Part shown: one piece after another, positions 1 through 64,000 of the stretch
Position numbering within the stretch: the stretch's first letter is position 1
Layout: every line of letters starts with the position of its first letter
Assembly: GCF_005843985.1 (NCBI RefSeq)
Contig: NZ_CP040463.1
Location: forward strand, 479,001 to 543,000
Direction of reading: 5' to 3'
DNA length: 64,000 bases
From: Caminibacter mediatlanticus TB-2
GTDB taxonomy: Bacteria; Campylobacterota; Campylobacteria; Campylobacterales; Nautiliaceae
The notes under the pieces: generated by a model
What the model was told of the DNA's origin: nothing
Seen by the model: only the letters and a program-made list of their open reading frames with translations
Databases searched by the model: none
Program-made: the position numbers and the translations under genes

Positions 1-1200
1 GCATCTACAGGTAAATTAAATACAACTTATTGTGATATGAATAATATCAAAAATTTAGAATTAAATGCAAATGGTAATACTATAATTGAAAAATTAAAAA
101 ATTATTCTTATAAAGATGGAAATTTAACTTTTAGAGTTAATGATAAAAACTATACAATTACTTTTAATGATGTGGATTATTATATCACTTCAAATCCTTT
201 AAAAGCTGGCATTAAAGATATTGAATATGGTGGTGCAGCAACAGTTGGTGATTATGTTAATTTTAATTTAGATTATCATAACAAAAAAATAGCTTTTAAA
301 TTTAGAGGAAAAGTTTTAAACAATTATCAAAAAAGTGTAGGAATTTATGATTTATATAAAAATATGTTTTTTATTGGAGATGATGCAAGTTCATTTTTCT
401 TTGTAACAAGAGGTATTATGGTATCAAAAATAGTAAATTCAAAAGGTAGTTTTGATACTATTACTATTCCGTCAAATTATAGAAAATTAACAGTTAATGA
501 TATTTCAAAAACATATAATGTTATGGTAAAAGGTTTAAATTTAAACAATGACTATTATAATGCATTTGTTAATATTACTTTAAATCCAGATAAAACGTAT
601 TTAATGTTTGTAAAAACTTTGGATAATAATAATTTAGCTTTAAGTTTTACTGGAAAATGGGAATTAGATAATGAAAATAGAGTGGTAGTTTATAACAATA
701 ATAATGAGCCATTTTTGTATTTAAAAATTAAAAAAGGTTATTATAAAAACATTTTAGTTTTAGATGGTATTAATGGTGGATTTGGTTTAGGAGTGGAAGC
801 AAAAGATATTACAAAAAATGATTTAAAAACATATTACTATTTAAATATTCAACCAATCAATTCTCAAACAACAAAAGTTTGTTTTGGTTATTCTACTGAA
901 AAAATGGTTGATACTAATAAAATAGAAATTAAAGAAACTGACCAAAAATGTATGATTGCAAGAAGTTATACAAGTCAAGGAGTAATTACATTTGAGCAAG
1001 TTCCTGTAAGTTCGCAAAGAGTTTATGTTCAAACTATAAATCCAACATTTAATATAAATGGACAAGATATAAAACTATCAGGAATTGCCGTAGATAATAA
1101 TCAAATTTCAATTATTGATGGAGATAATGGACTTTATATAAATTATTCATTTGACCTAAATAAATCAGGTTCAATTGGTTCAGATAGAGGATTAAATTAA
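1..1200 (+). CDS. Beta-rich putative surface or exported protein, 5' end missing
   Basis: The reading frame is open from the first base of the window, so the protein starts upstream and only its last 399 or so codons are here. The visible part is rich in Asn, Tyr, Lys, Gly and Thr, with alternating hydrophobic/polar stretches typical of beta-sheet extracellular proteins. It has no membrane helix and no cofactor motif. Cysteines are few. I do not recognise a family. A surface adhesin, lipoprotein or S-layer-like role is a guess from composition only. The last codons lie inside an inverted repeat shared with the convergent hisK (8-bp gene overlap). Confidence 0.6.
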   Translation, partial: ASTGKLNTTYCDMNNIKNLELNANGNTIIEKLKNYSYKDGNLTFRVNDKNYTITFNDVDYYITSNPLKAGIKDIEYGGAATVGDYVNFNLDYHNKKIAFKFRGKVLNNYQKSVGIYDLYKNMFFIGDDASSFFFVTRGIMVSKIVNSKGSFDTITIPSNYRKLTVNDISKTYNVMVKGLNLNNDYYNAFVNITLNPDKTYLMFVKTLDNNNLALSFTGKWELDNENRVVVYNNNNEPFLYLKIKKGYYKNILVLDGINGGFGLGVEAKDITKNDLKTYYYLNIQPINSQTTKVCFGYSTEKMVDTNKIEIKETDQKCMIARSYTSQGVITFEQVPVSSQRVYVQTINPTFNINGQDIKLSGIAVDNNQISIIDGDNGLYINYSFDLNKSGSIGSDRGLN

Positions 1201-1217
1201 TTTAATCCTCTCTTTTT
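1186..1217 (+). terminator. Rho-independent terminator inside the overlapping 3' ends of two genes
   Basis: A perfect 11-bp inverted repeat (1186-1196 with 1201-1211) flanks a TTAA loop and is followed by a CTCTTTTT tract on the + strand. It should terminate the plus-strand gene. The stem also encodes the last codons of the + gene and the last codons of hisK on the other strand. The - strand lacks a U-tract after the hairpin, so termination of hisK here is less certain. Confidence 0.7.
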
Positions 1218-1974
1218 GCTTATTTTCATAAAAAATTAACTCACTAACTCCTAAGCTTTTAAGCTTATTAATTGTTTCATCAGATGCAAATCCTACTTGA
1301 TTTGGTGAATGAGCATCACTTGATAAAGTTAAATTAATATTTTCTTCTAAAATCATTTCAAGTAGTTCATCGCTTGGATATAATTCTTTTACAGGCTTTC
1401 TAAGACCAGCTGTGTTTATTTCTATTGTCATATCTGCTTTTTTGATAGCTTTTATAGCATTTTTTGCAAGGTCTTTTATATTTTTTTTTGGTTTATATCC
1501 AAAGACTTTTATTAAATCTAAATGGCCTACTATCTGAAAAAGTTTTGAATTAGCCATCTCTTCAATTAAACTAAAATACTCTTTATAAACATCATCAACA
1601 TCTCTTTTATTCCACTCTTTTAAAAACTCTGGATTATCAAACCCCCAATTATCTAAAAAATGCACACTTCCAATTAAATAATCAACATTAGCTTCTAATA
1701 CTCTTTTATCTAAATATTTTTTTGGAGTAAAATCCACTTCATAACCAACTAAAATTTTTATCTTATCTTCATATTCTTTTTTTAAATTTTTTATTAATTT
1801 TTCGTATTTAGGCATATCTTCAAAACTCATTCTATATTTCTTGTCAAATTCCATTGGAGCGTGGTCTGCAAATCCATAAACAACTATATTTTTTTTTATT
1901 GCGTTGTCGATATATTCTTGGGGGTTACCCTCAGCATGATTACAAAGAGGTGTATGGTTGTGTAAATCGACCAT
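1192..1974 (-). CDS. hisK: Histidinol-phosphatase, PHP family (HisK/HisJ type)
   Basis: Predicted to hydrolyse L-histidinol phosphate to histidinol, the penultimate step of histidine synthesis, in the cytosol. The 260-residue protein opens with the PHP metal motif DLHNHTPLCNHAEG. It continues with FADHAP near residue 37, IGSVHFLD near 102, IVGHLDL near 148 and a terminal LSSDAH near 218. These supply the histidines and aspartates of a trinuclear metal site. Length matches bacterial HisK/HisJ. The ATG at 1974 has AAGG six bases upstream. Other PHP phosphoesterases are possible, but motif order and length fit histidinol-phosphatase best. It is divergent from cheZ. Confidence 0.85.
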   Translation of the reverse strand: MVDLHNHTPLCNHAEGNPQEYIDNAIKKNIVVYGFADHAPMEFDKKYRMSFEDMPKYEKLIKNLKKEYEDKIKILVGYEVDFTPKKYLDKRVLEANVDYLIGSVHFLDNWGFDNPEFLKEWNKRDVDDVYKEYFSLIEEMANSKLFQIVGHLDLIKVFGYKPKKNIKDLAKNAIKAIKKADMTIEINTAGLRKPVKELYPSDELLEMILEENINLTLSSDAHSPNQVGFASDETINKLKSLGVSELIFYENKQKERIKLI

Positions 1975-1994
1975 ATTTTGCCTTTTTAATTGAA

Positions 1995-2006
1995 ATTATA
2001 TATAAT
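1995..2006. promoter_or_regulatory. Palindromic shared -10 element between hisK and cheZ
   Basis: The 12-bp palindrome ATTATATATAAT reads as TATAAT on the + strand (2001-2006, for cheZ) and as TATAAT on the - strand (1995-2000, for hisK). It lies in the 57-bp divergent gap. No good -35 is visible, which is normal for sigma-70 promoters in this group of bacteria. Confidence 0.5.
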
Positions 2007-2031
2007 AAAACAAAAAATAAAAGAGGCTCCG

Positions 2032-2694
2032 ATGACACAAGAAGAGTTAGATGCTTTATTAGAATCTGGGACTGATATTGATAATATAAATGAAGAAGAT
2101 GTTGATATTGAAGATGAAAATGAAGAAATTGATGAGAATTTAAGTGAGGAAAATGAAGATGCTATAATGCCGCCTCCTGCTGATGATGACCATAAAGTTG
2201 TAGCCCAACTTGATGAAGTTACAAAAGAGAGCGAGCTAAAAGCGTCTGAGGTTTTAGAAATAATTTCTAATATGTCAGAAGAGTTTGAATTACTTTTTAA
2301 TTTATTAGATGAAATGGTTGAATTTTTAAATCATCAAAAAGAGATTTTTGAAAAATTACATAATAAATTTCCTGATATAAAAACATTTAAAAATGAGCTT
2401 GATTTAATTGAAGATAAAATAAATAAAATAAATGAGGTTCTACAAAAAAGAGATGAAATTTCTATGAGAGTTATGTCTGTATTTGAAATAATGCAATATC
2501 AAGATATTCATAGGCAAAAAATTGAAAGAGTTATAAATATAATGAGAGCCTTAATTAAATATATGAATAAACTATTTGAAGGTAAAATTTCTGATGAAGA
2601 AAGAGTAGGGAGTGCTCATTATATTCCAGGTGATAATAAAGAAGTAGTTAGTGATGAAGATATTGAAGAAATTTTAAAACAGTTAGGAGTGTAA
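2032..2694 (+). CDS. cheZ: Chemotaxis phosphatase CheZ (epsilonproteobacterial type)
   Basis: Predicted to dephosphorylate CheY-P. The protein has an acidic, low-complexity N-terminus, a long helical hairpin and a C-terminal acidic tail, SDEDIEEILKQLGV. The tail resembles the CheY-binding tail of E. coli CheZ. Within the helix, QDIHRQKIERV carries the D-x-x-x-Q catalytic pair (about D158 and Q162). The N-terminal MTQEELDALL also resembles the FliM/FliN start motif. The frame is open further upstream, but the ATG at 2032 has AGAGG five bases before it and begins at this motif, so I chose it (220 residues). It is first in a long operon, as cheZ is beside the U32 peptidase gene in C. jejuni and H. 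pylori. Confidence 0.82.
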   Translation: MTQEELDALLESGTDIDNINEEDVDIEDENEEIDENLSEENEDAIMPPPADDDHKVVAQLDEVTKESELKASEVLEIISNMSEEFELLFNLLDEMVEFLNHQKEIFEKLHNKFPDIKTFKNELDLIEDKINKINEVLQKRDEISMRVMSVFEIMQYQDIHRQKIERVINIMRALIKYMNKLFEGKISDEERVGSAHYIPGDNKEVVSDEDIEEILKQLGV

Positions 2695-2695
2695 T

Positions 2696-3997
<1,302 letters not shown>

Positions 3998-4006
3998 GGA
4001 GTAAAA

Positions 4007-4504
4007 ATGAGATTTATTAGTGTACTAATGGGAAGTAAGAGTGATTATGAGATTATGAAAGAAGCTGTAAAGGTGCTTGAAAAGTTTCAAATTCCATATG
4101 AATTAATTATTACATCAGCTCATAGAACTCCTGAGAGGACTCATGATTATGTAAAAAATGCAGAAAAAAGAGGAGCTCAGGTATTTATTTGTGGAGCTGG
4201 AATGGCTGCTCATTTAGCAGGTGTTGTAGCATCTCTAACAACAAGACCTGTTATTGGTGTGCCAATGCCAAGTGGTATGATGGATGGTCTTGATGCACTT
4301 TTATCAACTGTTCAAATGCCAGGAGGAATGCCAGTTGCAACTCTTGCTGTTGGTAAAGCTGGGGCTAAAAATGCTGCTTATCTTGCACTTCAAATTTTAG
4401 CTAACTCAGATGATGAGCTTAAAGCAAAGCTTGAAGAAGATAGAATTGCACAAGCTAAAAAAGTTGAACTTGATAGTAAAGAAGTAGAAGTAAGACTTGA
4501 TTGA
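4007..4504 (+). CDS. purE: N5-carboxyaminoimidazole ribonucleotide mutase
   Basis: Class I PurE converts N5-CAIR to CAIR in de novo purine synthesis. The 165-residue length is normal. The active-site segments are present: MGSKSDYEIM near residue 8, SAHRTP near 43, and the loop GAGMAAHLAGVVAS near 62 followed by the TTRPVIGVP segment. The ATG at 4007 follows AAGGAG. It is co-transcribed with trhP (9-bp gap) and overlaps the DUF3972 gene by one base. In C. jejuni the same order occurs; purK is not in this window. Confidence 0.95.
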   Translation: MRFISVLMGSKSDYEIMKEAVKVLEKFQIPYELIITSAHRTPERTHDYVKNAEKRGAQVFICGAGMAAHLAGVVASLTTRPVIGVPMPSGMMDGLDALLSTVQMPGGMPVATLAVGKAGAKNAAYLALQILANSDDELKAKLEEDRIAQAKKVELDSKEVEVRLD

Positions 4505-4986
4505 TGCAAACTTGGCTTACTATAAATGAATTTTCAAAACTTACAGGGAAAAGCAAAAAAGAGATAATTAATTTATGTAAAGAAAAAAAACTCAATTGTA
4601 AAAAACAAGATAACAATATCTTTATAGAAGTAGAATCTATGGCAAAGGCTCTTGTACCTCTGCCAGAACTTGAAGTAATTGAAAAAGAACAATCAATAGC
4701 AGAAAAAACTATTGCAATGCTTTTAACTCTTCACGAAAAAGTTTTAATGAGTAAAGATGAAACAATAAATGCGTTAAAAGAAGAAAATAAGTTTTTAAAA
4801 GAATCTATTTATTCAATTCAAGAAGATTACGAACAGCAAAAAAAGACAATTGATAGACTTCAAAAACAGCTTGAAATTTGTCAAGAAGAACTTGAATTTT
4901 GTAAAAGAAAATATAAACTTATGTGGGGAAAAGTTTTAAGTAAAGCAGATGAAAAGGAGGATGAATGTCTCAACAAAAAAGAGTAG
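4504..4986 (+). CDS. DUF3972 family protein
   Basis: This is a 160-residue cytosolic protein. The N-terminal 45 residues (TINEFSKLTGKSKKEI...) look like a MerR-type winged helix. The rest, from about residue 65 on, is a long coiled coil rich in Glu, Lys and Gln. I recognise it as the epsilonproteobacterial DUF3972 family, which sits after purE in Campylobacter; its function is unknown. A TTG at 4501 is also possible, but the ATG at 4504 overlaps the purE stop in the usual coupled way. Its last codons overlap the start of the glutaredoxin-like gene by 22 bp, and they contain that gene's AGGAGG. Confidence 0.75.
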   Translation: MQTWLTINEFSKLTGKSKKEIINLCKEKKLNCKKQDNNIFIEVESMAKALVPLPELEVIEKEQSIAEKTIAMLLTLHEKVLMSKDETINALKEENKFLKESIYSIQEDYEQQKKTIDRLQKQLEICQEELEFCKRKYKLMWGKVLSKADEKEDECLNKKE

Positions 4987-5207
4987 TACTTTTTACAGCA
5001 CCTGGATGTATTTGGTGTACAAGAGCTGAGCAATTTTTTAAAAAAAATAAAATCAAATATAGAAAAATTGATATAAGCAAAGACCTTAAAGCTGCAAAAG
5101 ATTGTGAAAGGCACGGATGTAGGGGAGTGCCTGTAATTTTAGTAGGTAGCAGATGGATATGTGGATTTAATGAATCAGCTATAAAAAAAGAACTTGGTAT
5201 AAAATGA
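4965..5207 (+). CDS. Glutaredoxin-like thiol-disulfide protein
   Basis: An 80-residue thioredoxin-fold protein with a CIWC redox motif at about residues 15-18 and a cis-proline segment GVPVI near 57, ending at full glutaredoxin length. It has a second cysteine pair in CERHGC, which is uncommon for classical glutaredoxins. It should reduce small disulfides or bind a metal in the cytosol. The ATG at 4965 has a strong AGGAGG five bases upstream, inside the preceding gene, and the gene is coupled to the DUF89 gene by an ATGA overlap. It is an insertion relative to the C. jejuni purE-DUF3972-glyQ order. Confidence 0.82.
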   Translation: MSQQKRVVLFTAPGCIWCTRAEQFFKKNKIKYRKIDISKDLKAAKDCERHGCRGVPVILVGSRWICGFNESAIKKELGIK

Positions 5208-6067
5208 ATATAAGTAAAGAGTGTTATTTATGCATTTATAAACAAATCTTTAATATTACAAAAAAATTTAATTTAGATGATAAAAAAGCAAGTAAGGTTT
5301 TAAGAGAAGGGGCTAAAATACTTAGTAAATATGATATTGATGTAGTCCCTCCTTTGATTGCTGCTGAGGAATATAGAAAAATTGAAAAGATTTTAGGTAT
5401 TGATGATTTGTTTTATAAAGAAAAAAAACTCTCAATAAAAGAAGCATTAAAATTTAAACCTTATTTAAAAGAAAAGTTAAAAATAAGCAAAGATAAATTA
5501 TTTGATGCGTGCAAGGTTGCTGTGGGTGGAAATGTTATTGATTTTGGAGTCCACCATGAGTTTAATTTAGAAGAAGAAATAAAAAAGATATTTGATATTG
5601 AATTTAAAAAGAATGATTATAATGAATTTAAGCAAAAATTAGTAAAAGCAAATACTCTTTGTTATTTAGCTGATAATGCGGGTGAGAATATTTTTGATGA
5701 AATTTTAATTGAAGTTATAAAAGAATTTAATAAAAATATAAAAATTTATTATGTAGTTAGAGGAAAGCCAATAATTAATGATGTTACTATTAAAGATTTA
5801 GAAGGCTTAGAAATTTGGAATTTAGCAGAAGTTATTGATAGTGGAGTTGATTCTCCTGGATTTTTATTAAATAAAGCAAATAAAACCTCAAAAGAAATTT
5901 TTTACAATTCAGATATAGTAATTAGTAAGGGAATGGGAAATTTTGAATGTTTATATGAAGAAGCAAATAGAGAAGTTTTTTATTTTTATAAAGTAAAATG
6001 TGAAGTTGTAGCAAGAAAATCAAATGCTGAGGTTGGGGATTATATGTTATTTAAAGGAGATAGATAA
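5204..6067 (+). CDS. DUF89 / ARMT1-like damage-control phosphatase
   Basis: A 287-residue DUF89 protein, probably a metal-dependent phosphatase acting on damaged phosphometabolites (family knowledge, not shown here). The motifs are CYLCIYKQ (CxxC near residue 7, typical of prokaryotic members), GNVIDFG near 108, [12 protein letters not shown] near 156, [12 protein letters not shown] near 182 and SKGMGNFE near 243. The Asp/Asn residues of LADNAGEN and the GMGNFE loop are the expected metal and phosphate ligands. It overlaps the previous gene as ATGA and shares one base with glyQ. The exact substrate cannot be told from sequence. Confidence 0.8.
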
Positions 6068-6921
6068 TGTATTTTAGCGACTTACTTTTAAAACTACAAG
6101 AATTTTGGAAAAATAAAGGTTGTAATATTGTAATGCCTTATGATTTTCCAAGTGGGGCTGGGACATTTCATCCAGCAACTCTTCTTAGAAGTCTTGAAGA
6201 TAGAGAATGGAATGTGGCATATGTAGCACCAAGTAGAAGACCAACAGATGGAAGATATGGAGAAAATCCAAATAGGCTTGGGAGTTATTATCAATTTCAA
6301 GTTATAATGAAGCCAAGTCCAGATAATATTCAAGAGATGTATTTAGAAAGTCTTGAATATTTAGGGCTTAATTTAAAAAATCACGATGTAAGATTTGTTG
6401 AGGACAACTGGGAGTCTCCAACTCTTGGGGCTTGGGGGCTTGGATGGGAAGTTTGGCTTGATGGGATGGAAGTTACTCAATTTACATATTTTCAGCAAGT
6501 AGGAGGAATAAAAACATTTCCAGTACCTGTTGAGATCACATATGGGACTGAGAGACTTGCAATGTATCTTCAAGGTGTTGATAATGTATATGATATAAAA
6601 TGGAATGAAAATACTACTTATGGGGATATGCATAAACAAAGTGAATATGAATTTTCAAAATATAACTTTGAAATAGCAAATGTTGAGATGCTTTTTAGAT
6701 GGTTTGATGATGCGAGTAATGAAGCAAAAAGATGTATTGAGGCAAAACTTCCTCTTCCTGCGTATGATTACACAATATTTGCAAGTCATATTTTTAATGT
6801 CCTTGATGCAAGAAAAGCAATTTCTCAAACAGAGCGTCAAAACTATATTTTAAAAATTAGAAGCCTTGCAACAGAGGTTGCTAAACTTTATAAGGATATT
6901 AGCGATGAATCAAATAAATAA
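6067..6921 (+). CDS. glyQ: Glycyl-tRNA synthetase alpha subunit
   Basis: Catalytic alpha subunit of the bacterial alpha2beta2 glycyl-tRNA synthetase, charging tRNA-Gly. The 284-residue sequence is typical, with the conserved opening [21 protein letters not shown] (interrupted here), the [10 protein letters not shown] loop, [19 protein letters not shown] and [27 protein letters not shown] near 155 forms the class II core. The ATG at 6067 follows GGAGATAG. The beta subunit gene glyS is not in this window, as is usual in epsilonproteobacteria. Confidence 0.96.
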
Positions 6922-7327
6922 TATGCAAAAATTTTATAATAGATGTGATTATATAATTGAAAATTTAAAAGAGTATTTAGCTGAGGTTAGATCTAAAATA
7001 AAAGAAGTTGAAGTTGATGATATTGATTTAGAGAATGTAGTTTTGATTGATGTTAGAGAAGAAGATGAGTTTGCAAGTGGTGTTATTCCTGCAAATACTA
7101 TTTTTACAATTCCAAGAGGAAAATTAGAGTTTTCACTTCAAACTATTTTGCCATATATTGATAAAGAAATTGTTTGTTATTGTCTAAAAGGTGCAAGAGG
7201 GGCGTTAGCTACTAAAACTCTTAATGATTTAGGCATTAATGCAAAAAATTTAAAAGGTGGAATTGAAGCTTGGGTTAAAGCTAAAAAGCCAATAAAAAAT
7301 TATTTAGGAGTTTTCGTTGAAAGTTAG
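6905..7327 (+). CDS. Rhodanese-domain protein
   Basis: A 140-residue single-domain rhodanese, probably a cytosolic sulfur carrier. The domain begins near residue 40 with [18 protein letters not shown]. The catalytic loop is CYCLKGARG (active cysteine probably the second, near residue 97). It ends with [15 protein letters not shown], the usual rhodanese finish. The frame extends upstream to 6866, but the ATG at 6905 has AAGGA eight bases ahead and removes most of the overlap with glyQ. It is not in the C. jejuni version of this block. It overlaps nif3 by 11 bp. Confidence 0.83.
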
Positions 7328-8033
7328 GAGTATTTATGATTTTTTAGATGAAATTTCTCCTTTTTCTTTACAAGAAGAGTGGGATAATAGTGGTCTTAAT
7401 GTTGGAGATTTTGAGAGTGAGGTTAAAAAAATTTATATTTCGTTAGATATTGATGAGAGTGTAATTGAAGAAGTTGAAGAAAATTCTTTATTAATTACTC
7501 ATCATCCTTTAATTTTTAAGCCAATAAAAAAAGTAATTCCAAATAGATTTTCTACTAAATTTTTAATTTCGCTTATTCAAAAAAATATTTCTTTAATTGC
7601 AATGCATACTAATTTTGATAAAACTCACTTAAATAGCTATTTTGCAAAAGAAGTCTTAGGATTTGATGGAGAGAGTGAAGATTTTGTCTTTTACAGTGAT
7701 ATTTTTATGGAGTTTGAGGAGTTAGTAAAATTAGTAAAAGAGAAGATGAATTTAAATACTCTAAGAGTTGTAAAATTAAATGATTTTATAAAAAGAGTTG
7801 CTATAACAACTGGGGCTGGGATGGGTTTGCTTGATAGTATAAAAGCAGATTGCTTTTTAACAGGAGATATAAAATATCATGAAGCTATGGATGCAAAAGC
7901 AAGAGGAATTTCACTTATTGATATAGGACATTTTGAGAGTGAGAGATATTTTGTTGATGTAATGTATGAAGCTTTAAAATTAGATATAGAAATTAAAAAG
8001 ATAAACTCTAAAAATCCATTTGAGTTAATTTGA
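7317..8033 (+). CDS. Nif3-like dinuclear metal centre protein (DUF34/YbgI family)
   Basis: Cytosolic NIF3/DUF34 family protein of 238 residues; members form toroidal hexamers with two metal ions. Visible metal ligands are LLITHHPLIFKP near residue 60, MHTNFDK near 97 and ISLIDIGHFESER near 200. The opening DEISPFSLQEEWDNSGLNVGD is the family signature. The start is TTG at 7317, backed by AGGAG six bases upstream; no ATG fits. In H. pylori and C. jejuni the gene lies between glyQ and flgZ, as here. The biochemical role is unsettled. Confidence 0.88.
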   Translation: MKVRSIYDFLDEISPFSLQEEWDNSGLNVGDFESEVKKIYISLDIDESVIEEVEENSLLITHHPLIFKPIKKVIPNRFSTKFLISLIQKNISLIAMHTNFDKTHLNSYFAKEVLGFDGESEDFVFYSDIFMEFEELVKLVKEKMNLNTLRVVKLNDFIKRVAITTGAGMGLLDSIKADCFLTGDIKYHEAMDAKARGISLIDIGHFESERYFVDVMYEALKLDIEIKKINSKNPFELI

Positions 8034-8039
8034 TATAAT
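8034..8039 (+). promoter_or_regulatory. -10 element upstream of flgZ
   Basis: TGATATAATT directly after the nif3 stop contains a perfect TATAAT, 20 bp before the flgZ start codon. It would give flgZ its own sigma-70 transcript inside the larger run. Confidence 0.45.
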
Positions 8040-8059
8040 TCCAATAAAAAAGGCCTGAA

Positions 8060-8782
8060 ATGAATCAATTTTTAAAAGAGCTAATTGAACTTAATAGAAT
8101 AGAGAGAAAATTAAAAGAATTAGAGCCTGTTGAAGCAAACATAAAAGCACCTCTTATAAAACTTGAAAATAAAAAAAGAAATTTAGAAGATAGACTTGAA
8201 AAACTTGAAGAAGAGATTAAGGCAATTAAAGTTAAGAAAAATAAAAATGAGTTATTAATTGCAGAGCTTAAAGATAAATTAAAAGATATTGAAGAAAAAC
8301 AAGCAAAAGTAAAAAGCGAAAAAGAGTTTAAAGCCCTTCAAATTGAAGAAGAATTAGCAAAAGAGCAAATTGAATCAGCAAATGAAGAAATTGCAAGATT
8401 TGAAAAAATAATTGAACAAAAAGAAGAAGAAAAAGAAGAGATAAAAAAAGAACTTGAAAAAATTGAAGCTGATATCACTTTAACACAAGTAGAAGTAGAA
8501 AAAAAACTTGAAGTAGTTGAAAACCAAAAAAGAGAGCTTTTTAAAAATAAAGAAGAGTTAATTCAAAAAATGAATCCTCAAATTTATAGATTTTATGAGA
8601 AAATAAAAAGATGGGCTGGAATTACTGCGGTAGTTCCTGTTAAAAAACAAGCGTGTAGTGGTTGTAATATGAAAATTAATGATAAAGTATTTAGTGAAGT
8701 ATTAAAAGGTGAAGAAATTGTAACTTGTCCTCATTGTGGAAGAGTTTTATTTGTTGAAGAAGAGGAAGTAAGTGAAAAATAA
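8060..8782 (+). CDS. flgZ: FlgZ (HP0958-type) coiled-coil zinc-ribbon protein
   Basis: A 240-residue protein. Residues 1-180 form a long charged coiled-coil hairpin. A C4 zinc ribbon follows, CSGCNMKIN near residue 197 and CPHCGR near 222. This matches H. pylori HP0958/FlgZ, which stabilises sigma-54 (RpoN) and binds flaA mRNA, and so controls flagellar gene expression. The same protein lies between nif3 and waaA in H. pylori and C. jejuni. The ATG at 8060 follows AAAAAGG. It has a plausible own promoter. It fits with the sigma-54 boxes found in the hook operon in this window. Confidence 0.85.
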   Translation: MNQFLKELIELNRIERKLKELEPVEANIKAPLIKLENKKRNLEDRLEKLEEEIKAIKVKKNKNELLIAELKDKLKDIEEKQAKVKSEKEFKALQIEEELAKEQIESANEEIARFEKIIEQKEEEKEEIKKELEKIEADITLTQVEVEKKLEVVENQKRELFKNKEELIQKMNPQIYRFYEKIKRWAGITAVVPVKKQACSGCNMKINDKVFSEVLKGEEIVTCPHCGRVLFVEEEEVSEK

Positions 8783-8809
8783 AAAGTTAAAAGTGTAAAG
8801 TGAAAATAT
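8782..8809. repeat. Imperfect heptamer tandem repeat at the flgZ-waaA junction
   Basis: Units AAAAGTT, AAAAGTG, TAAAGTG and AAAATAT run from 8782 to 8809. The third unit contains the GTG that I take as the waaA start. The unit size equals that of the TGGAAAA repeats in trhP and waaA, but the unit sequence differs. Confidence 0.55.
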
Positions 8810-9945
8810 TTTTTTTTATTTTTTATTATATTTTTTCTTTTTTTATTTATTTGTTTTCTCTTCCTTTTTTAATTTTTCTTAGTTTCAAATCAAAATATAA
8901 AAAATCTATTCCTGCAAGATTTTTTCTTTATAAAAATCCTCCTTTTAAAAATAAGACTTATTGGTTTCATAGTTGTTCGTATGGAGAAACTAAGGCATTA
9001 AGGTCAATAGTTGAGAAGTTTGAGAGTGTAAATATTTCAGTAATTACAAATACAGGTTATGAAGCTGCTAAAAGTTATAAAAATAGCGATGTTAGATTTT
9101 TACCGTTTGAAATATTTTTGCCTTTTTGGATTAGGTCTTGTGAGAGTTTGGTTGTTATGGAAGCAGAACTTTGGTATATGCTTTTTTTTATTGCAAAAAA
9201 GAGATGTAAAAAAACTATTTTATTAAATGCAAGGATTAGTGATAGAAGTTATCCTAAATATTTAAAATTTAGATGGTTTTATGAAAGAATTTTTGAAAAT
9301 ATTGATATTGTATTAGCTCAAAGTGAGAAAGATAAAAAAAGACTTCAAGAGCTTGGTGCTAAAAATATTGAAGTTATAGGTAATATAAAGACTTATTTTA
9401 AACCTGAAATAAAAAGAAAATACATTAAAAAAAAGCCTTTAATTATTTTAGCTTCTACTCATAAAAATGAAGAAGAGATGATTTTAAAAGAACTTGATTT
9501 AAAAAAATATCAAGTAGTTGTAGTCCCAAGACATCCTGAGAGATTTGATGAGGTATATAAGATTATGAAAAAATTTGGGAAAACGGAGAGGATTAATGGA
9601 AAATTGAAAATGGAAAATGGAAAATTTGTGTTGAATAATGATTTAATACTTTGTGATAAAATGGGAGAGCTTGTTAATTTATACACGATTGCTGATTTAG
9701 TGATACTTGGAGGTAGCTTTGTAGATAATGTTGGAGGTCATAATCCAATTGAGGCAGCTTATTTTAATGTCCCAATTATTAGTGGGAAATATTACTTTAA
9801 CCAAACAGCCCTTTATAATGAAGTTGAAAATATTATGATAATTGATGATATTAAAAAATTAAATGAAGCAATTATGTCATCTAAAAGGAGTAAAATAAAA
9901 AATAGGGTTGATTTAGATAGAATTGTTAAATTAATTAAGGAATGA
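8800..9945 (+). CDS. waaA: 3-deoxy-D-manno-octulosonic acid transferase
   Basis: WaaA/KdtA adds Kdo to lipid A precursors at the inner membrane. The 381-residue protein begins with a hydrophobic anchor (residues 2-28). It then has the Kdo-transferase pattern: FHSCSYGETKAL near 55, MEAELWYM near 111, LNARISDRSYPKY near 131, STHKNEEE near 219, VPRHPER near 241 and GGSFVDNVGGHNPIEAA near 302. The start is GTG at 8800, with no clear ribosome site, embedded in a heptamer repeat. A TTG about 16 codons later is the alternative. Four heptamers (9597-9624) insert an NGKLKMENGKF segment near residue 268, before the catalytic GGSF region. Confidence 0.9.
   Translation: MKIFFFIFYYIFSFFIYLFSLPFLIFLSFKSKYKKSIPARFFLYKNPPFKNKTYWFHSCSYGETKALRSIVEKFESVNISVITNTGYEAAKSYKNSDVRFLPFEIFLPFWIRSCESLVVMEAELWYMLFFIAKKRCKKTILLNARISDRSYPKYLKFRWFYERIFENIDIVLAQSEKDKKRLQELGAKNIEVIGNIKTYFKPEIKRKYIKKKPLIILASTHKNEEEMILKELDLKKYQVVVVPRHPERFDEVYKIMKKFGKTERINGKLKMENGKFVLNNDLILCDKMGELVNLYTIADLVILGGSFVDNVGGHNPIEAAYFNVPIISGKYYFNQTALYNEVENIMIIDDIKKLNEAIMSSKRSKIKNRVDLDRIVKLIKE
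9597..9624. repeat. Four tandem TGGAAAA-type heptamers inside waaA
   Basis: Units at 9597, 9611 and 9618 are TGGAAAA; the unit at 9604 is TTGAAAA. Total length is 28 bp, equal to the array in trhP at 3530-3557. The array is in frame and codes for GKLKMENGK-type peptide. Confidence 0.88.
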
Positions 9946-9947
9946 AA

Positions 9948-10418
9948 ATGAATTATGAAGAGAGAATGATAGAAGCTTTTGTTCAAAATCCAAAAAAGTT
10001 TGAGTATTATAAAGAAGCATTTAATAAATTTAATGTAAATGGAATTGAAAGAGTGGCTTGGAATTGGAGCTGGTGGGGATTTTTTGGTAATTTTTGGTTT
10101 TTGCTTTATAGAAAATCATATCTTGGGGCTTTGATTAGTTTTATTGGAAATATTTTATTTTCTTTTTTACCAATTATTGGCCCATTGATTTGGTATATTT
10201 TAAATGGTGGATACGATGTTTATTTTATCTACAAAAAATATAAAAAATTAAAAAAAGAGATTGAAGATAATATTGAAGATGAAGAAAAAAGAATTGAGAC
10301 TATGTATATATTAGCAAAACCAAATAAATGGGTTATTTATTTAGTTGTAATACTTTCATTAATTACACTATTTTTTATAATATTAGCTGTAATTTCAAAT
10401 GCATATTATGAAAGGTAA
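9948..10418 (+). CDS. DUF2628-like small membrane protein
   Basis: A 156-residue inner-membrane protein. The middle segment WSWWGFFGNFWFLLYRKSY is the DUF2628 signature. It is followed by hydrophobic helices at about 55-90 and 125-150, with a charged stretch (residues 95-118) between them. No catalytic residues are evident and the function is unknown. The ATG at 9948 has AAGGA six bases upstream; the in-frame ATG at 9942 touches the same site and is less likely. It sits between waaA and yggU. Confidence 0.65.
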   Translation: MNYEERMIEAFVQNPKKFEYYKEAFNKFNVNGIERVAWNWSWWGFFGNFWFLLYRKSYLGALISFIGNILFSFLPIIGPLIWYILNGGYDVYFIYKKYKKLKKEIEDNIEDEEKRIETMYILAKPNKWVIYLVVILSLITLFFIILAVISNAYYER

Positions 10419-10420
10419 AG

Positions 10421-10705
10421 ATGTTTTATGAAATTAAAGACAATAAGATAATTTTAAATGTCAAAGCTCAACCAAATTCTTCAAAAAATAAAATAGCTGG
10501 GCTTTATGGAGAAGATGCTATAAAAATAAATATAAAAGCCCCAGCAGTTGAAGGTGCTGCAAATAAGGAATTAATTAAGTTTTTATCAAAAATGTTTAAA
10601 GTATCTAAAAATGATATTATAATTAAAGGTGAAACAAGTAAAAAAAAGCAAGTAATTTTACCTTTTAATGAAAAAGTAAAGGAATTTATTGAAGGTTTAA
10701 AATGA
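10421..10705 (+). CDS. DUF167 / YggU family protein
   Basis: A small 94-residue basic protein of the YggU (DUF167) family, recognised by KAQPNSSKNKIAGLYGEDAIKI near residue 16 (quoted in part), IKAPAVEGAANKELIKFLS near 41, and the closing GETSKKKQVIL. The function is unknown. Members often lie next to cell-envelope or division genes. The ATG at 10421 has AAAGG seven bases upstream. It is coupled to polX by an ATGA overlap. Confidence 0.85.
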   Translation: MFYEIKDNKIILNVKAQPNSSKNKIAGLYGEDAIKINIKAPAVEGAANKELIKFLSKMFKVSKNDIIIKGETSKKKQVILPFNEKVKEFIEGLK

Positions 10706-12405
10706 TTACAAATAAAGAAATAGCCTCTATTCTTTCAAAAACAGCTGATTTACTTGAAATAAAAGGCGAGAATCCTTTTAAAGTTAGAGCTTATAGAAAT
10801 GCTGCAAGGATAGTAGAAAATTCAAGTAAAGATTTTAATAAATTAGTAAAGGAAGGGTTTGATTTAACAAGACTTCCTGGAATTGGTAAGGATTTAAGTT
10901 CATTTATTAAAGAAATCGTTGAAACTGGCAAATTTCATAAATTAGAAGAGCTTCAAAAAGAAATTCCACCCGGTCTTGTGGATATGTTAAGCATAGAAGG
11001 CCTTGGTCCAAAAAGAATTAGACAAATTTATGATGCTTTTAAAGTAACTTCGCTTGATGAACTAAAAAAATATGCTGAAAATGGAGAGCTTGATAAATTA
11101 CCTGGATTTGGACCAAAGTTAATTGAGAAAATATTAAAAGGTGTAAAACAGATAAAAAAAGCTGGAATTAGGTTTTTATGGGCTGATGTTGAGGAAATAG
11201 CAGAAGATATTCGAAAGTATTTATTTAAATTTAAAGGTGTTGAGATTGTTGAAATTGCAGGTAGTTATAGAAGAAAAAAAGAAACAGTTGGAGATTTGGA
11301 TATCTTAGTTGTTGCAGAAGATTATCCAAAAGTTAGTGAGTATTTTATTAAATATAAAAAAGTAAAAGAAGTGCATTCAGCAGGTCTTACTCGTTCAACT
11401 GTTTTTTTAGATAATGATTTACAAGTTGATTTAAGGGCTGTTAGTAAAGAAAGTTATGGAGCGGCACTCCACTATTTTACGGGAAGTAAAGCACATAATA
11501 TAGAGATTAGAAAACTTGCTATTGAGAAAGGTTTAAAAGTTAATGAATATGGAGTTTATAGAGGAGATAAAAGAATAGCTGGTAAGAGCGAAGAAGAAGT
11601 TTATGAAGCTGTTGGGCTATGTTTTATTGAACCAGAACTTAGAGAAAATAGAGGAGAAATTGAGGCTTGTTTGAATAATTATTTGCCAAAATTAATAAGA
11701 AAAGAAGATATTTTAGGTGATTTTCATATGCATACAAGTTATAGTGATGGTGCTAATTATATTGAAGAGATGGTAAAAAAAGCAATTAATTTAAATTATA
11801 AATATATCGCAATTACAGACCATTCAAAAAGATTAAAAGTAGCAAATGGAATGAGTGAAGAAGAGTTATTATCCCAGCTTAAAGAAATTGATGAGATTCA
11901 AAAGAAATATAAAGAGATAAAAATTTTAAAAGGTATAGAAGTTGATATTTTAGAAGATGGGAGTTTAGATTTTAGTGATGAAATATTAGAAAAGCTTGAT
12001 ATTATAGTTGGTGCCATTCATTATAAATTTGAAGGCGACCAAACAAAAAGAATATTAAAAGCTCTTGAAAAAATTGATATTTTAGCTCATCCTACAAATA
12101 GGATTATTAATAAAAGAAGTGAAATAAATGCCAATTTTGAAGAAATTTTTCATAAAGCAAAAGAGAAAAATGTAATTTTAGAGATTAATTCTCAGCCTGA
12201 TAGACTTGATTTGCCAGATACATATATTAAAATGGCAAAAGAAATTGGCTGTAAATTTGCAATAAATTCTGATGCACATAATTGTAATATGTTGGAATAT
12301 ATAAAATATGGAATAAATCAAGCAAGAAGAGGTTGGTTGGAAAAAGAGGATGTTGTTAATAGCTGGAAATTAGAAGATGTTATAAAGTTTTTAAAAATTC
12401 ATTAA
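10702..12405 (+). CDS. polX: Family X DNA polymerase with PHP domain (PolX)
   Basis: A 567-residue repair polymerase. Residues 1-85 form the pol-beta 8-kDa type domain (ENPFKVRAYRNAARIVE), with helix-hairpin-helix motifs LPGIGKDLS and LPGFGPKL. The nucleotidyltransferase core has GSYRRKKETVGDLDILV near 188, with two catalytic aspartates. The fingers/thumb follow (HYFTGSKAHNIEIR). The PHP nuclease domain runs from about 342: GDFHMHTSYSDG, ITDHSKR, KGIEVDIL, GAIHYK, LAHPTNR and NSDAHN. It should fill gaps and remove 3' blocks in base excision repair. It overlaps the convergent maf gene by 26 bp. Confidence 0.93.
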   Translation: MITNKEIASILSKTADLLEIKGENPFKVRAYRNAARIVENSSKDFNKLVKEGFDLTRLPGIGKDLSSFIKEIVETGKFHKLEELQKEIPPGLVDMLSIEGLGPKRIRQIYDAFKVTSLDELKKYAENGELDKLPGFGPKLIEKILKGVKQIKKAGIRFLWADVEEIAEDIRKYLFKFKGVEIVEIAGSYRRKKETVGDLDILVVAEDYPKVSEYFIKYKKVKEVHSAGLTRSTVFLDNDLQVDLRAVSKESYGAALHYFTGSKAHNIEIRKLAIEKGLKVNEYGVYRGDKRIAGKSEEEVYEAVGLCFIEPELRENRGEIEACLNNYLPKLIRKEDILGDFHMHTSYSDGANYIEEMVKKAINLNYKYIAITDHSKRLKVANGMSEEELLSQLKEIDEIQKKYKEIKILKGIEVDILEDGSLDFSDEILEKLDIIVGAIHYKFEGDQTKRILKALEKIDILAHPTNRIINKRSEINANFEEIFHKAKEKNVILEINSQPDRLDLPDTYIKMAKEIGCKFAINSDAHNCNMLEYIKYGINQARRGWLEKEDVVNSWKLEDVIKFLKIH

Positions 12406-14116
12406 ATTTATCAAGTCTTTTTATAATTTCTTCTTTTTTATCATTTCCTTTAAAGTACTCTGCATAATAATTTATTGCTATATGAAAAATTGAGCCTTTT
12501 ATTAAATTGAAATTATTAGGGTCTATTTTTGAATATTCTTTTAATAAATCTTCAATAAAATCTATTTTACCAGTAAGTTCTATTTGATTTTTAGTAGATA
12601 AGTCGAAGGCTTTTTTTAAAGCATTTAGTAGAGGAGTTAGGTTTAACTTAGGAGGAGTATAAGTAGTTTTTTTAAAATTTTTTAAAATCTTTTTTATAAT
12701 TTTTTCTTTATTTATTTTTGGGAGCGTTTTATCATTTAAAGGAATACTTCCTTTTATAAAAGCACCATCACTTAGGTTATAGACTTTTAAATTAAACATT
12801 TCTATCATTTTTTCAATCTTTTGTTTAGAAGAGAGTAGAAGTGAATCTGTATAAATATCATTACTAAAATTACCTTCTATTTTTATTCCATTTTGTGCTA
12901 TATCATCTCTTTCATCATAAAAACTATTTTTTGAATGTTTTTTATCACCAAGTCTAAACCCCAAATCCATTCCACATAAATAAATCTCTTTTGCAAAAAA
13001 AGATGCAAATGCAAATCCGGCATTTCCTACAATAGGAGATGAGCCAATAAGTGGAGTATAATCTTTTTCTAAACTAAAAGCTTCTCTTATATACATTAAA
13101 GGATTTTTAGCCATTTTAAACACTTCATTGTTTACAACACTTGCACCTATAAAATATCCATTATAATTTGGTAAGATATCTTTTAGAGCTTCAATTAAAA
13201 TATCTATTCTTTCTTGTTCAAAATGAAAATCACTTTCAATTTTAGCTTTCATTAAAGGTTTTATAGCTGTACCTACACTTATTATTATCATTGATTCTTT
13301 ATTATTTTTAATAAATTCTATGTTTTTTTCTAAACTTTTTCCATTAGCTACTATGCAAAAAGGGGCATTAGTTTTTTCAAAACTTTCTAAAAGAGGATAT
13401 TTGTTTAGGTTATTTAGATGATTTTTTACTCCTTTTATTTCATCTTCAAAAGTTCCCCAGCCTCTGAGTTTTGAGGCTTGTATTGTTTTAAATTTATTTA
13501 TTGCATCATCTAAGAGAGGATGATTATATGCTTTATAATAGATATTTAAAAAACTTGAAGTTATTATTCTTTCATAAAAGAATTTTTCTATTGCAAAATA
13601 ATCTATTTCTCCTCCTATCCATAAAAAAAGCCTATCATTATATTTTTGATATAGTTTTGCATAATCAACAAAATATAAGCTAATGGCAAAAAATTCCGGG
13701 TTTGGTTCGTAAATAAAAATTGATTGAAGATTATATTTTTCTCTAATTAAATCTAAATGTTTGCCACTTAGAAGTCCAAAAATCATTGTTGTTGGTAAAA
13801 AATCATTGTCAAAATAGTATTTGTCATTACTACTTAAAAATGAATTAATTATTTCCCCGGTAATATAAAATTCTTTTTCATTCCATTTTTTAGGTTTTAT
13901 AAAAAAGTGTTTTTTCCATAAAGGGTTATTTATAGGATTTGAAGCTATAATTTTTGAGTCAGTATAAATGTCATTTTTATAAATTGGTTTATTATGTAAA
14001 AAAATATTATTATTTTGAATTTTAAAATTTCTTGTTTTAATTGAAGTTATTAAATTGTAATAATGAGGTAAATTTTCATAAAAGAATCTTATATTTTTTT
14101 CAAAAAGTTTTTGCAT
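12380..14116 (-). CDS. Maf-type motility accessory factor / flagellin glycosyltransferase
   Basis: A 578-residue protein of the Maf/DUF115 family, which transfers nonulosonic acids such as pseudaminic acid to flagellins in Campylobacter, Helicobacter and Aeromonas. The core (about 245-420) has FCIVANGKSLEKN, ISVGTAIKPLMKAKIESDFH, FIGASVVNNE, PLIGSSPIVGNAGFAFA and LCGMDLGFRLGDKKHSKNS. The sugar-nucleotide-binding glycines and acidic residues are all present. N- and C-terminal helical regions flank it. It follows flgE in the same direction. Its ribosome site (AGGGGG) is in one arm of a stem-loop. It should act in the cytosol before flagellin export. Confidence 0.82.
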   Translation of the reverse strand: MQKLFEKNIRFFYENLPHYYNLITSIKTRNFKIQNNNIFLHNKPIYKNDIYTDSKIIASNPINNPLWKKHFFIKPKKWNEKEFYITGEIINSFLSSNDKYYFDNDFLPTTMIFGLLSGKHLDLIREKYNLQSIFIYEPNPEFFAISLYFVDYAKLYQKYNDRLFLWIGGEIDYFAIEKFFYERIITSSFLNIYYKAYNHPLLDDAINKFKTIQASKLRGWGTFEDEIKGVKNHLNNLNKYPLLESFEKTNAPFCIVANGKSLEKNIEFIKNNKESMIIISVGTAIKPLMKAKIESDFHFEQERIDILIEALKDILPNYNGYFIGASVVNNEVFKMAKNPLMYIREAFSLEKDYTPLIGSSPIVGNAGFAFASFFAKEIYLCGMDLGFRLGDKKHSKNSFYDERDDIAQNGIKIEGNFSNDIYTDSLLLSSKQKIEKMIEMFNLKVYNLSDGAFIKGSIPLNDKTLPKINKEKIIKKILKNFKKTTYTPPKLNLTPLLNALKKAFDLSTKNQIELTGKIDFIEDLLKEYSKIDPNNFNLIKGSIFHIAINYYAEYFKGNDKKEEIIKRLDKFNEFLKTL

Positions 14117-14121
14117 AAATC

Positions 14122-14140
14122 CCCCTAAGAAGTTTAGGGG
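14122..14140 (-). promoter_or_regulatory. Stem-loop covering the maf ribosome binding site
   Basis: A 7-bp perfect stem, CCCCTAA (14122-14128) with TTAGGGG (14134-14140), has a 5-base loop and fills most of the 33-bp gap between flgE and maf. Read on the - strand, the downstream arm ends in TTAGGGGG, which is the maf Shine-Dalgarno, four bases before the ATG. There is no U-tract. It may limit maf translation or stop RNA decay after flgE. Confidence 0.55.
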
Positions 14141-14149
14141 TATTATATG

Positions 14150-16759
14150 TTATTGTTTGAGTTGAAGCAAGGTATTTAACATTTGGTCTGAGGTTGTTAT
14201 TGTTTTTGAGTTTGCCTGAAATCCTCTTTGAATAACAATTAGTTGAGTTAAACTTCTACTTAAATCAACATTACTCATCTCTAATGCACTTGGTTGAATA
14301 CTTCCTCTACCACCAGTCCCAGCAGTCCCAACAATTGGGTCTCCAGAATTTGGAGATGCTGAAAATAGAGTTCCACCTTCATTCATTAATCCCTCATTAT
14401 TAACAAATTTTGCAATTGCTACTTGGGCTAAGCTATAACTTCTACCATTTGTAAATACTCCAATAATTGTACCTGTTTGATCCACTACAAGTTGTTGTAA
14501 ATCTCCACCTGGATAACCATCTTGTGTTTGTCCAGAAGTTGAACTTGGTGCTTCAAATGAAGTTAATCCATCAAATTTTCCCATTTCTCCAAAATTTAAT
14601 TGAACAGCTTGACCTGGTTCTGCTCCATTATTTGGATTAAAGATTAAACTTGGAGGATTGTATGAATTTATGCTTCCATCTGAATTAAATTTTACATATC
14701 CATAAGCTGGTTGATCAAGAGTTGATGGTTCTGGAACCTCAGCATACCATTTCCAAACAGTAGGGTCATTTGGACCTGTTGAGGTATGAGTTTTTCTAAA
14801 ATGGAATGTTAAGGTATGTTTTGCTCCAAGTGAATCAAATATATCCATACTTGTTGTATGAACTGCTGCATTCATTGATTGAGTAAATGCAGTACCTCCT
14901 GCGGCTACTGTACCATTAATTGGGGAAAATGTATCAGTAAATAGTTGGTTGTCTTGTTCATCGCTTGGATATCCAGCTATATTAATATTAAATGAGTTAG
15001 GAGAAGTGTTTTTTACTTGTAATTCTCCATTTTGAGAAATTGACACAATTCCGCTATTACCTGTTGTTGAGTTTAGAGGGTCTCCACTTGCATCAACTGC
15101 TAATTGCCAAATATAAGCTAAGTCTTGAATATCGTGAAAATAATAAATATCATTTTTGTAAAAAGTTCCAGTAGCACCTCCATTTCCATCAAGTCCATCC
15201 ATTAAACTTGCAAGTCTACCAAGAGTAGTATTTGTATCAGCAGGTATTACTACTCCATTTGAATCTTTTACTTGTGCATCAGTTATTACTGATGGTGAGC
15301 TTTCAACTATTTGTCCATTTTCAAAAGTAATTACATCGTTTAAATTTCTATTTGCTAAGTCAGTATTAAGTAGACAGCATAAATCATTAATTGTTTGAAA
15401 ATCTTTTCCATATGTATAAGTTAATGTATCACCATTTGATAATACAAATGATATTTGTTGATTTACATTTAGTGAAGCCCTATTATTTGAATCACTGCTT
15501 GCATATGAATAGAATAACCAGTGAAATCCTTCATTTGAATCAGCAACTATTGGTTTATCAGGTTGATATTTTCCTCCTGTTGTCCCACAACCTTCTGTTG
15601 CTGCACTAATTGGTTGAGAAGTATATACAAACTTTCTTGTTTCTCCAAGACCACTTATGTTTACACTAATTCCTTGCCCATCTTGAAGATTAAAAGCATC
15701 TCCATTTGCATTAAATAATTCACCTACATCATCCGCTCCAATAAAACTATTTTGAATAGCTTTTATAGAGGCAGTTGTAGTTGATGGACCTTGTAAAGAT
15801 TTAAAAACATCTTCTAAAATATTATTTGTTGAACTTAAAAATGTATGTGTTGAGTCTTGTATTTTTATTAAATTATGAGGGTCAACTATTTGTCCGTTAC
15901 CGTTTAAAAATACTTTATATTTATAACTATCTGGTCCTTGAATGCTTTGAGAAATTTTACTATTTATTTCATCTAATAAATCTTTAATAGTAGTAAACTT
16001 ACCATCATTATCTGAATTACTTGTTCCATATTTAAAAGTAAATACTTCTGTGTTTGTATCGATTGTCCCGTCATTGTTTACATCTATTGCTAATTGGATT
16101 GAATCAACATCAGGAGTTAGGGAAATTTTATTTCCATTTGCATCATATAAGCCATTCATATCTGCCGTTTGGTCAACTGTTGGTCGAGCAGCTCCTTTTT
16201 CTACAATGTGGTCTCCACTATTTAAGTTAGCTTTAATTGAAATTTTACTTGTAGGATTTGCAGGAGTTGTAAGACCAGGAGGGATTGAGATTGGTTTTAA
16301 TCCAGTTGCTGTATCAATGTTATGAGTTTCTGGGTCAGCAAGCCATCCTTGGACAATATAACCATTTGGGTCAACAAAATTTCCATTTGCATCAAAAGTA
16401 AAATCTCCCGCTCTTGTATATCTATATGTTTTTCCTCCATCACTACTAACTACAAAAAAACCATCCCCATTAATTGCCATATCAGTATTTTTATCAGTAT
16501 TTTGAATACTACCTTGTTTAAACATTGTTTCTACTGAGCTTACAGTAGCCCCAAGTCCTACTTGAAGAGAATTTTTACCTCCTAAATCTCCTTGTGGAGC
16601 AGTAGCACTTTTAATAGTTTGAGATAAAAGATTTTGAAAATTAGTTCTACTATATTTAAATCCTACCGTATTTACATTTGCTATATTATTTGCTTCTACA
16701 TCCATTGCGATTTGATGGGCATTAAGACCACTAACTCCACTCCAAAGACTTCTCATCAT
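14150..16759 (-). CDS. flgE: Flagellar hook protein FlgE (long epsilonproteobacterial form)
   Basis: Major hook subunit, 869 residues, similar in size to C. jejuni FlgE and about twice the E. coli protein. The N-terminus MRSLWSGVSGLNAHQIAMD and EANNIANVNTVGFKYSRTNF are the D0/ANN rod-hook motif. NGDGFFVV near 99 opens the D1 domain. The central 600 residues are surface domains rich in Asn, Gly and Thr. The C-terminus has LEMSNVDLSRSLTQLIVIQR and GFQANSKTITTSDQMLNTLL, the matching D0 coil. Start codons are tandem ATGs (16759, 16756), with AAGGA seven bases upstream. It has its own sigma-54 promoter. Confidence 0.95.
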   Translation of the reverse strand: MMRSLWSGVSGLNAHQIAMDVEANNIANVNTVGFKYSRTNFQNLLSQTIKSATAPQGDLGGKNSLQVGLGATVSSVETMFKQGSIQNTDKNTDMAINGDGFFVVSSDGGKTYRYTRAGDFTFDANGNFVDPNGYIVQGWLADPETHNIDTATGLKPISIPPGLTTPANPTSKISIKANLNSGDHIVEKGAARPTVDQTADMNGLYDANGNKISLTPDVDSIQLAIDVNNDGTIDTNTEVFTFKYGTSNSDNDGKFTTIKDLLDEINSKISQSIQGPDSYKYKVFLNGNGQIVDPHNLIKIQDSTHTFLSSTNNILEDVFKSLQGPSTTTASIKAIQNSFIGADDVGELFNANGDAFNLQDGQGISVNISGLGETRKFVYTSQPISAATEGCGTTGGKYQPDKPIVADSNEGFHWLFYSYASSDSNNRASLNVNQQISFVLSNGDTLTYTYGKDFQTINDLCCLLNTDLANRNLNDVITFENGQIVESSPSVITDAQVKDSNGVVIPADTNTTLGRLASLMDGLDGNGGATGTFYKNDIYYFHDIQDLAYIWQLAVDASGDPLNSTTGNSGIVSISQNGELQVKNTSPNSFNINIAGYPSDEQDNQLFTDTFSPINGTVAAGGTAFTQSMNAAVHTTSMDIFDSLGAKHTLTFHFRKTHTSTGPNDPTVWKWYAEVPEPSTLDQPAYGYVKFNSDGSINSYNPPSLIFNPNNGAEPGQAVQLNFGEMGKFDGLTSFEAPSSTSGQTQDGYPGGDLQQLVVDQTGTIIGVFTNGRSYSLAQVAIAKFVNNEGLMNEGGTLFSASPNSGDPIVGTAGTGGRGSIQPSALEMSNVDLSRSLTQLIVIQRGFQANSKTITTSDQMLNTLLQLKQ

Positions 16760-16788
16760 CTTGAAATCCTTTATATTTTTTTATTTAT

Positions 16789-16806
16789 AAGCAATTTTTG
16801 TTCCTA
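16789..16806 (-). promoter_or_regulatory. Sigma-54 promoter of flgE
   Basis: On the - strand TAGGAACAAAAATTGCTTA has GG and GC at the exact -24/-12 spacing (GG at 16804-16803, GC at 16792-16791). It lies 30 bp before the start and uses the TAG stop codon of the preceding flgE2 gene as part of its -24 box. Confidence 0.8.
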
Positions 16807-18708
16807 TCTTTTTAGATTAATTGCTTTTTGAATCATTTCATCACTTGTTGTAACAGTTTTTGCACTTGCTTGAAAGGCTTTTTGAGTTACGATTAACTCT
16901 GTCATAGCTTGTGACATATTAACATTTGATGTTTCAAGTTTTGATGGCAAAAGTTTTCCTATATAACTTCCATTTTCATTAGTATATAAAAATGCTTTAT
17001 TTGAATTTGAAGTTTCTCTAAATAAATTACTTCCGATATTCTCTAAACCTTGGGGATTTTGAAAATGAAAGATTGGTATTTGTCCAAAAGTTATATCTTG
17101 ATTATTAGAAAATATACCTATTATTTTTCCATTCTCATCAATTTGGTAGTTTTGTAAAAAACCTTCTTCAACTCCATCTTGATTAAACGAGTAATTAGTT
17201 GCATTTGTATCTGTTTTTGCAAAAGAAGATATATTAAATTTAAAATTTATATTATTAAATGAAATTTCTTTTGGAGATAATAAAAATCCATTTGAATCGA
17301 AAGTAAAATCTTGCGTAGTAATAATATTTTGTATTGGAGTATTAATAGATAGGGTACCTTTCCAAATAGTAGTATTATTTAAAACACTTTTTTTTGTAAA
17401 ATTTATAGTAACTGGAATTTTATCTCCATTACTATCTATAACATACCCACCAAAATCTTGCGAGTTTGCTAAAAACTCATAACTTTTATTGGCAGTATTT
17501 GGATAAATTTGATTTCCTACTCTTCCTAAATTTTTTATAAAATTCTCATTTGAGTTTTTTGTGCTATACAAATATGAATTAAGAGTAGAATTACTTGTGT
17601 TTTCTATAACTACTCTTCCATTATTATCTAAACTTACATTTACAATATCATCATAAGTATTTGAAGCTAATGTTTGAAGTTTATTTATAAAATCTTCCAT
17701 ATTATTAAAATCAAACTCATTTTCAGGATTGTCTTTATATGTTAAAATAGCTGCATTTGTGCTTGGTAATATTTCATCATTACTTTTTAATAAAAATTCA
17801 TTAGTAGTGGATATAGTTAATTCTCCATTATTAGCTGTTGCAATAAATCCATTAGAGTTTAACTGATTTGCTATTTCCTTAGAAATAGTTTCTTTTGTAG
17901 CTCCATCTGGGAGATTTAATTTTATCTCTTTTCCATTTAAAGTAAAATCAATATTTACATCTTTACCATCTTTAATATCATCATTAATACAAAATGTTGA
18001 AGTTAATAATCCATTGTTATAAGTTACATCATTTCCAAATCCAAATAAAAGATTTTGTCCATTTACAATTTGCATATCATTTCCATCTTTATCATACATT
18101 GCACTAAATGAGATATCATTTGTTACAGGTTTTGTTGTAGTGATTTGACTATCGTTATTTAAATTCGTTGATAAAGAAACATTTTTAGTTGGTATGGCTG
18201 GTAAAATAACATTATTTGGTAGTGATATTGGAGAAAATGTATTAGTGGGTAATAAATTATCAGTATTGATATCTCTATTAACTATGTATCCATTTTCTGT
18301 TTTTATTAAGTTATTTGCATTTGCTACTAATAAATAAGCCCCAGAATCATTAACTAAAAATCCATTTGCATCTCTTGTAAAATTTCCATTTCTTGTGTAA
18401 AAAGTCTCTCCATTATAGCTTACACCTAAAAATCCTTTTTCATCAGCAATTGCAATATCAAAAGGATTATCACTATCAACAATATTACCAATTGACATAT
18501 CTTTTGCAGTAGAATGTAATAAACTTCCAAGTCCAATATCAGAAGTTGGTGAAGCATTACTTAGTGTTTGTGAAAAAATTGTAGCAAATTCTGGTATGGA
18601 TTCTTTAAATCCAGGAGTATTAATATTTGCAATATTATCTCCCCAAATATCAAGTCCATTTTGAAAACTTATAAGACCACTAATTCCATTATAAAAAGAA
18701 GTAGTCAT
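16804..18708 (-). CDS. Second hook-type protein (FlgE paralogue, FlgE2)
   Basis: A 634-residue flagellar hook/rod family protein. The N-terminus YNGISGLISFQNGLDIWGDN and IANINTPGFKESIPEFATIF are the family motif. The C-terminus has LETSNVNMSQAMTELIVTQK and AFQASAKTVTTSDEMIQKAINL, the coil partner. The middle is Asn-rich and unlike FlgE. In H. pylori a second FlgE-like gene (HP0908) also follows fliK and flgD, so the order is conserved. It may cap, scaffold or join the hook; the exact role is not known to me. It starts three bases after the flgD stop, with AGGATAG upstream. Confidence 0.87.
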   Translation of the reverse strand: MTTSFYNGISGLISFQNGLDIWGDNIANINTPGFKESIPEFATIFSQTLSNASPTSDIGLGSLLHSTAKDMSIGNIVDSDNPFDIAIADEKGFLGVSYNGETFYTRNGNFTRDANGFLVNDSGAYLLVANANNLIKTENGYIVNRDINTDNLLPTNTFSPISLPNNVILPAIPTKNVSLSTNLNNDSQITTTKPVTNDISFSAMYDKDGNDMQIVNGQNLLFGFGNDVTYNNGLLTSTFCINDDIKDGKDVNIDFTLNGKEIKLNLPDGATKETISKEIANQLNSNGFIATANNGELTISTTNEFLLKSNDEILPSTNAAILTYKDNPENEFDFNNMEDFINKLQTLASNTYDDIVNVSLDNNGRVVIENTSNSTLNSYLYSTKNSNENFIKNLGRVGNQIYPNTANKSYEFLANSQDFGGYVIDSNGDKIPVTINFTKKSVLNNTTIWKGTLSINTPIQNIITTQDFTFDSNGFLLSPKEISFNNINFKFNISSFAKTDTNATNYSFNQDGVEEGFLQNYQIDENGKIIGIFSNNQDITFGQIPIFHFQNPQGLENIGSNLFRETSNSNKAFLYTNENGSYIGKLLPSKLETSNVNMSQAMTELIVTQKAFQASAKTVTTSDEMIQKAINLKR

Positions 18709-18711
18709 TTT

Positions 18712-19383
18712 CTATCCTTGCCATTCATAAATTTCTTTTATTGCGTCAAAAGGGACATAATTACTTCCAATTTTTGCATAAGCTTTACCATTTTCAAATC
18801 GAATTGACTCAATTGGATAAGCGCCAAGGGCTGTTGAATGAGATTTTCCATCTGGTGAAGTATATTCTGCTGTAATTTCATATGTATCAGATGGAACTCT
18901 TTGTCCATTATTATCAGTTAAGTCCCAATCAAAATTTAATATCCCTTTTGTGTGTGCTTCAAGAGGAAACTCTCTTATAATATTTCCATTTTTATCTTTT
19001 ATTAAAACTTTTCCACTACTTATATCATCTCCAAAATATAGCTCAAAATTTTTTGATGTATCATTATCTGTTACATTAATATATCTTTCACCTGTATCAC
19101 CAATTTTTCCTATTGCACTTATAGAGTTAAGAGATGAAGTTTGTTGCAGTGTATTTGCAAGATTATCAAGAGTTGTTTGCATATTTTGGTTCATTTCCAT
19201 TGTGGATAAATAAGCAGTTTGTTCGAGCATCTTATCTGTATCCATAGGGTCTGTTGGGTCTTGCATTTCAAGTTGTTTTAAAAAAAGTTGCATAAATGCA
19301 TCTTTATCAAGTTGTGAGTTTGGATTATAAACAAAATCATTTCCTGATGTAGTGACATTATTATTTATAGTTGTAACAGCCAT
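18712..19383 (-). CDS. flgD: Flagellar hook assembly scaffold FlgD
   Basis: Hook-cap protein of 223 residues, needed for polymerisation of FlgE and shed when the hook is complete. The N-terminal signature LDKDAFMQLFLKQLEMQDPT (residues 25-44), followed by DPMDTDKMLEQTAYLSTMEM, is diagnostic. The C-terminal part is the FlgD Ig/tudor domain, with FPLEAHTKGILNFDWDLTDN near 144 and GQRVPSDTYEITAEY. The ATG at 19383 has AAAGGAGAG upstream. It has a sigma-54 promoter of its own, 23 bp before the start. Confidence 0.95.
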   Translation of the reverse strand: MAVTTINNNVTTSGNDFVYNPNSQLDKDAFMQLFLKQLEMQDPTDPMDTDKMLEQTAYLSTMEMNQNMQTTLDNLANTLQQTSSLNSISAIGKIGDTGERYINVTDNDTSKNFELYFGDDISSGKVLIKDKNGNIIREFPLEAHTKGILNFDWDLTDNNGQRVPSDTYEITAEYTSPDGKSHSTALGAYPIESIRFENGKAYAKIGSNYVPFDAIKEIYEWQG

Positions 19384-19403
19384 TTTCTCTCCTTTATTTA
19401 GTT

Positions 19404-19421
19404 AAGCAAATATTGTTCCTA
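19404..19421 (-). promoter_or_regulatory. Sigma-54 promoter of flgD
   Basis: On the - strand TTAGGAACAATATTTGCTTA has GG (19419-19418) and GC (19407-19406) exactly 12 apart. It overlaps the TAG stop codon of fliK. The match to the flgE promoter is close. Confidence 0.75.
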
Positions 19422-20753
19422 AGCATATTGATATGGAATCTCTATAATAAAATTCTCTTCCTTTTCTTCATTTTTAAAGGATTTTTGATTATTTGAATAC
19501 TCTTTTTTTTGTTGTTGCTGTTGATTTGAATTAAAACTCATATTGACATCACTATATCCCATATTTACAAGAATAGTTTTTAAGTCATTTTGATGTTGAT
19601 TAAAAAAGTTTATTGTTGGTTGTTGGTTTGAATTTATTTGAATTTGTAAATTATCTCCTCTATGAATTAAAGTTAGTTCAACTTTTCCAAGTTCTTTTGG
19701 ATTTAGTTCAATACTTAATTTATGAATAGGAGGTTTATAATTTTCAATTGCTTCTTTTAAGTTATTTGCAAAATTTTTTAGTATTTGTTTTGCTGATATA
19801 ATATTTTGTTTTAAATTTATATTAATTTGATGATTTGAAATATGTATATTTTGATTAAATTCATTTTTATTTGTTTCAGTTGATTTGTTATTTTTTGTTT
19901 CTTGTAGTATATAGGGTTCTAAATCATTAAAAAAAGTTTTTTTATGGGATTTTATGATAGTTATTTCATTGGTAGAATTATTTTTGTCTTTTAATAAATT
20001 ATTTAGACTTATAGAAAAATCATTGTTTTTATAATCATTTGAGTTAAAATTTGTTTTTAGTTTATTGGTTAAAGAAGATGTGTTTTTATTATTTAAAATA
20101 ATTTTTTGTTTTGGAGGAGTATTTATTGCATTTAATATTATATTTGTTTTTTCAGTTTGTATTAAAAAAGGTTTAATTTCTTCTTGTTTTTGATAAATAA
20201 TTTTTTGAATATTAAGGCCGTTTTTATTAGAAAATTCAATTAACTCTTTTAATGTAGATATTTGTTTGAAATTTTTTAATTCATTTTGAGGGATAGATAA
20301 TTTTTTAGTTTTTATCAAAGTTTTTATCTCTTTTTTTATTTCATTTACAATTTTTATTTCATTTTGTTTAGGAAGTGAAATATTTAAGTTTGGATTTAAT
20401 AGTTTTTCAATTGTAATTGTATCTGTGTCATTTTTACTTATTTCTTTTTTATCTTCAGATTTGTTTATTTGATTTATGTTTATGAAATTTTTATATTCAT
20501 TAATTTTTAGTGCTTTTTTAGATAAGTGTTTTAAATTAAGTGTTGATAAAATTTCTAAAAACTCTTTTTGTTGGTTTTTAGGTAAATTTTTGGCTATATT
20601 TTCTAAATCTTCTTTTGAAATGTTAAGGCTTTTTAAAAGTTTTATAGGTTCTTTTTCATTTTTTAAAAGAAATAATAAAAAGTTGTTATCAATTTTAAGT
20701 TTTTTTTCTTTTGGATTTATTTTAATATTATCTAATAATAACTCTTTAATCAT
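19419..20753 (-). CDS. fliK: Flagellar hook-length control protein FliK
   Basis: A 444-residue protein. About 310 N-terminal residues are Lys/Asn-rich and of low complexity. The FliK C-terminal domain (about 325-420) is recognised by LSIELNPKELGKVELTLIHR, GDNLQIQINSNQQPTINFFN and LKTILVNMGYSDVNMSF. After that comes a Gln/Lys-rich tail with a QQQQQKK run. It measures hook length and switches export specificity through FlhB. The variable N-terminal ruler is expected for the family. The ATG at 20753 has AAGG six bases upstream, and a sigma-54 promoter lies just before it. Confidence 0.88.
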   Translation of the reverse strand: MIKELLLDNIKINPKEKKLKIDNNFLLFLLKNEKEPIKLLKSLNISKEDLENIAKNLPKNQQKEFLEILSTLNLKHLSKKALKINEYKNFININQINKSEDKKEISKNDTDTITIEKLLNPNLNISLPKQNEIKIVNEIKKEIKTLIKTKKLSIPQNELKNFKQISTLKELIEFSNKNGLNIQKIIYQKQEEIKPFLIQTEKTNIILNAINTPPKQKIILNNKNTSSLTNKLKTNFNSNDYKNNDFSISLNNLLKDKNNSTNEITIIKSHKKTFFNDLEPYILQETKNNKSTETNKNEFNQNIHISNHQININLKQNIISAKQILKNFANNLKEAIENYKPPIHKLSIELNPKELGKVELTLIHRGDNLQIQINSNQQPTINFFNQHQNDLKTILVNMGYSDVNMSFNSNQQQQQKKEYSNNQKSFKNEEKEENFIIEIPYQYA

Positions 20754-20772
20754 AAAAAGCCTTTTTTACTTT

Positions 20773-20791
20773 GAAGCAATTTTTATTCCAA
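20773..20791 (-). promoter_or_regulatory. Sigma-54 promoter of fliK and the hook operon
   Basis: On the - strand TTGGAATAAAAATTGCTTC has GG (20789-20788) and GC (20777-20776) exactly 12 apart, 23 bp from the fliK start. This agrees with sigma-54 control of hook genes in Campylobacter and Helicobacter. Confidence 0.78.
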
Positions 20792-20823
20792 TTATTTAAA
20801 AGCTTTTTGTTACTCTTTTTAGA

Positions 20824-20829
20824 TATAAT
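20824..20829 (+). promoter_or_regulatory. -10 element of typA
   Basis: AGATATAATT contains a perfect TATAAT, 25 bp before the typA ATG and back-to-back with the fliK sigma-54 promoter. There is no recognisable -35. Confidence 0.5.
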
Positions 20830-20854
20830 TTCAAAAATTTTTTAAAGGCAATTT

Positions 20855-22666
20855 ATGAAAAATATTAGAAATATAGCTGTTATAGCTCACGTAGACCACG
20901 GAAAAACTACACTTGTGGATGAACTTCTAAAACAATCTGGAACACTTGAAAGTAGAAAAGAACTTGGCGAGAGAGTTATGGATAGCAATGATTTAGAAAA
21001 AGAAAGAGGAATTACAATTCTTTCTAAAAACACAGCAATTAAATGGAAAGATTATAAAATTAATATTATCGATACGCCAGGACATAGTGATTTTGGTGGT
21101 GAAGTTGAGAGGGTATTAAAAATGGTTGATGGTGTGTTACTTTTAGTTGATGCACAAGAAGGTGTTATGCCTCAAACTAAATTTGTTGTAAAAAAAGCTC
21201 TTTCACTTGGCTTAAAACCAATTTTAGTAGTAAATAAAATAGATAAGCCAGCAGCAGAACCAGATAGAGTAGTTGATGAGGTGTTTGATTTATTTGTTAG
21301 TATGGGTGCTGATGAAGACCAACTTGATTTTCCAATTATTTATGCAGCAGCAAAAAATGGAATTGCTAAGTGGGATTTAGAAGATGATAATGAAGATATG
21401 ACTCCTATATTTGAAGCAATTACAAAATATATTCCAGCCCCAAGTGGAGATGAGAATAAACCTCTTCAAATGCAAGTATTTACACTTGATTATGATAATT
21501 ATGTAGGAAGAATAGGAATTGCAAGAATTTTTAATGGAAAAGTAAGAAAAGGTGATAGTGTAACTCTTGTAAAAGCAAATGGTGAGAAAATAAACGGAAG
21601 AATTACAAAACTTCTTGGGTTTTTAGGACTTGATAGAATTGAAATTGATGAAGCAAAAGCTGGCGATATTGTGGCTGTTGCTGGATTTGATGCACTTGAT
21701 GTTGGAGATACTATTGCTGATAAAGATAATCCAGTAGGGCTTGACCCACTTCATATTGAAGAGCCAACTATTAGTGTTATTATGAGCGTAAATGATTCTC
21801 CTCTTGCTGGGACTGAAGGTAAAAATGTAACAGCACCAAAGCTTAGAGATAGACTATTTAAAGAGATGGAAACAAATATTGCAATGAAAATAGAAGAACT
21901 TGGTGAAGGTAAGTTTAAAGTAAGCGGAAGAGGAGAGCTTCAAATAGCAATTTTGGCTGAGAATTTAAGAAGAGAAGATTTTGAGTTTTCACTTTCAAGA
22001 CCTGAGGTTATTATTAAAGAAGAAAATGGAGTAAAACTTGAACCATATGAATATGTAGTTGTAGATGTGCCTGATGAATATAGTGGGGCTGTTATTGAAA
22101 AGCTTGGAACAAGAGGTGGTGTAATGAAAAATATGGTGCCACTATCTGATGGGTCTACAAGAATTGAATTCGAAATGCCAGCAAGAGGACTTATTGGGTA
22201 TAGAGGTGAGTTTATGACTGATACAAAAGGTGAGGGTGTTTTAAATAGTAGTTTCTTAGATTTTAGACCAGCAACTACTAAGCCTTATACGAGAAAAAAT
22301 GGTGCATTAATTTCAATGGAAAATGGAGTTGCAACAGGTTATGCAATTTTTAACCTTCAAGAGAGAGGTAAAATGTTTATTAAACCTGGGGATAAAGTTT
22401 ATAATGGTATGATAGTAGGTGAGCATAGTAGGAGTAATGATTTAGAAGTTAATCCAATTAGAGGTAAAAACTTAACAAATGTTAGAGCATCAGGTAGTGA
22501 TGAAGCTATTAAATTAGTGCCTCCTGTTGAGATGACTCTTGAAAGAGCATTAGAGTGGATTGAAGATGATGAATTAGTTGAAGTTACTCCAAAATCTATT
22601 AGAGTTAGAAAGAAATATCTTGACCCAGCTGAGAGAAAAAGAATGAGTAGAAATAAAAACAAATAA
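20855..22666 (+). CDS. typA: Translational GTPase TypA/BipA
   Basis: Ribosome-associated GTPase of 603 residues. G1 is AHVDHGKTT near residue 10, switch I contains EKERGITI near 46, G3 is [10 protein letters not shown] near 71, G4 is NKID near 126, and G5 falls in the YAAAKNG region. Domains II, III, V and the TypA-specific C-terminal domain follow; [20 protein letters not shown] near 353 and [12 protein letters not shown] near 442 are typical. It has a role in ribosome assembly and stress. The ATG at 20855 follows AAAGG. It is probably monocistronic. The 117 bp after it are T-rich and may terminate it, but no strong GC hairpin is present. Confidence 0.96.
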
Positions 22667-22783
22667 TTCTTCTTTTTTCTTTCTTTATCACAAAAAAGAC
22701 TTTTTTTCTCCTTTTATAATTTTTTCTTATATTTTATGTTTATTTGAGGTTAAATGATAAAATTATGCAAAAAAAGGAGCGGA

Positions 22784-24175
22784 ATGCGTAAATTATTAGT
22801 AGTATCCGCTGCTTTGTCAAGTTTAGTTTTTGCAAAAACTATTAATTTTGATACAGCTTTAAAAGAAGCGTTAAATAATAATTTGGAATTAAAAGCAAAA
22901 AAGCTAAATATTGACAAAGCAAAAGCGAAATTAAAAGAAGCAAAAGGGTATGATTTCGGTAAATTAACTTTTAGTGAAGAAGTTAGTAGAAGTAATAATG
23001 CACTTTATGTTTTTGGGATGAAGCTTGAAAGTAGAGAGGCAACTTTTAAAGATTTTGGATTTGCTGATTTTTTATCACAAATGCCTGGTCTTTTAGGAGG
23101 TAGTGTTAGTGGTAATCAAGTTTTGTCTATTGAGCCAAATGATTTAAATTATCCAGGAAGTAGGACTAATTTTAAAACAAAATTTGTGTATGAGGTACCT
23201 ATTTTTACAGGGTTTAAACTGAAATATGCAAAAGAGATGGCAAAACTTCAAGTTTTAGCTAATAAATTTAAATATGCTCACGATAAAAATAAATTAGCAA
23301 TTGAAGTTTTAAAAGCATATAATGGAGCAGTGGCTGCAAAATATTTTGTTAATGCATTAAAGACTGCTAAAAAAACTACTCAGTCATTTTTAAAAATGGT
23401 TAATGAATTTTATAAAGAAGGTATGGCAACAAAGATTGACTTATTACAAGTAAAAAAAAGAGACTCTCAAATTAATGCAATGCTTATTGAAGCTGAAAAT
23501 AAATATAATTTAGCTATTGCTTATTTACAATTTTTAACTAATGATAACTCAATTGATAATGTAGGAGATTTTAAGGTAATAATTTCACAAAATGTTTCAT
23601 TAAATAAACTTGAAAAGTTAGCTCTTCAAAATAGAAATGACTTAAAATGGATGCAAAAAAATGTTGAAACTATGCAAAAGAAGATAAAGTTTGATAAAAG
23701 TGCTAAATATCCAATGATTGGAGCTCATTTAGAGTATGGATGGAATGATAATTCTTTAACTTTAAGTACCAAAAAAGATTATTATGTAGCAGCAGCAGGG
23801 CTTAAATGGAATATTTTTGATAAAAGTGTTGATGCCAAGATAGAAGATAGTAAAATAGCAGCAATGCAGACAAATTATTATTATAAATATATGCAAAAAG
23901 GAATTTTACTTGATGTAAAACAAAAATATCTTAATTTGAAATCAAAAAGTGCTATTGTCAAAGAGAAAGTATTAAATAAAGAATTAGCTGAAGATATCCT
24001 TAAAAAATATACATATATGTATAAACAAGGAATGATTAGTATGCCAATTTTACTATTAAAAGAATCAGAAGCAAGAAAAGCAAGAGCTGAGCTTATTAAA
24101 GCAAAATACGATGAGGCTATTGCAGCAGCAGAACTTAAAGCAGCAATTGGAGATTTAGTAAAGGAGAGTAAATGA
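22784..24175 (+). CDS. TolC-family outer membrane efflux protein
   Basis: A 463-residue outer-membrane channel. It has a signal peptide MRKLLVVSAALSSLVFA and two repeats of long alpha-helical coils, starting INFDTALKEALNNNLELKAK (residues 20-39) and again near 275 with LEKLALQNRNDLKWMQ. It should form the trimeric exit duct for the RND pump encoded next. The frame is open from 22754, but the ATG at 22784 has AAGGAG and gives a clean signal peptide. It is coupled to the adaptor gene by a 4-bp ATGA overlap. The substrate cannot be inferred. Confidence 0.88.
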   Translation: MRKLLVVSAALSSLVFAKTINFDTALKEALNNNLELKAKKLNIDKAKAKLKEAKGYDFGKLTFSEEVSRSNNALYVFGMKLESREATFKDFGFADFLSQMPGLLGGSVSGNQVLSIEPNDLNYPGSRTNFKTKFVYEVPIFTGFKLKYAKEMAKLQVLANKFKYAHDKNKLAIEVLKAYNGAVAAKYFVNALKTAKKTTQSFLKMVNEFYKEGMATKIDLLQVKKRDSQINAMLIEAENKYNLAIAYLQFLTNDNSIDNVGDFKVIISQNVSLNKLEKLALQNRNDLKWMQKNVETMQKKIKFDKSAKYPMIGAHLEYGWNDNSLTLSTKKDYYVAAAGLKWNIFDKSVDAKIEDSKIAAMQTNYYYKYMQKGILLDVKQKYLNLKSKSAIVKEKVLNKELAEDILKKYTYMYKQGMISMPILLLKESEARKARAELIKAKYDEAIAAAELKAAIGDLVKESK

Positions 24176-25215
24176 AAAGAGTTTTATTATTAGGACTTAG
24201 TATTGCATCACTTTTTGCATTAGAGTTTGCAACTGCACAAAAAAAAGTCATTGATATTAAAAAAAGTTATATTGCAAATATTTATTCACCAAAACAAGTA
24301 ATGGTAGCAACAAGACTTATGGGATATATTAAATCAATTCCTGTTGAAGAAGGAGATGTTGTAAAAAAAGGCGAAATGCTTTTTGAAGTAGACCCAGCAG
24401 ATATTTATTCAATGCTTAACCAAGCAAGAGGAGCTCTTCTTCAAGCCAAAAGTGGTCTTTTAATGGCAGAAGTTGCTTATGCAGATGCAAAAAAAGATTA
24501 TTTAAGATTTAAAAATCTATATGAGAATGGAGCAGTTAGCAAAAGAGATTTTGAAAAAATGAAACTTATGATGGATATTAGAAAAAAACAAGTTGATATG
24601 GCAAAAGGAATGTTAAAACAAGCAGAGGCTGGATATCAAAGAGCTAAGGCTCAATTAAAATATGCAAAAGTGACTTCTCCAATAAATGGGGTAGTTACAC
24701 AAAAATTAAAAAAAGTAGCTGAAATGGCACTTCCTGGATATCCTGTAATTATTTTAAGTGACATTAATACTATAAAAGCAAAAAGTACTATTAAAGAAAG
24801 TGATGTAGAAAAATTTAAAATAGGAATGCCTGTTAGTATCTATGTACCAGCCCTTAAAAAAAGATATAAAGCAAATGTTTCAACTATTATTCCAGCAGGA
24901 GATAATTTTACCCATTCTTTTGTAGTTAAATATACTTTTAAAAATCATAAAAAACTTCTTCCTGGAATGTATGCAAAAGCAGAAGTTGTAATAGGAAAAA
25001 AAGCAGCAGTTTTAATTCCTTTTGCAGCTTTAACTAATAGGGCTGGGATTACAGGGGTATTTATAGTTGATGATAATAATATTGTACACTTTAAACCTAT
25101 AAAACAAATCTCACAAATTGGTGATAATATTGCTGTGAGTGGATTAAATGGAGGAGAGAGAGTTATACTTTACCCACCTGCAAATTTAGTAGATGGTCAA
25201 AAACTGGAGGAGTAA
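24172..25215 (+). CDS. RND efflux periplasmic adaptor (HlyD/MFP family)
   Basis: A 347-residue membrane-fusion protein. It has a signal peptide (residues 1-16 or so, MKRVLLLGLSIASLFA), then a lipoyl-like half IPVEEGDVVKKGEMLFEVDP near 60. A coiled-coil hairpin spans about 80-160 (ALLQAKSGLLMAEVAYADAK). The second lipoyl half VTSPINGVVTQKL is near 166, with beta-barrel and membrane-proximal domains to the end. No lipobox cysteine is seen. It links the TolC channel to the RND permease. It overlaps tolC and is one base from the permease gene. Confidence 0.88.
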   Translation: MKRVLLLGLSIASLFALEFATAQKKVIDIKKSYIANIYSPKQVMVATRLMGYIKSIPVEEGDVVKKGEMLFEVDPADIYSMLNQARGALLQAKSGLLMAEVAYADAKKDYLRFKNLYENGAVSKRDFEKMKLMMDIRKKQVDMAKGMLKQAEAGYQRAKAQLKYAKVTSPINGVVTQKLKKVAEMALPGYPVIILSDINTIKAKSTIKESDVEKFKIGMPVSIYVPALKKRYKANVSTIIPAGDNFTHSFVVKYTFKNHKKLLPGMYAKAEVVIGKKAAVLIPFAALTNRAGITGVFIVDDNNIVHFKPIKQISQIGDNIAVSGLNGGERVILYPPANLVDGQKLEE

Positions 25216-25216
25216 G

Positions 25217-28200
25217 ATGGAGAGATTGAAAAGATTAAAAGAGTTGTTAGCTGCAAAGAAAAGAGAATTTGAAGAAAAAAAGTTTTCAGATTGCGATATA
25301 AATGAATTAAAAAATTTAGAAAATGAAATTATAAATATTGAAAAAGAATTAGAAAAAGTTGAAAAAGAGATATCAAAAAAAGAAAAAGAACTTAAAGAAG
25401 TAGAAGAAGAGTTAAAACTAAATATTGCAGGAAAACTTGCAAGAATATTTTTAAAAAATCCTCTAACCCCAGTCCTTGCAATTGTATTTTTACTAATGGG
25501 ACTTATTGCTGTTTTATTTACTCCAAGAGAAGAAAATCCTCAAATTGATGTTCCAGCTGCTAATATAATTGTTATGTATCCTGGGGCAAGTAGCAAGGAA
25601 GTTCAAAATATTGTAGTTGACCCACTATCAAGATTGCTTAAAGCTATGACTGGCGTTAAGCATGTCTATGGTATGGCAATGAATAGTGTTGGTATTGTAA
25701 CTGTTAGATTTAAAATAGGAGAAGATAAAGTTAGAAGTATTGCAAAACTTTATGATAGAGTTATGCAAAATTTTGAAAAAATGCCAAAAGGCGTAATGCC
25801 TCCACTTTTTAAACCAATTGATATTGATGAAGTACCGATTGTTACATTTGCACTAAGTAGTAAAAAATATGATGATGCAAAGCTTTATAGAATCGCTCAA
25901 AGACTGCTTTCACCTCTTGCGGAGGTTAAAAATGTAAGTATTATTGGAATTAAAGGAGGGCATAAAAGACAATTTAATATTATAGTCGACCCTCAAAAAC
26001 TTGCAGCATATCACCTTTCAATTGGTCAAATTGCTATGGCACTAAAAGGTGCAAATGTTGATTATCCGCTTGGGGGAATGGATAATAAAAAATATTCAAT
26101 TCCAGTTGAATTTGATGGATTTATAAAATCAGTAAAAGATGTTGAGAATTTAGTTGTTGCAAATTATATGGGAAGACCAATATATATTAAAGATATCGCA
26201 AAAGTAGAAGATGGAATTGATTTTCAAAATAAACATAAAACATACTTTACTGGTGGAAAAGCATTTTACAATGACCCACTTTTAGATGGTAAGGAAGTTA
26301 ATAAATTTCCTGTTGGAGAGAAATTAAACCAAGTTACAATCTTTATTGGTAAAAAAAGAGGAAGTAATGCTGTTTTTGTAGCTGAGGCTGTTATTAAAAA
26401 AATGGAAGAACTTAAAAAAAGTTTACCAAAAGATGTTAAAGTTTATATAACAAGAAATGATGGAGAAAAAGCAAATCACGCAGTAAATGAACTAATTTAT
26501 CACTTATTTATTTCACTTGGAATAATTGTAATTTTACTTATTATAATGCTTGGAATAAGAGAAGCATTAATTGTTTCTTTTACAGTACCTCTTATTTTAG
26601 GTATTACATTATTTATAGGAATGCTTGCAGGTCAGACAATTAATAGAATTACACTTTTTGCTTTAATTCTTTCTCTTGGTCTATTAGTTGATAGTGCTAT
26701 TATTGTTATTGAAAATATTCATAGACACTTTGAAATTGGAGATAAGCCAAGAGAATATGCAGCAATTTATGCAACAAATGAGATAGGAAATCCAACAAAT
26801 ATCGCAACACTTGCTATTATTTTAGCATTTGTACCTATGTTTTTTGTTACTGGTATGATGGGGCCATATATGAGACCTATTCCATTTAATGTGCCTGTTG
26901 CTATGATAGCTTCTCTTTTAGTAGCATATATTTTTACACCATGGGCAGCAGTTAAGTTTTTACCAGAGCATAAACATGAAAAAGAACCATTTGATATTAG
27001 AAAAACAAAAACATATAAAATTTTTTATAATATTTTAAATCCACTTCTTAATTCAACCTTTAAAAGAGTTGTGTTTTTTAGTGTATTATTAATAGCCTTA
27101 GTTGGCTCAATGGCACTTCCTGTATTTAAAATAGTATTATTCAAAATGCTTCCAAGTGCAAATAAAAATACATTTAATATTACAATTGATTTGCCAAAAG
27201 GAAGTTCTATTGAGGCTACAACAGAAGTTAGCAATTGTGTAGCTAATATTCTTAAAAAAGAGCCAGAAATACATGATTTTGAGCAATTTATAGGTATAAG
27301 TGGAGTGGTTGATTTTAATGGGTTACTAAGAGGTAGCTCTATGAAACAGGGTGAAAATTATGGAGAGATTAGAGTAAATCTATATCCAAAAGAAAAAGGT
27401 AGAAAAGAATCATCAATTGATATGGTAAGTAGATTAAGACCAATTATTCAAGGAAAATGTAGTATTCATAATGCAAATATTAAACTCGTAGAAGACCCTC
27501 CTGGACCACCAGTTATTGCAACTTTACTAATGCAAGTTTTTGGTGGTGATGAAGAAGGTAGATTAAAACTTGCTAATTATATTGAAGAGATTTATAAAAA
27601 AACTCCAAAAGTTGTTGATATTGATATTATGAGAGATAGACAAATTATTAAATATAAAATAATTCCAGATAAAGAAAAAGCAGCACTTCTTGGAATAAGT
27701 ACTGACCAAATTGCAAAAGTTTTAGGAGTTGGGCTTAGAGGTGCAGTTATAAGTGTTGCACATATTCCATCTGAAAAAGAACAAGTCGGAATTTATGTAA
27801 GATTTGATAAAAAAGATAGAAATTCACTTAAAGCATTAGATAATATTAAACTTATGTCTATGACAACACATAGATTAGTGCCACTTAAAGAGGTAGTAAA
27901 AGTTATACCTGTTAAATTTGATGGAATGATTACAAGTAAAGATTTAAGAGAAATGGTAATGGTTACAGGTGAGATGGATAAAAGAGGTAGCTTATATGCA
28001 CTGCTTGATATATTTAGTTATTTAAAAGATAAAGGAATTCCTGGATATAAAATTATTTATGATGGTAATCCAAGATTAAATCTAAAAGCAATTGATTTAA
28101 AAACAGGAAAAACTTATGATTTAATCTGGGGAGGAGAGTGGGAGCTTACATTTGATGTATTTAGAGACCTTGGAAGTGCTTTTGGGGTAGCAGTTATCTT

Positions 28201-28708
28201 AATTTATCTATTAATGGTTGCATATTATAAAAATTTTAGAGTTCCAAGAATTGTTTTAGCAGCTGTTCCTTTAACATTTATTGGAGTGCTTCCAGGTCAT
28301 GCAATAATGAACTGGATAACATTAGCTTTATTTAATACAAAAACATACTTTACAGCTACAAGTATGATTGGATTTATTGCACTTGCTGGTATTGTTGTTA
28401 GAAACTCACTTCTTTTAATTGATTTTACTAATGATTTAATAAAGAGAGGAAGAAGTATAAATGAAGCAGTAATTGAAGCTGCTGCTACAAGATTTAGACC
28501 AATTATTTTAACTGCACTTGCTATTATTTTAGCTTCATTTGTAATTGTTCTTGACCCAGTATGGCAAGGACTTGCTGTCGCTTTAATTTTTGGAGTGCTT
28601 GCTTCAACTCTTCTTTCTGTGATTGTTGTGCCAATTCTTTATTGGAGATATCTAATTTCAAAAGAGAAAAAGGAAAAACATATAAAATATGGTTTAAAGG
28701 AAGTTTAA
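25217..28708 (+). CDS. RND efflux permease with N-terminal coiled-coil extension
   Basis: A 1163-residue proton-driven inner-membrane transporter. RND features are FTPREENPQIDVPAANIIV after TM1, PGASSKEVQNIVVDPLSRLL, the TM4 motif GLLVDSAIIVIENIHRHFE (one carboxylate plus Ser, where AcrB has DD) and GIVVRNSLLLIDF in TM10. About 70 residues precede TM1 and are almost entirely Lys/Glu heptads, forming a predicted cytosolic coiled coil absent from AcrB-type pumps. A periplasmic insert near residues 950-975 is also present. The ATG at 25217 has GGAGGAG. The gene ends in the stem of a terminator. Substrate unknown. Confidence 0.88.
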   Translation: MERLKRLKELLAAKKREFEEKKFSDCDINELKNLENEIINIEKELEKVEKEISKKEKELKEVEEELKLNIAGKLARIFLKNPLTPVLAIVFLLMGLIAVLFTPREENPQIDVPAANIIVMYPGASSKEVQNIVVDPLSRLLKAMTGVKHVYGMAMNSVGIVTVRFKIGEDKVRSIAKLYDRVMQNFEKMPKGVMPPLFKPIDIDEVPIVTFALSSKKYDDAKLYRIAQRLLSPLAEVKNVSIIGIKGGHKRQFNIIVDPQKLAAYHLSIGQIAMALKGANVDYPLGGMDNKKYSIPVEFDGFIKSVKDVENLVVANYMGRPIYIKDIAKVEDGIDFQNKHKTYFTGGKAFYNDPLLDGKEVNKFPVGEKLNQVTIFIGKKRGSNAVFVAEAVIKKMEELKKSLPKDVKVYITRNDGEKANHAVNELIYHLFISLGIIVILLIIMLGIREALIVSFTVPLILGITLFIGMLAGQTINRITLFALILSLGLLVDSAIIVIENIHRHFEIGDKPREYAAIYATNEIGNPTNIATLAIILAFVPMFFVTGMMGPYMRPIPFNVPVAMIASLLVAYIFTPWAAVKFLPEHKHEKEPFDIRKTKTYKIFYNILNPLLNSTFKRVVFFSVLLIALVGSMALPVFKIVLFKMLPSANKNTFNITIDLPKGSSIEATTEVSNCVANILKKEPEIHDFEQFIGISGVVDFNGLLRGSSMKQGENYGEIRVNLYPKEKGRKESSIDMVSRLRPIIQGKCSIHNANIKLVEDPPGPPVIATLLMQVFGGDEEGRLKLANYIEEIYKKTPKVVDIDIMRDRQIIKYKIIPDKEKAALLGISTDQIAKVLGVGLRGAVISVAHIPSEKEQVGIYVRFDKKDRNSLKALDNIKLMSMTTHRLVPLKEVVKVIPVKFDGMITSKDLREMVMVTGEMDKRGSLYALLDIFSYLKDKGIPGYKIIYDGNPRLNLKAIDLKTGKTYDLIWGGEWELTFDVFRDLGSAFGVAVILIYLLMVAYYKNFRVPRIVLAAVPLTFIGVLPGHAIMNWITLALFNTKTYFTATSMIGFIALAGIVVRNSLLLIDFTNDLIKRGRSINEAVIEAAATRFRPIILTALAIILASFVIVLDPVWQGLAVALIFGVLASTLLSVIVVPILYWRYLISKEKKEKHIKYGLKEV

Positions 28709-28736
28709 TTTTTTTCTAAACTTCCGATTTTGTTTT
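28699..28736 (+). terminator. Terminator of the tolC-adaptor-RND operon
   Basis: A perfect 9-bp stem, GGAAGTTTA (28699-28707) with TAAACTTCC (28717-28725), has a 9-base loop and is followed by GATTTTGTTTTT. It starts inside the last codons of the permease gene. Confidence 0.75.
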
Positions 28737-28759
28737 TATATTTTATAAAGGGCACAGCA

Positions 28760-30835
28760 TTGAGAAGCATCAAAAAAGAAGTTTTTTATGGATTTGTTTT
28801 ATTATTTTTGATATTAGGAGTTACTTTATATTTATTATATTCATTTATACAAAATATTATTGTAATGCAAGAGGTTAATAAGGCAAGGCTTGAGAGTAAA
28901 ACTATTTATTATTTTAGAGAATATTTAGCAAAAGTATCTCCATATGTGGAAATTAAAAATCATAAATTATCTTTTTTTGCTTGTACTCCAGCTTATACAT
29001 CAAATCAAGTAGCAAAAACAATTAGAGAAAAAGAACATTTTTATGTTAAACAAGTATCTAAAAAGTGGCGTAATCCTATGGACAAACCAAATAAATATGA
29101 ATTACAAGCAATTGAATATTTTGAAAAAAATAAAAATGCAAAAGAGTATTGGCAAATTTATTCATCTCATAATAATATTGAATCAAAGCATATTTTTTAT
29201 GCTTATCCGTTATGGATAGAAAAGTCTTGTTTAAAATGTCATGGTGTACCACATAAAGATGTACCTGATTATTTATATAAAAAAATTGTAAGTATTTATG
29301 GAGATAGAGCATTTAATTATAAATTAGGTGAATTAAGAGGGATTATTTCAATTAGAATTCCTTTTAGTGATGCCCAAGATAAAATAAATTTAACTTTTTT
29401 AGTTGTTGCAGGATTTTTGTTGCTAATATTTATTATAGGTGGAGTATATTTTTATTATTTTAATAAAAATGTTCAAAAAGATTTATTTACGTTAATATCA
29501 TATTTTCAAAATATTATATCAAATAATAAATATAAGACTCTTAATAAAAAAATGATTTATAAAGAGTTTGAAAAATTAAAGAAACAAATAAATAATACAA
29601 TAAATATAATAAAAAAATATCAGGTTGATTTATATAAAAAATTTAATTTTAATGATATTACCCAATTACATAATAGAGTTAAATTTTTTGATAATTTAAA
29701 AAATAAAAATAATAGGTATAAAAATATAGTTTTATTAAATATAGATAAATTTAGAGAGATAAATAGCTTTTTTGGTTTAAAAGTTGGAGATGAATTAATA
29801 AAAGAAGTTGCAAAAAGATTAAGAAACTTAAAATTAAAATATCATTTTTTAATTTATCATTTAGATATTGATGAATTTGCATTAGTATTTAGTGACGATT
29901 TATCAAAAGAAGAATTAAAGAGTAAGATTTTATCAATTATTAAAGAATTAGAAAAACCATATAGTATTAATGAAGAAGAGATAATTGTAAGATTTAGAGC
30001 TGGTATAAGTAAAGATTATGTTAATGCAGAAATTGCACTTTCTCAAACAAAAGAATTAAAAAAAGATATAGTTTTTGATTATGAAGTAGAAGGTATAAAA
30101 GAAAATTATGGAGAAAATATAAAATGGCTTAAAAAAATAAAAGATGCAATAGAAGATGATAGAATAGTTCCTTTTTTTCAACCTATTGTGGATAAAAATA
30201 AAAATATTATTAAATATGAAGCATTAGTTAGAATGATAGATGAAGAAGGGAATGTAATCTCGCCATTTTTCTTTTTAGATGTAGCAAAAAAATCAAGACT
30301 TTATAGTAATATTACAAAAATAGTGTTAGATAAAGCCATAAAAAAGATTTCTCAAAAAAATGTTGGAGTTTCTATTAATATTAATTTAGAAGATATTGAA
30401 AATGTTGAAATGAAGAACTATATAATTAATAGTATAAATAAGTGTGAAAATAAAAATTTATTAACATTTGAGATTGTTGAAAATGAAGATGTTAGAGAAT
30501 CCAAAGAAGCAATGGAATTTATAAAAGAGATAAAAAGAAGAGGTGCTCAGGTATATATAGATGACTTTGGTAGTGGGTATGCAAATTTTGATTATTTATT
30601 AAAATTATCTCCGGATGGAGTTAAAATAGATGGTAGTTTGATAAAAGATATTTTAGATAATAAAAATAATGAGATTATTGTAAAAACAATTATAAACTTT
30701 GCAAAAGAGACTAATTTAAAAACTGTTGCAGAATTTGTTGAAAATAAAGAAATTTTTGATAAACTTAAAAGTTTAGGAATAGACTATTTTCAAGGATATT
30801 ATTTTTCACCTCCAAAATCAGATATTGAAAGGTAG
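28760..30835 (+). CDS. Haem-sensor DUF3365 - degenerate GGDEF - EAL protein (probable c-di-GMP phosphodiesterase)
   Basis: Membrane signalling protein of about 691 residues. TM1 lies at 10-35 and TM2 near 212-236. The periplasmic part between them is a DUF3365/Tll0287-like sensor with a c-type haem motif CLKCH near 157. The GGDEF domain (about 310-430) keeps [20 protein letters not shown], but its signature reads DIDEF instead of GGDEF, so cyclase activity is unlikely. The EAL domain follows: [38 protein letters not shown] and KIDGS. The catalytic residues look intact, so c-di-GMP hydrolysis is likely. TTG at 28760 with AAAGGG is preferred over the TTG at 28730, which follows the terminator directly. 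Confidence 0.82.
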
Positions 30836-30837
30836 AA

Positions 30838-31422
30838 ATGAAAAGAATTATAGTTGCAAGTGGAAATAAAGGAAAAATAAAAGAAATAAAAGAAATTTTA
30901 GAAAATTTTGAAGTTATTGCTTATTCAGATTTAATTAAACCTTTTGAAATTGAAGAAAATGGAAAAACATTTAAAGAAAATGCAATAATAAAAGCAAAAG
31001 CGATTTCAAAATATTTTCCAAATGATATAGTATTAGCTGATGATAGTGGTATAAGCGTTCCTGTTTTAGGAGGAATTCCAGGAATTTATTCGGCAAGATT
31101 TGCTGGAAGTGATGCTAATGATAAAGATAATTTAAATAAACTTATCAATGAACTAAAAAAAAGAAATATTAAAAAAACTCCTGCTTTTTATACCGCAGCA
31201 ATTGCTCTTGCAACTCCTTATGGAGTTTTTACTACTCATGGATTTATGAGAGGTGAAGTTATTGATGATGCAAGAGGAGATAAAGGATTCGGGTATGACC
31301 CGATGTTTATTCCAAAAGGATTTGATAAAACCTTAGGTGAACTTGATAATGAGATAAAAAAAGAGATTTCACATAGAAGTAAAGCACTTAATTTAGTAAA
31401 GATTATATTAAGAACTATTTAA
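30838..31422 (+). CDS. rdgB: XTP/dITP pyrophosphatase (RdgB/HAM1)
   Basis: Cytosolic nucleotide-pool sanitising enzyme that hydrolyses dITP and XTP to monophosphates. It has 194 residues, with the opening [18 protein letters not shown], then [16 protein letters not shown] near 40, [20 protein letters not shown] near 66 and [13 protein letters not shown] near 145. SHRSKAL is at the end. All are standard HAM1 motifs. The start ATG follows AAAGG, two bases after the EAL gene's stop. The 3' end overlaps the convergent polysaccharide gene by 8 bp. Confidence 0.95.
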
Positions 31423-32392
31423 ATTTTAAGAATTCATAAAAAGCTTCTTTTTTTTCTCCATTTTGTTTTTTTATTCCCCAATATTTCTCTGCTATATTAA
31501 AATATCCTGTGTGAGTTGGTACATCAATATAATTAAAAATATTTATCCCAATCAAATTTGCACTATTTTTAAATATAGGTAGTAATTTATTAAAAATACT
31601 ATAAACTTTTGCTTGCAATTTTTCATTATTATATGATGAAATAGCTAAATATGCTAAAAATGTGGGTTTATTAAACTTTTTATTTAAATATGTTGCAAAT
31701 GCCAAAGCTCTATAAGGAGTATTTAAAACTTCTTCATAACTATTTTTTGTTAAAGCTCTCATCTCTTGAAATGCTATAAAATCTGATAATTTTGCTGAAT
31801 AATTAAGAGATGGTAAATTTAAATTCCAATTATAAGTATCCCATATTTTTTTATAATCTCCAAAATCACCTAAGCATATTCCTACTTTTGAATTTGGTTT
31901 ATATTGTTTTATTAATAGAATCGATTTTGCTTGTAATAAATCAAAATATTTTGATTTTTCCATTCCATTTTCGTTATATTCAGGATTTAAAATTACAATA
32001 ACAGGTCCATTTATTTTTTTTAGAAACTTTGAAAATTTTATTAAAGTATCAAAATATTCTTCTTTATGTTGTTTTACAAATTTAGGTGAAATGTCATCTC
32101 CAAACCAATAAAAAATAAAAATAGGAATATATCCATTTTTTATTGCTTTGTTTATTGTTTCAGATGGATACCAATTTTCTTTCCAATCTTTTGTAATCCA
32201 CATAGATATTGCATTAACATTAGGTGTTTCTTTTTTTAAAAAAGAAAAAATTGGTTGTCTTTTTGTAAAATTGCAGTTCTTATAGTACATTGAACCAAAT
32301 TTGCTTTGGCAAGCACTAAAACTTCCCACTCCAACATAAAAAGCAAAAGAATTGGTAAGTAATGTTAGGTATAAAATTATTTTTTTAATCAT
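31415..32392 (-). CDS. Exported glycoside-hydrolase-like protein, last gene of the polysaccharide operon
   Basis: A 325-residue protein with a signal peptide ([17 protein letters not shown]). The pattern resembles a TIM-barrel glycoside hydrolase of clan [11 protein letters not shown] near 62, [12 protein letters not shown] near 88, [13 protein letters not shown] near 132 (the Glu is a candidate acid/base), [11 protein letters not shown] near 208 and [12 protein letters not shown] near 246. I cannot assign a GH family. In Pga and Pel systems a hydrolase domain is fused to the deacetylase (PgaB, PelA); here the two are neighbouring, ATGA-coupled genes. A role in trimming the nascent polysaccharide in the periplasm is inferred from that context. 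Confidence 0.55.
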
Positions 32393-34209
32393 TTTGTAGT
32401 TATAATAAATTTTAATTTAGTATTTGAATTTATTCTTTCTATTTGATAATCAGTGTATTTCATATCTTTGTTCCCTTCTATTTTAGAAATTTTTATTCCT
32501 ACCTTTTCTGGTGTTATGTTTAATATTTCAGTGTTTGGCCAATATATTCTAAATGATAAATTTTTGATATCTTTATTATTTTCATTTTCAATTGTTAAAA
32601 TTAAATTTTTACCAAAAGATTCAATACTAAAATTAATATTTTCAAGTAATTTAGCTCTATTTGCAAGCTCTATTCCTTTTAAAGGAGTAATTTCAGGATG
32701 TTTTTTTAAAAATTGAAAGTAGTTTTCTAATATAGAAATATTTGATTTGTAACTTATTAAGTGTGTATGAACGCTTAATGTATATAAAATATTTAAAGCT
32801 GTTAGAGTTTTTGTTTCAAAAATTATTCTATTTAAAATTTCATTTTTATCCCAATCTAAATTTATAAGATAAATATAATCATCAGTTCCATGTCTTGGAA
32901 TTGTTATTAAATTATCATATGTTTCTTTGGGTACTAAAAAAGGTTTTACTTTTTCCATTACATATTTATATCCTGCTTTTCTAAGCCAATTTTCCATAAC
33001 TTTATCGATTTCTTCTCTTGGTGGTCTAAATCCATAAACTTTTTTTCCTGTTATTTTTTCTAAAATTTCTTTTGAATATAATATTTCTTTTTTTATTTTT
33101 GTTTCACTTGCTCCTATTATTTTAGTATGACTATAACTATGTGAGCCAATTTCTATTTGAGGAAATTGTGAGGCTTCTTTTGTTAACTCAGGATATTGTG
33201 TTGCTAATTTTGCAACACAAAAAGTAGTGGCGTGTATATTATATTTATTAGCAAGTCTTGCGAAATGAATTAAATTTTCATATTTATATTCAGTATCTTC
33301 TGAAATAAAAATTGCTTTTTTTGTATCTAAATAAGGATATTTAGCAATAATTACAGGTTGAGTAGAAAAATTATAAATATTAGAAATTAATTGTTTAAAA
33401 TCTTTATTGTTCATATCTAAAAAAACATATGATGGAAAAGAAAAATAAAACCATTTACCTTTACCATAAAATCCATGCCAAGCAATTCCTGCCTCATTTA
33501 CATTTAAATATTTATTATTTAATTTTGCTGTTGAAGTAATTTCCCAGTTGCTTATTACTAAATCAGGGGTATTTTTTGATTTAAATAGTGGAATTATATC
33601 ATTGCTATATAATACTAAGTCTTTTCTTTTTGCATTGATATCACTAAGTGTTAATGGAGATAATAGTTTAGGTACATAAAAAGCAGTATTTTTTTTAGAA
33701 ATTCCTTCTGAGATGAATTTTAGATTAGTAATTTGAGATATGTTCTTAGCACCTGTAAATTTATTGTTTATAAAATATCCAAAGTGATAGTTAAATATTA
33801 AGGTACCACCATTTTTTAAAAATTTTTTTATTTTTGTCAAGTTTTTATTTGAAAGATTATAAGTGTCAATTGCAAAAAGAATACTATTTTGAGGAATATT
33901 GTTTATTTTATCTTCTGTTATTATTTTTGGAGAATAACCAGTAAGTTTTAATTTATTAGAAATTTGTTCTATTTTGTTTATATATGTATTGTCATCTAAA
34001 TTTGAATTGATTAAATAATTAATTGTATCAATTGATTTTAATATATATATTTCTTTTTTTTCTTGTTTGGTTGGAAGAAATGAGAAGTTATTAATATTTT
34101 TTGGAAGTAATTGATACAATATTATGCTTGAAATTATTATTAATGAAAGAGTTATAAATAGTAATTGTAATATACTAATATCTTTTTTATTCAAAATAGA
34201 TGTATTCAT
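32389..34209 (-). CDS. Membrane-anchored polysaccharide deacetylase (CE4, PelA-like layout)
   Basis: A 606-residue protein with one N-terminal membrane helix (about 12-33) and a periplasmic remainder. Residues 50-230 look like a Rossmann or amidotransferase-like domain (ILFAIDTYNLS, FLKNGGTLIFNYHFGYF). The CE4 deacetylase domain runs from about 300: ISEDTEYKYE (metal Asp), IEIGSHSYSHTKI near 352 (His-x-x-x-His metal ligands) and YGFRPPREE near 390. A C-terminal beta-sandwich covers the last 90 residues. The order (flavodoxin-like, CE4, beta domain) recalls Pseudomonas PelA without its hydrolase domain. It probably removes acetyl groups from an amino-sugar polymer. It starts inside the 57-residue gene and is coupled to the next gene by ATGA. 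Confidence 0.72.
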   Translation of the reverse strand: MNTSILNKKDISILQLLFITLSLIIISSIILYQLLPKNINNFSFLPTKQEKKEIYILKSIDTINYLINSNLDDNTYINKIEQISNKLKLTGYSPKIITEDKINNIPQNSILFAIDTYNLSNKNLTKIKKFLKNGGTLIFNYHFGYFINNKFTGAKNISQITNLKFISEGISKKNTAFYVPKLLSPLTLSDINAKRKDLVLYSNDIIPLFKSKNTPDLVISNWEITSTAKLNNKYLNVNEAGIAWHGFYGKGKWFYFSFPSYVFLDMNNKDFKQLISNIYNFSTQPVIIAKYPYLDTKKAIFISEDTEYKYENLIHFARLANKYNIHATTFCVAKLATQYPELTKEASQFPQIEIGSHSYSHTKIIGASETKIKKEILYSKEILEKITGKKVYGFRPPREEIDKVMENWLRKAGYKYVMEKVKPFLVPKETYDNLITIPRHGTDDYIYLINLDWDKNEILNRIIFETKTLTALNILYTLSVHTHLISYKSNISILENYFQFLKKHPEITPLKGIELANRAKLLENINFSIESFGKNLILTIENENNKDIKNLSFRIYWPNTEILNITPEKVGIKISKIEGNKDMKYTDYQIERINSNTKLKFIITTK

Positions 34210-34360
34210 CTTTGTTTTCTTTTAATATTTCTTCATAGTTATTTATAGTAGTTTTATTTTTTTCTCTTGTTTTATACAAAAAGTAAGCTAATATACCAAA
34301 TATTAGTGTTATAAAAGTGATGACTAAAATAATAATAGATAAAAAAGCTAAAATATTCAT
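34187..34360 (-). CDS. 57-residue single-helix membrane protein in the polysaccharide operon
   Basis: A small gene with ATG at 34360 and TAA at 34187. It encodes one hydrophobic helix (about residues 3-29) followed by a charged tail beginning KTREKNK and ending YIYFE, probably cytosolic. The start overlaps the stop of the glycosyltransferase as ATGA, with AAAGG six bases upstream, and its 3' end overlaps the deacetylase by 23 bp. It is therefore very likely translated. Its position after the synthase recalls PgaD, while its size and topology recall BcsF, the membrane peptide that anchors BcsE. No homology can be shown from the sequence alone. Confidence 0.7.
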   Translation of the reverse strand: MNILAFLSIIILVITFITLIFGILAYFLYKTREKNKTTINNYEEILKENKDEYIYFE

Positions 34361-35667
34361 AATGAACCTTTCCTTTCAAGTTTTCCCCAAGACATTTTAA
34401 TACCAAACCATTCTTCAAAAGTAGATAAAACTTTTGTGATGTTAATGGTAGTAATAAAAAATAATCTATAAAATATAGCATAAAAAACTAACGATAATCT
34501 TTCATTTGTAACTAATACACAATATAAAGCACCAGCTATATCAAGAATTGTAAACATACTCCACCAAAAAAATATTAAAATACTTACTCCTGTTGTAATT
34601 GAAAGATATAATATAAACATATTAGTCCATATGTCCATAAATGGCCAAAAAATTGCTTCAAATAGCATATACCATAATGTAAAACTTGCGGCTGGATTTG
34701 TTTTAATATGCCATAAGAGATTTTTATGCTTTTTTATTGCTTGTAATATACCTCTTGTCCATCTATATCTTTGCTTTATTAAATCAAGTAAACTCTCAGG
34801 TGCTTCAGTGTAAGCTATTGCATTTGCTTCAAAATCTATTTTATATCCTTTTGCTATAAGTTTTAGTGTAACATCACAATCCTCTGCAAAAGTATCATCG
34901 TCATATAAGCCTACTTCATAAAGAGCTTTTTTTCTAAACATTCCAATAGGACCTGGGATAATATTGACAAGCTTTAAAAAAGCTTGTCCATTTCTTACCA
35001 TATTTAATCCTTCAATATATTCTAATGCTTGAAGTTTTGTTAATAAATTGTTTTGATTACTTACATAAACAGAGCCTGCAACTGCTGCTATATCTGGATT
35101 TGAGAAATAATTAACCATTAATTCTACTGCATCTTCTTTAAGTTTAGAATCAGCATCAACAATCATTATCAATTCACCATTTGAATACTTGATTCCATAA
35201 TTAATTGCATTTGCTTTACCAGAATTTACTTTTCTAAGGACTTTTAATGATTTTAATTTGCTATTGAATTCATATTTTTTTGCTTTTGTATATGTTAAAT
35301 CAGTTGAACCATCATCAACAATTATTATTTCAATATATGGATAAGTTTGATTTAAAAGTGATTTTATTGAAGTATCAATGACTATTTCTTCATTATATGC
35401 TGGAACGATAATGCTTACTTTAAAAGAGCTATTAATATTTCTTTGGTTTTTTATATCTTCTTTTAAGATAAGTTTAAGTAAAGAAAAATATAGTAATAAA
35501 AGGTATCTAAAAATAACGATAAAAGTAAAAATTAAAACTAAAATAACTCCAATTTTAATAAAGTGATTTTCGATTTTATCAAAGAAATTGAAAAAAAGAT
35601 ATAGAATATATCCTAATGTAGAAATTATTATTAGATTAATTATTATCAAAAATAGTGTTCTCACCAT
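34357..35667 (-). CDS. Processive family 2 glycosyltransferase, PgaC/IcaA-like
   Basis: A 436-residue inner-membrane synthase, the same size as PgaC. Two helices span residues 1-70. The GT2 domain has SIIVPAYNEE near 84, IIVDDGSTD near 116, IMIVDADSK near 166, FAEDCDVTLK near 260 (catalytic base region) and QRYRWTRG near 296 (QxxRW of processive synthases). Three or four helices follow. It should polymerise a UDP-amino sugar, probably UDP-GlcNAc, and pass the chain across the membrane; the sugar is inferred. It is preceded by the export porin gene (7-bp overlap) and followed by a coupled small membrane protein. Confidence 0.82.
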   Translation of the reverse strand: MVRTLFLIIINLIIISTLGYILYLFFNFFDKIENHFIKIGVILVLIFTFIVIFRYLLLLYFSLLKLILKEDIKNQRNINSSFKVSIIVPAYNEEIVIDTSIKSLLNQTYPYIEIIIVDDGSTDLTYTKAKKYEFNSKLKSLKVLRKVNSGKANAINYGIKYSNGELIMIVDADSKLKEDAVELMVNYFSNPDIAAVAGSVYVSNQNNLLTKLQALEYIEGLNMVRNGQAFLKLVNIIPGPIGMFRKKALYEVGLYDDDTFAEDCDVTLKLIAKGYKIDFEANAIAYTEAPESLLDLIKQRYRWTRGILQAIKKHKNLLWHIKTNPAASFTLWYMLFEAIFWPFMDIWTNMFILYLSITTGVSILIFFWWSMFTILDIAGALYCVLVTNERLSLVFYAIFYRLFFITTINITKVLSTFEEWFGIKMSWGKLERKGSL

Positions 35668-38600
35668 AAATACCTTGCATTAATTATGCATTCATAACTT
35701 TTATAGTCGTTAGTATTTTTAGTTGGGTTAGTATTGCTATATTTACATTGTAAATTAGTATTAAAATTATTTTTATCATATTCTAATCCAGCTTTTAAAT
35801 CGTAAATAAATGATTTATCAAAAAAACTATATCCATAACCCATTTTTGTACTAAAAGTTAAATTTTGTTTTAATAACTTAGAGTATTTTATGCCTAAAAT
35901 ATTAGTATCTGTTTTTTTAGGAGAATAGTAGCAATCAGTTTGTTTTGAATTAAATTGATACCATCCTGAAAAAAATAGTTTTGCATTATATATTTTTAAT
36001 AAATCTATATCGAATTGAGGTGTAAAGACATTGTTATTATCATCTATTTTTTCATATGAAACTGACCACCATAAATCTTTAAAAGGAGTAAGTTTAGTAT
36101 AAGAAGTTAATTCAGCTTTTATTTTTGAATGATTTGAGGAACATATACTTTTTCTTGAATATACTAAATTAGTTTTGTTTAAATTAAAAATAATATTTTT
36201 TAGCAATTTATATTTAAAGTGCCAACCTATAAAACTTTTTTTGCCACTATTATCATTAAAAATATCAAAAGAAAATAGAGTTTTTTTAATTCCAATACCA
36301 TATAAATTACCTTTTTTAGATTCATTATTTTGTTTAAGTTTGTAATTTTTAAAAAATGAATAAATAGAAAGATTATATTTTATTTCTTTTTGTAACTCTA
36401 AATTTTCAGTTAACATCGAAACTTTTTGGTTGTCTTTAAAATAATCTATATTAACATTTATTTTCCAAAACTTTTTTTTACCAAGTTGTTTTTTTATATA
36501 TTTTTTAGTTTGTTTTATATTAACTTTTTTTAAATTAATATTAGTTAGTACTTTACTTATTGGTAAAATATCTCTTTTCAATCCAGGAACGATTATAACT
36601 TTATTTGGATTTATGTTTGTTTCTTTTTTTAAGGCAATGTTTTGTTTTATTTTAGAGTTTTTTTTTATTTTTTCTAAATTTTGTTTTATATAAAATTCTA
36701 AAGAATTTTTTGGATTAAATGGAATATATTTGCCTGGTTCCCATTTTTCCTTAATAATTACACAGGTACTATTCTTGCATTTTAATGTTAAAGTTTTATA
36801 TCCTTTATCTTTTTTTACTTTTGATGCATATACTTGGAAAAATTTTATTTTGTAAATATTATCTTTATGATAAATCATTATTGGGTCATATATCCCAACG
36901 CTAATAAATGATGCTTTTTTGAAAATTGATTGTTTTTTTAGTCTCCAAAAAGTATTATTTCTTATTTTTTTATCGTAATAACTTGCATATTTTTCAAAAT
37001 TCATACTTTCCCAAGCTTTTTTCCAATCATTAAGAAAAGTTTTTATATATTCAGGTATAGGTTTTGGTACTTCATTTAATAACTTTTCATATATTTTTTT
37101 TGCTTTTTGTGTTTGGCCAATTTTTTGTAAATTATATGCATAGTGATATTCAATTAATGGTGTTTTTTTATACCACATTAATAAATAAAACTCTCCAGCT
37201 GCTTTTTTATACTCTTTGTTATATTCTAAAGCATATGCATATTTTTCTCTTATATCATAATCATTTGGCTTTAAAAAAAGATATTCTTTAAAATATTCAA
37301 TTGCTGTTTCATATAAATTTCCAAAATATGCTCTAAGACCTAATGCTTTTAATTGCTGACTTTTTGAATCAAAATAGTTTTGAATATTAACTGCACTATT
37401 TGTGTTAACATATCTTGGATTGATTTTTAATATTTTAGCTTTTAGAAGAATTGCATTTTCAAAATTTGGATAGGTTTTTAGTAAATTATTTAATACATCT
37501 AATGCTTCTTTATTAAATCCATTCCAATAATATCTTTGGGCGAGTTGATAGTATGATTTTTTTGTGTTTTTATAATTTGCATAATATTCAAAATAACCAA
37601 AACCTTTATAAAAATCTTTTTTCTCTAAATATAAATCTGCTAATGTTTTATAAATCTCTATATTTTCTGGATGTTTTTTTAAATATTTTTCATAATAATA
37701 TATTGCTTTATCATAATTTTTATCTAAGTAGTATAAATTAGCAAGCTTTAAAATAAAATTATAATTATCTGGATTTTTATTTAATAGAGTTTTATATTTT
37801 TTAATTAATGGTTTTATATTTCCATTTAATAACATTAGCTCTTCTAAAATTTCTTTATCATTTGGATTTGATTTAAGTAGAGATTTAAAAATTTTTTTAG
37901 CTTTATCTTTTTTATTTTCCCATAGATAAATATAGCCAATCATTTTTTGGGCATTATATTTTTGTAAATTATTTCCATTATTATAGACGTCACTTAAATA
38001 AATTAATGCTTTATTGTATTCCCCTTGCCATGCAAGTATTTTTCCTATTAATAGTTTTGCATCTAAATCTTCAATATTATTTTTTCTTAAAAAATCCAAT
38101 GCTTTTTGATTATCCCCATTCCAGCTGAGAAGTTTTGCATATAAAAGTTGTGCTTTTTTATTATTAGGATGATTTTTTAAAAAGTTTTCTATTATTGCAA
38201 AAGCTTCATTTTTATTTGTGTTATATAATCTAATTACAAGTGGTTCAAGTGTATGAAAACTTGGATTTTGTTTATAATTTTTATAAAGATTGTTAATTTC
38301 TTTTTGTTCTAAGTTTTTTAACTTTTGTTCATATTTTTGTGCAATGTCAGGAAACATTCTTTTAATAGAAAGTAAAATTTGTTTGATTTTATTGGTGTCA
38401 TTTAAATAAAAATAAATATTTATTAGTTTTTCTAAATACTCTTTATTGTTAGTAGTTTTATATAAAATTGAAAAATATTTTTTAGCTTCGTTATATTTAC
38501 CTAAGTAATAATAATCATATGCAGCTATTTCATAATAATCTAAATTTTTTTTATTTTTTATTTTATTTAATATTTGTAATGATAAATTATATTTACCTTC

Positions 38601-39017
38601 CCACATCGCAACTCTTGCAATTAAAAGTAATTCATTATCAGATAGCAATGATAATTGATTTGCATTTTTTATAGTTTTATAAAGATTTAATAGTTTAGTA
38701 TATTTATTGTTAGCGTAATAAGATTTTATTTGAGTATGGATATTATTAGTGTTTTTAATTGTGTTATATTTTTTTAAATAAATTATTTGATTTTGTAAAC
38801 CTTTTGCTAATTTATTATTTGGGTCAATTTGTAATACTTCATTAATATATTTTTTAGATAAGTTTAAATCACCTTTTTTTAGATAATATTTAGCAATAAT
38901 CAATCTATTTTTTATATCATTTGGATGTTGATTAATATATTGTTTAATGGAATTTATATCAATATCTAATTGAGCAAATAATAAATTTGTAAGTAAAAGA
39001 AAACTTATTTTTTTCAT
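35661..39017 (-). CDS. TPR-rich outer membrane export porin (PgaA/PelB/BcsC-like)
   Basis: About 1118 residues. After a signal peptide (MKKISFLLLTNLLFA) come many tetratricopeptide repeats (about 20-690), for example YDKAIYYYEKYLKKHPENIE. An NTF2-like domain follows near 690-790 (WKKAWESMNFEKYASYYDKK). The C-terminal 270 residues alternate polar and hydrophobic residues and end in tryptophan, as outer-membrane barrels do. The layout matches PgaA, PelB and BcsC, which guide polysaccharide to an outer-membrane pore. The inserted NTF2-like domain is unusual for them. I prefer ATG at 39017, which gives an ATGA overlap, to the TTG at 39023. Confidence 0.75.
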   Translation of the reverse strand: MKKISFLLLTNLLFAQLDIDINSIKQYINQHPNDIKNRLIIAKYYLKKGDLNLSKKYINEVLQIDPNNKLAKGLQNQIIYLKKYNTIKNTNNIHTQIKSYYANNKYTKLLNLYKTIKNANQLSLLSDNELLLIARVAMWEGKYNLSLQILNKIKNKKNLDYYEIAAYDYYYLGKYNEAKKYFSILYKTTNNKEYLEKLINIYFYLNDTNKIKQILLSIKRMFPDIAQKYEQKLKNLEQKEINNLYKNYKQNPSFHTLEPLVIRLYNTNKNEAFAIIENFLKNHPNNKKAQLLYAKLLSWNGDNQKALDFLRKNNIEDLDAKLLIGKILAWQGEYNKALIYLSDVYNNGNNLQKYNAQKMIGYIYLWENKKDKAKKIFKSLLKSNPNDKEILEELMLLNGNIKPLIKKYKTLLNKNPDNYNFILKLANLYYLDKNYDKAIYYYEKYLKKHPENIEIYKTLADLYLEKKDFYKGFGYFEYYANYKNTKKSYYQLAQRYYWNGFNKEALDVLNNLLKTYPNFENAILLKAKILKINPRYVNTNSAVNIQNYFDSKSQQLKALGLRAYFGNLYETAIEYFKEYLFLKPNDYDIREKYAYALEYNKEYKKAAGEFYLLMWYKKTPLIEYHYAYNLQKIGQTQKAKKIYEKLLNEVPKPIPEYIKTFLNDWKKAWESMNFEKYASYYDKKIRNNTFWRLKKQSIFKKASFISVGIYDPIMIYHKDNIYKIKFFQVYASKVKKDKGYKTLTLKCKNSTCVIIKEKWEPGKYIPFNPKNSLEFYIKQNLEKIKKNSKIKQNIALKKETNINPNKVIIVPGLKRDILPISKVLTNINLKKVNIKQTKKYIKKQLGKKKFWKINVNIDYFKDNQKVSMLTENLELQKEIKYNLSIYSFFKNYKLKQNNESKKGNLYGIGIKKTLFSFDIFNDNSGKKSFIGWHFKYKLLKNIIFNLNKTNLVYSRKSICSSNHSKIKAELTSYTKLTPFKDLWWSVSYEKIDDNNNVFTPQFDIDLLKIYNAKLFFSGWYQFNSKQTDCYYSPKKTDTNILGIKYSKLLKQNLTFSTKMGYGYSFFDKSFIYDLKAGLEYDKNNFNTNLQCKYSNTNPTKNTNDYKSYECIINARYLW

Positions 39018-40372
39018 TGACAAATAACCTTTTTATTATTAATAAAATCTGGTGCTTCAATAGCATGTAATATTTCAAATTCATAATTGTCTTTAAATAT
39101 TTTTTTTATAATATTTTCTAAGTTAATTAATCTTGTATGTGTTAATGTAATATAGTAAATATTGTTTTCTTTATAAATAAAATCATTTTGTCTTAAAAAG
39201 TCATGATTTATTTCATAATCAGTTTTTAATTGTATAAATGAAAAAAATATTTTTTCATTATAAAGTTCTTCTAATATTGTACATAACATTTGTTTATTAG
39301 AAATAAGTTTAATGTTTTTAATTTTTGATGCTTTATATGTATAAAAATTATATTGAACTATTTTTTCTATTTCTGAGATGAATTCTAAAATATTAAAGTT
39401 ATAAGGAAAAATTTCATAGCATCCATGACTAATTCCTAAAATCTTATCATCACTTCTAATGTATGTTTGATTAGTAATATAAATTAATTTTGAGTGAAGT
39501 TTTTTTTCTTTAATTGTAGTGCATACATTAAAGTCTAACTCTTCATCAAATGGATTATATATGATAATATCAGGATCATTTAGTAATTTATTAATAATTT
39601 CTGAAGTTTTTGAAGCAATATCTATTTCGAATATATCTCTTTTGAATACATATAATAATGTTTTTCTTAAATCTTCATTTTTAGTAATTATTAAAATTTT
39701 CTTTTTTAACTCTTTTTTATCATTTACTATAATTTCTGTTTCATTTTTTATTATTGGGTTTAAGGTTACAGAGTTATTTTTAATTAAAAATTCGCATGTA
39801 TCATATTCAATTGGATATATAGAATTTTTAACTTCGATAATTCTTTTATTTTCATTTGTTTTAATTTCTAAATTTATATCTGAAAAATTTTCTATATTTT
39901 CTATTATTTCTTTATTACTCTCATTTGAAGCAGTAAAAAAAAGTTTTATTTTATTTTGAGATTTGTGAGACACTATTTCTTCTAAAAAAATTTTTAGTTC
40001 GTTTATTTCATGAGATTCAAAAAAGAGGTCAAACCTATGGAAAATTATAGTATCAGGCTTAATGTTTTCAATGGCTTTATATATGTCTTTTAAAAGAAAA
40101 TTTATTCCATATTTAGCTTTTATTTTAGGCCACTCTTCTTTAAGTGATAAAGTTTTAATTTTTTCAAAGATATTATCGAGTTCTTTAATGTTTAAATTTT
40201 TTATTGTGTCTAATCTTTTATTAATTAAGTACTTACTATAAGTAGAAAATATTAGAACTTTTTGCTTTTTCTCTAATGCACATTCAAAAAGAGAAAAAGT
40301 TAATTTACCACTTTTTTTATCACCTTCAATAAAAATAAATTCGGATTTTTTTAAAGAATCTTTTAGTTTCAT
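39014..40372 (-). CDS. BcsE-like regulator: degenerate RecA/KaiC, REC-like and GIL-type c-di-GMP domain
   Basis: A 452-residue cytosolic protein with three parts. Residues 1-210 resemble a RecA/KaiC ATPase, but the P-loop is GDKKSGKLT (17-25), without the usual Ser/Thr after GK. Residues 228-345 resemble a receiver, with the phospho-Asp position in IIIYNP replaced. The C-terminal part (350-440) resembles a degenerate GGDEF/GIL domain: RQND at 394-397 sits five residues before NNIYY, exactly the RxxD-to-GGDEF spacing of an inhibitory I-site, followed by ITL and a terminal helix. This is the architecture of BcsE. It probably binds c-di-GMP to control the synthase. The assignment is from pattern, not alignment. 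Confidence 0.58.
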   Translation of the reverse strand: MKLKDSLKKSEFIFIEGDKKSGKLTFSLFECALEKKQKVLIFSTYSKYLINKRLDTIKNLNIKELDNIFEKIKTLSLKEEWPKIKAKYGINFLLKDIYKAIENIKPDTIIFHRFDLFFESHEINELKIFLEEIVSHKSQNKIKLFFTASNESNKEIIENIENFSDINLEIKTNENKRIIEVKNSIYPIEYDTCEFLIKNNSVTLNPIIKNETEIIVNDKKELKKKILIITKNEDLRKTLLYVFKRDIFEIDIASKTSEIINKLLNDPDIIIYNPFDEELDFNVCTTIKEKKLHSKLIYITNQTYIRSDDKILGISHGCYEIFPYNFNILEFISEIEKIVQYNFYTYKASKIKNIKLISNKQMLCTILEELYNEKIFFSFIQLKTDYEINHDFLRQNDFIYKENNIYYITLTHTRLINLENIIKKIFKDNYEFEILHAIEAPDFINNKKVICQ

Positions 40373-42270
40373 TGTACCTCTTTTTTTAGTTTATTCTTAA
40401 AAATTTCAACCATTAATTTGTTATTTTCTTTTTTGAATATTTTAATTAGAGTATTTATAACTAATTCGTCATTATTTTGATTTTCTAAATATTTAAATAG
40501 TTCTTTTTTTGCTTTTTTAAATTTATTTAATTTATAATATGAAAGACCTAATATTTTGTTTTTTATATTTGAATTAGGTAAATTTTTTAAAATTTTAATG
40601 GCATAATTATACTGTTTGTTTTTATAAAGAAGTATAGCCAGTAAGAGTTTGTTTTCTATTTTGTCATTTATTTTTAATGCTTTATTTACAAATGAAATAG
40701 CTTCTTGATATTTTTTTTGTTTTTTTAATATTTTTGCTTTTAAAACATAAGGTTTATCAGAATCATAATTAATTGTTTTTAAAGATTTATTTACAAAAAT
40801 ATTAGCTAAGTCAAGATTATTTTTTATAAAAAAATCTAAAGCCATATAATAATTTTTTAAAAATAAAAATTTTTTTATTTTTGGCATAGAGTTTAATTTA
40901 TCTTTTTGACTTTGTAATGAGAAATACCAGATGCCATCAGTTAAATCAGTTATTTTAAAGATTTTATTAGTTAATATGTAATTATATATTGGAGCAGTAT
41001 CAAAGTTTTTAGATTTAGAAATTGTTAAGATTGTAAATTTTGTTGGATTATCCCACGATAAGATAATGTTATGATTTTTATCTTCTTTAATAATGATATT
41101 TTTAGGAGGATTTGGTAAAGGTTCTTTTTTTATTTTTCCATTTTTTGATAGCAATCCTTCATTTTTATTTATTAAAAGATTTTTAGCTTTTATTCTACCT
41201 GAATAAACACTTGAAGCTAAAAGTTTTTTTTCTTTTATAGTTTCAAATTTAGTACCAAGGTTTTTTAAAGTCAAGTCTCCTGCAATTACTTTTACTTTTT
41301 GATTATTTGTATTTAAATTTAAGTCTGCTTTATGTAAAATAATTTTTGTATTAAATTTTGTTCCAAAAAGGTTTTTTTTAGCTATTAATGTTAATTTATC
41401 ATTAATATTTGTTTTAGCAATAATTCCATTTTCTAATTTATAAATTATAATTTTGTCAGAAATTTGTTTTTCAACTTTTTGTGGGAATAAACAAAAGAAG
41501 TAATTAATGCCTAAAAATACAAAAATAACAATTGATGAGAGAGCAAAAGCAATTCTTTTTAATTTTATCTTTTTAGATATTTTTGGAAGATATATAAAAA
41601 ACTTTGTACCTTTGTTTTTTTCACTTTCAACTTTGATTGCACCTCCAAAAGATTCAATAACAGTTTTAGCCATACTAAGTCCAATACCACTTCCAAATGT
41701 TTCATCAGTGGTATAAAATTTTTTAAATATACTTTTTTTCTCTTCTTCACTCATGCCAATACCAGTATCTTGTATGATTACAATATATCCTCTTTTTTCT
41801 TTTATAAAATCAATGATTACTTCTCCATATTCGTGATTATATTTAATACTATTATGAATAATGTTTAATAATGCTTTTTTTAACCATTTTTTATTTGATT
41901 TAATTATAGGTAATTCTTTTGGTTTTATGATATTTACAAAAACTTTTTTTCTTTTAATGTCTATTTCAAGTTCTTTTACTATTTCATTTATTAATTCAAC
42001 TAAATTTATTTTTTCATTTTTTAAAAATTTATCACTTTTATATCTTTCTAAATCAAGATAGTCATTAAGCATATCAATAGTTTTATCAATTGTAACTAAA
42101 ACAGTTTCAATTAAACTGTTTTTTTGTTGTGAAGAAATATTTGGGTTTTTGAGTAAACTAAGAGAAAATTTTATACTTCCAAGTTTATTTTTTATATCAT
42201 GGAAATAAACCTGTAAAAAGGGCTTATTTTTATTGAAAAAAGTTTTTATATAACTAATAATTTTATTCAA
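40369..42270 (-). CDS. Histidine kinase with C-terminal periplasmic FecR-like and TPR domains
   Basis: 633 residues in unusual order. Kinase parts come first: H-box VYFHDIKNKLG (H24), N-box NIIHNSIKYN near 137, DTGIGM near 165, then FGSGIGLSMAK near 187. One membrane helix follows (about 236-256). After it comes a FecR-like region (about 265-380: NLGTKFETIKEKKLLASSVY, then SGRIKAKN), a fibronectin III-like stretch (ILSWDNPTKFTILTISKSKN), and TPR repeats to the end. The kinase should be cytosolic and the C-terminal half periplasmic, placing the sensor behind the kinase. The start is TTG at 42270 with AGGAT upstream. It overlaps the response regulator by 8 bp and is its likely partner. Confidence 0.75.
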   Translation of the reverse strand: MNKIISYIKTFFNKNKPFLQVYFHDIKNKLGSIKFSLSLLKNPNISSQQKNSLIETVLVTIDKTIDMLNDYLDLERYKSDKFLKNEKINLVELINEIVKELEIDIKRKKVFVNIIKPKELPIIKSNKKWLKKALLNIIHNSIKYNHEYGEVIIDFIKEKRGYIVIIQDTGIGMSEEEKKSIFKKFYTTDETFGSGIGLSMAKTVIESFGGAIKVESEKNKGTKFFIYLPKISKKIKLKRIAFALSSIVIFVFLGINYFFCLFPQKVEKQISDKIIIYKLENGIIAKTNINDKLTLIAKKNLFGTKFNTKIILHKADLNLNTNNQKVKVIAGDLTLKNLGTKFETIKEKKLLASSVYSGRIKAKNLLINKNEGLLSKNGKIKKEPLPNPPKNIIIKEDKNHNIILSWDNPTKFTILTISKSKNFDTAPIYNYILTNKIFKITDLTDGIWYFSLQSQKDKLNSMPKIKKFLFLKNYYMALDFFIKNNLDLANIFVNKSLKTINYDSDKPYVLKAKILKKQKKYQEAISFVNKALKINDKIENKLLLAILLYKNKQYNYAIKILKNLPNSNIKNKILGLSYYKLNKFKKAKKELFKYLENQNNDELVINTLIKIFKKENNKLMVEIFKNKLKKEVQ

Positions 42271-42901
42271 TAATATATCCTAAATCTCTTTTTGTTTTTA
42301 TAATATCTTTACAGCCTAATTTTTTTCTTAATCTTTTGACTAATACATTTAATGTATTTAAGCTAACATTATCTTCCCATAGAAAATTAATTAAAGCACT
42401 ATTTGATACAACTTTTCCTCTATTTTGAAGTAAAATTTCTAAAAGTTGAGACTCTTTTTTTGTAAGAGGAATAATATTATTGTCAATAATTAAATTTTTA
42501 TTTGTTTTATCATAGAGTATTTCTTTATTAATGGATATAATTTCATTATGATTTTTAAAAATTTTTTTTATTCTAATAGATAATTCTTCATAATCAAAAG
42601 GTTTTTTTATAAAGTCCTCTGCTCCTAAATTAAATGCTTCTTTTATGTTTTTAACATCTGTATTACCTGAAATTACCATTATTTTTATATATTGTAATTC
42701 AGGATGTTTTTTTATTTCTTCTAAGAAATTTCCATCAGGAAGTGAAATATCTGAAATTATAAGTTCAGGTTTTATTTTTTTATAGTTTTCAAAAAAGGGT
42801 GTCAAATCTGAAAAGGAATACACATCATAACCTTCTGATTTTAAAAACATGCTTAAAGCAATATTTAAACTTTCTTCATCTTCAATTAAAATTATTTTCA
42901 T
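42263..42901 (-). CDS. OmpR-family response regulator
   Basis: A 212-residue DNA-binding regulator. Receiver: ILIEDEESLN with the acidic pair, IISDISLPDG with phospho-Asp near residue 53, VISGNTD near 77 and FIKKPFDYEEL with the conserved Lys near 101. Winged helix: IPLTKKESQLLEILLQNRGK near 140, VVSNSALINFLW, and NVLVKRLRKKLG near 185. ATG at 42901 has AAGGAG. It overlaps its kinase gene and follows rsmE by 9 bp. It probably controls the polysaccharide operon or other envelope genes; no target sites were identified. Confidence 0.9.
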   Translation of the reverse strand: MKIILIEDEESLNIALSMFLKSEGYDVYSFSDLTPFFENYKKIKPELIISDISLPDGNFLEEIKKHPELQYIKIMVISGNTDVKNIKEAFNLGAEDFIKKPFDYEELSIRIKKIFKNHNEIISINKEILYDKTNKNLIIDNNIIPLTKKESQLLEILLQNRGKVVSNSALINFLWEDNVSLNTLNVLVKRLRKKLGCKDIIKTKRDLGYIIE

Positions 42902-42910
42902 TACGCTCCT

Positions 42911-43570
42911 TTATAAAAGTAATTTACTGCTTATAGCACAAGCAGCTGTTTCACTTTTTAATATAAAACTTTTCAATTTAATTATTTCAGTAAATTTTTT
43001 TCTTTCTTCTTCACTAAAACCACCCTCAGGTCCAATTAAAATAGGATTGGTATATTTTTTATTACATTCAATTTCTTTACCGTTAAAGTCTAATGCAGTA
43101 AAATTTTGATATTTTTCAAAAAATTCTTTTGATGAGTTTATAATTTCTATTTCAATAATATTACTTCTGCCACATTGTTGAGAAGAGTTTATTAATATTT
43201 TTTGGAGTCTATTAAGGTTTAACTTGAAATTTTTTTGAGAATAATCACAATAAGTAAAACTTATTTTACTAACTCCTATTTCATTTAAAGAAGGAAGTAC
43301 TTTTTCTATGTTTTTTGGTTCAATAATACACCAAGCTAAATGTAAAAACTCTTTTGGTTTATTTGGAGAAAACTCTTTATTTATTAATTGTAATGTTGAA
43401 GATTTTTTATTAATTTCTAAGATTTTATATGTATATAATATATCATCTTTTAAGTTTCTAATTTTAACTAATTCATCTTTTTTTATTCTTCTCACTTTAA
43501 ATAAATATTTATGACTTTCACCTGTTATTTCTATTTGATTAGAAGTTTCAGGATGATATAAAAATTGCAT
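42911..43570 (-). CDS. rsmE: 16S rRNA m3U1498 methyltransferase
   Basis: SPOUT-class enzyme that methylates U1498 of 16S rRNA with SAM. It has 219 residues. The N-terminal PUA-like part includes HKYLFKVRRIKKDE near 21. The SPOUT knot is KNIEKVLPSLNEIGVSKI near 91, SQQCGRSNIIEIEI near 128 and the SAM loop ILIGPEGGFSEEE near 175, ending LKSETAACAISSKLLL. It is the first gene of a run that continues into the two-component and polysaccharide genes, so these may share its promoter. The ATG at 43570 follows AAAGG. Confidence 0.93.
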   Translation of the reverse strand: MQFLYHPETSNQIEITGESHKYLFKVRRIKKDELVKIRNLKDDILYTYKILEINKKSSTLQLINKEFSPNKPKEFLHLAWCIIEPKNIEKVLPSLNEIGVSKISFTYCDYSQKNFKLNLNRLQKILINSSQQCGRSNIIEIEIINSSKEFFEKYQNFTALDFNGKEIECNKKYTNPILIGPEGGFSEEERKKFTEIIKLKSFILKSETAACAISSKLLL

Positions 43571-43592
43571 TATATAAAGCCTTTTTGATAAA

Positions 43593-43598
43593 ATTATA
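43593..43598 (-). promoter_or_regulatory. -10 element for rsmE and probably the downstream polysaccharide operon
   Basis: TATAAT on the - strand, 23 bp upstream of the rsmE start, in the 109-bp divergent gap. The gap is almost pure A/T. A TATAAA at 43651-43656 on the + strand could serve the AAA+ gene. No further promoter can be placed in the region, because all downstream genes overlap. Confidence 0.4.
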
Positions 43599-43679
43599 AT
43601 ATATATAGATAAAAATTATTTTTTTATGTAATTTTAATATTGATAAATTATATAAAAATGACAAAAAAAGGGGAGTTTA

Positions 43680-45386
43680 TTGATAAAAAATATAAAAGAG
43701 TTTTTAAAAGAACCAAAAAAAAGTAAAATTTATAAAATATTAAATGTAAATAACAATGAATTAAAGATTTTACATTATATGCTAAGTTTATATTTAGAAG
43801 GTAGAGAAGATATAAGAGTTAGAGATTTACTTCAAAATATTTATAAAAAAGATTATAAGGATGTTTTTGAGAAAATAAAATATATCAAAAATTTACTTGA
43901 TGAAGGATGGCTTGTATTAAGTGGAATTGGTGTAAAAAGCAGTGATATAACTTTACTTGAACTTTTCAATTCATCAATTTCTTTATCTCTTTCATTCATA
44001 AAACTTCTTGAAAAAGGTGAGCTTGATTTAGTTATTCCAAATAATAAGCCTTATTTAGACCATTTAGAATATCTTCATGATGAGTTTTTAAGAATAGAAA
44101 TTTATGAACAAATTGTTTCTTTAAAAGGAAATTATTCACTTGAATCAGCATCTATTAAAAGACTTCAAAGTAAATTGAAATTAATTGAAAATACTATAAA
44201 AGAAAAAATTAAAAAAACAAAAATTGATTTGCCTGTACTTAATTTTATGATTGAAAATGAGTTTAATGAAAAAGAGGAACTTATTTTTTTAGCATTACTT
44301 AAAGAAGAGTATACAAGTTCTAATGAGAAAATAAGAGAGCTTAATTATCTTTTAAATTTGATAAGTGAAGATGAAATTGAAAGAATTAAAAACCGCTCAT
44401 TTCTTGATGAAAATTCAAAACTTGTAAGAGAAGGTATTATTGATTATGATGAAATTTTTGGTGGATTTGGAGGATATACAAGAATTTATTTTATAAATGA
44501 AGATATTTTAAATGAACTCATTCATCCAAGAAAAAAACATAAAATTCAACATATTGTAAAAGATACAATTTTTGATTTGATTGAACCAAAAGTTTCATTT
44601 GCAGATGTTGTTTTGCCTGAAAAAACTAAAAAGATGTTAAATACTATTTTAAAACAAATAGATAAAAGAATTTTTTCTCTTCTTAAAAAATGGGGTATTA
44701 AAACAAATGAAGATATTGATGCAAAAATTCTTTTTTATGGTGCACCAGGTACTGGAAAAACTATTACTGCTCATTCTATTGCAAAAGAGCTTAATAAACC
44801 AATTCTTTCACTTGATTCAAGTAAAGTTTTATCAATGTATGTAGGAGAGAGTGAAAAAAATGTTAGAAGAATTTTTGATGAATATTATGAAATAAGTGAA
44901 AAAATAAAAACAAAGCCAGTTTTACTATTAAATGAGGCAGACCAGTTTTTATCAACAAGGACTACTTCATCTTTTAGCAGTGCAGATAAAATGCATAATC
45001 AAATGCAAAATATATTTTTAGAACAAATTGAAAATTTTAGTGGAGTTTTAGTAGCAACTACTAATTTGCTTGAAACAATAGATAATGCTTTTTCAAGAAG
45101 ATTTGATTATAAAATAGAATTTGTAAAACCCTCATTTAAAGAAAGAGTTAAACTTTGGGAGCTTAAACTTCCAAAGAATGCTGAGTTTGAAAAAGAATTT
45201 AATATAAAAGAATTAGCAAAATATGAATTAACAGGAGCTCAAATAGAACTTATAATAAAAAATACGGCTTTAAAAGTAGCCCTAAAAAAAAGACCAGTGT
45301 TTACATTAAAAGATTTTAAAGAAGAAATTCAAAAAGAGCTAAAAACTTCATTTGATGCTTCAAAAGAGGTAGGATTTCTCTCTTAA
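43680..45386 (+). CDS. AAA+ ATPase, FtsH/SpoVK-like core, function unknown
   Basis: 568 residues. The N-terminal 300 are helical and of no recognised domain. The AAA+ module begins near 315: VSFADVVLPEKTKKML, Walker A GAPGTGKT near 356, Walker B VLLLNEADQFL near 415 (Asn where most have Asp), sensor VATTN near 459 and arginine fingers AFSRRFD. The C-terminal lid contains ELTGAQIELIIKNTALK. It has no protease motif and no membrane segment. Similar soluble AAA ATPases occur in other epsilonproteobacteria. The start is TTG at 43680, with AAGGGGAG five bases upstream. It is probably a single-gene transcript. Confidence 0.78.
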   Translation: MIKNIKEFLKEPKKSKIYKILNVNNNELKILHYMLSLYLEGREDIRVRDLLQNIYKKDYKDVFEKIKYIKNLLDEGWLVLSGIGVKSSDITLLELFNSSISLSLSFIKLLEKGELDLVIPNNKPYLDHLEYLHDEFLRIEIYEQIVSLKGNYSLESASIKRLQSKLKLIENTIKEKIKKTKIDLPVLNFMIENEFNEKEELIFLALLKEEYTSSNEKIRELNYLLNLISEDEIERIKNRSFLDENSKLVREGIIDYDEIFGGFGGYTRIYFINEDILNELIHPRKKHKIQHIVKDTIFDLIEPKVSFADVVLPEKTKKMLNTILKQIDKRIFSLLKKWGIKTNEDIDAKILFYGAPGTGKTITAHSIAKELNKPILSLDSSKVLSMYVGESEKNVRRIFDEYYEISEKIKTKPVLLLNEADQFLSTRTTSSFSSADKMHNQMQNIFLEQIENFSGVLVATTNLLETIDNAFSRRFDYKIEFVKPSFKERVKLWELKLPKNAEFEKEFNIKELAKYELTGAQIELIIKNTALKVALKKRPVFTLKDFKEEIQKELKTSFDASKEVGFLS

Positions 45387-45557
45387 CTTTTTTATTAAAT
45401 TTAAATTAAAAAAATGAATACTCATTTATTACTTCTTGTAACTTTAAGATGTTTTATTATTAATTAATTATAAAAAAATGATAAATCTTACTTATAATAT
45501 AAATATATTGATGAATTGAAAAATAAAATTGATATTATTATCGAAAAAGGAGATTGA
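45387..45557 (+). promoter_or_regulatory. 171-bp A/T-rich intergenic region with the nuo promoter
   Basis: No gene was found in this gap. TATAAT at 45493-45498 is the best -10 and would give a leader of about 55 bases before nuoA. The 3' half carries AAAAAGGAG, the nuoA ribosome site. The first 30 bases after the AAA+ gene have an A/T-only dyad that could be a weak terminator. Confidence 0.45.
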
Positions 45558-45896
45558 ATGGAAACTATTTTAATATATAGTGCTGGATTAGTTGCTGGGG
45601 TGTTGCTATTGTATTTTTTAGGAATTGCAGTAGCTCCATATAATCCAGGAGAGATTAAAAATGATCATTTTGAGTGTGGATTGCCTCCAAGTAGTGAAGT
45701 GCCATTAAAAGCAAATTTTGGTTATTTCATTTTTGCAATAGCTTTTATTGTGTTTGATATGGCAGGTTTATTTTTTAGTCTGTTTGTATTTGCAGATAAT
45801 GAAAAGGCTCTACTATGGGCAATGATTTTTGGAATACTATTATTTGTAGCAATTACAGTTAGTATGAAGGAGTATAGAAATGCTAAAAGTGCTTGA
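45558..45896 (+). CDS. nuoA: Complex I subunit NuoA
   Basis: Membrane subunit of 112 residues with three helices. The conserved loop YNPGEIKNDHFECGLPPSSE (residues 29-48) carries the family's E-x-x-x-[FY]-E-C-G segment. The FAIAFIVFDMAGLFFSLFVF helix holds the conserved Asp/Glu region. It begins the proton-pumping Nuo operon. The ATG has AAAAAGGAGA upstream. It overlaps nuoB by 17 bp. Confidence 0.95.
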   Translation: METILIYSAGLVAGVLLLYFLGIAVAPYNPGEIKNDHFECGLPPSSEVPLKANFGYFIFAIAFIVFDMAGLFFSLFVFADNEKALLWAMIFGILLFVAITVSMKEYRNAKSA

Positions 45897-46353
45897 TTTT
45901 TTTAATTATGCAAGAAGTAAGTCACCTTGGATAGTCCATTTTTGTAGTGGATGTTGTTCGTTAGAGATGCTTGCAGCAATGGGACCAAGGTATGATTGGG
46001 AGAGATATGGGTATATGATGACTCCAACTCCAAGACAAGCTGATATTATTTTTATTACTGGACTTGTTAGTAAAAAAATTCTTCCAGCTCTACTTAGAAC
46101 ATATGAGCAAATGCCAGAGCCAAGATATGTAGTAGCAATAGGTGCTTGTGCTTATGATGGAGGACCATATAATGATTCACCATCTGTTATAAAAAATATG
46201 ACAGAAATCCTTCCTGCTGATGTATTTGTTGCAGGATGTCCTCCAAAACCAGAAGCAATTGTTGCTGGACTTGAAGAACTTAAAGAAAAAATTAAAAGAG
46301 GTGAGCCGTCAGCTTCAAGTCAAGGCGGTCTTTGGAAACAAATGAAGTTTTAA
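45880..46353 (+). CDS. nuoB: Complex I subunit NuoB (N2 cluster)
   Basis: A 157-residue peripheral-arm subunit that binds the terminal 4Fe-4S cluster N2 next to the quinone site. The cluster cysteines are the tandem pair in SGCCSLEM (near residue 25), one in AIGACAYDGG near 89 and one in VAGCPPKPEA near 119. SPWIVHFCSGCC differs slightly from the usual LACC form and adds another cysteine. TPTPRQADIIFITGLVSKK near 48 is standard. The start lies inside nuoA. Confidence 0.95.
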   Translation: MLKVLDFFNYARSKSPWIVHFCSGCCSLEMLAAMGPRYDWERYGYMMTPTPRQADIIFITGLVSKKILPALLRTYEQMPEPRYVVAIGACAYDGGPYNDSPSVIKNMTEILPADVFVAGCPPKPEAIVAGLEELKEKIKRGEPSASSQGGLWKQMKF

Positions 46354-46362
46354 GGAATGGGT

Positions 46363-48036
46363 ATGAGAGAAGAGATTAAAAACATAATTAATAATTTTGA
46401 TGTTGAATATGTAGAAGATTATAAATCTTGGGTAAAAGCTAAACTTAAAAACAAAGAGGATTTAATTCCTCTCGTTAAAAAATTAAAAGAAGTTGGAGTT
46501 AAGAGTTGTTCAACAGTTTCTCCAACTGATTTTATTGATGAACGAAGAATAGAAGTAAATTATTTTTTAGAGAGTTTAAATCCAAAAATATCTTCAAAAG
46601 AAAAAGAGAAAGTTAATGTATGGTTAAAGGTTGACTTAGATAGAGATTTAGAAAATTGCGAAATTGACTCAATTACACCAATTATGCCAAGTGCAAATTA
46701 TCACGAACTTGAAGCTTATTCTACATATGGTGTTAAATTTAAAGGTCATCCAAATTTGAGATACTTTTTAATAAGTAGAGATTATTATGGAAAATTTCCT
46801 TTTAGAAAAGATTTTGATTGGCAAGAACATGAAAAACATTTAATTGAAAATGTTAATGCAATTACCGAAGAATTTTTAGAAGAGTTTGAAGAACATGAAA
46901 AAAGTGTTGGTCACGAAGGAAGTAGGACAGTTCTTCATTGGGGACCAACTCATCCAGCAAGTGGACCTATTAGACTTAAAGTATTTACAAATGGTGAAAA
47001 TATTGAAAAAGTTGAACCGGATATCGGATATGTATGGAGAGCATTAGAAAATTTATCTGAGAGAAAAGATTTTATAGGAACAATTGTAGCAGTTGAGAGA
47101 ATATGTTTTATGGATAATCCAAATCCTATGATTTGTTATTCGCAAGCTGTTGAAGAGATAGCAGGTAAAGAAATAACTGAATTTGCAAAATATATGAGAG
47201 TAATATTAGGTGAGACTGGAAGAATAGCATCTCATTTAATTTCAATGGGTGGATTTTTTGGAACTATGGGTCTTCAAACATTTTTAATGTGGTGTTTAGA
47301 TGTTAGAGAATATTTTCTTGATGTATTAGAAGATTACTCAGGAGCAAGAATTGCAACTGCTTGTATAGAACCAGGTGGTGTTAGATATCCACTTAATGAT
47401 TATAAATCTTGGTTTAGTGAAATACAAAAAGCAATTGAAAAATGGGAAAAAACAAAACCTGATATTGAAGATATTTTTTTAAAAAATCCACTAATGACAG
47501 TTAGAGCTAAAAATACAGGAGTATTTAGTTTAGAAGATGTTGAAGAGTATTTCTTAGCAGGACCTGTTGCAAGAGCAAGTGGAGCAAAAATTGATGTAAG
47601 AATTGATGAGCCATATGCAGCTTATGATAAGTTAGAGATTGATTATGTTACTTGTGAAAATGGAGATGCAAGAGATAGACTTTATATTATTTATAAAGAA
47701 ATTAATCAATCAATTGATTTAATTAAACAAGCAATGAAAAAAATTAAAGAAGGTATAGAAGCAGGTGAAATGGATCCTAAAAAAGACCATTTAGTAAAAA
47801 TGCCAAGAAGAATGCCAGAAGGTGAGGCTGTTAGTAGAATAGAATGGGCAAGAGGTGAAATTTTAATGCATTTAGTTACTATGCCAAAATCTACCTCACC
47901 TTATAGATTAAAAATAAAAGCACCAAGCGTTAATCACACAATGATGTTAGAAAAACTTTTACCAGGACATACCCTTTCAGATATTCCATTACTATATGGA
48001 AGTATGCATATCTGTCAGGGTGACTTGGATAGATAA
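46363..48036 (+). CDS. nuoCD: Fused complex I subunit NuoCD with unusual active-site residues
   Basis: 557 residues. The NuoC part (about 1-165) has YGVKFKGHPNLRYFLISRDY and FPFRKDF. The NuoD part starts at HWGPTHPASGP (H197). The expected quinone-binding His, four residues after the HPA histidine, is absent (HPASGP instead of HPATHG). VERICFMD (C248, D251) and the C-terminus MHICQGDLDR (C551, D554) place cysteines where [NiFe]-hydrogenase large subunits have the first Cys of each CxxC pair. Normal NuoD has none there. Fusion of C and D also occurs in E. coli Nuo and in HycE. ATG at 46363 with AAGGA six bases upstream is preferred over 46357. Confidence 0.9.
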   Translation: MREEIKNIINNFDVEYVEDYKSWVKAKLKNKEDLIPLVKKLKEVGVKSCSTVSPTDFIDERRIEVNYFLESLNPKISSKEKEKVNVWLKVDLDRDLENCEIDSITPIMPSANYHELEAYSTYGVKFKGHPNLRYFLISRDYYGKFPFRKDFDWQEHEKHLIENVNAITEEFLEEFEEHEKSVGHEGSRTVLHWGPTHPASGPIRLKVFTNGENIEKVEPDIGYVWRALENLSERKDFIGTIVAVERICFMDNPNPMICYSQAVEEIAGKEITEFAKYMRVILGETGRIASHLISMGGFFGTMGLQTFLMWCLDVREYFLDVLEDYSGARIATACIEPGGVRYPLNDYKSWFSEIQKAIEKWEKTKPDIEDIFLKNPLMTVRAKNTGVFSLEDVEEYFLAGPVARASGAKIDVRIDEPYAAYDKLEIDYVTCENGDARDRLYIIYKEINQSIDLIKQAMKKIKEGIEAGEMDPKKDHLVKMPRRMPEGEAVSRIEWARGEILMHLVTMPKSTSPYRLKIKAPSVNHTMMLEKLLPGHTLSDIPLLYGSMHICQGDLDR

Positions 48037-48045
48037 GGAGGAAAA

Positions 48046-49017
48046 ATGAATATTAGTGAAATGCTTTTTTATATTTTAGTTTTTCCAGGTCTTTTATTCT
48101 TACTTGCATGGACTTTTTTTGTGTTTTATTTTTCAAGAAAAACTCTTGCATACATTCATAAAAGGGTAGGACCTTATTTTAATGGGCCTGGTGGTAGTTT
48201 GCAAACAATATGGGATGTTTTTAAATTGTTAACAAAAGAATCAATTACTCCAAAAAGTGCTGATCCATATTTATTTAATATTATCCCAATTATTACTCCT
48301 CTTGTAGCAGCACTTCCTGTTATATTAATTCCATGGACACCACTTATTAATCATGGGCATGCAATTTTAGATACAGATTATGGAGTACTTGGACTTGTTG
48401 TATTAATTGGAGTTGAGCCATTTTTATTATTTCTTACAGGATTTGGAAGTAATAATAAATATTCTTTTCTTGGTGGTATGAGGATACTTGCTCAAATGAT
48501 TTCAATGGAAGCACCATTTTTCTTAGCTGCTTTATCACCTGCGCTTTTATTTGGGACTATGAATTTATATGAAATAATGCATTCAAATACATGGCTTACT
48601 ACGTTAATTTTACTTCCAGGAGCAATTATTTATATTATTGCAATGCTTGGTATTTTAGAGCAACCACCTTTTCATATTCCAGATGCAGAACAAGAAATTG
48701 TTTATGGATTTTATACAGAATATGCTGGAACAAACTATACACTACTTAAATTTGCGGAATTTACAGAAATTTTAGTTGTATCAGCATCAGCTGTTGTACT
48801 TTTTTTTGGTGGATATAGGGGATTGTTTTTTGATAGTTTTATTTGGTTATTTATAAAAATAGCACTTCTTGCAGTTGTAATGGTTGCTATTAGAGCATCT
48901 AATCCAAGACTAAGACTTGATCAAATGCTTAAATTCTGTTGGAGCTATTTAGCACCAATGGCAGTATTGAATTTAGTTTGGGTTACATTTGCAAGAATTT
49001 ATATATTAGGAGCATAG
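48046..49017 (+). CDS. nuoH: Complex I subunit NuoH
   Basis: Eight-helix membrane subunit of 323 residues that joins the quinone cavity to the proton channels. Typical segments are KRVGPYFNGPGGSLQTIWDV then FKLLTKE near 45, IPDAEQEIVYGFYTEYAGTN near 208, and KFAEFTEI. The acidic residues of the E-channel are present. The ATG follows AAGGAGG, nine bases after nuoCD. It is two bases from nuoI. Confidence 0.95.
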   Translation: MNISEMLFYILVFPGLLFLLAWTFFVFYFSRKTLAYIHKRVGPYFNGPGGSLQTIWDVFKLLTKESITPKSADPYLFNIIPIITPLVAALPVILIPWTPLINHGHAILDTDYGVLGLVVLIGVEPFLLFLTGFGSNNKYSFLGGMRILAQMISMEAPFFLAALSPALLFGTMNLYEIMHSNTWLTTLILLPGAIIYIIAMLGILEQPPFHIPDAEQEIVYGFYTEYAGTNYTLLKFAEFTEILVVSASAVVLFFGGYRGLFFDSFIWLFIKIALLAVVMVAIRASNPRLRLDQMLKFCWSYLAPMAVLNLVWVTFARIYILGA

Positions 49018-49018
49018 A

Positions 49019-49525
49019 ATGATTTTTGAAATTGGTGAAAAAATATTTAGAGTTATGAAGGCTTTTAGGGAGCCAAGAATTGCAACAAAAGATATTGTAA
49101 AAGAACCAGCTCATAAATCTCCAATTTTTAGAGGGAGACATGTTGTAAAATATGAAATTTGTACAGGATGTGATGCGTGTAATAAAATTTGTCCTGTTGA
49201 TGCTATAAAAATGAAACCACTTCCAATTAAAAGACCAAATAAAGTTCCAGAAGTAAACTTAGCAATTTGTATTTTTTGTGGATTATGTGAAGATGTTTGT
49301 CCTACAAAGCCAGAAAAAGCAATAAAACTTGCAGGTGGTGATATTGAAATGATAACAGATGGAACAAATAATGCGTTAGATAATTTTTGGGTTAGAGTTG
49401 AGATCCCTCAGGAGTGGATTGAGAAAAAGAAAAAAGAAGAAGAGGAAAAAGCTGCAAAAAGAAAAGCAAAACAAGAAGCTCTATTAAAAGGTGCAGCTAA
49501 CACAATGGGAAAGGATGAAAAATGA
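49019..49525 (+). CDS. nuoI: Complex I subunit NuoI (two 4Fe-4S clusters)
   Basis: A 168-residue ferredoxin-like subunit with two 4Fe-4S motifs: CTGCDACNKICPVD near residue 48 and CIFCGLCEDVCPTKPEKAI near 87. It passes electrons to N2 in NuoB. The C-terminal 40 residues are highly charged (Lys/Glu-rich) and longer than in short homologues. No nuoE, nuoF or nuoG is present beside it, so NuoI may face a donor other than the NADH module. It overlaps nuoJ as ATGA. Confidence 0.94.
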   Translation: MIFEIGEKIFRVMKAFREPRIATKDIVKEPAHKSPIFRGRHVVKYEICTGCDACNKICPVDAIKMKPLPIKRPNKVPEVNLAICIFCGLCEDVCPTKPEKAIKLAGGDIEMITDGTNNALDNFWVRVEIPQEWIEKKKKEEEEKAAKRKAKQEALLKGAANTMGKDEK

Positions 49526-49989
49526 GCGTTTTAATATTAGTTATAGCAATCATTTTAGCTGTTATGAGTTTAACTCAAAAAAATACAGTTGGGGCTGTAA
49601 TTGCATTTGTGATGATGATGTTTTTACTTGGAATTTATTACATTTTCTTAGGTGAGAAGCTTCTTGGATTGTTTCAAATATTTGTTTATACTGGTGGAAT
49701 AGTAGTTTTAACTCTTTTTGGTGTTACAGTTATTGGGGCTAAATTCCCAGAGTTTAAAATTAGACCTTGGGCAATATCAATTGTGACAGTAATTTTAATA
49801 GGACTTATGATTATTCCATTTTTACTTCCAGAAATACCATATGTTGGAAAAATGATACCACTTAAAGAGCAAGTAAAAATATTTACTGATTTTTATGGTG
49901 AAATAGCGATTTTTATGAGTGTGGTAGCTGCGAGTATTCTTTATGGAAGTATTAGAATGCTACATACTCTAAAACATGGAAAGGAATAA
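49522..49989 (+). CDS. nuoJ: Complex I subunit NuoJ
   Basis: A 155-residue membrane subunit with five hydrophobic helices. The third helix region, FQIFVYTGGIVVLTLFGVTV near residue 52, is the conserved NuoJ signature that holds the pi-bulge. It is coupled to nuoI by ATGA and followed after two bases by nuoK, as in other nuo operons. Confidence 0.92.
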   Translation: MSVLILVIAIILAVMSLTQKNTVGAVIAFVMMMFLLGIYYIFLGEKLLGLFQIFVYTGGIVVLTLFGVTVIGAKFPEFKIRPWAISIVTVILIGLMIIPFLLPEIPYVGKMIPLKEQVKIFTDFYGEIAIFMSVVAASILYGSIRMLHTLKHGKE

Positions 49990-49991
49990 AA

Positions 49992-50300
49992 ATGGTACAT
50001 TTTTATATAGATGCGATTGCTGCAATTATCCTTTTTGGAGTAGGGCTTTATGGTGTTACAAGTAAAAGTGATTTTTTAAAAATATTTTTTTCACTTGAAA
50101 TGCTTTTAAATGCTGTAATTTTAATTCTTGCAAGTGCAGCATATAATTTTGGTTTAACAAAAGGTTTAGCTATTGCTTATGTAATTATTGTAATAGCTAC
50201 TCTTGAAGCAGCGGCAGGTGTTTTAATCTTTATCTTAGCAAATAGGATTACTGGGGAAATTATTCCAGATAATTTAGATAAGGCGGTGGAAGATGAATAA
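49992..50300 (+). CDS. nuoK: Complex I subunit NuoK
   Basis: A 102-residue three-helix subunit. FFSLEMLLNAVILILAS (residues 30-46) contains the conserved membrane Glu, and a second Glu lies in IATLEAAAGVLIFILA near 69. Both belong to the proton pathway. Its last codons overlap nuoL by 8 bp. Confidence 0.94.
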   Translation: MVHFYIDAIAAIILFGVGLYGVTSKSDFLKIFFSLEMLLNAVILILASAAYNFGLTKGLAIAYVIIVIATLEAAAGVLIFILANRITGEIIPDNLDKAVEDE

Positions 50301-52143
50301 TGCAGTATTAACATTATTAATTGCGCCATATATTGGAGCGGCGCTTGCATATTTATTTGGAAAAGCAAAAAAAGAACTTGCTTTTTGGGTAGCTGAAATT
50401 ATAGGATTTATTTTATTTATTGCAAGTGTTGTTTTATTTTTAAAGTATTCAAACACACCAATAGATATTGATTATACTTGGATTGCATTTGGTGATATAA
50501 AAATTCCATTTGGGATTTATATAGATCATCTCTCAATTGTAATGTTGCTTGTTGCAACTGGTCTTGGATTTTTAGATATTCATTTTGCTCATGATTATAT
50601 GGGAGAAGACCCAGATACTCCAAGATACTATGCAAAAGTATTATTCTTTATTGGAGGAATGATTTTACTTGTAATTACAAAAGATTTAATTGGTGCATTT
50701 ATTGGTTGGGAGTTTATGGGGCTTGCCAGTTATTTATTAATTAGCTTTTGGTATTTTAAAAACTCAGCAGCAAATGCAGGAATGCAAGCTTTTCTTTATA
50801 CAAGATTTGGTGATATTTTTTTACTTGCAGCAATTGCCTTGCTTTATTACTATGCAGGTACTGTAAATTTAGTAGAACTTAATGAGATGGCAAATAATGG
50901 AGAGCTTAATAAAACATTAGCATTAGTAGTAGCATTATTTATTTTTATGGGTGCGATTGGAAAATCTGGACAATTTCCATTATATCCTTGGCTTATGAAT
51001 GCAATGGAAGGTCCAACTACTGTTTCAGCTTTAATTCATGGTGCTACTATGGTTAATAGTGGTATTTATATTGTAGCAAGATTATTTGACTTTTTCTCAT
51101 ATACAGAAGCTTTATATGTAGTAGCAAATGTAGCTGCCCTTAGTGCATTTATTGGTGCTACATCAGCTCTTGTTCAAAAAGAGATTAAAAAAATCTTAGC
51201 ATATTCAACAATGTCACACTTATCAATTGCATTTGTAGGACTTGGTGTTGGAAGTTTAGCTGCTGGAATGCTTCATTTAGTAAATCATGCTATTTTTAAA
51301 GCTTTACTATTTTTAAGTGCAGGAGCAGTAATTTACATTGCACATCATACAAAAGACGCATGGAAACTTGGAGGTTTAATTAAAACAGCTCCATTTGTAG
51401 CTTTATTTATGGCTATGGGTTCACTAAGTCTTGCAGGTGTCCCACCATTTAGTGGATTTTTCTCAAAAGAGATGGTAGTTGCTGCTGCTTGGGAGTGGGG
51501 TAATGGATTTACAAAAACATTTGTAACAATAGCAGCACTATTATCAATTGCATACATAACAAGACTCTGGATATTAATTTTCCTTGGTGAGCCAAGAAAT
51601 GAAGAATTAAAAGGTAGTGTACACAAACCAAGTAATTTATGGATTAGACTACCTCTTGGAATTTTGGCATTTGTTACATTATTTATTTCTATTTGGCAAA
51701 GTGATATAGTCCATTATATTGTTGGAAAAGAAGTAGTAGAGCCTCATGTAGCTGGGCTTAGTGCATTTATGTTAACAGGAATGTTAATAATTTTTGCAAT
51801 AGTAGTTGGACTTTATTTAAAAGGTTTAAAACTACTTTATAAATTAGTTTCACATCATTTTGTACAAACAATTCATCATATTTTATTTAATGGATATTAT
51901 GTAGAAGCGATGATTACTTGGATATCTAAAAATATAATAGTAAATTCTCTTGCAAAAGCACTTAGATGGTTTGATACTTATGTAATTGATTATATCGTTA
52001 ATAAAACTGTTGATGCTACAAGACTTGTTTATGTTGGATTTAGAGCGGGTCATAGTGGAAAAATTGGTACATATATGGGACAATTTGTACTTGGTGTTGC
52101 AATAATAGTTATTGCTATTTTAATAATAGTAAAGGGGCTGTAA
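50293..52143 (+). CDS. nuoL: Complex I antiporter-like subunit NuoL
   Basis: 616 residues, the largest membrane subunit. It has the Mrp-antiporter core, with FIGWEFMGLASYLLI near 136 (key Glu), GKSGQFPLYPWLMNAMEGPT near 220 (key Lys) and KKILAYSTMSHLS near 299. FSGFFSKEMVV follows. The C-terminal lateral helix and last transmembrane helix (about 515-616) are present, so the coupling arm is complete. The gene starts inside nuoK and ends directly before nuoM. Confidence 0.95.
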   Translation: MNNAVLTLLIAPYIGAALAYLFGKAKKELAFWVAEIIGFILFIASVVLFLKYSNTPIDIDYTWIAFGDIKIPFGIYIDHLSIVMLLVATGLGFLDIHFAHDYMGEDPDTPRYYAKVLFFIGGMILLVITKDLIGAFIGWEFMGLASYLLISFWYFKNSAANAGMQAFLYTRFGDIFLLAAIALLYYYAGTVNLVELNEMANNGELNKTLALVVALFIFMGAIGKSGQFPLYPWLMNAMEGPTTVSALIHGATMVNSGIYIVARLFDFFSYTEALYVVANVAALSAFIGATSALVQKEIKKILAYSTMSHLSIAFVGLGVGSLAAGMLHLVNHAIFKALLFLSAGAVIYIAHHTKDAWKLGGLIKTAPFVALFMAMGSLSLAGVPPFSGFFSKEMVVAAAWEWGNGFTKTFVTIAALLSIAYITRLWILIFLGEPRNEELKGSVHKPSNLWIRLPLGILAFVTLFISIWQSDIVHYIVGKEVVEPHVAGLSAFMLTGMLIIFAIVVGLYLKGLKLLYKLVSHHFVQTIHHILFNGYYVEAMITWISKNIIVNSLAKALRWFDTYVIDYIVNKTVDATRLVYVGFRAGHSGKIGTYMGQFVLGVAIIVIAILIIVKGL

Positions 52144-53571
52144 ATGTTAGCGATGTATCTTATATTTTTACCGATTTTTGCATCGGCTCTTGTTTATTTT
52201 ATAACAAAAAATAATGAAAGCTTTGCAAAATATATTGCACTTGGTTGGTTTATTGTTTTATTTATTATTTCAATTAGTTGGCTAAAAGTTTTACCTGATA
52301 GTGGATTTTTGTTTTTAGGCAATTTTTTAAGCGTACCTCAATTTGGTTTTGAGCTTACTTTACAAATTGATGCATTAAGTGTAGCAATGCTTATTTTAAC
52401 TGCTGCACTTTTAATTTTAGTGGTATTTACCTCTTGGAATGAGAAAAAACAAGCAGCATATTTTAGTTTATTGATTTTATTTAGTGGACCAATTTTTGGT
52501 GTATTCATGACAACTAATGTTTTATGGTTTTTTATGTTTTGGGAATTAACACTTGTACCTATGCTATTTTTGATTGGTATTTGGGGAGCTGAAAATAGAA
52601 TTTATGCAGCAATTAAGTTTTTTATTTATACGCATGTTTTTGCAATGTTTATGTTTGTTGGATTTTATCTACTTTTTAAACAAACAGGTTATTGGGATTT
52701 TACATTAATTAAAGAAGTAGCACTTGCTACACCTGCTCTTATTTGGTGGTTAATGTTTTTAGGTTTTGCAGCAAAATTACCACTATTTCCATTTCATACA
52801 TGGCTTCCTGATGCACACGTTCAAGCCCCAAGTAGTATTTCAGTAATTCTTGCAGGAATTTTATTAAAAATGGGTGCATATGGACTTATAAGATTTACAG
52901 TAGAGCTAATGCCTGTAACTACTTTGCAATTTGCAAAATGGATGTTATTTTTAGGTCTTGCGACAACACTTTATGCAGGATTTTTAGCAATTTATGAAAG
53001 ACATATTAAAAAAATGGTTGCATATTCATCAATTTCTCATATGGGATTAGTGGTTGTAGCGATTTCTACAATGACTTATGATGGGCTTAGCGCAGCACTT
53101 TATGAAATGATAGGACATGCACTTGTGATTTCACCACTTTTCTTAATTGCTGGATGGCTGCATCATAAAACTCATACTTGGTATATGGATGAGATGGGTG
53201 GTATTATGAAAAAAGCACCATATGTTAGTGCTATATTTATCTTAGCAGGTATGGCAGCTCTTGGCCTTCCAGGTACTATGGGATTTGTAGGTGAATTGAC
53301 TATTATTATTTCAGCTGTTAAAGCATATGGTTGGTGGGTTGCTGTGATTGCACTTGCTGGTATGATTAGTGCTGGTTATATTATTTGGGCAATTAGAAGA
53401 AGTATTCATGGTGAAATGTCACCTGTTGTTGCAAAAGCAGATTTTAGTATGAGTTTAGCTGAGAAATTTGCACTTGGTGTATATGCTATTTTAATTGTAT
53501 ATTTTGGTGTAAATCCACAACCAATTTTTGATATAGCAAATAAAGCATTTAGCTTCTTTGGAGGGATGTGA
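52144..53571 (+). CDS. nuoM: Complex I antiporter-like subunit NuoM
   Basis: 475 residues with about 14 helices. WFFMFWELTLVPMLFLIGIW near 126 holds the conserved Glu. AAKLPLFPFHTWLPDAHVQA near 212 holds the pumping Lys. KKMVAYSSISHMGLV near 290 is also standard. The start codon follows the nuoL stop immediately. The stop TGA shares one base with the nuoN ATG. Confidence 0.95.
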   Translation: MLAMYLIFLPIFASALVYFITKNNESFAKYIALGWFIVLFIISISWLKVLPDSGFLFLGNFLSVPQFGFELTLQIDALSVAMLILTAALLILVVFTSWNEKKQAAYFSLLILFSGPIFGVFMTTNVLWFFMFWELTLVPMLFLIGIWGAENRIYAAIKFFIYTHVFAMFMFVGFYLLFKQTGYWDFTLIKEVALATPALIWWLMFLGFAAKLPLFPFHTWLPDAHVQAPSSISVILAGILLKMGAYGLIRFTVELMPVTTLQFAKWMLFLGLATTLYAGFLAIYERHIKKMVAYSSISHMGLVVVAISTMTYDGLSAALYEMIGHALVISPLFLIAGWLHHKTHTWYMDEMGGIMKKAPYVSAIFILAGMAALGLPGTMGFVGELTIIISAVKAYGWWVAVIALAGMISAGYIIWAIRRSIHGEMSPVVAKADFSMSLAEKFALGVYAILIVYFGVNPQPIFDIANKAFSFFGGM

Positions 53572-54899
53572 TGAGTTTTATAATATTAATAGCAGCAGGA
53601 CTTATAGTACCAATTTTTTATAGAAGTAATATTGTTATTGCAAAATTAATTGCAGTAATTGCTTTTTTACTTTCTGCTTATTTTATTTATGTTGGAAATA
53701 GTCTAAATTCTATTTTTCCATTTTTTGCTGTAGATAAAGCTACAATGATTATGGAGTTTGTGCTTTTAGCAACACTTGCGGCAGTTACATTAGCGTTAAC
53801 TGGTTTTGAGAGGCCATTAATAGCGCAAATGTTATTTTTAGCTGGTGCATCTCTTGCATTTGTTGAGACAAACAACTTCTTTTTATATATAGTTTTATTT
53901 GAAGTAATTGCAATTATTTCTTATATCTTAGTTGCAAATATTAGAAACTTTTATAATGCTGAGGGTGCTATAAAAGCATTTATTGCAGGGGCTGTTGCGA
54001 GTGGTGTAATTTTACTTGGATTTGCACTATATAGCTTTGTTACAGATAGTTTTATCTATTCAGAAATGAATGTTGGAGGAAAATATACATTAATTGCAGT
54101 TGCAATTATGCTTGCTGGGATTTTTTATAAATTAACAGTAGTGCCAATGCATGGATGGGCAGCTGATGCATATTCACAAGTAAATCATGCAGCAGCAGCA
54201 ATATTAAGTGGTGTTATTAAAAGTGTTGTTTTATTTGCTACTTTTAAAGCATTTTATAAATTTTTTGTAGAATATCCTACTGCTACTATTTTAATTTTTA
54301 GTTTCTTTGCAATTATAACTATGACACTTGCAAACTTTATGGCATTATGGCAAAAAAGAATTTCAAAAATCCTTGCATATTCTTCTATTGCTCATAGTGG
54401 ATATGCACTAATTCCTTTTGCAGCAGCTGCAAGTGCATATTCATATGCTGGTGTTTTATATTATGCTGTTGCATATATATTTATGCAAACAAGTGTATTC
54501 TTAATTTTAAATGACCTTAGACGCGAACTTGGGGTAAAATATCTTGAAGATATAAAAGGACTTTATAAAAAAGCACCTCTTCATTCATTATTATTTACAA
54601 TCCAAATTTTTTCACTTGCAGGGATACCTTTACTTGCTGGATTTTTAAGTAAAGCAGTTGCTTTTTATGCAGGAATTGATGTAGGACTTTGGCCGATAGT
54701 GTTAGTAGCTTTACTTAATTCAGCACTTGCAGTTGGATATTATGTTTGGATAATTAAACATATTTATTTTGACGAACCAAAAAGTAGTGAAACTATTTCA
54801 ATGTCTTTTGGTAGTTTGCTTGGACAATTAATCTTGCTTGCAGGTACAATCTATTTTGGAATTATCGCAACTGATATTATTAGTGCAACAACGATGTAA
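53571..54899 (+). CDS. nuoN: Complex I antiporter-like subunit NuoN
   Basis: 442 residues with 12-14 helices. FLYIVLFEVIAIISYILVAN near 102 (Glu), KLTVVPMHGWAADAYSQVNH near 186 (Lys) and KILAYSSIAHSGYAL near 264 are the antiporter-family landmarks. I prefer the ATG at 53571 (overlapping the nuoM stop, GAGGGA upstream) to the GTG at 53568. It is the last nuo gene and is followed by pflA. Confidence 0.94.
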   Translation: MSFIILIAAGLIVPIFYRSNIVIAKLIAVIAFLLSAYFIYVGNSLNSIFPFFAVDKATMIMEFVLLATLAAVTLALTGFERPLIAQMLFLAGASLAFVETNNFFLYIVLFEVIAIISYILVANIRNFYNAEGAIKAFIAGAVASGVILLGFALYSFVTDSFIYSEMNVGGKYTLIAVAIMLAGIFYKLTVVPMHGWAADAYSQVNHAAAAILSGVIKSVVLFATFKAFYKFFVEYPTATILIFSFFAIITMTLANFMALWQKRISKILAYSSIAHSGYALIPFAAAASAYSYAGVLYYAVAYIFMQTSVFLILNDLRRELGVKYLEDIKGLYKKAPLHSLLFTIQIFSLAGIPLLAGFLSKAVAFYAGIDVGLWPIVLVALLNSALAVGYYVWIIKHIYFDEPKSSETISMSFGSLLGQLILLAGTIYFGIIATDIISATTM

Positions 54900-54900
54900 T

Positions 54901-54919
54901 TTTGATATAATTTATCAAA
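54901..54919 (+). promoter_or_regulatory. Palindrome with embedded -10 between nuoN and pflA
   Basis: TTTGATA (54901-54907) and TATCAAA (54913-54919) form a perfect 7-bp dyad with a 5-base centre, and TATAAT lies at 54906-54911. It fills most of the 27-bp gap. It could be the pflA promoter with an operator, or a weak A/T-rich stop for nuo transcripts. Confidence 0.4.
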
Positions 54920-54926
54920 AAGGTTT

Positions 54927-57173
54927 ATGTTGTTTTTTCTTTTTTTTCCTCTATTTTTATTTGCTCTAAATTTACAAATAGATTATGGTAATGCAAAAAA
55001 GCCATATGAAGTATTAACTTTATATGATAAAAATAAATTTACCTGTTTTGATAGAAATAAAACTATTATTTGTGAGTTTGATAAAGTGCCTATAACTCCT
55101 GTTTTTAAAAATAAAAGCCGCTATTTTTCTATCATTCCTAAATTTGAAGATAAGTTTAGAATTTATATAAGGGTAAAAGGAAATTATAAAATTTTTAGTT
55201 TTAATGATAATTTATATAACAATCCTTTAATAACACCTTTTAAATTAAAAAAAGCAAAAAAATGGGTTATAGTTGTTAATGAACAATTTCTAAGTAAAGA
55301 AAAAAATAAAGGGCTTAATTTTTATTATCATCATACTTATTTGCCTTATGTTGGAGCGATTGATGAGAATCTAAGACCTGTAAATACTCAAATTAGTAAA
55401 GATGTAATTAAATTTTTTGAAATATTAAATTCTTATAAAAAAGGATTAGATGTTTTAAATGAGATTGATAATTTTGTAAAAAAATATCCAAAATCGATTT
55501 TTATTCCAGATATTTTATATTTAAAACTTAAAATTTTAGATAAAGAAAATAGGAGTGAAGATGTAATATCTCTTGGTAAAAAATGGATTAAAGAATATGC
55601 TTTTAATCCAAAATTACCAGAAGTATTATTACTAATTGGAAGTAATTATTCTAAAATGGGGTTTTTAAGTGAAGCAAGTTATTATTTTAATAGAATAATT
55701 ACAGATTATCCTAATACAAAATGGGCATATCTTGCAACAATTTATTTAGCAGACCAATTATATACAACAGGAGATGATAAAAAAGCTTTAAATCTTTATA
55801 AAGATGTTTTATATTCAACTACTGATTTAGATATAGCTTCTCTTGCTGCAAGTAGGCTTGCTCAAAGATATATTGATAAAGGTGAAATAAAAAAAGCAAT
55901 TGAATACTACAAAAAAATATATAAAGCTAATAAAAAGTTTATTTTAAAAGATAAGATTAAAGCTTATGAGCTTGCTAATATGTTAGCTTCTCATAAAATT
56001 TATGATTTAGCTATAAATATAGGAGAAGATTTAATTAAAAGATTAAAAAAACTTGATGATTTGTATGAACCACTTCTTTATAAACTTGCTGTGTGGAGTT
56101 ATGAAAATAAAGATTATAAAAAGTCTCTTTATTTTATAGATAGATATCTAAAAGAGTTTCCATATGGTGATTATTCAGATAATGCTAAATCATTAAGAGA
56201 TAAGATTTTATTTAATTTACCTGAGAGTAATTTAACAAAAAAACTAAATCAAATTGAAAAAATTATAAAAAATTATGAAGGTGAAATTAAACAAAAAGCT
56301 ATTGTTAAAAAAGCAAGAATTTTATTCAAATTAAAAAAATATGATGAAATTTTGAAAATGGAAGATTTGTTAAACAAAATTCCTGATAATATTTTTCCTG
56401 ACAAAAAAGAATTCTTATTAAAAGTAAAAAAAGAGGCTTTAAAAGAACTACTTAAAAATAAAGAGTGTTTTAAAGCAATAAAATTGCTAAAAAAATATAA
56501 AATTATTTTAGATAAAAAATGGGATGAAGAGATATATAATTGTGCAATGAGAACTAAAAATTATGAAATTGCTTCAAGAGTTTGTAATAAATATCTTAAT
56601 GACCCTAATGATGAGGTGTTTATAAAATGGATGCAAAGAAAAATAGAAGCTTTGTGGGGGATGAGAGATTATAAAAATTTATCTTTGGCTGTTGATGATT
56701 TATGTAGCGTGAAGAAAACTAAGTGTTATAAATATTTAAAATATAAATTTTTTGCTTTATGGAATTTAGGGGAATATAAAAAAGCCCTAAAAGTTGCAAA
56801 AGAATTAGAAAAATTTAATAATTTCGAAAATGTGGATGTATTTATAAAAATAGTAAATTACGCTTTAAATAATAAAGATAATCTTCTTGCAGCTACATAT
56901 GCTAAAAAAATAATTGAACTTCAAAATAGATATAAAGCTTATCCATATTCACCATTTGTAGATTTTACATTTGCAAAATATACTGAGAATAGACAAGAGG
57001 CAATTAAGGTATTAAAAGATTTATTAAATCGAGTAAAAGGAGAAGATAAAGCAAGGGCATACTTTATGCTTGCAAATTTAACAAAAGATAAAAAATATTT
57101 AAAAGAGTGTTTAAAAATTAAAAATTCTACTTTATGGAAAGGTTTATGCAGGGATGCTATGGATTTATTTTAG
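54927..57173 (+). CDS. pflA: Paralysed-flagellum protein PflA (TPR-rich)
   Basis: A 748-residue exported protein. It has a signal peptide (MLFFLFFPLFLFA), an N-terminal beta-rich part (to about 160) and many helix-turn-helix TPR units (about 165-748), for example ALNLYKDVLYSTTDLDIASL. In C. jejuni and H. pylori, PflA lies directly after nuoN. There it is a periplasmic scaffold of the enlarged epsilonproteobacterial flagellar motor, needed for rotation but not for filament assembly. The gene position, size and fold support the same role here. It overlaps miaA at the 3' end by 17 bp. Confidence 0.8.
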   Translation: MLFFLFFPLFLFALNLQIDYGNAKKPYEVLTLYDKNKFTCFDRNKTIICEFDKVPITPVFKNKSRYFSIIPKFEDKFRIYIRVKGNYKIFSFNDNLYNNPLITPFKLKKAKKWVIVVNEQFLSKEKNKGLNFYYHHTYLPYVGAIDENLRPVNTQISKDVIKFFEILNSYKKGLDVLNEIDNFVKKYPKSIFIPDILYLKLKILDKENRSEDVISLGKKWIKEYAFNPKLPEVLLLIGSNYSKMGFLSEASYYFNRIITDYPNTKWAYLATIYLADQLYTTGDDKKALNLYKDVLYSTTDLDIASLAASRLAQRYIDKGEIKKAIEYYKKIYKANKKFILKDKIKAYELANMLASHKIYDLAINIGEDLIKRLKKLDDLYEPLLYKLAVWSYENKDYKKSLYFIDRYLKEFPYGDYSDNAKSLRDKILFNLPESNLTKKLNQIEKIIKNYEGEIKQKAIVKKARILFKLKKYDEILKMEDLLNKIPDNIFPDKKEFLLKVKKEALKELLKNKECFKAIKLLKKYKIILDKKWDEEIYNCAMRTKNYEIASRVCNKYLNDPNDEVFIKWMQRKIEALWGMRDYKNLSLAVDDLCSVKKTKCYKYLKYKFFALWNLGEYKKALKVAKELEKFNNFENVDVFIKIVNYALNNKDNLLAATYAKKIIELQNRYKAYPYSPFVDFTFAKYTENRQEAIKVLKDLLNRVKGEDKARAYFMLANLTKDKKYLKECLKIKNSTLWKGLCRDAMDLF

Positions 57174-58014
57174 AAAGAATTATTTCTTCTAATTTTTCTT
57201 TTGGGGCTGAAATTTTATTTTTAAATTGAGTTTTATTAAATGTTTGTTGTCGTTTTGCAAGACGAGAAGTATTAGTAACTATTTTTTCAAAAAGTTTTTC
57301 TTTATTATATTTTCCATTAAAATAGTCTAACACTTCTTTTATTCCAATAGCTTTTAGTGAGGGTAGTCTTCTATCACGATATTTTTTTTCAAGATAAGCT
57401 ACTTCATCAATTAAACCATTTTCAAACATTTTTTTAGTTCTAATTTTTATTCTTTCTTTTAATATTTTTCTATCTATTTCTATTTCAAAAATAGGGATTT
57501 GAGGCAAAAGAGGTTTTGGTGGATTTAATTCAAAATATTTAGTAGGGGGCATTTTAGTTGCAAGGTATATTTCTATACCTTTTTGAATTCTATAAGTATC
57601 ATTAGAAGAAATTTTACTTGCATAAAGATGGTCTATTTTTTTTAAAAACTCATAATTTAATTTTTTTGCTTCTTTTCTTATCTCTTCACTTATTTTTGGC
57701 ATTTGAGATATACCATCTATCATAGCTTTTAGATAAAAACTTGTCCCTCCAACTATTATAATGTTTTTATGAGGAATTTTTTGATAGATTTCTATAAATT
57801 TTGTTACATCAAAATGTTCGTTTGGATAAATTTCATTAACTCCATAATGTTTTATTTTATTTAATTCTTCTTTTCTTGGTTTTGCTGAGGCAATATCAAT
57901 TTCTTTATATATACTTAAACTATCAAGTGAGAGTATTTCATAGTTTAGTTTTTTTGCTAATTTAATTGCTAAGTCACTTTTACCGCTTGCAGTAGGACCA
58001 ATTAAGGCAAACAA
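57157..58014 (-). CDS. miaA: tRNA dimethylallyltransferase MiaA
   Basis: Transfers dimethylallyl from DMAPP to A37 of tRNAs reading UNN codons. Motifs are ALIGPTASGKSDLAIKLA (P-loop) at the N-terminus, LSLDSLSIYKEIDIASAKP near 27, VGGTSFYLKAMIDG near 88, ISSNDTYRIQKGIEIYLAT near 136 and LPSLKAIGIKEV near 220. I chose the TTG at 58014 (AAAGGA six bases upstream, and the family's normal N-terminus, 285 residues) over an in-frame TTG at 58044. It is divergent from mqnP; its 3' end overlaps pflA. Confidence 0.92.
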   Translation of the reverse strand: MFALIGPTASGKSDLAIKLAKKLNYEILSLDSLSIYKEIDIASAKPRKEELNKIKHYGVNEIYPNEHFDVTKFIEIYQKIPHKNIIIVGGTSFYLKAMIDGISQMPKISEEIRKEAKKLNYEFLKKIDHLYASKISSNDTYRIQKGIEIYLATKMPPTKYFELNPPKPLLPQIPIFEIEIDRKILKERIKIRTKKMFENGLIDEVAYLEKKYRDRRLPSLKAIGIKEVLDYFNGKYNKEKLFEKIVTNTSRLAKRQQTFNKTQFKNKISAPKEKLEEIILSKINP

Positions 58015-58068
58015 AATATTTCCTTTTTTGTTACAATTATACAAATTAATACTTATTTAAGGAAGTAT

Positions 58069-58908
58069 ATGAAGAAATATTTAGAGTTAGTAAAGTTTTC
58101 TCATACTATTTTTAGTATTCCTTTTATTTTAATTGGAATGATAGTAGCAACTCATAGCTGGTTTGGATGGAAGTTGTTAATTCTTGGTATTTTAGCAGCT
58201 ATTACTGCCAGAAATTTTGCTATGGCAGTAAATAGGTATTTAGATAGAGAATTTGATGCTAAAAATCCACGAACTGCTAATAGAGTATCTGTTACAGGTA
58301 AAGTTAGTGAAAATGAAATGCTTATGTTTATTATTATAAATGCTTTTATTTTTATTTTTATATCGTATTTAATAAATGATTTAGCTTTTAAACTCTCAAT
58401 TCCTATTTTATTTATTTTAGGAATATATAGCTATTTTAAAAGATTTAGTGAATTTGCTCATTTAATTTTAGGAATTTCTCTTGGACTTGCTCCAATTGCA
58501 GGGGTTATTGCTGTAAGTGAGAATATTCCATGTTGGAGTGTTTTTTTAGCATTTGGAGTTATGTTTTGGGTGGCTGGGTTTGATATTTTATATTCTTTGC
58601 AAGATATAGAGTTCGATAAAAAAGAAGGACTTTTTTCTATACCATCAGTGGTGGGAGAGAGAGGGGCTATATTTATTTCTAAACTTTTTCATATTTTGGC
58701 AGTAGTTTTTTGGCTTTTATTTGTAATTTATGCAAAGCTTGGATTTTTTTCTTATTTGGCAGTTATAATTTCAGCAGTTATGCTTTATTATGAACATAAA
58801 TTAATTGAAAAAGATTTCAAAAATATTCCAAAAGCGTTTTTTGATGTAAATGGATTTTTGGGTATTATTTTTTTAATATTAATAATTTTAGATAAGGTAT
58901 TATTATGA
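58069..58908 (+). CDS. mqnP: Menaquinone biosynthesis prenyltransferase MqnP (UbiA family)
   Basis: A 279-residue integral-membrane prenyltransferase with eight or nine helices. The two Asp-rich motifs are NRYLDREFDAKNPRTANR near residue 49 and DILYSLQDIEFDKKEGLFSI near 171. Epsilonproteobacteria make menaquinone by the futalosine route, in which this UbiA homologue attaches the polyprenyl tail. It supplies quinone for the Nuo complex nearby. The ATG at 58069 follows AAGGAAG. It overlaps the next gene by 4 bp. Confidence 0.85.
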   Translation: MKKYLELVKFSHTIFSIPFILIGMIVATHSWFGWKLLILGILAAITARNFAMAVNRYLDREFDAKNPRTANRVSVTGKVSENEMLMFIIINAFIFIFISYLINDLAFKLSIPILFILGIYSYFKRFSEFAHLILGISLGLAPIAGVIAVSENIPCWSVFLAFGVMFWVAGFDILYSLQDIEFDKKEGLFSIPSVVGERGAIFISKLFHILAVVFWLLFVIYAKLGFFSYLAVIISAVMLYYEHKLIEKDFKNIPKAFFDVNGFLGIIFLILIILDKVLL

Positions 58909-59411
58909 GGTTTGTACCAGCAGTAGTAGATTTTGAGTTTGAAGAATATAAGGATGAATTTAAAAGTGAATATGATAAATTTTCTGCTGAAAGTGACGAC
59001 CCAATTGGTCAATATATAAAACTTGCAAAAGCAAGGGGAGAGACAAAAGATACAGACCCTTTACTTTTAGAGTTATTAGTAGCACTTCATAGAAAAGTAG
59101 ATGAATTAACTGCAATTGTAAAAAATGAAAAAAAAGAATTATTTCCTCTTAAATATAAAACTCAAATTGATGGTGTTGGATTTGGTTATTTTAGATTAAA
59201 AGATGAATTGTTAAAAAAAGGTGTAAGATACTATGGTAGAATGTCACTGCCTGTATTTCCAAAAAGAGAAGTGCCTGTAATATTTGAAGCAATTGATGAA
59301 AAAATAGGTAAAATTATAAATATGCATGAGAGAGATGAAAAAGATTATAATGCATTTATAACTGCAAGAGAAAGAGCAATAATTAGGGAGATGAAATCAA
59401 AAAATGAATAG
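58905..59411 (+). CDS. PilZ-like protein, tentative
   Basis: A 168-residue cytosolic protein. Residues 1-75 are acidic and helical. Residues 85-165 are beta-rich and follow the PilZ pattern: DGVGFGYFRLKDELLKKGVR, then MSLPVFPKREVPVIFEAIDE, then a final helix DYNAFITARERAIIREM resembling PilZ C-termini. The RxxxR and D/NxSxxG c-di-GMP residues are not evident, so binding is doubtful. It is coupled to mqnP and to the following gene. The function is unknown. Confidence 0.5.
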   Translation: MRFVPAVVDFEFEEYKDEFKSEYDKFSAESDDPIGQYIKLAKARGETKDTDPLLLELLVALHRKVDELTAIVKNEKKELFPLKYKTQIDGVGFGYFRLKDELLKKGVRYYGRMSLPVFPKREVPVIFEAIDEKIGKIINMHERDEKDYNAFITARERAIIREMKSKNE

Positions 59412-59874
59412 TTTAGTTATAATAATTTTTATAGGACTTAGTGCTTTTATGTTATTTTTATTTTTTTATATGTTAAAAAGAGAAAAATTTATTGAACAAA
59501 AATTTGCAGCTATTGAGTTATCGGTAGAGGAGTTAAATAAAGAATTATTTTTATTAAAAAAAGAGATTAAAAAAATAAATTCTGTAGAAGACATCAAAAA
59601 AATTGAAGAAATAATTGAAGAAATAGTTGATGATATTAAGTATTTAGAAGAGAAAAATAGAGACTTTTATAAAAAAATAGAAGAAGAAATAGTAAAAATA
59701 GAGAATAATTTAAAAAAATCACCAGTAAATGCTCTAAGTAATATAAATAAACATGAAGAATCAAAAGTATTAAATCTATATAAAAATGGTTATACCATAG
59801 AAGAAATTAGTAGAGAACTTAGAATCCCAGCTGGAGAAATTGAATTAATATTAAAATTTTCTAACCTTCACTAA
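59404..59874 (+). CDS. Membrane-anchored coiled-coil protein with C-terminal HTH
   Basis: 156 residues. An N-terminal membrane helix (4-24) is followed by a long Glu/Lys coiled coil (28-105). The C-terminal 40 residues, SKVLNLYKNGYTIEEISREL and RIPAGEIELIL, look like a small helix-turn-helix as in DUF6115/DUF2802-type proteins. The combination suggests a membrane-tethered adaptor rather than a transcription factor. It overlaps the PilZ-like gene by 8 bp. I do not know a function. Confidence 0.6.
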   Translation: MNSLVIIIFIGLSAFMLFLFFYMLKREKFIEQKFAAIELSVEELNKELFLLKKEIKKINSVEDIKKIEEIIEEIVDDIKYLEEKNRDFYKKIEEEIVKIENNLKKSPVNALSNINKHEESKVLNLYKNGYTIEEISRELRIPAGEIELILKFSNLH

Positions 59875-59918
59875 ACTTAAAGTTTACTTAATTTAAGTTA
59901 TTTTTAAGTTTTCTTATC

Positions 59919-59924
59919 TACAAT
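59919..59924 (+). promoter_or_regulatory. -10 element of rplM-rpsI
   Basis: TACAAT, 33 bp before the rplM ATG, is the best -10 in the 82-bp gap. Upstream the gap has several TTAAGTT-like steps (59880-59910), as seen in strong A/T-phased promoters of this group. Confidence 0.4.
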
Positions 59925-59956
59925 TCCATACCTAAAAACTTGCAAAAGGTGAGATA

Positions 59957-60379
59957 ATGAAATTTACAAAATCAATTAGACCTGAAGATGTTAAGAGAGA
60001 TTGGATTTTAATAGATGCAAAAGATAAAACTTTTGGTAGAATTATTACAGAAATTGCAACAATTTTAAGAGGGAAACATAAACCTTATTATACTCCTCAT
60101 GTAGATTGTGGTGATTATGTTGTTGTAATTAATGCTGATAAAGTAAAATTTTCTACATCTAAAAAATTAGAAGACAAGTACTATAAACATACAGGTTATT
60201 TTGGGCACGTTAAAGAAGAAACAGTTGAAAAATTACTTAAAAATAATCCTGAAAAATTATTTAAATTAGCAACAAGAGGTATGCTTCCTAAAACTAAACT
60301 TGGTAGAAAAATGCTTAAAAAATTAAAAGTTTATGCAGGTGAAAATCATCCTCATACAGCACAAGTAAAGGGTAACTAA
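59957..60379 (+). CDS. rplM: 50S ribosomal protein L13
   Basis: 140-residue ribosomal protein uL13. [20 protein letters not shown] near residue 16, [20 protein letters not shown] near 38, [15 protein letters not shown] near 75, and [20 protein letters not shown] near 111 are all canonical. The ATG follows AAAAGGTGA. It shares one base (TAATG) with rpsI. Confidence 0.98.
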
Positions 60380-60777
60380 TGAAAATGCATGGTAGAATTT
60401 ACGCAACTGGAAAAAGAAAAGAAGCTGTAGCTAAAGTATGGTTAAAAAATGGAAGTGGTAATATTACTGTTAATGGAAAACCACTTGATGAATTTCTTGG
60501 AGGAAGAGAAGCACTAAAACTTAGAGTAAGATGGCCTTTAATGTTAGTAAAACAAGAAGGTAATTTTGATATTGAAGTAAAAGTACTTGGTGGTGGTTTT
60601 GCAGCTCAAGCTGATGCAATTAAACATGGTATTTCAAAAGCATTAGTGGAATACGCTCCTGAATTTAGAAGTATTTTAAAACCAGCTGGACTTCTTACAA
60701 GAGATGCAAGAGTTGTTGAGAGAAAAAAATACGGAAAGAAAAAAGCAAGAAAATCTCCACAATTCTCAAAAAGATAA
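60379..60777 (+). CDS. rpsI: 30S ribosomal protein S9
   Basis: 132-residue ribosomal protein uS9. It has [20 protein letters not shown] near the start, [20 protein letters not shown] near 74, and the basic tail [18 protein letters not shown] that reaches the ribosomal P-site. The ATG at 60379 has AAAGGG six bases upstream. Its last codons form the first arm of a terminator. Confidence 0.98.
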
Positions 60778-60800
60778 TTTCCTTTTTTTATCTTTTTTTT
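60768..60800 (+). terminator. Terminator of rplM-rpsI
   Basis: A 10-bp perfect stem, AAAAAGATAA (60768-60777, the end of rpsI) with TTATCTTTTT (60788-60797), has a 10-base loop and runs into further T residues. The stem is A/T-rich but long. Confidence 0.65.
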
Positions 60801-60878
60801 ATCTAATCTATTGATTTTAGCACTAAAAAAACATTAAAATTCTTAATAAATTACTATATTAAATATTAAGGATTTTTA

Positions 60879-61373
60879 ATGAAAAAACTAACATTTATTT
60901 TTTTAACTACTGCATTATTTTATACAGGTTGTAGTTTTACTAAAACTTCTACAAATGTAAAAAACTTTACAAAATGTTATATTAATAAAATCCCAGCACC
61001 TTTTTGGGTATGTTATCAATCTCCATTTTTATCAGTAGGAAAAGTTACTGCAAATAAAGTAACAAGATTAAAGCAAGAAGAAGCTTATTCACTTGGAGTA
61101 TCAGATTTAGTTAATAAACTTCAAGCTAAAACAAAACTTTTTTTAAGAAGAATAGGAATTAATGATGAAAAGCAAATAAGAAATATTTTATCACAAGTAA
61201 AAAATTTTGTAGTAATAAATGCTTTGCAAGGAGATAGTTGGTATTCAAAAAAAGAAAAAATGTTATATGTTAAAGTTTCTGTAAATAAAGAAGAATTTAA
61301 AAAGTTTTTATTAAGTAAATTCAAGAATAAAGACAAAAAACTATTAGAAGACTCATTTAATGAAATCTTTTGA
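60879..61373 (+). CDS. LPP20-family lipoprotein
   Basis: A 164-residue lipoprotein precursor. The signal ends in a lipobox, LFYTGC (Cys18). The mature part has PAPFWVCYQSPFLSVGKVTA near 43, then an alpha/beta region with QEEAYSLGVSDLVNKLQ near 69 and EKMLYVKVSVNKEEF near 130, as in H. pylori LPP20-like proteins. It should be attached to the outer membrane. The function is unknown. The ATG at 60879 follows TTAAGGA. It overlaps the FAD oxidoreductase gene by 14 bp. Confidence 0.75.
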   Translation: MKKLTFIFLTTALFYTGCSFTKTSTNVKNFTKCYINKIPAPFWVCYQSPFLSVGKVTANKVTRLKQEEAYSLGVSDLVNKLQAKTKLFLRRIGINDEKQIRNILSQVKNFVVINALQGDSWYSKKEKMLYVKVSVNKEEFKKFLLSKFKNKDKKLLEDSFNEIF

Positions 61374-62445
61374 GTTTATTATTATAGGTGGAGGAATAGC
61401 GGGAGTTATTACATATCTGTTTTTAAAAGAAAAAACAAATAAGATTTTACTTCTTGATAAAAAAGAGATTTTAGAAGGTGCAAGTGGGGCTGCCGGGGCT
61501 TTTTTGTTTCCAAAAATTGGATTAAATGATCTATATACTAAGTTTATTAATTCTTCTATTTTAGAAGCTATAAAGTTTTATAATTCTATTGGTATTAATA
61601 TACATACAAAGGGTGTTATTTTACTTCCAAGAAATGAAAAAGATTTTGAAAAATTTAAAAGATATCAAAAAGAGATTGAGCTGCCTTTTAAAAAAATAAA
61701 AGAAGGATTTTATTTTGATTTTGGAAGTGTGATTAATCCAGATGATTTAAAAAAATTTAGTTTTAATTATGAAAAAATAGAAGTTAAAAAATTACAAAAA
61801 AAAGATGAGTGGGTTATAAATAATTGTATTAAAACAAAAAATATAATTTTGGCTACTGGATATGAAAAAATAATTGATATTCCTTATATTAAAATTAGAC
61901 CAGTTTGGGGAGAGAGGATAGAAATTAAGGCAAGTTATGAAGATAATGAATTATGTAGTTTAGATAAATGTTATTTTCATAAAAATTGTTCTGTTGGAAA
62001 AATTGAAGATATCATAAAAATAGGAGCTACTCATAAAAGGGATTGTTTAGATTGTTTTGAAAATATTGAAGAAGTAAAAGAGTTAATAAAAAAAGCTAAT
62101 GAAATAGTAAAAATTAAAGAGTATGAGGTTTTATCAATAAAAGGTGGATTTAGAGCTGCAAGTATTGATTATTTTCCTGTGGTTGGTAAAATTATAGATA
62201 TAGATAAAACTCTAAAAGAGGATAAATATATAATAAAAGGTGATAGACCACGAAAAATTTTTTATAAAGAAGGTCTTTATATTATAAATGGAATGGGTGG
62301 TAGAGGATTTTCTAATGCTGTTAGTTGTGCAAGAAGATTAGTAGAATATATATTTGAAAATAAAGATTTAGGTTTTTTAGATACAAAAAGACAATTTATA
62401 AAATGGGCAAGAAAAGAGGGAGAAGAGTATGTTAAAAGTAGATAA
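61360..62445 (+). CDS. FAD-dependent oxidoreductase, DAO family, MnmC2-like
   Basis: A 361-residue flavoprotein. FAD-binding: FIIIGGGIAGVITYLFL at the start, then DKKEILEGASGAAGAFLFPK near 33. The C-terminus has KGGFRAASIDYFPVVGKI near 263 and LYIINGMGGRGFSNAVSCAR near 306. These resemble the oxidase half of MnmC, which demodifies cmnm5U34 in tRNA, with Gly-Met-Gly-Gly-Arg-Gly instead of the usual GLGSRG. A CxxC pair (CLDC near 228) is not usual for MnmC. The family (D-amino-acid-oxidase-like) is sure; the MnmC role is only a suggestion. It overlaps livG by 17 bp. Confidence 0.7.
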   Translation: MKSFEFIIIGGGIAGVITYLFLKEKTNKILLLDKKEILEGASGAAGAFLFPKIGLNDLYTKFINSSILEAIKFYNSIGINIHTKGVILLPRNEKDFEKFKRYQKEIELPFKKIKEGFYFDFGSVINPDDLKKFSFNYEKIEVKKLQKKDEWVINNCIKTKNIILATGYEKIIDIPYIKIRPVWGERIEIKASYEDNELCSLDKCYFHKNCSVGKIEDIIKIGATHKRDCLDCFENIEEVKELIKKANEIVKIKEYEVLSIKGGFRAASIDYFPVVGKIIDIDKTLKEDKYIIKGDRPRKIFYKEGLYIINGMGGRGFSNAVSCARRLVEYIFENKDLGFLDTKRQFIKWARKEGEEYVKSR

Positions 62446-63196
62446 GGTAACTAAAAAATTTGGAGGAGTTATTGCAATTAAGGATGTTAGTTTTAGTGTA
62501 AAGCCTCTTGAAATATTTGGACTTATTGGACCAAATGGTGCAGGTAAAACAACACTTTTTAATATAATTACAGGAGTATTAAAACCAACAAGTGGACATG
62601 TATATTTTAAAGATGAAGAAATTACTGGTCTATCTCCTGTTGATATTGTACAAAGAGGTATTGCAAGGACTTTTCAAAATATTAGGCTTTTTGGAAGTAT
62701 GAGTGTTTTAGAAAATATCTTAATTGGTTTTCACAATCATTATAAATATAATTTTTTTGAGGCAATGTTTAGATTTCCAAGATTTTTTAAGGAAGAAAAG
62801 GTCTATAAAGAAAAAGCATATGAAATTTTAGAATTTTTAAATATTGCAGATTATGCTCATTCTCCTGCAACTGCTTTGAGTTATGGAAATCAAAGAAAAG
62901 TAGAAATAGCAAGGGCCTTAGCTACTGAACCAGATTTGTTGTTGCTTGATGAACCTGCTGCTGGTATGAACCCAAAAGAGACTGAAGAACTTGCAGAGAC
63001 AGTATTTAGATTGAGAAGTGAAAAAGAAAAAACAATTCTTTTTATTGAACATGATATGAAATTTGTGCAAAAAATTGCAGATAGAGTATTAGTATTAGAT
63101 TATGGAAAAACAATTTTTGAAGGCAAACCTGCTGATATGATGAAAGATGAAAAGGTTATTAAAGCGTATTTAGGAGATATCGATGTTGAAAGTTAA
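62429..63196 (+). CDS. livG: ABC transporter ATPase LivG-type
   Basis: A 255-residue ATP-binding subunit of a branched-chain amino-acid (HAAT) transporter. Walker A is GPNGAGKTT near residue 33. The HAAT-specific region is RGIARTFQNIRLFGSMSVLE near 76. The signature is the degenerate LSYGNQRKVEIARAL near 148, as in LivG. Walker B is LLLLDEPAAGMNP near 168, then the H-loop FIEHDMK. It is tightly linked to livF. No livH, livM or binding protein gene is nearby. Confidence 0.9.
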   Translation: MLKVDKVTKKFGGVIAIKDVSFSVKPLEIFGLIGPNGAGKTTLFNIITGVLKPTSGHVYFKDEEITGLSPVDIVQRGIARTFQNIRLFGSMSVLENILIGFHNHYKYNFFEAMFRFPRFFKEEKVYKEKAYEILEFLNIADYAHSPATALSYGNQRKVEIARALATEPDLLLLDEPAAGMNPKETEELAETVFRLRSEKEKTILFIEHDMKFVQKIADRVLVLDYGKTIFEGKPADMMKDEKVIKAYLGDIDVES

Positions 63197-63881
63197 AGAT
63201 TTAAAAGTTAAATATGGTGTTATTGAGGCTGTAAGAGGAATTGATTTTCATGTAAAAGCAAGTGAAATAGTAACTATTATAGGTGCTAATGGAGCAGGTA
63301 AAACTTCAACATTAAATGCAATTTTTAACTTAGTAAAAAAAGAAGGATATGTAGAGTTTGTAGAAGCAGATATTTCAAAAATACCTACACATTTAATAGT
63401 AAAAAGAGGTATTACTCTTGTGCCTGAGGGAAGAAAAATTTTTATAAATTTAACAGTCGAAGAAAATTTAAGAATAGGTGCATATTTAAATGATGAAAAT
63501 TATGAAAGATTAAGAGATGAGATGTATTCTCTTTTTCCTCGTCTTAAAGAAAAAAGAAATAATTATGGTGGTAGTTTAAGTGGAGGCGAACAACAAATGC
63601 TTGCAATTGCAAGGGCTTTAATGAGTGAACCTAAGATGCTTGTGCTTGATGAACCATCTCTTGGGCTTGCTCCAAAAATTGTAAAAGAGGTATTTGAAAT
63701 TTTAATTAGATTAAATAAAGAAAATGATATGACAATTTTACTTGTTGAACAAAATGCAGCAGCTGCCTTAAAAATTGCTAATAGAGGTTATGTAATGGAG
63801 AATGGAAAAATTGTATTAGAAGATGAAGCAAAAGCTTTACTTGCTTTTGATGAAATTAAGAAAAAATATCTTGGAGGTTAA
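63183..63881 (+). CDS. livF: ABC transporter ATPase LivF-type
   Basis: 232-residue partner ATPase. Walker A GANGAGKTS near residue 36, LVPEGRKIFINLTVEENLRI near 79 (LivF hallmark), signature LSGGEQQMLAIARALM near 135, Walker B MLVLDEPSLGLAP near 157, and LLVEQNA near 187. It overlaps livG by 14 bp. The stop overlaps the last codon of a convergent gene by 4 bp. Confidence 0.92.
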   Translation: MLKVKDLKVKYGVIEAVRGIDFHVKASEIVTIIGANGAGKTSTLNAIFNLVKKEGYVEFVEADISKIPTHLIVKRGITLVPEGRKIFINLTVEENLRIGAYLNDENYERLRDEMYSLFPRLKEKRNNYGGSLSGGEQQMLAIARALMSEPKMLVLDEPSLGLAPKIVKEVFEILIRLNKENDMTILLVEQNAAAALKIANRGYVMENGKIVLEDEAKALLAFDEIKKKYLGG

Positions 63882-64000
63882 ACTTTATTAAGTATTTTTC
63901 CAATTTTTTCTCTCATCCATTTTCCCATTTTCATATTATGATATGCCCAAGATAGATACTGCATATCAATTTCTGCTACATCTTCAATAAGCATTCCTTT
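63878..64000 (-). CDS. 3' end of an unidentified gene
   Basis: Reading the - strand from the window edge, an open frame of 40 codons ends at TAA (63880-63878). The peptide has GMLIEDVAEIDMQYLSWAYH, then NMKMGKWMREKIGKILNKV. The YLSWAYHN pattern faintly recalls the small DUF3820-type motif (YLxW), but too little is visible to name it. It runs off the window. It overlaps livF by 4 bp. Confidence 0.5.
   Translation of the reverse strand, partial: KGMLIEDVAEIDMQYLSWAYHNMKMGKWMREKIGKILNKV

Follow-up and report, generated by a model that had tools for sequence, protein, structure and literature searches.

We have analyzed a window of 64,000 nucleotides (positions 479,001 to 543,000 of contig NZ_CP040463.1) in the 1.69 Mb genome of Caminibacter mediatlanticus TB-2, a member of the Nautiliaceae. 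Positions given below refer to this window. On its forward strand, at 45558-54899, lies a complete nuoA-B-CD-H-I-J-K-L-M-N operon in the standard order (Table 1). The operon is directly preceded by an AAA+ ATPase gene and directly followed by a gene for a TPR protein. Both neighbours are kept in most of the Nautiliaceae loci, and the ATPase is absent from this place in the carriers of the operon that belong to other families.

Table 1. Features of the nuo locus, with positions in the window.
Feature	Position	Strand	Remarks
AAA+ ATPase with winged-helix domain	43680-45386		
nuoA	45558-45896	+	
nuoB	45880-46353	+	motif FCSGCCSLE
nuoCD, fused NuoC-NuoD	46357-48036	+	start placed at 46363 in the first-pass annotation; the ORF may begin at 46357
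codons 197-203 HPASGPI, beta1-beta2 loop	46951-46971	+	one-residue deletion at the quinone-binding His
codons 246-251 RICFMD, L1 position	47098-47115	+	C248-x-x-D251 (C248-F-M-D251); F249 at Nqo4 Y87
codons 549-557 HICQGDLDR, L2 position	48007-48033	+	C551-x-x-D554 (C551-Q-G-D554)
nuoH, membrane anchor, complex I type	48046-49017	+	162 bits to E. coli NuoH, 54 to MbsM
nuoI	49019-49525	+	two [4Fe-4S] cluster motifs; presumed ferredoxin entry
nuoJ	49522-49989	+	
nuoK	49992-50300	+	
nuoL, antiporter-like pump subunit	50293-52143	+	
nuoM	52144-53571	+	key pump Glu/Lys conserved with respect to E. coli NuoM
nuoN, antiporter-like pump subunit	53568-54899	+	
TPR protein with DUF7494	54927-57173		

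The module that distinguishes the 14-subunit complex I was looked for through NuoF and NuoG. No NuoF was found in the 13 Nautiliaceae genomes searched, and the same search detects NuoF in other families. The matches to NuoG in the source genome span the molybdopterin part only, as expected for other oxidoreductases. The absence of nuoEFG was reported in 2009 for Nautilia profundicola, where the partial complex was already noted (PMC2628731). The accessible portion of that report makes no mention of the active-site residues of the complex and gives nuoK as missing, contrary to the Caminibacter operon, in which NuoK is present.

Translated from 46363, the fused nuoCD gene gives 557 amino acids followed by a stop, with C248, F249 and D251 inside ERICFMD and C551 and D554 inside HICQGDLDR. 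The final Arg of the latter is the C-terminus of the protein, without any C-terminal maturation extension. The first-pass annotation of this DNA had placed both C-x-x-D motifs where the large subunits of [NiFe] hydrogenases have their CxxC pairs. We have aligned the protein with about 40 canonical NuoD/NuoCD from Campylobacterota, with Nqo4, a 49 kDa subunit, MbsL, MbhL and HycE, and with the three group 4 hydrogenases that the source genome encodes. The comparison with MbhL, HycE and the group 4 enzymes bears the placement out, C248 and C551 occupying the first Cys place in the L1 and L2 pairs, and D251 and D554 the second. In [NiFe] sites the first Cys of each pair are terminal Ni ligands and the second ones bridge Ni and Fe. 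As the NiFe ligands of HycE and MbhL stand at these four positions, the four residues would by homology share one pocket. Canonical NuoD was given in the first-pass annotation as having Asp and Val in place of the two cysteines, and this is what we found in the roughly 40 sequences, with Asn for Asp in a few and either Val or Ile at the C551 position. D554 is not distinctive, because complex I and MBX are also acidic (Glu or Asp) at that position.

The annotation was also right in that HPASGP lacks the second His of HPATHG, but the loss goes further. The His is removed by a deletion (HPxxHG to HPA-SGP), the quinone Tyr is replaced by F249, and the Asp that pairs with the quinone His (D160 in bovine numbering) is replaced by Thr. 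After H197 no His, Glu or Asp remains in the loop HPASGPI as a proton donor. In the canonical NuoD/NuoCD/49 kDa rows of the alignment (about 40) the quinone His and Tyr are kept, as is the partner Asp in the five examined for it. That His and Tyr are the ligands of the quinone head group (PMC8119997; PMC7684303). Among the canopy residues, as defined in PMC9474812, the Arg is retained as R497, as in hydrogenases, and in place of the Asp found in hydrogenases and in many complex I there is H549 in NuoCD and Tyr in its sister clade. The score of NuoCD against the curated NCBIfam NuoD model was 311 bits, below the cut-off of 360. An AlphaFold2 model had a mean pLDDT of 69, with values below 50 at 193-202, 236-268 and 551-557, so that it is unreliable at the loop and at the Cys/Asp sites and does not bear on whether the four residues meet, and a Foldseek search with it confirmed the NuoCD/HycE fold and nothing further.

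Absence of the cysteines from close relatives had been named as damaging to the first-pass reading. Instead, C248, F249, D251, C551, D554 and the losses of the quinone residues were the same in all of 31 relatives (56-92% identity), among which the codons of the Cys and Asp varied synonymously (TGT/TGC and GAT/GAC). A frameshift or an assembly error behind the pocket residues was considered and rejected, as all 31 relatives agree. Among the six Cys of the D domain, only C248 and C551 are invariant, and the remaining four vary. Still, about 40% of the columns of the D domain are invariant in this set, and the invariance is therefore only moderate support for function.

The small subunit is also a mixture. 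The motif FCSGCCSLE of NuoB has the C25-C26 tandem found in complex I (GLACCAIE) plus C22 as in MbsJ (FCTGCGGIE), and is invariant in the family. C90 and C120, which complete the cluster ligands, are invariant together with C25 and C26. Within the Nautiliaceae NuoB is strikingly conserved, with mostly 96-99% identity versus 76-92% for NuoCD. In the membrane arm, the Glu and Lys positions aligned in NuoM are pump residues.

The family was found in 14 of 397 Campylobacterota genomes, nine of them Nautiliaceae (all those sampled) and the other five from two other families. It is discrete, with at least 56% identity inside and the next matches in these genomes at about 34%. In addition, each of the five carriers outside the Nautiliaceae has a canonical complex I, which scores far above the cut-off. 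The presence of two non-equivalent enzymes per cell in these five suggests that they differ in acceptor or donor. A second complex I was considered for the source genome and rejected, none being found there, and no Nautiliaceae match reaches the cut-off for a canonical one. The search of plasmids gave only matches of about 30% to the family. Other relatives of the large subunit are present in the phylum. Five of the 397 genomes have an MBX/MBS-like one (loci L063, L135, L136 and L137 and genome G227), with RICVPE...GICPPE in those read, and at L063 the gene sits in an operon with Mrp-type subunits. Three group 4 [NiFe] hydrogenases, all intact, are encoded in the source genome (L006, L007 and L008, with DPCVSC, DPCMSC and DPCYSC), matching the coo/ech/hyc trio given for N. 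profundicola (PMC2628731).

In the tree of NuoD alone the family forms a clade (100/100) that adjoins the hydrogenases, outside the group of MBX plus Nuo (92/87). In the NuoB+D+H tree it joins Nuo (84/73), which remains one clade without the family (100/100). The group 4 hydrogenases form a separate clade that does not include the family (100/99). The NuoH tree grouped the family with Nuo (SH-aLRT 96), and its union with MBX was rejected (AU p 0.02). By AU tests the placements from NuoD alone and from NuoB+D+H are both compatible with the data. The trees have long branches and thin sampling outside the Campylobacterota, and do not include FpoD, the EchE of Methanosarcina, Hfo or the 11-subunit Nuo of Bacillota. 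NuoI was left out because canonical genomes gave much longer, NuoG-sized proteins. The reference PDB chains include a fly sequence with one wrong letter, and the last four residues of Nqo4 as aligned are those that we take to be correct; neither affects the family. The trees support a position that is outside all the NuoD sampled and intermediate between the group 4 hydrogenases and complex I, in an order that would be either of the two topologies. Either one would fit a single loss of the second Cys before the split of MBX, the family and Nuo, and a single loss of the first Cys in Nuo, with convergence also possible.

The best-characterised match of the two-Cys pocket pattern, judging from the motifs, is MbsL of the MBS of Pyrococcus furiosus (PDB 6u8y, MbsL and MbsJ). 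MbsL has RICVPE ... NCPPD, that is CxxE...CxxD, and has neither the quinone His nor the Tyr. As in MBS, the first Cys of both CxxC pairs is kept with acidic residues in the second places, the quinone His and Tyr are absent, there is no NADH module, and the small subunit has a C-x-G-C motif. There are also differences. The Nautiliaceae NuoCD has CxxD...CxxD, complex I-type subunits stand in place of the Mrp-type membrane subunits and the MbsM anchor, and the p-cluster of MBS has three Cys ligands while NuoB, with C26 kept, would have four on hand. For the archaeal MBS, a large subunit in a half-way state had been described earlier (PMC7684303), a precedent that the first-pass annotation missed. 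By its motifs, this state is found in archaea (MBS) and, as CxxE...CxxE, in the MBX-like operons of Campylobacterota.

The operon also resembles the 11-subunit complex I-like enzymes, such as the Nuo of Desulfitobacterium hafniense (PMC11238625), in the nuoABCDHIJKLMN order without NuoEFG, in the type of NuoH and NuoM and in the tandem N2 Cys. It differs from them, D. hafniense being compared by description only, in having lost the quinone triad and in still having two of the hydrogenase Cys. The Hfo of Bathyarchaeia also has 11 Nuo/Fpo-type subunits in Nuo/Fpo gene order and has been read as connecting the hydrogenases to complex I (PMC7886697), but Hfo, again compared by description only, has all four NiFe Cys and the Nautiliaceae NuoCD two. 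With the group 4 hydrogenases (MbhL, HycE and the three of the same genome) NuoCD shares the C248 and C551 positions and the canopy Arg, but it lacks the CxxC pairs and the loop Glu and falls outside their clade. Eleven Nuo subunits in one operon and the tandem Cys with two more N2 ligands are those of complex I, while NuoD departs from it in the triad (gap, Phe and Thr), the NiFe-type Cys, the NCBIfam score and the clade. Two of the four NiFe Cys and no quinone residues are what MBS/MBX have, without their Mrp module and MbsM anchor. We have assigned the enzyme to neither, because it departs from complex I in quinone residues and clade and from MBS in membrane module and anchor. The earlier description as part-way between group 4 hydrogenases and complex I stands for the residues, the hybrid NuoB motif and the trees, which place the family outside sampled NuoD. 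It has to be tempered since MBS had already shown the state (PMC7684303), D554 is ordinary, and NuoH, NuoM, the gene order and the tandem N2 Cys are complex I-like.

We consider it very probable that this is a ferredoxin-linked, proton-pumping enzyme, not a hydrogenase, with a non-canonical acceptor site. Between ferredoxin, with NuoI as the entry point, and a hydrophobic acceptor seated in the cavity of NuoB, NuoD and NuoH, electrons would run over the two clusters of NuoI and the N2-type one of NuoB, and this redox step would power proton pumping by NuoL, NuoM and NuoN. The acceptor would be bound without the canonical His/Tyr/Asp triad, in a pocket that, as in MBS, is conserved in a half-hydrogenase state. 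The direction could be either one. In an autotroph with the reductive TCA cycle, the forward reaction and an uphill one, in which menaquinol reduces ferredoxin and the proton gradient pays for it, are equally possible. The full nuoABCDHIJKLMN set without NuoF or NuoG, the invariant pocket, the complex I-like NuoH, the pump residues of NuoM and the tandem N2 Cys all argue for it.

As to the acceptor, we prefer, with slightly more doubt than trust, the same 11-subunit enzyme working with menaquinone handled in a non-canonical way. Menaquinone is favoured because of the NuoH type, the tandem N2 Cys and mqnC, a gene of the menaquinone pathway that the genome has (MqnC match of 515 bits, above the cut-off). 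In the remodelled site H549, D251 or D554 would perhaps be substitute proton donors. The quinol-linked polysulfide reductase of N. profundicola (PMC2628731) also counts for menaquinone. Against it stand the loss of all three quinone residues, as in MBS, which works without quinone reduction (PMC7684303), and the MBS-type extra Cys in NuoB. The canonical complex I in five of the five carriers outside the Nautiliaceae hints at another acceptor or donor.

Polysulfide is the other candidate, favoured because of the pocket type and the sulfur-reducing hosts. The complex could be a bacterial counterpart of MBS that uses reduced ferredoxin to reduce polysulfide (sulfane sulfur), pumps ions and has its catalysis at the NuoB cluster, and we hold this possible, if distinctly less probable than menaquinone. 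The residue losses are the same as in MbsL, the CxGC of NuoB is of MbsJ type, the hosts are vent sulfur reducers (PMC2628731), and in the carriers outside the Nautiliaceae a quinone-type complex I is present separately. In one of these a CoA-disulfide-reductase-like ORF lies 37 bases after nuoN (L113:18072-19001), a possible sulfur link seen once. However, MBS catalysis has been assigned to a cluster with three Cys ligands only (PMC7684303), while C26 restores the tandem pair of complex I in NuoB, and NuoH is complex I-like and not MbsM-like. Besides, N. profundicola has Psr for sulfur (PMC2628731), and true MBX-like operons are separately present in the phylum.

It is also conceivable, although improbable, that the family is a living third lineage, placed between complex I and MBS/hydrogenases and with the membrane arm and N2 motif of complex I, in which the former NiFe pocket is still used, via a dithiol or metal centre of C248/C551 (with D251/D554), for a non-canonically bound acceptor. 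A new centre as such, whether a C248-C551 redox dithiol relaying electrons from N2 or a mononuclear metal site of the 2-Cys/2-Asp type, seems to us improbable. The NiFe ligands of hydrogenases occupy these four positions, both Cys and both Asp are invariant, and R497 is retained as in hydrogenases, but the equivalent C85A/C385A double mutant of MBS is still active with a model trisulfide (PMC7684303), all complex I have an acidic residue at the D554 position, and so many D-domain columns are invariant that invariance alone is weak. We find it unlikely too that this is an ordinary quinone-reducing 11-subunit complex I whose Cys are relics and whose site drifted without functional change. Gene order, NuoH, NuoM and tandem N2 Cys would agree with it, but the quinone His, Tyr and Asp, kept in the NuoD/NuoCD/49 kDa sequences checked, are all lost, the replaced residues are conserved rather than drifting, and the family is outside the sampled NuoD. 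A cryptic [NiFe] hydrogenase, for which two terminal-type Ni ligand positions remain, was rejected as most improbable, because both bridging Cys are Asp and hydrogenase chemistry is not expected, the loop Glu is missing as well, and the genome already has three intact group 4 hydrogenases.

In the published series from hydrogenase (four Cys) to MBS (two) and complex I (none), the changes in the membrane arm and in the active site go together. The Nautiliaceae family separates both, with the complex I arm and N2 motif present and the active site still half-way. Next to Hfo with four Cys, MBS with two and complex I with none, it fits as a two-Cys member with a complex I arm. The half-way pocket was previously known mainly from an archaeal sulfur-reducing enzyme, and what is unusual here is the combination of an MBS-like pocket, a complex I N2 motif with the MbsJ Cys, and a complex I membrane arm without NuoEFG. 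A limited literature search, with few subscription journals, gave no paper on these residues in Nautiliales. Since the family occurs in culturable bacteria, its acceptor is measurable. The Campylobacterota contain, besides, a second lineage of fused NuoCD (L056-L062, e.g. L060) that is canonical-like, with RLNYC, in which Asn replaces Asp and a Cys comes right after the quinone Tyr.
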